Below are positions 1 to 43,064 of a DNA stretch of 43,064 bases, piece after piece (the stretch's first letter is position 1; each line of letters opens with the position of its first letter). This DNA is from Burkholderiales bacterium (lineage in GTDB: Bacteria > Pseudomonadota > Gammaproteobacteria > Burkholderiales > Burkholderiaceae_C), in assembly GCA_005789825.1 (NCBI GenBank), contig SXWY01000139.1:1-43064 (forward strand). The letters run 5' to 3'. The notes under the pieces were generated by a model, which saw nothing but the letters and a program-made list of their open reading frames with translations, made no database searches and had not been told where the DNA came from. The position numbers were made by a program, and so were the translations under genes.

Positions 1-465
1 ATAGCCGGCCTCGGTCAATGTGGTGGCGTCTGCCATGACAAAAGGCACATTCAACATACGCGCGAGCGTTTGCGCGAGCAATGTTTTGCCGGAGCCTGTG
101 GGCCCGATCAGCAGGATATTGCTTTTAGACAATTCAACGTCGTCTTTTTTGGCTTCAAGTTTGTGCGCCAGCCGCTTGTAGTGGTTGTAAACCGCCACAG
201 AGAGCGCTCGCTTGGCCGGCTCTTGCCCGATGACGTAGTGGTCAAGATTGCTTTTGATTTCGATGGGGGTGGGTAAATCACCCTTGCCTTCGCGCACCGT
301 GCTGGCGGGCAGCTCGTCACGGATGATGTCATTGCACAAATCAATGCATTCATCGCAAATAAATACCGAGGGACCGGCGATCAGTTTTTTGACTTCATGC
401 TGGCTTTTGCCGCAAAAAGAACAATACAGCGTCTTTTCACCAGAGGATGCTTTTTTATCGGCCAT
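1..465 (-). CDS. clpX: ATP-dependent Clp protease ATP-binding subunit ClpX (N-terminal part, truncated by window edge)
   Basis: Minus-strand reading from ATG at 465: [42 protein letters not shown] (zinc-binding domain), then [18 protein letters not shown] Walker A; adjacent to clpP and tig. Confidence 0.95.
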
Positions 466-560
466 TCAGTGGGTACCGGTTGAGAATGGTCGAATGATAC
501 TCAAATCCGCCGAGGCATCGCCCGAATACGCGCAGAGGGATTGGAGTTGGAAACGCTGGC

Positions 561-1169
561 TCAAGGGCGCTTGGCGATCACGTCATCGACCAAGCCATAC
601 GCCTTGGCCTCTTCGGCGGTCAGGTAATAGTCACGCTCGGTGTCTTGCTCGATACGTGACAAAGGCTGGCCAGTGGCTTCTGCGAGCATCTGGTTCAAAC
701 GTTCGCGCGTTTTGAGGATTTCTCGGGCCGCTATTTCGATCTCAGTGGCCTGGCCTTGTGTGCCACCCAAAGGTTGGTGAATCATCACCTTCGAATTGGG
801 CAGGCTAAATCGTTTGCCTTTGGCGCCAGCTGCCAACAAAAAAGCACCCATGCTGGCCGCCATGCCGGTGCACAGTGTGGAGACTTGCGGTTTGATGAAA
901 TTCATGGTGTCAAAAATGGCCATGCCCGCACTGACGGAGCCGCCAGGAGAGTTGATGTAGAGCGAAATGTCTTTGTCGGGGTTTTCACTCTCCAAAAACA
1001 ACAACTGGGCCACCACCAAATTGGCCGTGTGGTCGTTGACCGGACCGACCAAGAAAATGACGCGCTCTCGCAATAGGCGAGAGTAAATGTCATAGGCGCG
1101 CTCTCCCCGGCCGCTTTGCTCGATCACCACAGGGACCATGCCCAGGGATTGGATATCTAATGCGCTCAT
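561..1169 (-). CDS. clpP: ATP-dependent Clp protease proteolytic subunit
   Basis: ORF 202 aa with [35 protein letters not shown], typical ClpP Ser/His region. Confidence 0.97.
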
Positions 1170-1189
1170 GAAATGCTCCGGTTCAGGCC

Positions 1190-2500
1190 TCAGGCCTGGC
1201 TCATCAACTCGTCAAAACTCACTTCTTTGACCATGGGTTTGACCAGGGACAATACATAGTTGGTGACATTGTTCTCAATCACAATGGCTTCGACCTCTGC
1301 CATGCGGCGGTTGTCACTGTAGTACCAACGAATTACCTCAGCTGGCTTTTCATAGCTGGCAGCGAGTTCTTCCACGTGCGCTTTGATTTGGTCGGGCGTG
1401 GCTTGCAGGTTGTGCATGCGAACGACCTCGGAAACCACCAAGCCCATGCGCACGCGGCGCTCGGCTTGCGGACGGAACACTTCTTCGGGAATGGGTGCTT
1501 TGTCGGCATCTTTGATGCCGCGTTGCTTGAGTTCTTCGCGGGCGCCTTGGGCCATGCGGTCAAGTTCAGACTGGACGATGGAGTTGGGCAAATCGAGTTC
1601 TGCTTGGGCCACCAAGGCATCGAGTGCGGCTTGCTTGTTGCGGCCGAGCAAGCGATATTTGACTTCGCGCTCCAAGTTTTTGCGAATGTCTGCGCGCAAG
1701 GCTTCGACGGTGGCATCCGCCACGCCCAGCGACTTGGCCAGTTCATTGGTGACTTCAGGCAAATGCGTGGCTTCCAGCTTTTTCAATGTCACCATGAAGT
1801 CAGCGGTTTTGCCAGCGACGTCGCGGCCTTGGTAATCCTCGGGGAAGCTCAAGGGGAAGGTTTTGCTTTCGCCAACTTTCATGCCGACAACAGCTTCTTC
1901 GAATTCCTTGAGCATCTGGCCTTCGCCCACGACAAATTGGTAGTCTTCAGCGCGTCCGCCATCAAAGGGCTCGCCGTCGATTTTGCCGATGAAGTCGACG
2001 GTTACCCGGTCGTCTGTGGCGGCCGTTGCATCCATCGCACGTTGCGCAAAGGTGCGTTTTTGTTTGCGCAAAATTTCAACGGTTTTGTCAATGGCTTCAT
2101 CGGTGACATGGGCTTGCAAAGTTTCGACTTCTACTAGGCTCAAGTCTTTGATGACCACTTCGGGGTAAACCTCAAAAATGGCGTCGAAGGCCATTTCGGT
2201 GTCCGATATCTGTTCTTTTTCGCTGATACGCGGTTGTCCGGCCACACGCAGTTTGGCTTCGTTGGCGGCCACGCTGAACGCTTCTCCGACCTTGTCGTTC
2301 ATGACCTCGTAGTGCACCGAATAGCCGTAGCGCTGAGCCACGATATTCATGGGCACTTTGCCGGGACGGAAACCGTCGACCTTGACTTGGCGTGCCAAGC
2401 GCTTGAGTCGGGTGTTGACTTCGTTTTGAATAACAGAAGTCGGCAAAGTCAAGGTAATTTTGCGTTCTAGTTTTTCGAGGGTTTCTACAGTAACGGCCAT
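1190..2500 (-). CDS. tig: Trigger factor
   Basis: [20 protein letters not shown]...[19 protein letters not shown] domain [20 protein letters not shown] extends to 2581 but the likely start is ATG at 2500. Confidence 0.96.
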
Positions 2501-2546
2501 GAGGCTTCTCCAAAATGAATCAACACGCGTCAGACAGTGAACGCTT

Positions 2547-2633
2547 TGGTGCGCGGGGGGGGACTCGAACCCCCACACCATTGCTGGCGTCAGGACCTAA
2601 ACCTGGTGCGTCTACCAATTTCGCCACCCGCGC
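2547..2633 (-). tRNA. tRNA-Leu (anticodon UAG)
   Basis: Reverse complement GCGCGGGTGGCGAAATTGGTAGACGCACCAGGTTTAGGACCTGACGCC...GGGGGTTCGAGTCCCCCCCGCGCACCA; 7-bp acceptor stem, long variable arm, encoded CCA, loop TTTAGGA. Confidence 0.95.
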
Positions 2634-2644
2634 GGGCCACCCTA

Positions 2645-2677
2645 AAAGCAAAAGGCGGTCTGCGTGAACAGACCGCC
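2645..2677 (-). terminator. Rho-independent terminator downstream of the RND permease gene
   Basis: Inverted repeat GGCGGTCTG-cgtgaa-CAGACCGCC (2654-2677) followed on minus strand by TTTTGCTTTT. Confidence 0.8.
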
Positions 2678-2732
2678 CGTTCAAAATCGGTCAAAGGGAA
2701 ATTCTAACCGTCTTCACCTGCCGTTTCAGCCC

Positions 2733-5700
2733 TCAGCGCTTAACCCTGAACCACGCTGCATACATGGCTGGCAAGGCCAACAAGGTCAATACGGTGGCAA
2801 CCACCAAGCCGCCCATGATGGCCACGGCCATCGGCCCCCAAAACACGCTGCGCGATAAGGGGATCATGGCGAGCACCGCAGCAGCAGCGGTCAAGACAAT
2901 CGGACGCAAACGTCGCACCGCAGACTCGACAATCGCGTCCCAAGCCGGAATGCCTTTGGCACGGTCTTGTTCTATCTGGTCAATCAATATCACCGAGTTG
3001 CGCTGAATCATGCCCATCAAAGCGATCACACCCAGCAAAGCGACAAATCCAAAGGGTCTGTTGAGCAACAGCAGCGCCAAGGCAACGCCTGCAATGCCCA
3101 TGGGGCCGGTCAAAAACACCAGCATGGCACGGCTGAAACTTTGCAACTGAATCATCAACAGGGTGAACGTGACGAACAACATCAACGGCAAGCCCGCGGC
3201 AATCGAAGACGATCCTTTGGCGCTTTCTTCCACGGCACCTGCCACGCTGATTGTGTAGGCCGACAAGCCTTGCTCCACCCATCGGGCCTCCAAGGCTTTG
3301 AGAGAAGGCAAGATTTGCTGGGTGACCGTGGCACCTTGCAGCCCCTCGGCAATGTCAGATTGGGCGGTGATGGCGTAATTGCGGTTTTCACGCCACATCA
3401 CGCCAGGCTCCCAATCGAACACGGGTTTGGCAATTTGCAACAAAGGGATGGCCTTGCCTGTTCCCGTGGGCACATACGCGTTGCCCAGGTCTGACATGGT
3501 TTGGCGTTCGCTCGCCGGTTGGCGCAACACCATGTCAATCAATTTGTCGCCTTCTCGGAACTGTCCCACCGTATTACCACTCAGCAGTACCCGCAAGGCC
3601 TGCGCGATGGACTGGCTGGTCACACCCAAGGCACGCGCCTTGTCTTGGTCCACTTCAAAGCGCATCACTTTGACCGACTCGTTCCAGTTATCGTTGACAC
3701 CTCGGGTGTTGCTGTTTTCACGCATCACCGCCTTGACTTCATCGGCACGTTGCCGAAGCACCAAGGGATCAGGGCCAGACACGCGAAATTGCACCGGAAA
3801 CGGCACAGGCGGTCCATTGGGCAGAAGCTTCACGCGAGCTCGCACCTCTGGAAATTCGTTGGCCATCAACGCAGGCAAGGCCACGCGCAGGGTTTCACGG
3901 ATGGCCAAATCGGTTGGCACCACAATGAACTGCGACACATTGGTTTGCGGAAAAATTTGGTCCAAAGGCAGGTAAAAACGCGGCACACCAGAGCCCACCC
4001 ACAAGCTCACCGAGTCCACGCCTTGCAAGGACATCATGCGTTTTTCAATCTGCTTGACCAAAACCTCATTGGCTTGCAGCGAGGTGCCCTCCGGGAACCA
4101 CACATCCATCATGATTTCAGGTCGGCTGGAATCTGGGAAAAACTGTTGCTGCACTTTGCCCATGCCGAAGATGCCAAGTGCGAAAGTCAGCAAGGTCGCG
4201 CCTATCGTCAACCAACGGTGCTTGACGCACCAATGAACAGTGGCCCGAAACCCGTTGTAGAAGGCCGAGTCAAACATCTCTTGCGGTGGGTATCCCGCAT
4301 GCTGCGGTTTGACTTTCAACAACCACATACCCAACAAAGGCACGAAAAACACCGATACCCACCAACTCAGCAACAAGGCAATGACAGTGACGGCAAATAT
4401 CGCAAACGTGTACTCACCAGTGGCAGATTTGGCCAGACCAATCGGCAAGAAGCCTGCAGCGGTGATCAAGGTGCCGGTCAGCATTGGCATGGCGGTGACT
4501 TCGTAGGCAAAGGTGGCTGCCTTGACTTTGTCAAAACCTTCTTCCATTTTGCGCACCATCATCTCCACCGCAATGATGGCGTCGTCCACCAGCAAACCCA
4601 GCGAAATAATGAGCGAGCCCAATGAAATTTTGTGTAAGCCGATATCCCAGTAGTACATGGCCAAAAAAGTCATTGCCAACACCAAAGGAATGGTGATTCC
4701 CACCACCAAACCAGGCCGCATATCGACATACCAACCGAAGCGCCCACCTTTGTGCCAACCGAGTGAGACAAAACTCACCAACAGCACAATCACCACGGCT
4801 TCAATCAGAACGCCAATGAATTCACCCACCGAACGCGACACCGCTTTGGGTTGGTTTTGCAAATTGCTGAGCTTCACACCTGCAGGCAAACTGGCTTGCA
4901 ACTGGCCGACAGCCACTTCCAGCGATTTGCCCAAACGGATGATGTCGCCGCCTTTGGTCATCGACACCCCCAAGGCAATGACTTGCTGGCCTTGAAACCG
5001 CACTTTGACATTCGGCGGGTCGGCATAGCCGCGTGAAATAGTAGCGATATCACCCAAGCGCAATTGCTGACCAGAAACGCCACGAATCGGCATGGCGCTT
5101 AACTGTGCCACCGCTTCAAATTGACCGGCCACGCGAATTTGCACCACGTCTTGTGGGGTTTGCAAGTTGCCCGCGCTTTCCACTGCGTTTTGCTGTCCGA
5201 GTTGGGCCAACACCGCATTCAGGTCCAAGCCCAGTTGCACGAGCCTTTTTTGGGGAATTTCGATGAATATTTTTTCGTCTTGAACGCCAAACAGTTCAAC
5301 CTTCGAAACATCTTTGACTTGCAGCAATTGCTGCCTGACATCGTCTGCAATGTCTTGCAGCTCAGCAGGCGAAAACCCATCGGCTTGCAGCGCATAAATC
5401 ACGCCATACACATCGCCAAAATCGTCATTGAAAAAAGGCCCTTGAACGCCTTGCGGCAAGGTGTAGCGCATATCCCCGATTTTTTTTCTGACCGTGTACC
5501 AAACATCTGCCACTTCGTTGGGTTTGGAATAGTCTTTGAGCTGAAAAATGACTTGCGATTCACCGGGCTTGGAATAACTGCGGATCTTGTCCGCGTAGGG
5601 TGCTTCTTGCAACACGCGCTCAATTTTGTCGGTGACTTGCTCTGCCACTTGCTGCGCGGTGGCGCCTGGCCAATAAGTGCGTACCACCATGGCGCGAAAA

Positions 5701-5852
5701 GTGAACGGCGGGTCTTCATCCTGACCCAACTGGAAATAGGCTGCCACCCCCAACAACAGCAACACCACCATCAAATAGCGGGTGAAAGCACGGTGGTTCA
5801 ACGCCCATTCGGACAAATTGAAGCCTTTTTCAGGCTGGGAAGACGGCATCAT
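2733..5852 (-). CDS. RND efflux transporter permease subunit (AcrB/HAE1-like)
   Basis: 1039 aa; VVRTYWPGATAQQVAEQVTDKIE, multiple TM segments, GLLVDDAIIAVEMM, C-terminal GVIALMGMIQRNSVILIDQIE. Confidence 0.93.
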   Translation of the reverse strand: MMPSSQPEKGFNLSEWALNHRAFTRYLMVVLLLLGVAAYFQLGQDEDPPFTFRAMVVRTYWPGATAQQVAEQVTDKIERVLQEAPYADKIRSYSKPGESQVIFQLKDYSKPNEVADVWYTVRKKIGDMRYTLPQGVQGPFFNDDFGDVYGVIYALQADGFSPAELQDIADDVRQQLLQVKDVSKVELFGVQDEKIFIEIPQKRLVQLGLDLNAVLAQLGQQNAVESAGNLQTPQDVVQIRVAGQFEAVAQLSAMPIRGVSGQQLRLGDIATISRGYADPPNVKVRFQGQQVIALGVSMTKGGDIIRLGKSLEVAVGQLQASLPAGVKLSNLQNQPKAVSRSVGEFIGVLIEAVVIVLLVSFVSLGWHKGGRFGWYVDMRPGLVVGITIPLVLAMTFLAMYYWDIGLHKISLGSLIISLGLLVDDAIIAVEMMVRKMEEGFDKVKAATFAYEVTAMPMLTGTLITAAGFLPIGLAKSATGEYTFAIFAVTVIALLLSWWVSVFFVPLLGMWLLKVKPQHAGYPPQEMFDSAFYNGFRATVHWCVKHRWLTIGATLLTFALGIFGMGKVQQQFFPDSSRPEIMMDVWFPEGTSLQANEVLVKQIEKRMMSLQGVDSVSLWVGSGVPRFYLPLDQIFPQTNVSQFIVVPTDLAIRETLRVALPALMANEFPEVRARVKLLPNGPPVPFPVQFRVSGPDPLVLRQRADEVKAVMRENSNTRGVNDNWNESVKVMRFEVDQDKARALGVTSQSIAQALRVLLSGNTVGQFREGDKLIDMVLRQPASERQTMSDLGNAYVPTGTGKAIPLLQIAKPVFDWEPGVMWRENRNYAITAQSDIAEGLQGATVTQQILPSLKALEARWVEQGLSAYTISVAGAVEESAKGSSSIAAGLPLMLFVTFTLLMIQLQSFSRAMLVFLTGPMGIAGVALALLLLNRPFGFVALLGVIALMGMIQRNSVILIDQIEQDRAKGIPAWDAIVESAVRRLRPIVLTAAAAVLAMIPLSRSVFWGPMAVAIMGGLVVATVLTLLALPAMYAAWFRVKR

Positions 5853-6928
5853 GGCTGGCTACCGGCAGGTTTGAAGTAAGACACTTTTTGCCCTTCGGAC
5901 AGCACATGCACGCCAGCGGTCACCACTTGTTGCCCGGGCCGCAAACCACTGCTGACCACCACCGTGTTGTCTTGCATACCGCTGACCTCAATGGCTTGGG
6001 AGCGCACGGTCATGCTGGCTGGGTCAACCAACCACACACTGGTTTTGCCGCCCTCTTGCCTGACCGCCGAGGTCGGCAGTGCGATATTTTTGGCAGCAGA
6101 TGTCTCACCACTGATCAGCACAGTGACCGTGCTGCCCAGCGGTACTTTCATGTCATCCAAGGTCGCCTTGACCATGAAGGTTCGGGTCACAGGGTCGGCA
6201 CTGGCCGCCACTTCTTGCACTTTGGCAGACAAGGTGGTTTGGCCACCCCACAACTGGACCCGAAGGACCTGGCCAGATTTGACCAGCGACAACCGGTCCT
6301 CGGGCACCGCAAAAGCCACTTCTCGCGCCCCGTCTTGCGCCAGCCGAAGCACCGGCATACCCGCGCTCAACACCTGTCCCACCTCAGCCTCTAAGCCTGT
6401 GACCACCCCTGGCTTGTCCGCGTACAACTTGCTGTAGGTCAACTGATTGCGTTGGGCCGAGAGTTGCGCCTGTGCCTGATCCAGCTGCGATTGCGCCGCT
6501 TTCAAAACGCTTTCCCGGCGCTCCAGTTCCGCGCCACTGATGAATTCTTTGTCGCGCAATTCTTTGTAGCGCTTGAAATCTGCGTCGGCCAAATCGCGAT
6601 TGGTTTGCGCCGCAGTGACCGATGCTCTGGCGCTGTCCACCGATAAACGGTAATCTTGCGCATCCATCTCAGCCAATAACTGCCCGGCTTTGACACGTTG
6701 ACCGAGTTCGACATACCTGGCCGTCAGTTTGCCGGGTACCCGAAAACCTACCCTAGCCTCGACCCTTGCTCGTACTTCACCCGCAAATTCAGCTTGTGTG
6801 GAAAGTATGGATTCACTGACTTGCAGCACTTTGACAGCCCGGACGGGAACCTGAACATTGGGTGCAGGAGAGCAGGCAAACAACAACGACATGCCTGCGA
6901 CACACAGAACAGTTTGAATGCGATACAT
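5849..6928 (-). CDS. RND efflux periplasmic adaptor subunit (HlyD/MFP family), predicted lipoprotein
   Basis: MYRIQTVLCVAGMSLLFACS lipobox-like start; RARVEARVGFRVPGKLTARYVELGQRVKAGQLLAEMDAQDY; overlaps the permease start. Confidence 0.92.
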   Translation of the reverse strand: MYRIQTVLCVAGMSLLFACSPAPNVQVPVRAVKVLQVSESILSTQAEFAGEVRARVEARVGFRVPGKLTARYVELGQRVKAGQLLAEMDAQDYRLSVDSARASVTAAQTNRDLADADFKRYKELRDKEFISGAELERRESVLKAAQSQLDQAQAQLSAQRNQLTYSKLYADKPGVVTGLEAEVGQVLSAGMPVLRLAQDGAREVAFAVPEDRLSLVKSGQVLRVQLWGGQTTLSAKVQEVAASADPVTRTFMVKATLDDMKVPLGSTVTVLISGETSAAKNIALPTSAVRQEGGKTSVWLVDPASMTVRSQAIEVSGMQDNTVVVSSGLRPGQQVVTAGVHVLSEGQKVSYFKPAGSQP

Positions 6929-6954
6929 GAAATACCCTGAAGATGTTTTTAATG

Positions 6955-6968
6955 ACTGACCGGTTAGT
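6955..6968. promoter_or_regulatory. Palindromic operator-like site ACTGACCGGTTAGT
   Basis: Near-perfect 14-bp palindrome centred on CCGG, immediately downstream of the -10 of the predicted RND promoter. Confidence 0.6.
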
Positions 6969-6997
6969 AATCTAATTCTGAACCCTGGCCCTGTCAA
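6969..6997 (-). promoter_or_regulatory. Sigma70-type promoter of the RND efflux operon
   Basis: Minus strand TTGACA - 17 nt - TAGATT, ~40 nt upstream of the MFP ATG at 6928. Confidence 0.75.
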
Positions 6998-7014
6998 GTC
7001 ACAATACAAAGACC

Positions 7015-7803
7015 ATGTCCGCAGTCAACCACTACGAGAACTTTCCTGTTGCATCGGTGCTTTGCCCGCCACATTTGCGTGCGGCGGTGGTGGCCATCTA
7101 CCACTTTGCTCGCACTGGCGACGACATCGCGGACGAAGGCCCAGCCAGCGCCGAAGAGCGCTTGCGGTTGCTCGCCAGCCTGCGCACAGATCTGCTCAAC
7201 GGCTTGCAACAAACCAGCCCGCCCAGCCACCACTGGCCCACCATGCTGCATGCCTTGTCGCACCAAATACATGCGTTTGACATACCTGTTGAGCCCTTGC
7301 TGGCGCTCTTATCGGCGTTTGAACAAGACGTTATTTACACCCGCGACAAGCGCATCTACCCCAACCGTGCCGAATTGCTGGACTACTGCACGCGATCGGC
7401 CAACCCGATTGGGCGGCTGCTGTTGCACCTGTATGGCATCAACGATCCCGTGGCTTTGCAACAAAGTGACGCGGTGTGTTCGGCCCTGCAATTGATCAAC
7501 TTTTGGCAAGACCTGAGCGTGGATATTCCGCGCGGCAGGTTTTACTTGCCTGTGAATGCCAAGCTTGCAGAGGAACTGGCCTTTGCCCGTGCCTTGATGC
7601 ACGAAGGCGCAGGTTTGGTTCACCGCGTGCCGGGGCGGGCCGGTTGGGAGTTGCGTCTGGTGGTGCAAGGGGGGCTGCGAGTGTTGGACAAAATTTCAAA
7701 CACCGACCCGTTTGTGCACCGCACCAAGCTCCACACCGCCGATCTGGCCCTGATGCTGTGGCGCAGTCTATGGATGTCGCCCAAGCCCACGCCGCTTTCA
7801 TAG
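7015..7803 (+). CDS. hpnC: Squalene synthase HpnC
   Basis: NHYENFPVASVLCPPHLRAAVVAIYHFARTGDDIADEG; INFWQDLSVDIPRGRFYLP; followed by hpnD and hpnE. Confidence 0.93.
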   Translation: MSAVNHYENFPVASVLCPPHLRAAVVAIYHFARTGDDIADEGPASAEERLRLLASLRTDLLNGLQQTSPPSHHWPTMLHALSHQIHAFDIPVEPLLALLSAFEQDVIYTRDKRIYPNRAELLDYCTRSANPIGRLLLHLYGINDPVALQQSDAVCSALQLINFWQDLSVDIPRGRFYLPVNAKLAEELAFARALMHEGAGLVHRVPGRAGWELRLVVQGGLRVLDKISNTDPFVHRTKLHTADLALMLWRSLWMSPKPTPLS

Positions 7804-7830
7804 GCAAACACCGGTGCCACAATCTCCTCC

Positions 7831-8670
7831 ATGACACCACAGCAATATGTGCAAGCCAAAGCCGCTGGCTCTGGCAGCAGCTTTTATTACGCATTTTTGT
7901 TTCTGCCACCTCGCAAACGTGCCGCCATCACCGCGTTTTATGCGTTTTGTCGTGAAATCGACGATGTGGTGGACGAAGTCCACGACACGGGCGTGGCCGC
8001 CCACAAATTGCAATGGTGGCGCACCGAAGTCGCCCGCAGTTTTGCGGGGGATGCACAGCACCCGGTGATGCAAGCGCTCATGCCATTGACCGATGAGCAC
8101 GGCATCACCCAGCACCATTTGCAACAAGTGATTCAAGGTTGCGACATGGATTTGCACCAAACGCGCTACTTGGATTTCAAAGGGCTGCAAACCTATTGCC
8201 ATTTGGTGGCTGGGGTGGTGGGCGAAGTTGCGGCCCTGATCTTTGGTCAAACCCAAGCCCAAACCACGCAGTACGCGCACACGCTGGGCTTGGCATTTCA
8301 ATTGACCAACATCATTCGTGATGTGGGTGAGGATGCATTGCGCGGGCGTATTTACTTGCCCGTGGATGAGTTGCAGCAATTTCAAGTCACTGCCGCTGAT
8401 CTGCTCAACCGCCGTGATTCACCTGCCTTTCAGGCGTTGATGCGGTTTCAAACCGACCGAGCCCTGGGTTTATATGAGAAGGCTTTTGCCATGTTGCCCG
8501 CTGCCGACTGGCGCGCCCAAAAACCGGGCTTGATGATGGCCAGCATCTACCGCACCTTGCTGCATGAAATCGCCCAAGCCCAGTTTCCTGTGCTCCAGCA
8601 GCGGGTGTCGCTGACACCGGTTCGCAAATTGTGGCTCGCCTGGAAGATGCAGGCATTGGGACGGTTTTGA
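7831..8670 (+). CDS. hpnD: Presqualene diphosphate synthase HpnD
   Basis: GSSFYYAFLFLPPRKRAAITAFYAFCREIDDVVDEV; LTNIIRDVGEDALRGRIYLP (aspartate-rich motifs). Confidence 0.93.
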   Translation: MTPQQYVQAKAAGSGSSFYYAFLFLPPRKRAAITAFYAFCREIDDVVDEVHDTGVAAHKLQWWRTEVARSFAGDAQHPVMQALMPLTDEHGITQHHLQQVIQGCDMDLHQTRYLDFKGLQTYCHLVAGVVGEVAALIFGQTQAQTTQYAHTLGLAFQLTNIIRDVGEDALRGRIYLPVDELQQFQVTAADLLNRRDSPAFQALMRFQTDRALGLYEKAFAMLPAADWRAQKPGLMMASIYRTLLHEIAQAQFPVLQQRVSLTPVRKLWLAWKMQALGRF

Positions 8671-9923
8671 AAAAACTCACCGTCGTGGGTGCGGGCTGGG
8701 CGGGACTGGCCGCTGCCGTGCATGCCGTGCAACAAGGCTGGCAAGTGCGTTTGCTGGAAGCCGCACCGCAAGTGGGCGGGCGTGCGCGTCGGGTCATGCA
8801 CCAAGGCTTGCCTTTGGACAACGGCCAACACATTTTGATTGGCGCTTACCGAGAAACATTGCAAATGATGCGTGCGGTCGGCATTGACACCGACCAACAC
8901 CTTTGGCGATTGCCGCTGAATTTGCGCAGACCCGATGGGCGCGGCTTGCAATTGCCCGCATGGCCTGCGCCTTGGAACATGTTGGCGGCGATCATGCTCG
9001 CCAAGGGCTGGGGTTGGCGCGACAAACTGTCGCTCGGCGGGCATGCATTGCGTTGGCGGCTCAACCATTTTCAAGCGCCGCCAGACATGAGCGTGGCCAT
9101 GCTGTGTCGCGATTTGCCTGCGGCGGTGATGTCTTTGCTGATTGAACCGCTGTGCGTATCGGCCTTGAATCTGCCCCCGGCACAAGCCAGCGCGCAGGTG
9201 TTTTTGCGGGTCATGCAAGACGCACTGGCCGGCGGCGCGGGCAGCAGTGACATGTTGATTCCGCGCACCGATTTGAGCAGTCTCTGGCCCGATGCCGCCG
9301 TGCATTGGTTGGCGCAGCATGGCGCAGACGTGGAGACTGGCTGCCATGTGCAATCCCTCGATGCTTGGCTGACAGACCCCGTGGTGCTGGCATGTCCTGC
9401 TTGGGAAGCCGCACGCTTGACCGCCGGTATCGAACCCACTTGGTCGGCTCAGGCCCATGCGCTGACGCACACCGCCATCACCACGGTGTATGTAAAAGCC
9501 AACCAACCGCTGGATTGGCAAAGCCCCGTCATGGCGTTGCACAGCGATGCGCATGCCCCCGCCCAATTTGCTTTTGACAAGGGCCAACTGTCCCCCAACC
9601 CCGAGATGCAAGGCGTATTGGCGATGGTGGTGAGCGCCAGCACACATGACCGGCAAACCACCACAGAAGCGGTGCTGTGGCAGGCCAAACACCAACTCGG
9701 GTTGGGTCAGGCCAGCGCGCTGCTCACCGTGGTGGAAAAGCGCGCGGCATTTGCCTGCGAACCGGGGGTCCGCAGACCCTCTGCATGGGTTCGGCAAGGC
9801 CTGGTGGCATGCGGCGATTACATCGATGGTCCCTACCCTGCCACCTTGGAAGGCGCAGTTCAATCAGGGCTTCATGCGGTGACCCTGCTTTCACACAAGC
9901 GCATGGGGGAAAATAAGGCATGA
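8667..9923 (+). CDS. hpnE: Hydroxysqualene dehydroxylase HpnE
   Basis: LKKLTVVGAGWAGLAAAVHAVQQGWQVRLLEAAPQVGGRARR FAD motif; C-terminal GDYIDGPYPATLEGAVQSG. Likely TTG start in TTGA overlap with hpnD; alternative GTG at 8631. Confidence 0.9.
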   Translation: MKKLTVVGAGWAGLAAAVHAVQQGWQVRLLEAAPQVGGRARRVMHQGLPLDNGQHILIGAYRETLQMMRAVGIDTDQHLWRLPLNLRRPDGRGLQLPAWPAPWNMLAAIMLAKGWGWRDKLSLGGHALRWRLNHFQAPPDMSVAMLCRDLPAAVMSLLIEPLCVSALNLPPAQASAQVFLRVMQDALAGGAGSSDMLIPRTDLSSLWPDAAVHWLAQHGADVETGCHVQSLDAWLTDPVVLACPAWEAARLTAGIEPTWSAQAHALTHTAITTVYVKANQPLDWQSPVMALHSDAHAPAQFAFDKGQLSPNPEMQGVLAMVVSASTHDRQTTTEAVLWQAKHQLGLGQASALLTVVEKRAAFACEPGVRRPSAWVRQGLVACGDYIDGPYPATLEGAVQSGLHAVTLLSHKRMGENKA

Positions 9924-11014
9924 ATTCAACTCCCAGATTTGCTGCCGAACCCGCCTACAGCCACGGTCAGCCCGCCAAAACAGCCATCGTTTACTGCAAT
10001 TTAGGCACGCCACAAGCGCCCACCGCCCCCGCATTGCGCCGCTACCTTGCTGAATTTTTAAGCGACCCCAGGGTGGTGGAAATACCGCGTTTTCTTTGGT
10101 TGATGATCTTGCACGGCATCATTTTGCGGGTACGTCCCGCCAAATCCGCGCACAAATACGCCAGCATTTGGACCACTGAAGGTTCGCCGTTGAAGGTTTG
10201 GACCGAGAAGCAAAGCTTGGCGCTTCAGCAATTGTTCGACCCCCACAAGGTGGTGGTCCGCTATGCCATGCGCTATGGGTCACCTGCCGTGCCGCAAGTG
10301 CTGGATGAATTGAAAGCGCAAGGCGTCACCCGTGTGCTGGTCTTGCCCGCGTACCCCCAATACTCTGGCACCACCACCGCCAGCGTGTTCGATGCGGTGT
10401 ACGCCTGGGGCATGCGCACCCGCAACTTGCCTGAGCTGCGGTTCATCAACCACTACCACGACCACCCGGGCTACATAGAAGCGCTGGCCGAGAAAATCCG
10501 CGCCCACTGGGCACAACATGGTCGAGCCGAACAGTTGGTCATGAGCTTTCACGGCGTTCCAGAACGCACCTTGCTTTTGGGCGACCCCTACCACTGCGAA
10601 TGCCACAAAACCGCCCGCTTACTGGCCCAGTCACTGGGCTTGTCCAAAGACGAATACAAAGTGTGTTTCCAATCGCGCTTTGGCAAAGCCAAATGGCTCG
10701 AGCCTTACACCGAACCCACGGTGCGCGAACTTGCCCGCCAAGGTTGCCGTTCGGTACAAATCGTCTGCCCCGGCTTTGTCAGCGACTGTCTTGAAACCCT
10801 CGAAGAGATCGCGCTTGAGGTAAAGGCAGCGTTTTTAGAAGAAGGTGGCGAGCAATTTCACTATATTGAATGCATCAACGACAGCCCGGTTTGGATACAA
10901 GCCATGCACAGCTTGACGATGACCCATATGTCTGGCTGGCCGCTTGAACCGGCAAGCGATGCAGATCGCTCGGTTTCACGCCAAGCCGCATTGGCTATCG
11001 GCGCAAAAAACTGA
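9920..11014 (+). CDS. hemH: Ferrochelatase
   Basis: KTAIVYCNLGTPQAPTAPALRRYLAEFLSDPRVVEIP; VMSFHGVPERTLLLGDPY; FQSRFGKAKWLEPYTEPT; ATGA overlap with hpnE. Confidence 0.96.
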   Translation: MNSTPRFAAEPAYSHGQPAKTAIVYCNLGTPQAPTAPALRRYLAEFLSDPRVVEIPRFLWLMILHGIILRVRPAKSAHKYASIWTTEGSPLKVWTEKQSLALQQLFDPHKVVVRYAMRYGSPAVPQVLDELKAQGVTRVLVLPAYPQYSGTTTASVFDAVYAWGMRTRNLPELRFINHYHDHPGYIEALAEKIRAHWAQHGRAEQLVMSFHGVPERTLLLGDPYHCECHKTARLLAQSLGLSKDEYKVCFQSRFGKAKWLEPYTEPTVRELARQGCRSVQIVCPGFVSDCLETLEEIALEVKAAFLEEGGEQFHYIECINDSPVWIQAMHSLTMTHMSGWPLEPASDADRSVSRQAALAIGAKN

Positions 11015-11132
11015 TTGACAAGCCATTTTCCGCTCACGTGAATGCAAGCACTTTGGACTGAACCGTGCCTGCGGGACCTTTCAACGCCTCAGCCTCACGC
11101 AGGCAAGCCACTGACCCATTCGCAAAAGAAGC

Positions 11133-11996
11133 TTATTTGCTGGTCGTGGCAGACGGTGTTTCAGGCTGGGGTTTGCTGACGGGGTCTGCTGGCAACGAGA
11201 CTGAAGGTGCTTTTTCCGCCCCGGCAGCAGGCAAAACCGTGGCTGGGTCTGTGCTGGTCGCCGTGGCTTGTGCAGCATTGCCAGTCGGCTCTTGGGCAGT
11301 GGGCATGGCAGGCGGCGGCTCAAGGACAGGCGACACGGCAGGCGCAGGTTCGCTCGCAGTGGCTTGGGCTTTCTCGTCACCGGCTTGCTGCCTGAGCAGA
11401 GCCGCTGCAGCCAAGGCCACCAAAAACAATGCCAAAATTTTGATCAAGTAATTGGCATTGCTGCTTTCTGGCGGCGGCGGTTGATCCGCCTCAGTTGCTG
11501 ATGCTGCTGGCACAGCGCTGTCTGGTGCTTCGGACTGTGCCAAGTTGTCAGACTCGCCTGTTTGTTCATTTGTTGGGCTGGCTTGTTTGCTCTGGTCCGG
11601 ATTTTCGGGGGGCTGTGCCAGGACATGCCAAGATTCACTGCGAGAAATGGCGGCGGTTTCTGCGGGTGCGGAAGCATGGCTGGAAAGTGCTCCGCGAAAG
11701 GTGGTTTGGCCGTCAACAACATCTTCGTCCACTGGCGATGCTGGGTCTTGCTGCATCACCTCAGGCGTGACCTGCCCAAACAGCTGGGCTTCGGTCATAC
11801 CAAGCAAAGCTGCGACTTTGCGTGCTGCGGTGAGCTTGACGTTTTCACTGTAGAAAGCTGTCATGCCCCCTTCTTCGATTTGCTTGATTTGTTTAGTGGA
11901 CAAACAGGCCGTAGTGGCCACATCCGAGACGGCTAATCCCAAAGCCTCACGCTTGCGTCGAACGGTTTGACCGTCAATCTGGGATATGTCCGACAT
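11133..11996 (-). CDS. RodZ-like helix-turn-helix protein with single TM segment and Pro/Ala-rich C-terminus
   Basis: N-terminal HTH (RRKREALGLAVSDVATTACLSTKQIKQIEEGG..FYSENVKLTAARKVAALLGM), TM NYLIKILALFLVALAAAALL, low-complexity tail. Confidence 0.75.
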   Translation of the reverse strand: MSDISQIDGQTVRRKREALGLAVSDVATTACLSTKQIKQIEEGGMTAFYSENVKLTAARKVAALLGMTEAQLFGQVTPEVMQQDPASPVDEDVVDGQTTFRGALSSHASAPAETAAISRSESWHVLAQPPENPDQSKQASPTNEQTGESDNLAQSEAPDSAVPAASATEADQPPPPESSNANYLIKILALFLVALAAAALLRQQAGDEKAQATASEPAPAVSPVLEPPPAMPTAQEPTGNAAQATATSTDPATVLPAAGAEKAPSVSLPADPVSKPQPETPSATTSK

Positions 11997-12018
11997 GCAT
12001 GGCCTTTGATCAAAAAAC

Positions 12019-12483
12019 TTACTTTACCAGCAGCAGTTCACCTTTGATAGACGCGCCTTTTTGCACCGACAGCGTTTGGTACACCACATGGCCATCCACC
12101 GAAGCTGATGATGTCACGATCAATTCGCTGCATGTCGCGGTACCAGAAAATTTACCTTTGATATGCAAACTAGAGCAGGTCACGACTCCCTCGACTTGAC
12201 CGCGTGAACCAATGGTCAATTCGTCCACTTGTACTTGTCCGTTCAAAGATCCTTCCACGTGGATAGCACCTTTGGCTGCAATTTCGCCGCGAAACGAAAA
12301 GCCTTCGCTCAAAATCGAAGGCTTAGAAGCGTTGGAGGAGATCATGTCCATCATGTTGTTTCTCTGTGGTTGTGCAACTGGCTGATTGTCTGGGCTGGTT
12401 TCAACGGGTGCATTGGGCTTGGTAGCTTCTGCAGCAGGAGGGGTAGCAGTGTTAGGGGTTACTGTTTTGGATTTGTTGAACAT
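12019..12483 (-). CDS. Bactofilin (polymer-forming cytoskeletal protein), Pro-rich N-terminus
   Basis: SILSEGFSFRGEIAAKGAIHVEGSLNGQVQVDELTIGSRGQVEGVVTCSSLHIKGKFSG: bactofilin beta-helix repeats. Confidence 0.9.
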   Translation of the reverse strand: MFNKSKTVTPNTATPPAAEATKPNAPVETSPDNQPVAQPQRNNMMDMISSNASKPSILSEGFSFRGEIAAKGAIHVEGSLNGQVQVDELTIGSRGQVEGVVTCSSLHIKGKFSGTATCSELIVTSSASVDGHVVYQTLSVQKGASIKGELLLVK

Positions 12484-13501
12484 ATTGCGCGGTCCTGATC
12501 ACTTTTTGCGGATTGACAGGATATCCACCTACCAAGATCTCAAAATGGAGATGCTTGCCAGTAGAGGAATCGCCCGTGTTTCCGATGTAGCCCAGCAGGC
12601 TTTCTGTGGTGACCTTGTCACCCACTTTGACCAACAATTGCGCCAAATGTGCGTACAAAGATTCAACGCCGTTTAAGTGCCGAATCATCACGGTGTTGCC
12701 ATACTGAGGATGGTATTCTGCCATGACCACAATACCCGGTTTGACCGCGAACACTTTGTCATCCCCCGTGTGACTCATCAAGTCGAGGCCAGTATGGAAA
12801 TGTGAACGTCCGGTGAGCGGGTGTTTTCGTATGCCGAAATCAGAGGAAACGCTGTAATTGGCTACCGGCAAATGGCCGGGTAATGCATACAACACCTCGC
12901 GCAATGCACGGTTGGTTGCCAATTCGTCAGCCACTTTGCCTCGCAATAAAGGATTGGATTGGAGATCACCTTGAGGGGAGTAGCCACCATTGGCTGAATT
13001 TTGTTGAATGATGCCAACGATTTTCTCGGTCAATCCCGAAGATTCCAGTTGGCTTTTGAGGGTTTCGTTTTCCTCAGAGACGGCCACCATCGACGTTTCA
13101 ACAAACCGCCTGATGCTCATGTCGCGATCGCGGATGGTTTGCGCCAGAGTGACCATCTGTTCTTCGGTGAGTGATGCCGCGTCGGGGGAATTGGTGTCTA
13201 CCGAACTGGTCAGCAACGCGCGGTACACCTCTTCATGCGATTTCTCCAGGCGGGCTCGGCTGACACCCAGCACCAAACTGGTGATCACCAAAAAAGCTAT
13301 CAAGCCCAGCAAAGCTGCAGACGTGATCAAAATACCTCTGGCGGCAAATCGCTGAAACCCGGCAGAAATATGGAAATACTTGAGGTCACCGCTTTGCTCA
13401 AGAATCAGTTTCACATCGTGGTACTCGCGAGACCACATGCGCTTAATCAACAAGGGAATACGGCGGGTGAATGCTAGAGAAGAGTAAGACAAAAAACGCA
13501 T
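12452..13501 (-). CDS. M23-family murein endopeptidase with N-terminal TM anchor and coiled coil
   Basis: SDFGIRKHPLTGRSHFHTGLDLMSHTGDDKVFAVKPGIVV; HxxxD (HTGLD) and HxH (HLH) zinc/catalytic motifs intact; TM segment GILITSAALLGLIAFLVITSLVLG. Confidence 0.92.
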   Translation of the reverse strand: MRFLSYSSLAFTRRIPLLIKRMWSREYHDVKLILEQSGDLKYFHISAGFQRFAARGILITSAALLGLIAFLVITSLVLGVSRARLEKSHEEVYRALLTSSVDTNSPDAASLTEEQMVTLAQTIRDRDMSIRRFVETSMVAVSEENETLKSQLESSGLTEKIVGIIQQNSANGGYSPQGDLQSNPLLRGKVADELATNRALREVLYALPGHLPVANYSVSSDFGIRKHPLTGRSHFHTGLDLMSHTGDDKVFAVKPGIVVMAEYHPQYGNTVMIRHLNGVESLYAHLAQLLVKVGDKVTTESLLGYIGNTGDSSTGKHLHFEILVGGYPVNPQKVIRTAQYVQQIQNSNP

Positions 13502-13522
13502 GAACTCACCATGTATAGGGCA

Positions 13523-13915
13523 TCAACTGCCCGATGGCTTGGTCTGCTGATGGCTTGCACCGGTAGATGCGGCGGCAGGCGGCTCAGAGCCTTGGTTAAG
13601 GGCGCCCTCGATTTCACCGCCCTTTTCAATTTCTATTTCGGCGTAATGGATTTTTCCAACGATTTTTCCAGTGGCGCGAACGATCAAACTTTTCTCGCTG
13701 ACGATGGTGTGGTGCAACTGGCCTCTGACATCGATCATTTTGGCGGAAACCCTGCCTGTGATTCGCCCAGTGGTGCCAATGAGCACTTCCTCAGCAGTCA
13801 AATCGCCTTCAATCACACCATTGATCACAGCCTTTGAAGGTACGGTGAAAGCACCTTTCACGACCACGCCATCGCCGATCACGACGCTTTCTAATGTATC
13901 TGCTGGATTTGCCAT
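13523..13915 (-). CDS. Bactofilin (second copy)
   Basis: VVIGDGVVVKGAFTVPSKAVINGVIEGDLTAEEVLIGTTGRITGRVSAKMIDVRGQL. Confidence 0.9.
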   Translation of the reverse strand: MANPADTLESVVIGDGVVVKGAFTVPSKAVINGVIEGDLTAEEVLIGTTGRITGRVSAKMIDVRGQLHHTIVSEKSLIVRATGKIVGKIHYAEIEIEKGGEIEGALNQGSEPPAAASTGASHQQTKPSGS

Positions 13916-14212
13916 ACTTGCTCCCTTGTTTTGATCTTATCAAAGATCAAATATAAATTAACTTTTTTATTGAAGCTCTTGATTTAATTGAAAAAAAAAG
14001 CAAAACCTTGCATTTGAAAACGCTGAAAAAACAGGCGGCACCTAAGTTAAATGGATATTTTTTTCAAAAAATACAATACCAAATAACTCATTAAATGAAT
14101 AATTGTTTATTGATTGAATAAGTTGTCAGCTATTTGCAAATCAACAACAAACCGTCCCAAAATCACCAGAGACAGGCAACCCTGATCATTTTGGGAGGTG
14201 ATGGGTCTATGT

Positions 14213-15697
14213 TTAGGGGCGAGCGGCACGCGGTTTGAAGCTGTTGCCCCGTTTGGCACCCGCAAAAGACTTTCCACCACCGGGCTTACCGCGACGTGGT
14301 TCGTGCGACGGAGCGCGGGCTGGGCGCTGTGTGGGCTCCAACCCAGGTATGACTTCGGCGTTCAGGGTTTGTTGCGTGTAATGCTGAATGTCTTGGATTT
14401 TGCGGCGATCGCGGAATTCGGCAAAGGTGACCGCCAAACCATCGCGGCCAGCACGACCGGTTCGGCCAATCCGGTGTACGTAATCTTCTTGCTTCATGGG
14501 CAAGCCGAAGTTGAACACATGGCTGATGCTGGGCACATCAATACCGCGCGCCGCCACATCGGTAGCCACCAAAATTTGCACACGACCATCGCGCAATGCC
14601 TGCAAGCGGCGATTACGCAAGCCTTGGCTGAGCGCGCCATGCAATGCAACGGCTGAAAAACCGACTTGCTGCAAATCTTCGGCGAGTGCATCGCACTCAA
14701 TTTGCGTGCTGGCAAACACGATCGCTTGATCGATCGTCGTGTCGCGCAACCAATGGTCAAGTAATTTGCGTTTGTGTTGCTGGCTGTCTGCCCAAAACAA
14801 AATTTGTTTGATATTGCTTTTTTGCGCCTGCGTGGATTCAATTTGCAAACGCTGGGGAGTGCGCATGATGCGCGCTGCCAATTGCTGGATTCGAGGCGCG
14901 ATGGTGGCGCTGAACATCATGGTTTGGCGGCGCGATTCTGTGAGTTTGTGGATGTCAGCCAAATCTTCGGCAAAGCCCAAATCCAACATGCGATCTGCTT
15001 CATCCACCACCAGAAATTGAACTTTGCTCAAGTGAAGTTGCTTGGAGCGTTGCAAATCCAGCAAGCGTCCTGGTGTGGCCACCACCAAATCGGCGTTGTG
15101 CAAACGCGCAATTTGCAAGGGGTATGGCATACCGCCCACCACACAAGCGACGCGCAAACCTTTGCAATGTTTGACCAAATCGATGGCATCTTTGGCCACT
15201 TGTTGCGCCAACTCGCGGGTGGGACACAATACCAAAGCACTGGGGAAAGCAGGCTTCACATGGCGCACATCGGTGGGGTTTTTACGGCGTGGTTTTTTGG
15301 GCAACTCTTCACCGTTGGCCTTGGCCTGCTCTACCTTTGACGCCCAAGCTTTGGCTTCTTCTTGCTCGACAGCCTGGCGCTCTACCAAAATAGTGTGCAG
15401 CACAGGCAACAAAAAAGCAGCGGTCTTGCCACTGCCAGTTTGGCTAGAGACCAACAAATCATTGGCAGGTTTGTCCGCGTTGTCTTGCAGAGCCAAAGGT
15501 ATGGCGCGCAATTGGACTTCGGTGGGTTGAGTGAAATTCAAGTCATGCACAGCAGCCAGCAGTTCTTTGGCCAAGCCCATTTGGGCAAATGCGTTGGGCG
15601 CAGCGGCGGCTTGGGGTGGTGCGCCGTGCATAGAGGGAAGTTCGTGGGCTGGCTCGTGGTTAGCGTCAGCGAGGGAATGCAAATTCAAATCGTCCAT
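14213..15697 (-). CDS. DEAD-box ATP-dependent RNA helicase (RhlE-like)
   Basis: SSQTGSGKTAAFLLP, VVDEADRMLDLGF, HRIGRTGRAGRDG motifs; basic C-terminal tail. Likely start MDDLNLHS at 15697. Confidence 0.95.
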   Translation of the reverse strand: MDDLNLHSLADANHEPAHELPSMHGAPPQAAAAPNAFAQMGLAKELLAAVHDLNFTQPTEVQLRAIPLALQDNADKPANDLLVSSQTGSGKTAAFLLPVLHTILVERQAVEQEEAKAWASKVEQAKANGEELPKKPRRKNPTDVRHVKPAFPSALVLCPTRELAQQVAKDAIDLVKHCKGLRVACVVGGMPYPLQIARLHNADLVVATPGRLLDLQRSKQLHLSKVQFLVVDEADRMLDLGFAEDLADIHKLTESRRQTMMFSATIAPRIQQLAARIMRTPQRLQIESTQAQKSNIKQILFWADSQQHKRKLLDHWLRDTTIDQAIVFASTQIECDALAEDLQQVGFSAVALHGALSQGLRNRRLQALRDGRVQILVATDVAARGIDVPSISHVFNFGLPMKQEDYVHRIGRTGRAGRDGLAVTFAEFRDRRKIQDIQHYTQQTLNAEVIPGLEPTQRPARAPSHEPRRGKPGGGKSFAGAKRGNSFKPRAARP

Positions 15698-15909
15698 TGT
15701 GTTTTTGGCCCACACCTGAAAAGGTGGAGCAGCTCCGTTCAAAAGTGTGAAAAACATCAACCTTCAAACAAAGCATGCTGCAAAAAAACTGCAACGCGGC
15801 TCTAAAAGAACCCAAGGTGTGAAGAGGATGTAGCTAGGTTGCTCTTACCAGAACAACTAGGGGTATTCTCGCACGAAAAGCGGGTGCTGTTGTAAAAAAT
15901 TATGAGGAC

Positions 15910-16497
15910 TTACAGTTTCAAAAAGTGCTCGCGATAGTGCGCAAGTTCATCAATCGACTCGTGCACATCTGCCAACGCCGTGTGGCTTTGCTGTTTTTTG
16001 AAGCTGTTGAAGACCTCGGGTTTCCAACGCTTTGACAATTCCTTCAAAGTGCTGACATCGAGGTTGCGGTAATGGAACCAAGCCTCAAAGCGAGGCAGGT
16101 ACTTCAATAAAAAACGCCGGTCTTGTCCAATCGTGTTACCGCACATGGGGGCCACACCTTTGCTGACATACCGCTTCATGAAGTCGATCAACACGTCTTC
16201 TGCTTGGGTTTCTGTCACATCAGAGGCTTTGACCTTGTCGATCAAACCGCTTTTGCCGTGAGTGCCCTTGTTCCAAGCGTCCATGCCTGCCAGCAGCGCA
16301 TCGCTTTGGTGGATCACGACCACCGGGCCTTCGATCCGGGGCGAGAGGTCTGGCCCGGTCACCACGATGGCAATTTCCAACAACCTCTCCCGCTCGGGAT
16401 CTAAGCCTGACATTTCACAATCCAACCAAACCAGGTTGTTGTCGTTTTTGGCAAGTTCGGGGATGTCGGTCGAAGCAGAGGTGGTGTAGGTAATCAT
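15910..16497 (-). CDS. orn: Oligoribonuclease
   Basis: [77 protein letters not shown]. Confidence 0.96.
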
Positions 16498-16614
16498 GCG
16501 GTCATTGTCCCTCAAGCGCACGCAGATTAAGCGTAATCAAGCAAAATACCAGCTTGCTCGCACTGCTTGAAACGCTTCTGCCGCTGCGATTGTGCAAACC
16601 TCTACACTGCTCCC

Positions 16615-17871
16615 ATGATGTCCCCTCTGAATTTCACTTTGCTGTTCGCTGCCTTGCTGTTGGTCAATTTGCTGCTCAAACTGTGGCTGGCCAACCGACA
16701 AATTCGCCATGTGGCCAACCACCGCGGCGAAGTCCCCGCCGATTTTGCGCAATCGATCACACTGCCCACCCATCAAAAGGCTGCTGATTACACCTTGGCC
16801 AAATTGCGACTCGGTCATTGGGATTTGGCTGTGGACGCGATGGTGTTGCTGGGCTGGACCTTGCTGGGCGGCTTGAGCTTGCTCGATCAATGGCTGATGG
16901 GTTTGCTCGGCTCTGGCATGTTGCAGCAACTGGCGTTGGTTGCAGGCTTCATGCTGATCACGGGCGCTTTGAATTTGCCCATTTCTTATTACCAAACATT
17001 TCACCTCGAACAACGCTTCGGGTTCAACAACATGACGATTGGCCTGTGGCTGAGCGACCTGGTCAAAAGCACTTTGGTGGGTGGAGTGCTGGGTATGCCT
17101 TTGATCTGGGCCGTGTTGCAGTTGATGGAATCAGGTGGCAGTGTCTGGTGGCTGTGGGCTTGGGCGTTGCTGGTGGCTTACCAATTGTTTGTGATGTGGA
17201 TCGCCCCCAACTTCATCATGCCTTTGTTCAACAAATTCCAACCTTTGGAAGACGCCGAACTCAAAGAACGGGTCAATCGCTTGATGCAGCGCACCGGCTT
17301 TCAATCGGATGGTTTTTTTGTGATGGACGGTAGCCGTCGCTCCGCCCACTCCAATGCATTTTTCACAGGCTTGGGCAAACAAAAACGGGTCGTGTTTTTC
17401 GACACCTTGCTCAAGCAACTCAATGCCAGCGAAATGGAAGCGGTGTTGGCCCACGAACTTGGCCACGCCAAGCTCAACCATATTCCCAAGTCGTTGCTCA
17501 GAAGCTTTTTGGTCACGCTGGTCGGCATGGCCGCATTGGGTTGGCTCAGTACGCAAGTTTGGTTTTACCAAGGGCTGGGAGTCATGCCGCACGTGCTTTC
17601 AGAAAACAATGCATTGGCTTTGTTGTTGTTCTTGCAAGTTGTGCCTTTGTTGACCTTCATCACCACCCCTGTGCGTGCTGCGCGCTCTCGCAAACACGAG
17701 TTTGAGGCGGATGCATTTGCCAGCGAACACGCCAATGCAGCTGACTTGCGCCAAGCTTTGATCAAGCTGTACCAAGACAATGCCTCCACCCTCACGCCAG
17801 ACCCGCTGTACGTGGCCTTCTACCATTCGCACCCGCCGGCTTCGCAGCGACTGGCCAAACTGTCTTCATGA
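16615..17871 (+). CDS. M48 family metallopeptidase (Ste24-like)
   Basis: HELGHAKLNHIP (HExxH), EFEADAFASEHANAADLRQALIKL, multiple TM segments. Confidence 0.92.
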   Translation: MMSPLNFTLLFAALLLVNLLLKLWLANRQIRHVANHRGEVPADFAQSITLPTHQKAADYTLAKLRLGHWDLAVDAMVLLGWTLLGGLSLLDQWLMGLLGSGMLQQLALVAGFMLITGALNLPISYYQTFHLEQRFGFNNMTIGLWLSDLVKSTLVGGVLGMPLIWAVLQLMESGGSVWWLWAWALLVAYQLFVMWIAPNFIMPLFNKFQPLEDAELKERVNRLMQRTGFQSDGFFVMDGSRRSAHSNAFFTGLGKQKRVVFFDTLLKQLNASEMEAVLAHELGHAKLNHIPKSLLRSFLVTLVGMAALGWLSTQVWFYQGLGVMPHVLSENNALALLLFLQVVPLLTFITTPVRAARSRKHEFEADAFASEHANAADLRQALIKLYQDNASTLTPDPLYVAFYHSHPPASQRLAKLSS

Positions 17872-18761
17872 CACAAACCGGCCGTGTGGTTGCCAGCCAC
17901 GGCAGGCATGTGGTGGTCGAAGACAGTGCAGGCAATCGCCGCATCTGCCATCCACGCGGAAAAAAAAACCAGGCTGTGGTCGGGGATTGGGTGCAATGGC
18001 TGGCCAGTGAGGACGAAGGCAGTATCGAGTCGGTCGACACACGCAAAAATTTGTTTTACCGGCAAGACGATATTCGCACCAAATCCTTTGCCGCCAATCT
18101 CGACCAGGTGCTGGTTTTGGTGGCCGCAGAGCCTGAATTTTCACCAAGCCAAGTCGCGCGGGCATTGATAGCCGCTGAGCATGCGGGTATTCGCAGCCTC
18201 ATCGCTTTGAACAAACAAGACTTGAGCGAAGCCTTTGACAAAGCCTGGGCGCGGTTGTCGCCCTACAGAGCGTTTGGCGTCAACGTCTTGCCCTTGGGTT
18301 TGCGCCAACTTGAAGACCCCTTGCTTGCTCTGCGCGCTGAGATGCATCACCGCGTCACCTTGGTACTAGGCCCCTCGGGCGCGGGCAAAAGCACATTGAT
18401 CAACCGCTTGGTACCTGCAGCCAACGCCACGACCAACATCATTTCGAAAGCCTTGAACAGCGGCAAGCACACCACCACTTCCACGACTTGGTACTGGGTT
18501 GACGCAGACAAAAACACGGCGTTGCTGGATTCGCCGGGGTTTCAAGAATTTGGCTTGAACCATATCGCCGCGACAGACTTGGCGACTTGCATGCCGGATA
18601 TTCGACCGTTCAAAGACGACTGCAAGTTTTACAACTGCACCCATGTGCACGAACCCGAGTGCGGCGTACGTCGCGCGTTGAAGGCCGGGGAAATCGATGC
18701 AGGTCGCTACAAAATTTATGGGGATTTGTTCGCTGAATTGTCTGCGCCCAAAAATTATTGA
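17868..18761 (+). CDS. rsgA: Ribosome small subunit-dependent GTPase A
   Basis: Circularly permuted GTPase: NKQDL (G4), LGPSGAGKSTLINRL (G1), DSPGFQEFGL (G3), C-terminal Cys/His zinc motif; ATGA overlap with the M48 gene. Confidence 0.94.
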   Translation: MTQTGRVVASHGRHVVVEDSAGNRRICHPRGKKNQAVVGDWVQWLASEDEGSIESVDTRKNLFYRQDDIRTKSFAANLDQVLVLVAAEPEFSPSQVARALIAAEHAGIRSLIALNKQDLSEAFDKAWARLSPYRAFGVNVLPLGLRQLEDPLLALRAEMHHRVTLVLGPSGAGKSTLINRLVPAANATTNIISKALNSGKHTTTSTTWYWVDADKNTALLDSPGFQEFGLNHIAATDLATCMPDIRPFKDDCKFYNCTHVHEPECGVRRALKAGEIDAGRYKIYGDLFAELSAPKNY

Positions 18762-18774
18762 GGCCGGGTTGGAT

Positions 18775-19749
18775 TCAACCGACCATGCGCGCCAGGGTCA
18801 GCAAAGCCAGCAGCACCATCCACATCACCACTGCCCGCCAAACCAAACCGACCATGCTGCGCAGGTGCGAAAACTCGGGTTCACGACCCGCTGTAGGAGG
18901 CACCATGTCATCGATGTCATTGAATTCTGTGGACTCGAAACCCACCACCGATCCACCTAACCGAACGTTGATGGCGCCCGAAGTCGCCGCCAAAACAACA
19001 CCATCATTGGGATGCTGAAACTGATCGGCTTGTTGGCGCCATGCGTCAACCGCATCCTCAAAATTACCGACCACGGCAAAAGACAGACCAGTGAGCCGAG
19101 CCGGTAACCAGTCCACCCGATACCACGCACTGGCGCTGACCGATTGAAGCGCCTCGCTGGTGTGCGGGCCATCGTCTGCCGTCAGCGGTTTGTGCTCGCC
19201 CCAGGCAGTGAAAAGCAGCGCAGATAAACGAAACAACAGTGCGCCCACGGGCCCCAAGCCCACGGCGGCGAGTAAGGAAAACCAAGCCACCACGCCAAAC
19301 ACATGCCTGTGCGCTGCAAGGGCTGAATGCTCAATCACATGCCTGACGATTTCAGTGCGGGTCATGGACGCATTGGAATCACCTTGCCATTCGCGCAAGA
19401 GTTCTCTGGCGGTCAGGTCGTCACCGGTAGCCAACGCATCCCGAATGCCCGTGAAATGGTGGCTGAATCGGCGAAAACCCAACGTGGCATAAAGCACAGC
19501 AAGGTTCCACAGCATGGCAAATACCCAACCCATGGCAAGCATCAACCACCAATGCACCGCAACCACCAAGACGCAAGGCACCCCAACCGCCACCACCCAA
19601 GCGGCCCAAGCATGTCTGCGGTCACCTGCGTCGAGGTTATTTTTGAGCCAGTCTGCCCAACTGTGAAATGCCCGCTCTAACCCGTGGCCCGAGGCCAGCG
19701 GCCTGACCTGTTCCAGCAAAAAAGCAAAAAGCAGCGAGAGAAAACTCAT
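18775..19749 (-). CDS. CobD/CbiB-like integral membrane protein
   Basis: FLSLLFAFLLEQVRPL N-terminus, TM segments, AWYRVDWLPARLTGLSFAVVGNFEDAVDAWR. Confidence 0.75.
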   Translation of the reverse strand: MSFLSLLFAFLLEQVRPLASGHGLERAFHSWADWLKNNLDAGDRRHAWAAWVVAVGVPCVLVVAVHWWLMLAMGWVFAMLWNLAVLYATLGFRRFSHHFTGIRDALATGDDLTARELLREWQGDSNASMTRTEIVRHVIEHSALAAHRHVFGVVAWFSLLAAVGLGPVGALLFRLSALLFTAWGEHKPLTADDGPHTSEALQSVSASAWYRVDWLPARLTGLSFAVVGNFEDAVDAWRQQADQFQHPNDGVVLAATSGAINVRLGGSVVGFESTEFNDIDDMVPPTAGREPEFSHLRSMVGLVWRAVVMWMVLLALLTLARMVG

Positions 19750-19765
19750 GTGTCAATGATAGAAG

Positions 19766-20470
19766 TTAATCGCCAGCGCTCAAAAAATGGTAGAGATGGC
19801 GCAAGATGCCCGCGGTTGCGCCCCAAATCAAGCGTTGCCTGTGCTCGGTGTCGTAGGGCATCGAGAACCATTCGCGTGTCACGCCACGCCATTGCACGGC
19901 ATGCCGGCGGTGGTTGGCGGGATCCATCAAATGCGCCAGCGGCACCTCAAATACGTCAGCCACTTCCTGCGGATTGGCCGCCAATTGCATGGCCGGGTTG
20001 AGCAACGCCACCACGGGTGTGACGCGGTAACCCGTGCCCGTGACATACACCGGCAAGCAGCCCAGCACAGACACACAATCAGGATGCAAGCCGACTTCCT
20101 CTTGCGCCTCACGCAAAGCCGTGGCGATTTCGTCTGCGTCTTGTGTGTCTTGTCGGCCACCAGGCAAAGCCACTTGCCCCGAATGCGACGATAAATGGGC
20201 AGTGCGCACGGTCAACAACACACTGGGCTGCGCACGCATCACCAAACCCAATAACACCGACGCCGGTTTGGGCGCTACATCGTTCCATAGCGGTTCATGA
20301 AAAGCGGTTGCTTTCCCCGAATCAGGGCGAGCAAATCTTTGCCTGAGTGATGCTTCGCTCAATGCATGCAGCGGCACCGCTGGCAAATGGGCATCCGTCC
20401 CCAGCACTTCCACATCATGCGGAGAAAAATCGGGAATCTGGGCCAATGACACGAAAGGGGCTTGGGACAT
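19766..20470 (-). CDS. NUDIX hydrolase, CoA pyrophosphatase-like
   Basis: GQVALPGGRQDTQDADEIATALREAQEEVGL matches the Nudix box; likely start MSQAPFVSLAQ at 20470. Confidence 0.9.
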   Translation of the reverse strand: MSQAPFVSLAQIPDFSPHDVEVLGTDAHLPAVPLHALSEASLRQRFARPDSGKATAFHEPLWNDVAPKPASVLLGLVMRAQPSVLLTVRTAHLSSHSGQVALPGGRQDTQDADEIATALREAQEEVGLHPDCVSVLGCLPVYVTGTGYRVTPVVALLNPAMQLAANPQEVADVFEVPLAHLMDPANHRRHAVQWRGVTREWFSMPYDTEHRQRLIWGATAGILRHLYHFLSAGD

Positions 20471-20474
20471 GGTC

Positions 20475-20512
20475 AATAAAAAACCGCCACAGCTTGCACT
20501 GAGGCGGTTTGG
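20475..20512 (-). terminator. Rho-independent terminator downstream of rplS
   Basis: Minus strand AAACCGCCtcagtgcaagctgtGGCGGTTTTTTATT. Confidence 0.85.
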
Positions 20513-20533
20513 CAAAACACCATCGGCCAGCGG

Positions 20534-20929
20534 TTATTCAGCGGCGGCGGCGGCTTTGGCGGCCGGACTGGCCTTGGCAGTGAGTTTTTCTTTGATACGG
20601 GCCGACTTGCCGCTGCGCTCACGCAAATAGTAGAGCTTGGCGCGACGAACGTCGCCACGACGCTTGACTTCAATGGCAGCAATCAGCGGGCTATAGGTTT
20701 GGAAAGTACGCTCAACGCCTTCGCCGCTGGAAATTTTGCGGACGATGAAATTGCTGTTGATGCCGCGATTACGCTTGGCAATCACCACGCCTTCGAAGGC
20801 CTGAACACGTTTGCGGCTGCCTTCCACCACATTGACGCTGACCACGACGGTGTCGCCGGGGGCGAATGCAGGGATTTTTTTGCCCATGCGGGCGATTTCT
20901 TCCTGTTCCAGGATTTGGATGAGATTCAT
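20534..20929 (-). CDS. rplS: 50S ribosomal protein L19
   Basis: [66 protein letters not shown]. Confidence 0.98.
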
Positions 20930-21012
20930 AAGGTCCTCTGTACGATCATGGATGCGCTACACAAAAGGCCTGTGCTTGCAAAAGGCTGTAACACCAGGCG
21001 GCCATCCAGAGG
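20930..21012 (-). promoter_or_regulatory. Candidate structured leader of rplS pairing with its Shine-Dalgarno sequence
   Basis: On minus strand CCTCTG (21012-21007) complements CAGAGG (20940-20935), the likely SD; nested GATG/CATC and GCCTG/CAGGC stems. Confidence 0.45.
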
Positions 21013-21048
21013 ATCGAAAAGCCCTCCATTATAACCAGCAGTGCTGGG

Positions 21049-21807
21049 TTACTTTTTACCTGCCAACAGGCACTCGTCTTGAGAGCTCAAAAGCCCTGCG
21101 GACCGGGCTTGGGCGATCAAATCGGGACGGTTTTCTGCCGTTAGACGCAAACTGCTGGCGCGTCGCCACTGTGCAATATGCGCATGGTGGCCTGACAACA
21201 GTTCAGGCGGTGCGCTTTGGTCGCGCCAGACTTCGGGACGGGTGAAATGCGGGCAATCCAGCAAGCCGCTCAAGTCGGGTGAAAAACTGTCCTGCGCATG
21301 GCTGTCGCTGTCGTTCAACACACCGGCTTGGAGTCTGGCCACCGCGTCTAGCCACGCCATGGCGGCGATCTCCCCGCCAGACATCACAAAATCACCCAAG
21401 CTGATTTGCTGGTCCACATAGCTGTCGATGAACCGCTGGTCAACGCCTTCATATCGACCGCACAGCAGCACCGCGCCTTGGGGCGAACTGGCAAAACCTC
21501 GTACCTGTTCTTGTTCAAGTCGTTTTCCAACCGGTGAAAAATAAACGAGTGGTGCGGATTGCCTGTCGTCATCGCGGGCTTGCCGAATGGCCTGCAAACA
21601 CTGGGTCAGCGGTTCAGCCAACATGACCATGCCTGGGCCGCCGCCAAACGGTCGGTCATCGACCCGCCGGTTCGGTCCGTCAGCAAAATCGCGCGGGTTC
21701 CAGCAATGCAAGGCGATGCTGCCTTGGTCAAATGCACGGCGAATCACCCCTTGCACAGCGAAAAACTGGATCAATTCAGGAAAAAGCGTGATGACGTCGA
21801 TACGCAT
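21049..21807 (-). CDS. trmD: tRNA (guanosine(37)-N1)-methyltransferase
   Basis: MRIDVITLFPELIQFF; FGGGPGMVMLAEPL; LCGRYEGVDQRFIDSYVDQQISLGDFVMSGGEIAAM. Confidence 0.97.
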   Translation of the reverse strand: MRIDVITLFPELIQFFAVQGVIRRAFDQGSIALHCWNPRDFADGPNRRVDDRPFGGGPGMVMLAEPLTQCLQAIRQARDDDRQSAPLVYFSPVGKRLEQEQVRGFASSPQGAVLLCGRYEGVDQRFIDSYVDQQISLGDFVMSGGEIAAMAWLDAVARLQAGVLNDSDSHAQDSFSPDLSGLLDCPHFTRPEVWRDQSAPPELLSGHHAHIAQWRRASSLRLTAENRPDLIAQARSAGLLSSQDECLLAGKK

Positions 21808-21815
21808 GGTCGCGC

Positions 21816-22388
21816 TCAATAATCCGCTTGCCAATCCACCCAAATTTGCTTGGCAGCGGTATCCACCCGGTCAATATATGCACTGACAAAGGGAATCATG
21901 CGTTCGATGGGCTTGGCTGGGTCCTCGGGGTTGGCTTGGTGAATCACCAGCACGGTTTGGGGTCCGGTAGACAACAGTTCAGTCACCGTTCCCAACGCCA
22001 GACTCTCCCGGTTCAGTACCGATAAACCGATCAAATCCACCCAATAGTACTCGTCGGCCTGGGTAGAGGGAAACGAAGAACGGGGTACAAAAATACGAGC
22101 CCCCTTGAGGCTTTCAGCGGTGTCTCGGTCTATCGCCTCCATCGGACAAGCCACCACGGAATCGGCATGTTCCTTGGCCTCGCGTATGCGCATGAGGACT
22201 GTGCCCTTGAAAGGGGAAGGACCGCGCTGATTGGCTTGCAAAAACCAACGTTTGGAAGAAAAAAGCGCCTGCGGAGAGGCGCTGTGGGGCAAAACTTTGA
22301 ACCAGCCTTTGAGGCCCCATGCATCCAGAATGCGTCCGACCTCGACAGCATCCGCTGGCAATTCAGCAGGCTCCCAGGCAGGCTGCAT
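21816..22388 (-). CDS. rimM: Ribosome maturation factor RimM
   Basis: VGRILDAWGLKGWFKVLPHS; DEYYWVDLIGLSVLN; MIPFVSAYIDRVD; located between rpsP and trmD. Confidence 0.95.
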   Translation of the reverse strand: MQPAWEPAELPADAVEVGRILDAWGLKGWFKVLPHSASPQALFSSKRWFLQANQRGPSPFKGTVLMRIREAKEHADSVVACPMEAIDRDTAESLKGARIFVPRSSFPSTQADEYYWVDLIGLSVLNRESLALGTVTELLSTGPQTVLVIHQANPEDPAKPIERMIPFVSAYIDRVDTAAKQIWVDWQADY

Positions 22389-22399
22389 GGGATTGGGTA

Positions 22400-22651
22400 T
22401 CAGGCGGCTTTTTTGCCGGCCTGTTTGATCAGGCGCTCGACGGTGGGCGAGGTTTGCGCGCCTACACCGGTCCAGTAACTCAGACGGTCTTGAGAAATAC
22501 GCAAGCCTTCTTCGCCACCGGCAGCGATGGGGTTGTAAAAGCCGATGCGCTCGATAAAGCGGCCGTCACGGCGAACGCGTTTGTCGGCGACAACGATATT
22601 GAAAAAGGGACGGGCTTTTGCGCCGCCGCGGGAGAGTCGGATGACGACCAT
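22400..22651 (-). CDS. rpsP: 30S ribosomal protein S16
   Basis: [41 protein letters not shown]. Confidence 0.98.
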
Positions 22652-22734
22652 GGTTTATCCTTGGGTGCAGTCTTTGATTCAGCGATGAGACACGCGACTT
22701 GACCACCCGGCCAGCGCTCGCTGAAAAGCCCACC

Positions 22735-22740
22735 ATTATA
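22735..22740 (-). promoter_or_regulatory. Candidate -10 box (TATAAT) of the rpsP-rimM-trmD-rplS operon
   Basis: Consensus TATAAT on minus strand ~84 nt upstream of rpsP; the -35 region is weak. Confidence 0.5.
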
Positions 22741-22752
22741 GACCGCCGCCAC

Positions 22753-23286
22753 ATGAGCCCTTTCCGCCCGTTGATTCGCGCCTGCCAACCTGCCGACTTG
22801 CCTGCAGTGGCCGCTATTTACGCCCACCATGTGACCCATGGCAGCGGCAGTTTTGAAACCGATCCGCCCTCGCTGGCCGACATGACCCAGCGCCATGCCC
22901 ATGTCCTTCAACTCGGCCTGCCGTGGCTGGTGGCCAGCGTGGACAGCGAAGTGCGGGGATTTGCCTATGCCAACCATTTCAGGCCGCGCCCGGGTTTTCG
23001 CTTTTTGGTCGAGGATTCGGTGTACGTGCATGCCGATCATGGCGGGCAAGGCCTGGGCTTGGCGTTGCTGGCAGAGTTGGTGAGGCGCTGTGAAATCGCG
23101 GGTATGCGACAAATGCTGGCGGTGATTGGCGACTCGGCCAACACCGGTTCTATCGCCTTGCACCAGCGGCTGGGGTTTGCCAAAGTGGGGCAACTCAACG
23201 CCAGCGGCAGAAAGCATGGCAAGTGGCTGGACACCGTGCTGATGCAACGCGCATTGGGTGCGGGCGACGCCAGCGATCCGGCATGA
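22753..23286 (+). CDS. GNAT-family N-acetyltransferase (phosphinothricin acetyltransferase-like)
   Basis: IRACQPADLPAVAAIYAHHVTHGSGSFETDPPS; DSVYVHADHGGQGLGLALLAELV acetyl-CoA binding region. Confidence 0.88.
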   Translation: MSPFRPLIRACQPADLPAVAAIYAHHVTHGSGSFETDPPSLADMTQRHAHVLQLGLPWLVASVDSEVRGFAYANHFRPRPGFRFLVEDSVYVHADHGGQGLGLALLAELVRRCEIAGMRQMLAVIGDSANTGSIALHQRLGFAKVGQLNASGRKHGKWLDTVLMQRALGAGDASDPA

Positions 23287-23370
23287 CCCCAGACACGATT
23301 CATCCCCCAGCACCAACGGTTATCACGGCTTCACGGGTCGCTGCGGCTTGCAGCGGCAGATAATCTGTCG

Positions 23371-23817
23371 ATGAAAAACAAAACCTTGGTGTGCTGGTTA
23401 GGGCTGATTGCTGGACCGTTGGGCGCGGCCCGTTTTTACATGTACGGTTGGCGCGATTCCATCGGTTGGTCACTGGTGTTGCTGAGCATGTTGGGTATGT
23501 ACGGCTTTGAACGGGCCCAATCATTTGGTGTGGATGATCCGTTGAGTTGGTGGTTGGCACCACTGCTCGGCATATCTATCGCCGTCAGCGCAATTCACAC
23601 GTTGTACTGGGGGTTGCTGTCTCAAACCGATTGGAACCAGCGCTATAACCCTGACGCCGATACCGAAGCCCGCAGCGGTCGCACCAATTGGCTCACGGTA
23701 GGTGCCTTGGTGTTGTCCATGATGCTCGGTGCGACCGCGCTCATTTCCAGTCTGGCTTACGGCTTTCAACGTTATTTCGAATCGCAAATAGAAGAAGCCC
23801 GAAAAATTTCCCAATGA
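23371..23817 (+). CDS. Uncharacterised membrane protein, TM2-like N-terminus
   Basis: LVCWLGLIAGPLGAARFYMYGWRDSIGWSLVLLSMLGMYG and further hydrophobic segments. Confidence 0.6.
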   Translation: MKNKTLVCWLGLIAGPLGAARFYMYGWRDSIGWSLVLLSMLGMYGFERAQSFGVDDPLSWWLAPLLGISIAVSAIHTLYWGLLSQTDWNQRYNPDADTEARSGRTNWLTVGALVLSMMLGATALISSLAYGFQRYFESQIEEARKISQ

Positions 23818-23824
23818 GTTTTTT

Positions 23825-24310
23825 TCAGCGTCCGGTCAGTTTTTCGATCGGCTGCTCAGCCACCGCATGCAGCATCACGGGAATGACTTTGCGAGGCGCC
23901 AACTCTTGCAACGGTAACAACACAAATGCACGCTCCATCCAACGTGGGTGTGGCACGGTTAGCCAGCGGCTGTATATCTTGGCGTCGCCATAAAAAATCA
24001 GATCCAAATCCAATGTGCGGGGCGCGTTTTGTTGGCTACGCACCCTGCCCGCTGATTGCTCGGACAGATGCAATGCCGCCAATAAATCGGGGGCGCTCAA
24101 TGCCGTGCGGATATGCGCTACTGCATTGATGAACGAAGGGCCCAAGGCTTGCCAAGGCGCGCTTCGGTACAGCGATGAAGCGGCGATCAGCTCGGTGTGG
24201 GGCAATTGCGCCAGCCCAGCCAATGCCTGTTGAACCGAAGCCACCGCATCGCCGAGATTGGCACCCACGGCGACATAGGCGTCAACCGGGTCACGGGTTG
24301 GGTGTGCCAC
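23825..24310 (-). CDS. folK: 2-amino-4-hydroxy-6-hydroxymethyldihydropteridine diphosphokinase
   Basis: AYVAVGANLGDAVASVQQAL; RTLDLDLIFYGD; LTVPHPRWMERAFVLLPLQELAP. Confidence 0.95.
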   Translation of the reverse strand: MAHPTRDPVDAYVAVGANLGDAVASVQQALAGLAQLPHTELIAASSLYRSAPWQALGPSFINAVAHIRTALSAPDLLAALHLSEQSAGRVRSQQNAPRTLDLDLIFYGDAKIYSRWLTVPHPRWMERAFVLLPLQELAPRKVIPVMLHAVAEQPIEKLTGR

Positions 24311-25748
24311 TGGTTTGCGGCTTGTCGCCAGCAGGTTTGCGACGGCGACGCGGGCGTTTTTTGGGCTCCCCCTCAGCGCGAACCGCCCGAGGGGCTGGTT
24401 TGACGGCTTGCAGCAAGGCCACGCGGCTGTCGTCGTCGGCCAAACTGAAGTCTTCCCACCAGTCGGCCAGTTCTAGTTCTACCTCACCGACCTCGGCGCG
24501 CAAGCACATGAAATCGAAACCTGCGCGAAAACGCGCTTGTTCAACCAAGCCAAAAGGTGAGCTGCCGGTGCGTTTTTCAAAACGCGGTTGCATGGTCCAA
24601 ATTTCGCGCATGTCGCCCGCCAATTTGCCGCGGCCTGACACATCGCCAATGCGGGCGTTAAACACTTCCTCAATCGCTTCTTGTAACGCAGGAAACACCG
24701 CCATTTGGCCGGTACGGGCTTGCCAACCTTTGCGCACATCGGCCCACAACACACATGCCAACAAAAAGCTGGGGGCGACCGGTTTGCCCTCGCCCACTCT
24801 TCTGTCGGTGTCTTGCAATGCGGCTTGGACAAACGGCGTGTCTGCCCGTTCAACCACCACATCTAACAAGGGATAAATGCCTTTGGCCAGGCCGAGTTTT
24901 TTCAATTGCTCGATGCTGGCCATGGCATGTCCGGTTTGCAGCAATTTGAGCATTTCATCGAACAAACGGCTTTGCGGAACATCGGCCAACAATTCCATCA
25001 TGGACTTGAGTGGCTTGGCCGTGCGGGCTTCGAGTTTGAAACCCAAGGCACTGAGCTTGGCGGCAAAACGAACTGCGCGAATGATGCGCACCGGGTCTTC
25101 GCGGTAGCGTGCAGCGGGCTCGCCAATCATGCGAATCACGCGCTTGGCCGCGTCTTCAAATCCATGGTGGTAATCGATGACTTCGCCAACACTGGGGTCG
25201 TAATACATGGCGTTGACAGTGAAATCGCGGCGGGTGGCGTCTTCGTCTTGCGGGCCCCACACGTTGTCTCGCAACACCCGTCCACTGGCGTCTACCGCAT
25301 GGGTCATGTTGGACAAGGCTTTTTTGCTGGTGCGCTCGTTACCGCTGACCTGCTCGGCATCGTTGCTGTCTAGGTGGGCGCGAAACGTCGAGACTTCGAT
25401 CACTTCGTGGTCGCGACCGCGCCCATACACCACATGCACGATGCGAAAACGTCTGCCGATGATGAAAGCGCGCCGGAAACAGGCTTTGACTTCTTCGGGG
25501 GTGGCGTCGGTGGCCACGTCGAAATCTTTGGGCTTCAAACCAACCAACAAGTCGCGCACCGCACCACCCACGATGTACGCTTGAAAACCTCGCTCTTGCA
25601 AGGTACGCACCACATTCCAAGCGCGTTCGTCCACCAAATCGGGATCGATGCCATGGGTGCTGGTGGCAATGACGCGGCGCTTGCCAAAGCTTGTTTTGCT
25701 GCTTGCGCCGGATTTGCCAAACAGGTTTTGAATGATTTTTTTGATCAT
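24291..25748 (-). CDS. pcnB: Poly(A) polymerase PcnB
   Basis: AYIVGGAVRDLLVGLKPKDFDVATDATPEEVKACFRRAFIIGRRFRIVHV; TRRDFTVNAMYYDP; basic tail. Likely start MIKKIIQNLFG. Confidence 0.94.
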   Translation of the reverse strand: MIKKIIQNLFGKSGASSKTSFGKRRVIATSTHGIDPDLVDERAWNVVRTLQERGFQAYIVGGAVRDLLVGLKPKDFDVATDATPEEVKACFRRAFIIGRRFRIVHVVYGRGRDHEVIEVSTFRAHLDSNDAEQVSGNERTSKKALSNMTHAVDASGRVLRDNVWGPQDEDATRRDFTVNAMYYDPSVGEVIDYHHGFEDAAKRVIRMIGEPAARYREDPVRIIRAVRFAAKLSALGFKLEARTAKPLKSMMELLADVPQSRLFDEMLKLLQTGHAMASIEQLKKLGLAKGIYPLLDVVVERADTPFVQAALQDTDRRVGEGKPVAPSFLLACVLWADVRKGWQARTGQMAVFPALQEAIEEVFNARIGDVSGRGKLAGDMREIWTMQPRFEKRTGSSPFGLVEQARFRAGFDFMCLRAEVGEVELELADWWEDFSLADDDSRVALLQAVKPAPRAVRAEGEPKKRPRRRRKPAGDKPQTSGTPNP

Positions 25749-26434
25749 GTGTGCCCGAAAAGGTCGAGGATACGCCATGACCGCTCTTGGGCGATTTGTC
25801 GCAATGCCGGGCTGGGGTTGGTGACCACCGGTACCTGAACCTTTTCCAACAAAGGCAAGTCATTGGTGGAGTCGCTGTAAAACGTGGCGCTGACTTGTGA
25901 CCAGTCCAAGCCTTGCTTGGCCAGCCAATCGGTCACGCGTATGACCTTGCCCTCGCGCAATGACGGCACCCCGGCAATTTCACCGGTGATTTGTCCGGCT
26001 TTATCGCGTTCGAGTTCCACCGCGAGCAATATATCTATGCCAAAGGCTTTGGCGATCGGTCCGGTGACAAATTCGTTGGTGGCTGTCACCATGACCAAGG
26101 TGTCGCCTTGTGCACGGTGCTGTTCAACCAATGCAATGGCTTGCGGCTTGATCGCGGGTTGAATCACTCGCTGCATGAATTGCAAATGGGCAGCATGGGC
26201 GGCCTCCCAACCGCGCTCACGCACAGATTGCGTGGTGAAACGAACATATTCGTGGATATCCAAACAGCCCGCCTGGTAGTCGGCGTAAAACGCGTTGTTT
26301 CTTTGGCGAAACGTGGCTTCATCCACCCAGCCCAACGAAAGCATGAATTCGCCCCAAGACTGGTCAGAGTCCAAGGGCAACAAGGTATGGTCTAAATCAA
26401 ACAGGGCAAGCTTCATTTGCAATTCAGGTTTCAT
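25745..26434 (-). CDS. HAD-superfamily (IB) hydrolase, SerB-like
   Basis: LALFDLDHTLLPLDSDQSW motif I; VMVTATNEFVTGPIAKAFGID; FYSDSTNDLPLLEKV. Confidence 0.9.
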   Translation of the reverse strand: MKPELQMKLALFDLDHTLLPLDSDQSWGEFMLSLGWVDEATFRQRNNAFYADYQAGCLDIHEYVRFTTQSVRERGWEAAHAAHLQFMQRVIQPAIKPQAIALVEQHRAQGDTLVMVTATNEFVTGPIAKAFGIDILLAVELERDKAGQITGEIAGVPSLREGKVIRVTDWLAKQGLDWSQVSATFYSDSTNDLPLLEKVQVPVVTNPSPALRQIAQERSWRILDLFGHT

Positions 26435-27110
26435 CGAGCATGGCTCTTAACAAGGGGATGGTCAAAGGCCGCTGTGTTTGCAGCGCGTAATGGTCGAGTT
26501 GCTCCAGCAGGCTGATCAAATGGCCCAGGTCACGGCTAAAGCGGCTGAGCAAGTAATCCAGCAAATCGGTACCCAAATGCAAGCCCAAAGCTTGCGCATG
26601 GGTGAGCAACACTTCTTTGCGCTGAATATCGTCCAGCAAATGCAGCTGAAACACATGGCCCCAGCCCAACCGACTGCGCAGGTCTTCACGCAAAGGCAAG
26701 TCTTGCGGCGGCAAACTGCCTGCTGACAACACCCACGGTTGCCGGTCTGCGCCCGGAGTGGCTGCGTTGACAAACCAGTTGAATGCCATGTGTTGTTGAA
26801 TCGCCGAGTACTGTTGCACGTCATCGAGCAACAACACCTCCCACGCTGGGTTGAATGCATCGGGCTGGTGGGTGGTTTTGTCCATCCAACCTACTTCTGC
26901 ACCTTGTTGTCGAATATGTTGCGCCACCGCTTTGAGCAAATGGGTTTTGCCGCTGCCTTGGTCGCCCCACAAATAGGTGGGCACAGGGGATCGGGTGCGG
27001 CCAGCCATCCACAATTCCAAATGCGAGAGAGCCGCGGCATTGTGGCCGGGATGGAAATTGGCCAAACTGGGGCCCACCGACACCCCAATGTCCAACGCAA
27101 TTTGCTTCAT
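26424..27110 (-). CDS. hda: DnaA regulatory inactivator Hda
   Basis: MKQIALDIGVSVGPSLANFHPGHNAAALSHLELW; LWGDQGSGKTHLLKAVAQHI; LLDDVQQYSAIQQHMAFNWF. Confidence 0.92.
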   Translation of the reverse strand: MKQIALDIGVSVGPSLANFHPGHNAAALSHLELWMAGRTRSPVPTYLWGDQGSGKTHLLKAVAQHIRQQGAEVGWMDKTTHQPDAFNPAWEVLLLDDVQQYSAIQQHMAFNWFVNAATPGADRQPWVLSAGSLPPQDLPLREDLRSRLGWGHVFQLHLLDDIQRKEVLLTHAQALGLHLGTDLLDYLLSRFSRDLGHLISLLEQLDHYALQTQRPLTIPLLRAMLDET

Positions 27111-27116
27111 GGGTAC

Positions 27117-28196
27117 TTAACCCGCATACAAACGGCTGGCGAAATAGCGTTCACGCAAACGGCGCAATGCCACCAACAACACCGCGCTGGCAGGCAAGGC
27201 GATCAAGACACCCACAAACCCGAGCAACTGGCCAAACGCCAACAACGCAAAAATAACAACCAGCGGGTGTAAGCCGATACGCTCGCCGATCAAACGCGGC
27301 GTGAGCACAAAACTTTCGAGCAATTGGCCAATGCCAAACACCACCAACAGCATCAGTCCAGCTTGCATGGGCGCCATTTCCAAAAACCCGCAAAGCGCGG
27401 CCAACAACAAGCCCACGCCAAACCCCACATACGGCACAAACACCGCCATGCCGGTCAATATGCCGATCGGCCAGGCCGCCGACAAGCCAAACAAGGACAA
27501 ACCCGCCACGTAATAAACCGACAAGCACAGCATGACCAACAACTGCCCGCGCAGATACTCGCCCAACACAGCGTCAGCTTCTTTGACAAAACGCGTCACT
27601 GAGGGCTCAGCTTGGCGCGGCAACCAATCGCGCATGTGCGCCAGCAAATGGTGTCCGTCCATCAGCCAATAAAACAAAGCCACTGGGATCAACACCGAAT
27701 TACCGATCAAAGCCAGCGCCACACTGCCGCCTATGCGCAACGAGGCCAGCACCGAATCCATGCCGGTGTGCCACAAGGCTTGTGTTTGAGCAGCGACGAA
27801 ATCTTTGATACCTTGCGGATCAAGTTGAATATCGATACCCACGCTTTGCAGCAACGGCACCAGCGTGGTTTGCAATTGCGCCAGCAAAACAGGCAATTGG
27901 CTTTGTAAGCGCGCCGCTTCTTTGAACAACACGGGCACGATCAGCCCGACAAATGCCACCAGCAACAGCAAAAACACGGTTTCGCACAACAACACCAAGA
28001 GAAAACGGGGCACCCTTGGTCCGCATAAATTTTCCAACCGGCGCAACACAGGTGACAGCACATAGGCGATCACCGCGGCAATCAAAAATGGGGTGAGCAC
28101 CGGCGCCAACCACCACAGCAACGCGGACAACAGACTGCCTATCAGCAACCAGGCGGCGTAAAAACGGTAGTCGGGGGAAGTGGACATCAGGCGCAA
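27117..28196 (-). CDS. AI-2E family transporter (PerM-like)
   Basis: Multi-TM protein; FLIAAVIAYVLSPVLRRLE; GQLLESFVLTPRLIGERIGLHPLVVIFALLAFGQLLGFVGVLIALPASAVL. Confidence 0.92.
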   Translation of the reverse strand: MRLMSTSPDYRFYAAWLLIGSLLSALLWWLAPVLTPFLIAAVIAYVLSPVLRRLENLCGPRVPRFLLVLLCETVFLLLLVAFVGLIVPVLFKEAARLQSQLPVLLAQLQTTLVPLLQSVGIDIQLDPQGIKDFVAAQTQALWHTGMDSVLASLRIGGSVALALIGNSVLIPVALFYWLMDGHHLLAHMRDWLPRQAEPSVTRFVKEADAVLGEYLRGQLLVMLCLSVYYVAGLSLFGLSAAWPIGILTGMAVFVPYVGFGVGLLLAALCGFLEMAPMQAGLMLLVVFGIGQLLESFVLTPRLIGERIGLHPLVVIFALLAFGQLLGFVGVLIALPASAVLLVALRRLRERYFASRLYAG

Positions 28197-28208
28197 AGTA
28201 CCCGGATT

Positions 28209-28226
28209 TAGAATGGCCCGATTCTA
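28209..28226. promoter_or_regulatory. Symmetric divergent -10 pair TAGAAT-ggcccg-ATTCTA
   Basis: Inverted TAGAAT hexamers between divergent purM (+) and AI-2E transporter (-) genes. Confidence 0.5.
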
Positions 28227-28265
28227 TCGACCCGCCCCTCAGGCGCATTCGCAGCGCCCATACCC

Positions 28266-29294
28266 ATGAATAAACCACTTTCTTACAAAGACGCAGGCGT
28301 TGACATCGATGCCGGAGACGCCTTGGTTGAACGCATCAAACCTTTGGCGAAAAAAACCCTGCGCGATGGCGTATTGGCTGGCATTGGCGGTTTTGGTGCG
28401 CTGTTTGAAGTGCCCAAAAATTACCGCGAACCGGTTTTGGTCAGTGGCACCGACGGCGTCGGTACCAAACTCAAACTGGCGTTTGAATGGAACATGCATG
28501 ACACCGTTGGCATCGATTTGGTGGCCATGAGTGTCAACGACGTATTGGTACAAGGCGCTGAGCCTTTGTTCTTTTTGGACTATTTCGCCTGCGGCAAACT
28601 CGATGTGGATACCGCTGCCTCTGTCGTCGGTGGAATTGCCAAAGGCTGTGAATTGTCCGGATGCGCGTTGATTGGTGGCGAAACCGCCGAAATGCCGGGC
28701 ATGTACCCGGCGGGTGAATACGACTTGGCCGGTTTTGCTGTGGGCGTGGTGGAAAAGTCGCTGATCCTGACCGGCCAAGATGTCAAACCCTCAGACGTGG
28801 TGCTGGGTCTGGCCTCCAGTGGCGTGCATTCCAACGGATTCAGTTTGGTGCGAAAAGTCATCGAACGCGCGGCCTCGAATTTACCCACCACCTTAGACGG
28901 TCAACCGTTCAAAGAAGCCATCATGGCGCCCACCCGCTTGTATGTGAAATCCGTGCTGGCTGCTCTCAAAGCACACCCTGTCAAAGCACTCGCGCACATC
29001 ACAGGTGGCGGTCTGACCGAGAACATTCCCCGCGTGTTGCCTGAGCACTGCGCGGCACACCTTGAACGCGCCCAATGGCCGCGCACTGAACTTTTTCAAT
29101 GGCTGCAAAACACCGCGGGCATTGATGAAGCAGAAATGTGCCGCACGTTCAACAACGGGATTGGCATGGTGGTCGTGATTGCTGCCGAACACGCCCAATC
29201 CTGCGCCGACTCACTGCGGCAATCAGGTGAGCAGGTCTACACCATCGGCGTGATCGCTGACAAAGGCGAAGGTGCGGCAGTCCTGATTCGCTGA
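28266..29294 (+). CDS. purM: Phosphoribosylformylglycinamidine cyclo-ligase
   Basis: [58 protein letters not shown]. Confidence 0.97.
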
Positions 29295-29316
29295 AGTTGG
29301 GAAGCTACCAGCGGAT

Positions 29317-30027
29317 TCACTCAGGCAACAACACCGCTAATCTGGCCCGAACTTTCGCCAATCGTTCCTGATCGTCTTGGCGGCGGTAAATTTCATGCAG
29401 ATTGCGCAGCATGCGCGCAATGATTTGGCGCGGTTCAGCAGGTTGTAAGTGGAATGCCAGTGCGTCGTCGGAAATGGCTTGTGGCCGCCCCAATTTGGCC
29501 CCGGGCAACCAAGGCATCAGGCGTTCTGCCAAATCATCGCGACTGAGGGATTCGCCTGTGAACGGATCGATCACCACATGGCCCTCTTGCGGAAAACTCA
29601 AGTCGAGCTTGACCAAAAAATGGCCCGGAAAACTGACACCGTTGACTTTCAGCCCCAGACTTTGACCCAACTCCAACCACAGTACCGCCAGACTGATGGG
29701 AATACCCAAGCGCTTGCTTAAGACCACATTCAAATAACTGTTGTGCGGGTCGTCGTAATGGTTGACATTGCCCGCGAAACGCATGTCTTCGTAAAAAAAC
29801 CGGTTGAGTTCACGCAATTTGTCCAGCACATCGGCTTGGGGCATGAGGCGACGCTTGAGCCGGGCAGACAGCACATCGACTTCGTCCAGCACTTGCTGGA
29901 TGTCCATTTTGGGGAATTCGTCTTGGGCAATGCTGACCGCAGTTTCCATCAGGGGAAATTCATCATCGCTTTGGACCAGCGTGGTGAAGTAATCCAGCGC
30001 CGAAGGGAGTTGCAGCTTGTAATCCAT
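29317..30027 (-). CDS. SirB1 family / transglutaminase-like TPR protein
   Basis: RLGIPISLAVLWLELGQSLGLKVNGVSFPGHFLVKL; C-terminal LLRNLHEIYRRQDDQERLAKV. Confidence 0.88.
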   Translation of the reverse strand: MDYKLQLPSALDYFTTLVQSDDEFPLMETAVSIAQDEFPKMDIQQVLDEVDVLSARLKRRLMPQADVLDKLRELNRFFYEDMRFAGNVNHYDDPHNSYLNVVLSKRLGIPISLAVLWLELGQSLGLKVNGVSFPGHFLVKLDLSFPQEGHVVIDPFTGESLSRDDLAERLMPWLPGAKLGRPQAISDDALAFHLQPAEPRQIIARMLRNLHEIYRRQDDQERLAKVRARLAVLLPE

Positions 30028-30030
30028 GGC

Positions 30031-31608
30031 TCAATCATGCCCCGAGCGGCGCAAAAGTGCACGAAGATCCACGCCAATAACCCTAAGCGTTGTGAAATAC
30101 ACCACAACCGATGCTGCCAACACCAGTGCCATGAGGCCAATGCGCTGCCAAGGCGTAGATCGCATACCGACCCAATCCACCTGATGGGCCATGGCAAACA
30201 ACCCCGCCGCCAACACACCGGCGGCAAACAACACCTGTAACAACAGACGGGTCCAACCCGGTAGCGGCTGGTATTGCCCTTGTCGGCGCAAGCCAATGAG
30301 CAAACTCAGGGCGTTAACCAATGCGCCCAAAGCGATCGACAAGGTCAAAGCCGCATGGGCCAAATAAGGCACCAGCAACAGGTTCATGGCCTGCGTGAAC
30401 ACCAGCACCATGACCGCGATACGCACCGGTGTGCGGGTGTCTTGGTTGGCATAAAAACCTGGCGCCAAGACTTTGATGGCCACCAGCCCCCACAAACCCA
30501 CGCCATAGCCGGTCAATGCCAGACTGGTTTGCTGCACATCATGGGCGGTGAATGCGCCATAGTGGTAGAGCACCGAAACCAAAGGACTTGCAAATACCCC
30601 TAAGGCCACAGCACATGGCAACGCCAACACCCAGACCAACCGCAAACCCCAGTCCAACATGGCGCTGTAGCGCAGGCTGTCCCCAGCTGCCTTGGCCGCC
30701 GACAATGGCGGCATCAACACCACGCCCAAGGCCACGCCCAGCAAGGCGATCGGGAACTCCATCAAACGGTCGGCATAACTGATCCAACTGACGCTGCCCG
30801 GGGTCAGGTGTGAAGCGATTTGGGTGTTGATCACCAAGGACAACTGCGCCACACCCACGCCCAACAGCGCCGGGCCCATCATGGCCAACATCTTGCGGGT
30901 TCCAGCGTCTTGCCAGGCACTGCGAATTTTGGAGGGCGATATGCTGATACGCGGCAACAAGCCCAATTGGCGCAAGGCCGGCATTTGTAGCGCCAGTTGC
31001 AGCACGCCACCGAGCATGACCCCGATCGCCAAGCTGTAGATCGGCTCTATGCCTCGGCTGGCCAACCACGGCGCGCCCAGCCAGGCGCTGCCAATCATGC
31101 ATACATTGAGCAAGACCGGCGTGGCAGCTGGCACCGCAAACCGTCTCCACGTGTTGAGAACGCCCGCAGACAAAGCCACCATCGACATGAAAGCGATGTA
31201 GGGAAACATCAAGCTGGTCAAGTTGACCGCAGTTTGAAAACCGTGAGGGGTTTGGCGCAAGCCGCTGGCCATCAACCAGACCAAACCGGGTGCGGCCAAA
31301 ACGCCCAAAATGCTGGTCAACAGCACCGCCCAAGCCAGCAATGTCGCCACTTTATCGACCAACAAACGGGTGGCGTGATCGCCGTGTTCGGCACGCGTGG
31401 CAGCCAGCACCGGGACAAATGCCTGGCTAAACGCCCCTTCTGCGAACAGGCGACGAAATAAATTCGGGATGCGAAACGCGACATTGAATGCGTCTGTCAA
31501 GGCGCTGGCCCCAAAAAGCGCAGCGATCAGCGTCTCGCGGGCAAACCCGGTGATGCGCGACACCAGAGTCAACAGCGATACGGTAGAGGCAGACTTGAAC
31601 AGGCTCAC
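30031..31608 (-). CDS. murJ: Lipid II flippase MurJ
   Basis: MSLFKSASTVSLLTLVSRITGFARETLIAALFGASALTDAFNVAFRIPNLFRRLFAEGAFSQAFVPVLA. Confidence 0.96.
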   Translation of the reverse strand: MSLFKSASTVSLLTLVSRITGFARETLIAALFGASALTDAFNVAFRIPNLFRRLFAEGAFSQAFVPVLAATRAEHGDHATRLLVDKVATLLAWAVLLTSILGVLAAPGLVWLMASGLRQTPHGFQTAVNLTSLMFPYIAFMSMVALSAGVLNTWRRFAVPAATPVLLNVCMIGSAWLGAPWLASRGIEPIYSLAIGVMLGGVLQLALQMPALRQLGLLPRISISPSKIRSAWQDAGTRKMLAMMGPALLGVGVAQLSLVINTQIASHLTPGSVSWISYADRLMEFPIALLGVALGVVLMPPLSAAKAAGDSLRYSAMLDWGLRLVWVLALPCAVALGVFASPLVSVLYHYGAFTAHDVQQTSLALTGYGVGLWGLVAIKVLAPGFYANQDTRTPVRIAVMVLVFTQAMNLLLVPYLAHAALTLSIALGALVNALSLLIGLRRQGQYQPLPGWTRLLLQVLFAAGVLAAGLFAMAHQVDWVGMRSTPWQRIGLMALVLAASVVVYFTTLRVIGVDLRALLRRSGHD

Positions 31609-31634
31609 CTGCGGGAGTGTAGCCGCCAGTCTGG

Positions 31635-31662
31635 TTCACAGGACCTGTTGTTTTGATACAAT
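31635..31662 (+). promoter_or_regulatory. Candidate sigma70 promoter of rpsT
   Basis: TTCACA - 16 nt - TACAAT, ~45 nt upstream of the rpsT ATG. Confidence 0.6.
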
Positions 31663-31707
31663 CGCAGGCTTTGCCAGCATCATCCTCAGACACCCAAAGG
31701 AACAACC

Positions 31708-32007
31708 ATGGCTTCAGCCAAACCCAAGAAAAAGAACCCGCGCCTGGCATCAGGCCGTAAACGCGCCCGTCAGGACGTCAAACTCAACGAAGCCAACAGC
31801 TCGTTGCGCTCCAAATACCGCACCGCGGTGAAGAATGTCGAAAAAGCCGTGCAAGCCGGCGACAAAGTCAAAGCCGCAGAACTCTTCGGCAAGATGCAAT
31901 CCGTGGTGGACATCATTGCTGACAAGCGCATCTTCCACAAAAACAAGGCCGCTCGCGACAAGAGCCGCCTGGCTGCCAAGGTGAAACACCTGGCACTCGC
32001 CGCCTGA
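31708..32007 (+). CDS. rpsT: 30S ribosomal protein S20
   Basis: [48 protein letters not shown]. Confidence 0.97.
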
Positions 32008-32084
32008 CGATTCAGGCACCCAGCCCGGCCTGACGCAATCAGGCCGCCGTTTGAAACCGGTGCGCTGTTGGCAAAAAAATGAGA

Positions 32085-32108
32085 AACCGCCCTTCGGGGC
32101 GGTTTTTT
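32085..32108 (+). terminator. Rho-independent terminator downstream of rpsT
   Basis: AACCGCCC-TTCG-GGGCGGTT followed by TTTT; 8-bp stem with UUCG tetraloop. Confidence 0.9.
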
Positions 32109-32198
32109 CATGGGCACCGCGCCTAAAATCTGACCCTTCGGCTCCAAGCCTTCCTGGCTTTTGAGCCGATTTCTTTTCTGCCACACCCAGAGGTTCCC

Positions 32199-33401
32199 AT
32201 GACCACCGCCGACCCCGCTGCCCATTTGATGAACACCTATGGCCGTCTGCCGATGACGGTGTCGCACGGACGAGGCGTGTATGTGTGGGACACCGACGGT
32301 AAGCGCTATCTGGATGCGCTGTCAGGGATTGCGGTCAACACATTGGGACACAACCACCCCAAACTCGTGCCCGCTTTGCAAGACCAGATCAGCAAAATCA
32401 TGCACAGCTGCAACTACTACCACATCCCTTTGCAGCAGCAACTCGCGGACAAGTTGGTGGCGCTCTCTGGCATGAGCAATGTGTTCTTTTGCAACTCCGG
32501 GTTAGAGGCCAACGAAGCCGCGCTCAAGATGGCACGCAAATTCGGTCATGACAAAGGGATTGAACGCCCCCAAATAGTGGTGTATGACAAAGCCTTCCAT
32601 GGCCGCAGCATCGCCACGCTCAGTGCCACAGGCAACGCCAAAATCCAGCAAGGATTTGGTCCGTTGGTAGAGGGCTTTATCAGGGTACCGCTTAACGATA
32701 TCCCAGCCATAGAACAAGCCACGGCAGGCAACCCCAATGTCGTGGCGGTGTTTTTTGAAACCATACAAGGTGAAGGCGGCATCCATCCGATGTCTAACGA
32801 ATATTTACAGGATGTACGCAAGTTATGCGACGAGCGCGACTGGTTACTGATGATTGACGAAGTGCAATGCGGTATCGGTCGCACCGGCAAATGGTTTGCC
32901 CACCAATGGGCCGGTATTCACGCCGATGTCATGCCCTTGGCCAAGGGGCTGGGCTCTGGGGTGCCGATTGGCGCGGTGGTGGCTGGCCCCAAAGCCGCGC
33001 GTATTTTTCAGCCGGGTAACCATGGCACCACCTTTGGCGGTAACCCGCTGGCCATGCGTGCCGGTGTGGAAACACTGCGCATCATGGAAGAAGACGGTTT
33101 GCTGGAAAACGCCAGCCGGGTGGGCAAATATTTGCGCGATGCTTTGCATCGCGAACTGGCTGCTGTGGCCGGTTTCAAAGAAATCCGTGGCAACGGTTTG
33201 ATGATTGGCATCGATTTAGACAGACCTTGCGGACCGCTGATGGGCCAAGCCCTGCAAGCGGGGTTGCTGCTGAGCGTCACGGCTGACAGCGTGATTCGTT
33301 TGCTGCCCGCATTGACCCTGACTGAAACAGAAGCAGATGAAGTGGTATCCCTGCTGGTACCGCTGGTGAAACAATTTTTAGCGACCAACCCCAAGGCCTG
33401 A
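32199..33401 (+). CDS. argD: Acetylornithine aminotransferase
   Basis: MNTYGRLPMTVSHGRGVYVWDTDGKRYLDALSGIAVNTLGHNHPKLV; MIDEVQCGIGRTGKWFAHQ; followed by argF. Confidence 0.95.
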   Translation: MTTADPAAHLMNTYGRLPMTVSHGRGVYVWDTDGKRYLDALSGIAVNTLGHNHPKLVPALQDQISKIMHSCNYYHIPLQQQLADKLVALSGMSNVFFCNSGLEANEAALKMARKFGHDKGIERPQIVVYDKAFHGRSIATLSATGNAKIQQGFGPLVEGFIRVPLNDIPAIEQATAGNPNVVAVFFETIQGEGGIHPMSNEYLQDVRKLCDERDWLLMIDEVQCGIGRTGKWFAHQWAGIHADVMPLAKGLGSGVPIGAVVAGPKAARIFQPGNHGTTFGGNPLAMRAGVETLRIMEEDGLLENASRVGKYLRDALHRELAAVAGFKEIRGNGLMIGIDLDRPCGPLMGQALQAGLLLSVTADSVIRLLPALTLTETEADEVVSLLVPLVKQFLATNPKA

Positions 33402-33402
33402 T

Positions 33403-34344
33403 ATGACACAAGCCCTGTCCCATTACTTGCAGTTCAATGATTTGACAGCACAGGACTATGCCTATTTGTTTTCTCGCGCTGCCTTCATCAAGCACAAATT
33501 CAAAACCTACGCCAAACACCAACCACTGACCGACCGCAGCTTGGCCATGATTTTTGAGAAGGCCTCCACCCGCACGCGCATCAGCTTTGAAGCCGGTATG
33601 TACCAAATGGGTGGCGCAGTGGTTCACCTGACCACGGGCGACAGCCAGTTGGGCCGGGCTGAACCGATTGAAGACTCGGCCAAAGTGATCAGCCGCATGG
33701 TCGATCTGGTCATGATCCGCACCTACGAACAAACCAAGATCGAACGCTTCGCCGCCAATTCACGCGTGCCGGTGATCAATGGTCTCACCAACGAATTCCA
33801 CCCTTGCCAAATCATGGCTGACTTGTTCACCTACATTGAACACCGTGGCGATGTGACACAACCCTTGCAATGCCTGCAAGGCAAGGTGGTGGCCTGGGTG
33901 GGCGACGGCAACAACATGGCCAACACTTGGTTGCAGGCTGCCGACCTGCTGGGCTTCAAAGTCCATGTCAGCACACCCAGTGGCTATGAGGTGGATCCAG
34001 CCGTGGCAGGTATCGGTCACGCCAGTTGCTACCGAGTTTTTCGCGACCCGCTAGAGGCCTGTCAAGGTGCCGATTTGGTCACCACCGATGTGTGGACCAG
34101 CATGGGGTTTGAAGCTGAAAACGAAACCCGGCGCCAAGCCTTTGCGGCTTGGTGCGTCGATCAAAACATGATGGCTGCCGCCAAACCGGATGCGTTGTTC
34201 ATGCATTGCTTACCAGCCCACCGTGGCGAAGAAGTTCAAGCCGAAGTGATCGATGGTCCGCAATCGGTGGTTTGGGACGAAGCCGAAAACCGCATGCATG
34301 TGCAAAAAGCTTTGATGGAATTTTTGCTCTTGGGCCGGTTGTGA
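33403..34344 (+). CDS. argF: Ornithine carbamoyltransferase
   Basis: MIFEKASTRTRISFEAGMYQMGG; TNEFHPCQIMADL; FMHCLPAHRGEEV. Confidence 0.97.
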   Translation: MTQALSHYLQFNDLTAQDYAYLFSRAAFIKHKFKTYAKHQPLTDRSLAMIFEKASTRTRISFEAGMYQMGGAVVHLTTGDSQLGRAEPIEDSAKVISRMVDLVMIRTYEQTKIERFAANSRVPVINGLTNEFHPCQIMADLFTYIEHRGDVTQPLQCLQGKVVAWVGDGNNMANTWLQAADLLGFKVHVSTPSGYEVDPAVAGIGHASCYRVFRDPLEACQGADLVTTDVWTSMGFEAENETRRQAFAAWCVDQNMMAAAKPDALFMHCLPAHRGEEVQAEVIDGPQSVVWDEAENRMHVQKALMEFLLLGRL

Positions 34345-34364
34345 TTATTTCTGTGGAAGCGGTG

Positions 34365-35558
34365 TCAACCGCCATACAACCAAGGCATGTCCATGAGCTT
34401 GGCGCCACCCAATGCCATGGCCGTATCGCGCGCAACGCGTAACCATCCCTGCGCATGAAATAGCTTGCCGTTACGGCGTGCGCGTTGCTGCACTTTGGCC
34501 ACGCGCTGCCAACGCGCTTGCGCGTAACGCTGTAAACGATCTTCGACTGACAAGTGGGCATGCTGCCATTGCGCAGCCATTTGAGCTGCATCTTCGATCG
34601 CCATGCCTGCACCTTGCGCCAAATAAGGCAGCATAGGATGCGCCGCATCGCCCAACAAAGCCAACTTGCCACGCGCCAATTGCGCGGCTGAATCAACGGG
34701 CGGGCGATCCAACAAACACCAAGCACGCCACAACGGCGCCATGGACACCAATTCTTTCAGCCCACGGCAACAGGTGTTCATGGCCCGCTGCAAATCCGCA
34801 GCGGTTTGTGCAGGTGTTCGCGCCACGTCCCATCCTGCCGAGGCAGCGCCATCGGTGGCTTCCACCAAGACCACCAGGTTGAGCCACTCACCGCCTTTGA
34901 CCGGGTAGTGCACCACATGCAATGCCGGCCCCAACCACATGCCTATCTGCGGTTTTCGCCAAACCACAGGCAGGTCTTGCATGGGCAACAAGGCGCGGTA
35001 AGCCCAGTGGCCGCTGGCCACAGGCGCTTCATCGCCACACACCAAAGGACGAACGCGGCTGTGCAAACCATCCGCCCCCAGCAACGCTTGTGCATGCACA
35101 ACAGTTTGGTTGTTTTCAAAATGCAGTTCCACGCTTTGTGCGGTGTGTGTCACTGCGTGCAAGCGGTGGTTCAAAGTCAAGACAGCGCTGGTTTGGCTTT
35201 GCAATGCTTGCCACAAACAGTCGTGTAAATCGGCGCGGTGCATCGTCAGATACGGCGCACCATAACGCGCCACAAATGCATCGGCCATCGGCAAGCAACC
35301 CAACAAGCGACCGTCACCTGCATGTTGGACAAGCAATCGCTGCGGCATGCAAGCGGATTCGCGCAACGCCTTTCCGATGCCCCATGCATCCAAACGCCTG
35401 ATGGCGTTGGGACCCAGACCAATCCCCGCCCCGACCTCTTCAAATGTGGCTGACTGCTCGTACAAAGAAGTGTGCACACCCACTTGTCCCAATGCCAACG
35501 CGGCCGCCAACCCGCCAATACCACCGCCCACCACCGCCACTGGCGCAGGGAATGTCAT
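34365..35558 (-). CDS. FAD-dependent monooxygenase (salicylate/3-hydroxybenzoate hydroxylase-like)
   Basis: VAVVGGGIGGLAAALAL (GxGxxG), GAGIGLGPNAIRRLDAWG, LLGADGLHSRVRP (DG), LALLGDAAHPMLPYLAQGAGMAIEDA (GD). Confidence 0.88.
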   Translation of the reverse strand: MTFPAPVAVVGGGIGGLAAALALGQVGVHTSLYEQSATFEEVGAGIGLGPNAIRRLDAWGIGKALRESACMPQRLLVQHAGDGRLLGCLPMADAFVARYGAPYLTMHRADLHDCLWQALQSQTSAVLTLNHRLHAVTHTAQSVELHFENNQTVVHAQALLGADGLHSRVRPLVCGDEAPVASGHWAYRALLPMQDLPVVWRKPQIGMWLGPALHVVHYPVKGGEWLNLVVLVEATDGAASAGWDVARTPAQTAADLQRAMNTCCRGLKELVSMAPLWRAWCLLDRPPVDSAAQLARGKLALLGDAAHPMLPYLAQGAGMAIEDAAQMAAQWQHAHLSVEDRLQRYAQARWQRVAKVQQRARRNGKLFHAQGWLRVARDTAMALGGAKLMDMPWLYGG

Positions 35559-35585
35559 TGCGCTTGGGCTTTGTTCACCCGGCGC

Positions 35586-36626
<1,041 letters not shown>

Positions 36627-37670
36627 TCAACAGACTCCAAAAGTAACAGCCAGCTTTTGTAAAAAACGTCTGTAAGCCACCGATGCTTTGTCACTGGCCA
36701 CGTGCGATTCCGTTTTAGCGTGCAAGGGTAACAGACGCGGCATTTGCGACTCAAGCACAGGCTTGTCTTGGGAAAATATTTTGTCTTGAAATGCCAGGAC
36801 GTCCTCCACATCTGCATCAAAGTCGGCGACCGCCATGCGAAACCAGACCCGACAACTGTCGGGCGATTTAGGAAGAATGCACACAACGATGGATTCTTCA
36901 TAGCCGGGGGGCACGCCACTTTGCGGGTCGGGAATTTTGGTCAGCACGGCCGAATAGGGGTGGTTGACCTCGTAGCTATAGGACACCATGCCACCTTCCG
37001 TCGATAAAGCACTGGTGTTGGGTTGCCAGACTTGGGACTGGGTGATTTTGAATCCTGTTTCGCTCTCCTGCGATGAAATATCGGGAATTTCACTGTGCCC
37101 GGCCTCACCCAACCAGCCATCATGCACAAAGCTGAAATGCGACATGTCCAAAAAATTTTCTACGATGCGCGGTGCGCTGGTGGCCACGTCATAGGGGCCA
37201 GCGTTGAGTTTTCGCATGCCCGCATTCCACTCGGCGGCAAATGTCGGCCAAATAGCCTGCTCTGCATTTGCCACATCCAAACACACCCACACCAATCCCA
37301 TGCGCTCGGCTACCGCCACCGCTTTGGCTTGCTGGGTAGGACCTGGCTGAAAATGTGGCAGCGCGGGCACAAGGGTGCAGTCGCCTTGGCCTGCAAACAA
37401 CCACCCGTGGTACGCACATTGCAGCTGTCCATGGCAAACGCGACCCAATGACAGACTGGCCCCTCGGTGCGGACAGCGATCATGCAAACCACATACGGTG
37501 CCATTCTGGTCACGCCACAAAACCAGTGCCTGCTCTAACAACACAACGGGAAAGGGTTCTTCCTGCACTTGACGGGCATCACACACGGGGTGCCAGAGCA
37601 AATGTTCGATCGGTGTCATGGCGGGTGTGCTCCTGGTGGGTAGCCGATTGTGATCTGATTCAGTCGTCAT
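36627..37670 (-). CDS. Rieske non-heme iron oxygenase alpha subunit (NdmA-like architecture)
   Basis: Rieske motif CPHRGASLSLGRVCHGQLQCAYHGW (CxH-x17-CxxH); ENFLDMSHFSFVHDG iron-site region. Start may be MTPIEHLLWHPVC at 37619. Confidence 0.9.
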   Translation of the reverse strand: MTTESDHNRLPTRSTPAMTPIEHLLWHPVCDARQVQEEPFPVVLLEQALVLWRDQNGTVCGLHDRCPHRGASLSLGRVCHGQLQCAYHGWLFAGQGDCTLVPALPHFQPGPTQQAKAVAVAERMGLVWVCLDVANAEQAIWPTFAAEWNAGMRKLNAGPYDVATSAPRIVENFLDMSHFSFVHDGWLGEAGHSEIPDISSQESETGFKITQSQVWQPNTSALSTEGGMVSYSYEVNHPYSAVLTKIPDPQSGVPPGYEESIVVCILPKSPDSCRVWFRMAVADFDADVEDVLAFQDKIFSQDKPVLESQMPRLLPLHAKTESHVASDKASVAYRRFLQKLAVTFGVC

Positions 37671-38175
37671 GGCGCTTTTTGGTTGGCAACCAATGTCTTC
37701 GTGAAGGTACCCAAGCTTGGTAGGCCTCTACCCAATTTGTGGCAACACGTTGCTGTGCTTCGGTCAAAGTCAACTCACCTCGGCATACCATTTTGTAGAC
37801 GATCCATTCGAGTTCATTTTTTTGTTCGGCGGACCATTCTCCTGTTCGCGGCTGCGGCCAAAGGTTTCGCGGGTCGGTGGGATGGCCACCGATGTTCAGC
37901 GGAATCAGGTGATCGAGTTCGTATTTACGCGGGTCTGTGTCCGCATATTGGTATTGCCTGAGTTGCTCGCGCTTTAAGCGGTTGGTGTAAGTCTTGTCAG
38001 GCCTGACACGTTGGGTATAGCCCTTGACGCAGACGGTAGATTGGATATTGGCCTGGTTCACAACAGAGTCCACGGAACCGGGTGTTTGGTTTGCATCTGG
38101 CAAGCCTGCAGGCTGCGCCCCACACAGGTTGATCGACAAGAGGCTGCCAGTCACTATTAAAAAAAGAGATTTCAC
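37660..38175 (-). CDS. Secreted HNH endonuclease-like protein
   Basis: KYELDHLIPLNIGGHPTDPRNLWPQP (HNH core); probable GTG start at 38175 giving signal peptide VKSLFLIVTGSLLSINLCGAQ. ORF track extends to 38322 but would overlap the BMP terminator. Confidence 0.75.
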   Translation of the reverse strand: MKSLFLIVTGSLLSINLCGAQPAGLPDANQTPGSVDSVVNQANIQSTVCVKGYTQRVRPDKTYTNRLKREQLRQYQYADTDPRKYELDHLIPLNIGGHPTDPRNLWPQPRTGEWSAEQKNELEWIVYKMVCRGELTLTEAQQRVATNWVEAYQAWVPSRRHWLPTKKRHDD

Positions 38176-38215
38176 GGTGCTCAATGATTCATTTAACGAA
38201 TAAGTAAAAGCCGCA

Positions 38216-38242
38216 AAAAAGGCTGCCCTGGGGCAGCCTTTT
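38216..38242 (-). terminator. Rho-independent terminator downstream of the BMP substrate-binding gene
   Basis: Minus strand AAAAGGCTGCCCCAGGGCAGCCTTTTTT. Confidence 0.9.
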
Positions 38243-38266
38243 GCATGAACCTGACCAAGGGGTCCA

Positions 38267-39412
38267 TTACTTGCCGCCGGGCACTTTCCCTTCAACGCCT
38301 TTGACATAGAAATTGACGCCACTCAAGAACTTGTCGTCAGCCACTTCGTCTTTTTTCAACAGCGTTTTGCCAGTGTTGTCAATCAACGGGCCTTTCCAAA
38401 TCGCAAAGCTGCCATCCTTCAAACCAGCTTTGATCTCTTCGACTTTGGCTTTGGTATCGGCTGGCACGTCTTCAGCGATAGAAACAATGTCAATCGCGCC
38501 TTCTTTGACACCCCACCAGACACCAGTGCCGCCTACCCATTTGCCTTCCAAGGCTTCACGCGTGGTTTGGATGTAGTAAGGCGCCCAATTGATGATGGCC
38601 GAGGCCAGGTGGGCCTTGGGACCATAAGCGGTCATGTCAGAGTCCCAACCAAAAGCGCGTTTGCCTTTGGCTTCAGCGGTTTTCAACACGGCTGGTGAAT
38701 CGGTGTTTTGGAACAGAACATCTGCACCACCATTGATCAACGAGGTGGCTGCTTCGGTTTCTTTGGGTGGGTTGAACCACTCATTGACCCAGACAACCTT
38801 GGTTTTGACTTTGGGGTTAACCGACTGCGCACCCAAGGTGAAGCTGTTGATGTTGCGAACCACTTCAGGAATGGGAATAGAAGCCACAACGCCTAAAGTG
38901 TTGGACTTGGTCATCTTGCCAGCGATCACGCCAGCCATGTAAGCACCTTCGTAGGTACGGCTGTCATAAGTGCGCATGTTTTCGGCTTGCTTGTAACCCG
39001 TGGCATGCTCAAATTTGACGTCTTTGCTGTCAGCAGCCACTTTCAACATGGGTTCCATGTAACCAAAGGTGGTGCCAAAAATCAGTTTGTTGCCTTGAGA
39101 CACCATGTCACGGAAATTGCGCTCGGCGTCCGCTGACTCGGAAACGTTTTCTGTGTAGGTGGTTTGTACTTTGTCGCCAAACTCGGCTTCTATGGCTTTG
39201 CGGGCATTGTCATGTGCAAAAGTCCAGCCACCGTCGCCGACAGGGCCTACATAGGCAAATGCAATTTTCAGCGGTTCGGCTTTGGGGGCTTCTGCCGCAG
39301 GTGCGGGTTTGGGTTCTTCTTTTTTGCCACAACCGACCATGAGGGCAGCAGCCACAAGGCCCAAAGCAGCGGCACGAAACCAGTTGCGTTTGTAAAAATC
39401 AGTCATATCCAT
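38267..39412 (-). CDS. BMP-family ABC transporter substrate-binding protein (nucleoside/purine type)
   Basis: LKIAFAYVGPVGDGGWTFAHDNARKAIEAEFGDKVQTTYTENV; lipoprotein-like VAAALMVGCGKKEE; GAYMAGVIAGKMTKSNTLG. Confidence 0.93.
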   Translation of the reverse strand: MDMTDFYKRNWFRAAALGLVAAALMVGCGKKEEPKPAPAAEAPKAEPLKIAFAYVGPVGDGGWTFAHDNARKAIEAEFGDKVQTTYTENVSESADAERNFRDMVSQGNKLIFGTTFGYMEPMLKVAADSKDVKFEHATGYKQAENMRTYDSRTYEGAYMAGVIAGKMTKSNTLGVVASIPIPEVVRNINSFTLGAQSVNPKVKTKVVWVNEWFNPPKETEAATSLINGGADVLFQNTDSPAVLKTAEAKGKRAFGWDSDMTAYGPKAHLASAIINWAPYYIQTTREALEGKWVGGTGVWWGVKEGAIDIVSIAEDVPADTKAKVEEIKAGLKDGSFAIWKGPLIDNTGKTLLKKDEVADDKFLSGVNFYVKGVEGKVPGGK

Positions 39413-39444
39413 CCTTTAGAGAATTCGCAAGAGTTGGGGGTGAA

Positions 39445-39497
39445 CGAGAAAACCCGCATTATGGCCTTGATTGGCGCGGGTTTCCCCGTGATTCTCG
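39445..39497 (-). promoter_or_regulatory. Structured leader upstream of the BMP gene
   Basis: CGAGAA+AACCCGC paired with GCGGGTT+TTCTCG around an 18-nt loop, with a 9-nt bulge; ~33 nt upstream of ATG 39412. Confidence 0.5.
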
Positions 39498-39587
39498 GCC
39501 AATAAGCGCAATTCATGCTGCGAGTCACGCGATTTTGCGGTTGTGCGCCTGCTTCTGCTGACTTTTTTTCATGTCTGTATGCGTTTG

Positions 39588-39692
39588 CGCCATGCTGGCT
39601 CGGTTACTTGTGCTTTGACGTGAGGTCACTTGTGTTGTGACGCGAGGTCACTTGTGTTGTGACGCGAGGTGCTCACGCCATGCCGGCTCGGT
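39588..39692. repeat. Three 22-bp tandem repeats (39606-39671) flanked by a 17-bp direct repeat (39588-39604 / 39676-39692)
   Basis: acttgtgctttgacgtgaggtc / acttgtgttgtgacgcgaggtc / acttgtgttgtgacgcgaggtg; flanks cgccatgctggctcggt and cgccatgccggctcggt. Confidence 0.9.
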
Positions 39693-39794
39693 CGCCGCTC
39701 ACTGCAGCAAAGCTGCAATGTTCGCGTCGGCCCGACCGCCATGTCGGTCATCCACCCGTACTGTTTCACTCAAGCAAAGCAGTCACGATGAAAT

Positions 39795-39900
39795 AAGTTG
39801 CACGTTTACCCAAAACATCAGTCGGGCCGTCTGTGCGGGGATGTTTTTGCCAGCGAAAGCGCAGCAAAAAGCATACCGGCGCGGACGGTCATGCCAATGA
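39795..39900. repeat. Palindromic repeat element copy A (~106 bp)
   Basis: aagttgcacgtttacc...ggccgtctgtgcggggatgtttttgccagcgaaagcgcagcaaaaagcataccggcgcggacggtcatgccaatga. Confidence 0.9.
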
Positions 39901-39909
39901 TTCATCACG

Positions 39910-40014
39910 AAGTTACACGTGTACCAACAGCAACTCGACAGGCCGTCTGTGCGGGGATGTTTTTGCCAGCGAAAGCGCAGCGATGCATACCGGCGCGGAC
40001 GGTCATGCCAATGA
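39910..40014. repeat. Palindromic repeat element copy B (~105 bp)
   Basis: aagttacacgtgtacc...ggccgtctgtgcggggatgtttttgccagcgaaagcgcagcgatgcataccggcgcggacggtcatgccaatga; core identical to copy A except aaaaa versus gat. Confidence 0.9.
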
Positions 40015-40046
40015 CTTTCTGCAACGCTTACAAAGCAGCAAAGAAG

Positions 40047-40967
40047 CTATGCGCCTGGATAAAACGGCTTACCCAAAGACGCCGGCATATTCACACGAAT
40101 CCATTGCGGATTGCGAGAAATCAGCGCCAACACGACAATCGTCGCCACATACGGCAACATGCTCAAAAACTGACTCGGCACCTCCACGCCCGTGGCCTGC
40201 AAATGAAATTGCAGCATGGTGACCCCGCCAAATAAATAGGCACCCAACAAAATACGCGCCGGTCGCCACGTGGCGAACGTCGTGAGCGCCAAGGCAATCC
40301 AGCCTTTGCCCGCAATCATGCCCTCGACCCACAACGGTGTGTAAATCACCGAAATATAAGCACCCGCCAAACCACACAAGGCACCACCGCACACCACGGC
40401 CGCCAGCCGAATACTGCGCACCGGATAACCCAAGGCATGGGCGGACTGCGGTGACTCGCCGACAGCGCGCAACACCAAGCCAGCACGGCTGCGCTGCAAA
40501 AACCAAATCAATCCCAAGGTCATGGCGATCGCCAAATACACCATGGGATGGTGACGAAACAAGGCTACACCCACCAGCGGTAAATCGGACAAATACGGCA
40601 CTTCATAACTCAACCGCTCGGGCAATTTGGCCTGCACGTAACTCGTGCCAACAAACGCCGAAAAACCCACGCCAAACAAACTCAGCGCCAAGCCTGTGGC
40701 GTATTGGTTGGTGTTCAAGCCAATCACCAAGGCACCAAAGAACAAGGACAACAACGCACCGGCTCCCATGCCAGCCAAAAAGCCCAACAGATCGCTGCCC
40801 GTGTTCACCACCGTGGCGTAGCCGGCGATCGCCGCGCAGAGCATCATGCCTTCTGCACCCAAATTGACGATACCGGCTTTTTCATTGATCAACAAACCCA
40901 AAGCCGCAATGGCCAATACCGTGCCAGCACTCAATGTGGCTGCCATCAACAAAGCATAGGTTTCCAT
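40047..40967 (-). CDS. ABC transporter permease (BMP/nucleoside type, second permease)
   Basis: TVLAIAALGLLINEKAGIVNLGAEGMMLCAAIAGYATV; LRAVGESPQSAHALGYPVRSIRLAAVVCGGALCGLAGAYISV. Confidence 0.93.
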   Translation of the reverse strand: METYALLMAATLSAGTVLAIAALGLLINEKAGIVNLGAEGMMLCAAIAGYATVVNTGSDLLGFLAGMGAGALLSLFFGALVIGLNTNQYATGLALSLFGVGFSAFVGTSYVQAKLPERLSYEVPYLSDLPLVGVALFRHHPMVYLAIAMTLGLIWFLQRSRAGLVLRAVGESPQSAHALGYPVRSIRLAAVVCGGALCGLAGAYISVIYTPLWVEGMIAGKGWIALALTTFATWRPARILLGAYLFGGVTMLQFHLQATGVEVPSQFLSMLPYVATIVVLALISRNPQWIRVNMPASLGKPFYPGA

Positions 40968-42067
40968 CAGACAAGCCCCCTGCTGGTTGCACTGCGCCAG
41001 CGCAACCGATAGTTCATCAACACATCACAAGCCAGCAAACAAAACAGCAGCAAGCCTTGGAACACGCCCGTGAGTGATTTGGGCAAACCCAATCGGGATT
41101 GCGCCAATTCACCACCGATATAAAACATGCTCATCAAAATGGCTGAGAACACCATGCCCACCGGGTGCAAGCGCCCCACAAACGCCACGATGATCGCCGC
41201 AAAACCATAGCCCACCGGCACATAAGGGGTGAGCTGACCGATCGGTCCCGCCACTTCCAACGCACCCGCCAAACCGGCGCATGCCCCTGACACCAACAGC
41301 GCAACCCAAATGGCACGGCGCGATGAAAACCCGGCGTAACGTGCTGCCGCTGGCGACAAGCCGCCAATTTGCTGCGCCCAACCTGCGCGGGTGCGGAACA
41401 TGAACACCCACAGCGCCAACACGCCCGCCAGCGCCAGCAACGCGCCAATGTTCACCCGCGATCCTTTAAACAAACGCGGCACTTGTGTGGCGACTTCAAA
41501 GGTTTTGGTTTGGGGAAAGTTGTAACCGAGCGGGTCTTTCCAAGGCCCATACACCAAATAACCCAACACCATGATGGCGACATAGACCAACATCAGGCTC
41601 ACCAAAATTTCATTGGCATGGAAGCGATCACGCAACCAGGCCGTCAGCGCCGCCCAACACATGCCACCCAACAACCCCGCACACAACACGGGGACAAAAA
41701 ACCAAGCGCCGCTGCTTTTGTCTGCCAGCAATGCCACACCAGTCGCAAACACCGCACCCATGACGTACTGGCCTTCAGCGCCGATGTTCCATACATTGGA
41801 ACGAAAACACAGCGCCAGTCCCAGTGCAATCAACAACAACGGGGTGGCCTTGACCACCAATTCGCCCAAGGCATAGCCGCTGCGAATAGGCTCCCAAAAA
41901 AACACCAACAAACCTTTGACCGGGTCTTTGCCCAGCGCCATGAACAACAACACGCCCAAAATGACGGTCAAAACCAAGGCCAACAAAGGCGATGCGATGC
42001 GCCAAAACGCAGAGGGTTCGGGTCGGGCTTCAAGTTTCCACACGTCAGTGCACCTTCTCGGTTTCAT
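40967..42067 (-). CDS. ABC transporter permease (BMP/nucleoside type, first permease)
   Basis: LLLIALGLALCFRSNVWNIGAEGQYVMGAVFATGVAL; NEILVSLMLVYVAIMVLGYLVYGPWKDPLG. Confidence 0.93.
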   Translation of the reverse strand: MKPRRCTDVWKLEARPEPSAFWRIASPLLALVLTVILGVLLFMALGKDPVKGLLVFFWEPIRSGYALGELVVKATPLLLIALGLALCFRSNVWNIGAEGQYVMGAVFATGVALLADKSSGAWFFVPVLCAGLLGGMCWAALTAWLRDRFHANEILVSLMLVYVAIMVLGYLVYGPWKDPLGYNFPQTKTFEVATQVPRLFKGSRVNIGALLALAGVLALWVFMFRTRAGWAQQIGGLSPAAARYAGFSSRRAIWVALLVSGACAGLAGALEVAGPIGQLTPYVPVGYGFAAIIVAFVGRLHPVGMVFSAILMSMFYIGGELAQSRLGLPKSLTGVFQGLLLFCLLACDVLMNYRLRWRSATSRGLV

Positions 42068-43064
42068 CGGTCCATAAACCGCTCATCCAACTGCCGATTT
42101 TGGCCACGGTGGCTTGCGCCCGAGATAAAGACGGCGACATGCGACCTTGCGCCATGACATGCATGCGGTCACAGAGTTCAAACAATTCATCCAACTCTTC
42201 GCTGACCACCAGCACGGCGCAACCGGCGTCGCGCAACGCCATGAGGGCCGATCGGATTTGCGCCGCAGCACCGACATCCACGCCCCAAGTTGGTTGCGAC
42301 ACGATCAACAAACGCGGGGCGGCATCGATCTCTCGGCCGACGATGAACTTTTGCAAATTGCCGCCCGACAAAGACTGCGCAGCCGCCTGTGGGCCACCTG
42401 CTTTGACTTGGTATGTGGCGATGATGGCGCTGGCTTGTGCAGCCAATGCCGACATGTTGACCCAACCCGAGCGGCTGATGGCTTCATGGCGGGTGAGCAA
42501 CAGGTTGTGCGCCAAACTCAGACCCGGTACGGCACCGCGACCGAGTCGTTCATCGGGCACAAAATGCAAACCCAGCGCACGGCGTTGCGCCGGGTCACGC
42601 TGCCCCACCGGTTGTCCTGCCAAACGAATACTGTCAGGCGCGGCCCGCACATCTTCACCGCTCAATGCATACAGCAACTCGCGCTGGCCGTTGCCCGATA
42701 CACCCGCAATGCCGACGATTTCACCTTGGTGGACTTGTAAATCCACGGCAGACAAATGCGTACCAAACGGATCTGAGCGGGGCAAACTGAGTTGCCGCAC
42801 ATCCAGCACCAATTCGCCATGCTGGCGTTGACTGTGAACCAATGCGGGAGGTTCGCTGCCAATCATCATCTGGCTCAAAGACGCGTTGGTTTGTTCGCGT
42901 GGATCGCATTCGCCGCTGACACGGCCACCGCGCAACACTGTGCAGTGGGTACACAACGCGCGAATCTCGTGCAACTTGTGGCTGATGTACAAAATGCTGC
43001 AGCCCTCTGCCACCAACTGTCGCAACACGGCAAACAATTTTTCTACCGCTTGAGGTGTCAACAC
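42045..43064 (-). CDS. ABC transporter ATP-binding protein, MglA/RbsA-like tandem NBD (C-terminal part, truncated by window edge)
   Basis: ILYISHKLHEIRALC end of NBD1; LSGGNLQKFIVGREIDAAPRLLIVSQPTWGVDVGAA signature of NBD2. Confidence 0.92.
   Translation of the reverse strand: MLTPQAVEKLFAVLRQLVAEGCSILYISHKLHEIRALCTHCTVLRGGRVSGECDPREQTNASLSQMMIGSEPPALVHSQRQHGELVLDVRQLSLPRSDPFGTHLSAVDLQVHQGEIVGIAGVSGNGQRELLYALSGEDVRAAPDSIRLAGQPVGQRDPAQRRALGLHFVPDERLGRGAVPGLSLAHNLLLTRHEAISRSGWVNMSALAAQASAIIATYQVKAGGPQAAAQSLSGGNLQKFIVGREIDAAPRLLIVSQPTWGVDVGAAAQIRSALMALRDAGCAVLVVSEELDELFELCDRMHVMAQGRMSPSLSRAQATVAKIGSWMSGLWTDETEKVH

Follow-up and report, generated by a model that had tools for sequence, protein, structure and literature searches.

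The occurrence of two long, nearly identical palindromes inside a bacterial transporter operon raises the question of whether they belong to that operon or are local representatives of something more widely dispersed. The window in which they lie, i.e., the whole 43,064-nucleotide stretch that was analysed (G000:C123), is part of a 2.1-Mb draft genome of 193 contigs. Here, a minus-strand operon encodes, in order, an ABC ATPase (as judged from its translation), two BPD_transp_2 permeases and a BMP/PnrA-like binding lipoprotein; it is a nucleoside-type transporter operon. Both palindromes lie in the 634-nt gap between the second permease gene on the upstream side (PF02653; 40047..40967, minus strand) and the gene for the substrate-binding lipoprotein downstream (PF02608; 38267..39412, minus strand). 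Most of the Limnohabitans sampled have only 31-49 nt here, and members of the subclade considered below have 100-634 nt; in the window operon it is the repeats that have widened it. The stretch just upstream of the lipoprotein gene (39413-39500; atcaaggccataatgcgg) is conserved in close relatives (the orthologues L171-L176) whatever fills the gap, and could be a putative promoter of that gene, in which case the repeats may sit between the permease and a resident promoter. Any effect of the repeats on the relative expression of the permease and the lipoprotein would be secondary and is, on the sequence evidence, hypothetical.

The two palindromes, which we term P, are direct repeats of each other, and both are recovered by covariance-model matches. 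Copy A (type IIa; 39819..39902, plus strand, the match spanning 39819-39902) is a long imperfect hairpin with a T5/A5 tract and a conserved apex, AGCGAAAGCGCAG, supported by folding and by the conservation of its pairs. Copy B (type IIb; 39935..40016, plus strand) has an orthologous single copy at the same operon position in the relative G077, and its left extension (39903..39934, plus strand; aagttacacgtgtacc...) resembles the aagttgcacgtttacc that precedes copy A. As an earlier sequence-only reading of this DNA had noticed, the left halves of 41 nt (39825-39865 and 39941-39981) and the right halves of 30 nt (39871-39900 and 39985-40014) are each 100% identical between the copies, with a linker of AAAAA in A and GAT in B, and the GC-GAAA-GC apex fold it had drawn is the predicted structure of the plus strand (RNA z-scores of -2.87 for A and -2.05 for B; DNA fold z-score of A, -4.36). 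On the complementary strand the fold is weaker (-36.7 kcal/mol for A, -32.6 kcal/mol for B), in the case of B no better than shuffles (z +0.84). Because the operon is on the minus strand, its mRNA carries the complement of P and the GCGAAAGC apex is absent from it; the role in mRNA stability or differential expression that had been envisaged for this apex is hence weakened, the well-folding strand being antisense to the operon. The two repeats of about 106 bp that were originally delineated (39795-40014) are real, but their extent was drawn too small: the segment 39666-39800 is also repeated in the genome and belongs to the same composite.

This additional segment centers on a second conserved imperfect hairpin, the module M2 (39666..39765), which folds best on the strand opposite to P, i.e., the minus strand, as supported by copies in the window genome and in others, by folding (DNA fold z-score of -3.48 on the minus strand vs -0.49 on the plus strand) and by compensatory changes in its tip. 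The preference for the strand opposite to P holds in 37 of 39 M2 copies. To its left, a tandem array with 3.1 copies of a 22-nt unit (GGTCACTTGTGTTGTGACGCGA; 39602..39670, plus strand) forms the left edge of the composite; to its right, the spacer leading to copy A (the M2-IIa block; 39766..39818, plus strand) is common to copies in the contigs C124 and C166, as an alignment of composites shows, and in both contigs the M2 match continues to 39800. The full composite of about 300 nt comprises M2, a variable spacer, P and then tail units (CGGATGGGTCGGCCAAGCGTGTCTTC in type I and GGCGGCCATGCCAATGACTT in type II), which are often iterated toward the next gene; left-hand units are also iterated. 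In most copies the distance from M2 to the P apex downstream of it is 141-219 nt, with constant order and orientation; contigs C166 and C124 display M2-P-M2-P arrays, while P and M2 are also found singly and partial M2 matches extend to more distant species (e.g., G007 and G022). The idea that M2 and P are diverged copies of one unit was rejected, as their similarity is not above that of shuffles. So was that of an autonomous element between them: in the one case with 1.2 kb separating M2 and P (L200, G068:C2, 1851-3093) there is no evident transposase. That interval holds a small lipoprotein-like ORF (MNRLTVVLLALLPSLWGCS..., read by eye). Separately, the end of contig C162 and the start of C136 (G000; L008, L006, L012) overlap, and joining them would bring two inverted type II hairpins to within 200 nt of each other, which suggests that the assembly broke at a type II repeat here.

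A covariance model finds 14 copies of P in the window genome, and 62 distinct copies were curated overall, far more than chance would give; in 10 genomes of one Limnohabitans subclade the total is about 71. In the window genome, blastn recovers further copies in contigs C124, C166, C136 and C162, and copies of a second form, type I (GGCCGAATCGGAGGGGGCGTTTTTTTCGAGCGAAAGCGCAGAAAAAAATCGCACCGGATGGTTCGGCC), in C14, C79, C44 and C21; type II, the form seen in the window, differs from it in the arms and has the same AGCGAAAGCGCAG apex. An exact pattern for the P core finds it in 9 genomes of a 61-genome sample of the genus, and wherever the permease was found, the P-bearing genomes are those with the permease closest to that of the window (91-98% identity). 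Similarly, 52 of 53 stretches from a named collection come from MAGs labelled Comamonadaceae, Burkholderiales/Burkholderiaceae, Limnohabitans or Betaproteobacteria; the remaining one (L148, a Paenibacillaceae MAG) has the apex and lacks the conserved arms, and was set aside as a chance hairpin. A covariance-model search of 201 genomes across the family gave convincing matches only in the window genome, the sole match outside the genus (G095, E 1e-4) looking like a different hairpin. The locus of this weak match in that other genus (L209, G095:C2 42839-42924) is an intergenic hairpin after a stop codon with a similar TGCGCTTTCGCA apex, and may represent a separate palindromic family. No match to P emerged from phage, plasmid and viral collections at the sensitivity used. 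The sequence-only reading had proposed a REP/MITE-like dispersed element, and had made this contingent on the existence of other copies and of compensatory substitutions preserving the stem; both are seen, with many copies in the window genome and in related ones and changes that keep the stem. A search of a literature library returned no paper linking Limnohabitans with ‘repetitive extragenic palindromic’, the sole match for palindromic and intergenic being unrelated, and the P family is seemingly previously undescribed.

The hairpin, which occupies columns 9-76 of our alignment (A1) and is about 65-70 nt long, is supported by covariation. Across 40 aligned copies, 97.0% of the pair cells are standard pairs, as against 28-36% when the partners are slid by 1-3 columns, and in 8 of the 20 pairs both partners have changed. 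A covariation score of 0.313 compares with 0.131 in shuffled alignments, none of 500 shuffles reaching the former; the relatedness of the copies is retained in the slid-partner controls and is uncontrolled in the shuffles. The wobble pairs are strand-specific (84 G-U vs 7 A-C cells), each of the 40 copies folds better on the P strand than on the opposite one, and the apex sequence is nearly invariant.

As to what might have moved such a unit, the sequence-only reading had pointed to a REP-type Y1 transposase. The window genome has one detectable gene of this kind, a RAYT (Y1_Tnp; L071, G000:C77, 854-2108), which is flanked by a different REP, AATTGGGGTCAGGTTCCAATT (AATTGGGGTCAG(N4)CCAATT), and by neither P nor M2; the candidacy of these as the terminal repeats of the resident RAYT was therefore rejected, those positions being occupied by the other REP. 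The same REP-RAYT-REP layout is seen in G006, G036 and G068, and similar inverted repeats flank the RAYT of G003. The REP of the RAYT recurs just 5′ of M2, at 1-39 nt from its edge, in 18 of the 62 M2 copies whose edge is readable. Its orientation there never varies; the 18 cases are not independent, as several are orthologous. None was seen within 400 nt downstream of P. REPs of this type number only about 2-41 per whole genome and are also present in species devoid of P, just as RAYT genes are found in 47 of the 61 genomes sampled from the genus, P being absent from most of these. The anticipated transposase link is only indirect: a RAYT exists and its REP recurs beside M2, but that RAYT is flanked by another REP and RAYTs are common in species lacking the palindrome. 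The REP-M2 adjacency is an association rather than a proof of mobilization.

The genomic distribution of P is distinctly skewed. Among 41 copies classifiable by context, 24 are in convergent gaps, 16 in tandem gaps and 1 in a divergent gap, with genes called by a simple ORF rule and leaving out copies inside ORF calls, which are mostly short (about 340-420 nt) and resemble shadow ORFs spanning the repeat. Since a circular genome has as many convergent as divergent gaps, the 24 vs 1 skew is marked, with the proviso that copies occupying a shared locus do not count as independent. In all, the 71 copies resolve into 22 loci, 14 of which are common to more than one genome. Since most loci are shared between genomes, most copies are old. 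The mean number of differences between P copies is 15.5 for the same locus in different genomes, 17.3 for different loci in the same genome and 21.6 otherwise, indicating that both locus and genome matter. At the permease-lipoprotein locus itself, a MAG from Umea has a complete type I composite, G077 a single type II copy, the window genome (G000) M2 and two type II copies, and G006 a REP with an apparent M2 fragment; the element is absent there in G008, G024, G036 and G068. That one species has type I where another has type II is best explained by homogenization between copies, re-insertion being a less favored alternative.

What emerges is a dispersed, structurally constrained, two-module repeat that is old within the subclade, and that avoids divergent (promoter-type) gaps, is retained at orthologous loci and combines a fixed order and orientation with strand asymmetry. 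We consider it likely that the palindromes of the window belong to a non-autonomous, REP/BIME-like family of mosaic repeats that is confined to a single Limnohabitans subclade, and that this family spread early and was then inherited in place. The probable route of the early spread in the subclade would be single-stranded DNA hairpins on which a RAYT-type tyrosine (HUH) transposase acted in trans; subsequently, the unit would have been inherited in place and extended by local duplication, its loci being homogenized by recombination or gene conversion, with selection perhaps tolerating the repeat at 3′ ends and in convergent gaps. Counting against this are the failure to identify a mobilizer (the only RAYT has a different REP), the lack of a noted GTAG/CGTC tag at the feet of P or M2, the absence of detectable homology between M2 and P, and a copy number (14) that is low for REPs. 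Moreover, neither a target-site duplication nor a clean empty site could be resolved (no duplication was seen at the orthologous permease-lipoprotein gaps, which are too diverged to align), and the sharing of most loci between species leaves current mobility hypothetical.

Several of the same observations could be accommodated by a conserved structured RNA or bidirectional 3′-end element, wherein one of two convergent transcripts would carry well-folded P and the opposing one well-folded M2, so that either mRNA would terminate in a strong hairpin that protects or processes its 3′ end or insulates the two genes. The persistence of the element at 14 orthologous loci, its covarying pairs with G-U exchange on a single strand, the folding of M2 and P on opposite strands, the 24 convergent copies vs 1 divergent and the nearly invariant apex would all fit such an element. 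Nevertheless, we regard it as unlikely, given that no Rfam family is matched (in gathering or E-value mode), a terminator scan finds none at P, close relatives have the same locus without the element, the mRNA of the window operon carries the poorly folding strand of P, and the arrays and truncated tail units resemble repeat turnover. More doubtful still is a specific form in which M2-P supplies the paired 3′-end structures of two convergent transcripts, with the AGCGAAAGCGCAG apex recognized by a dedicated protein and the copies held at orthologous sites and homogenized between loci. The conserved outer boundaries and the size of the composite (about 300 nt), with inverted ends that are loosely similar in the alignment (left TTCACGCCATGCC..., right ...GGCCAAAGCGTG), might alternatively be read as a MITE, i.e., a transposon remnant with weak terminal inverted repeats mobilized in the past by a DDE-type transposase. 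This seems improbable: the ends match only loosely, M2 and P are no more alike than shuffles, no target-site duplication was seen, no full-length element with a transposase was noticed (including in the 1.2-kb M2-P case), and P and M2 also occur alone. Finally, the two near-identical tandem copies might by themselves evoke an ordinary intergenic hairpin that happened to duplicate locally, in the window operon only, a notion that the dozens of dispersed copies in several species and the compensatory changes refute, leaving it a negligible probability.

The REP/BIME-like reading adds such a family in Betaproteobacteria, namely the freshwater Limnohabitans, and one that lends itself to comparison between species through its long untagged hairpin, its opposite-strand partner hairpin and its type switching at orthologous sites. 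If a RAYT mobilizes M2-P, the recognition of hairpins would reach past the short, tagged REPs; if the copies are homogenized in place, they would be a natural case of concerted evolution, with dispersed hairpins kept by compensatory changes.

How, then, does the family relate to known systems? No intrinsic terminator is present at P on either strand, the T run lying inside the stem; Rfam covariance models returned nothing relevant, and the RYYYAAC/GTTRRRY ends of integron attC sites were not seen in the alignment (by eye). ERICs are 127-bp imperfect palindromes, single and lacking an M2-like partner or tail arrays; compared by description only, P is like them a long intergenic imperfect palindrome common to related species and with no known mobilizer, and M2-P differs from them in its partner module and tail arrays. 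The RAYT-associated REP of the genus adjoins M2 in a fixed orientation, but differs from P and M2 in sequence and flanks the RAYT. With REPINs, in which two inverted REPs form a mobile doublet (PMC3116915), M2-P shares two hairpins of opposite sense at a limited distance within one unit; however, where a REPIN pairs one REP with its own inverted copy, M2 and P share no sequence homology above shuffles, have a long spacer between them (141-219 nt from M2 to the P apex) and come with no identified cognate RAYT. It resembles the CGTC-tagged and untagged REP-like families (PMC3733652) in being a palindromic repeat without an associated transposase gene, and families without conserved terminal motifs are also mentioned there; yet M2-P is longer and two-module, with a conserved apex instead of a tagged end.

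P is palindromic, dispersed and extragenic, as REPs are, but no unpaired GTAG/GTGG or CGTC tag is conserved at the hairpin foot of P or M2 (alignments read by eye), the hairpin exceeds the 20-40 nt of a REP unit, and it is the AATTGGGGTCAG REPs, rather than two inverted copies of P, that flank the single RAYT. As the tag, size and RAYT-flank features (PMC3733652, PMC2817692) are lacking, we class it as a REP-like family that is new and stands outside the tagged REP families. Unlike the E. coli REP/BIME, P is about 65-70 nt rather than 20-40 nt, has no noted GTAG tag, does not flank the resident RAYT, and is of low copy number and largely shared between species. In the manner of a BIME, the unit is a mosaic in which palindromic units alternate in orientation and are joined to other modules (M2 and P on opposite strands, in fixed order and in arrays). 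BIMEs are built from RAYT-related REPs; here a RAYT-type REP adjoins M2 in 18 of 62 copies, and P and M2 themselves differ from it in sequence. The thread that connects it to the E. coli REP/BIME (PMC2817692, PMC8266576) is one of dispersed, extragenic, imperfect hairpins that form several-module mosaics and local arrays, and that are strand-specific, with mismatches or bulges and compensatory changes.
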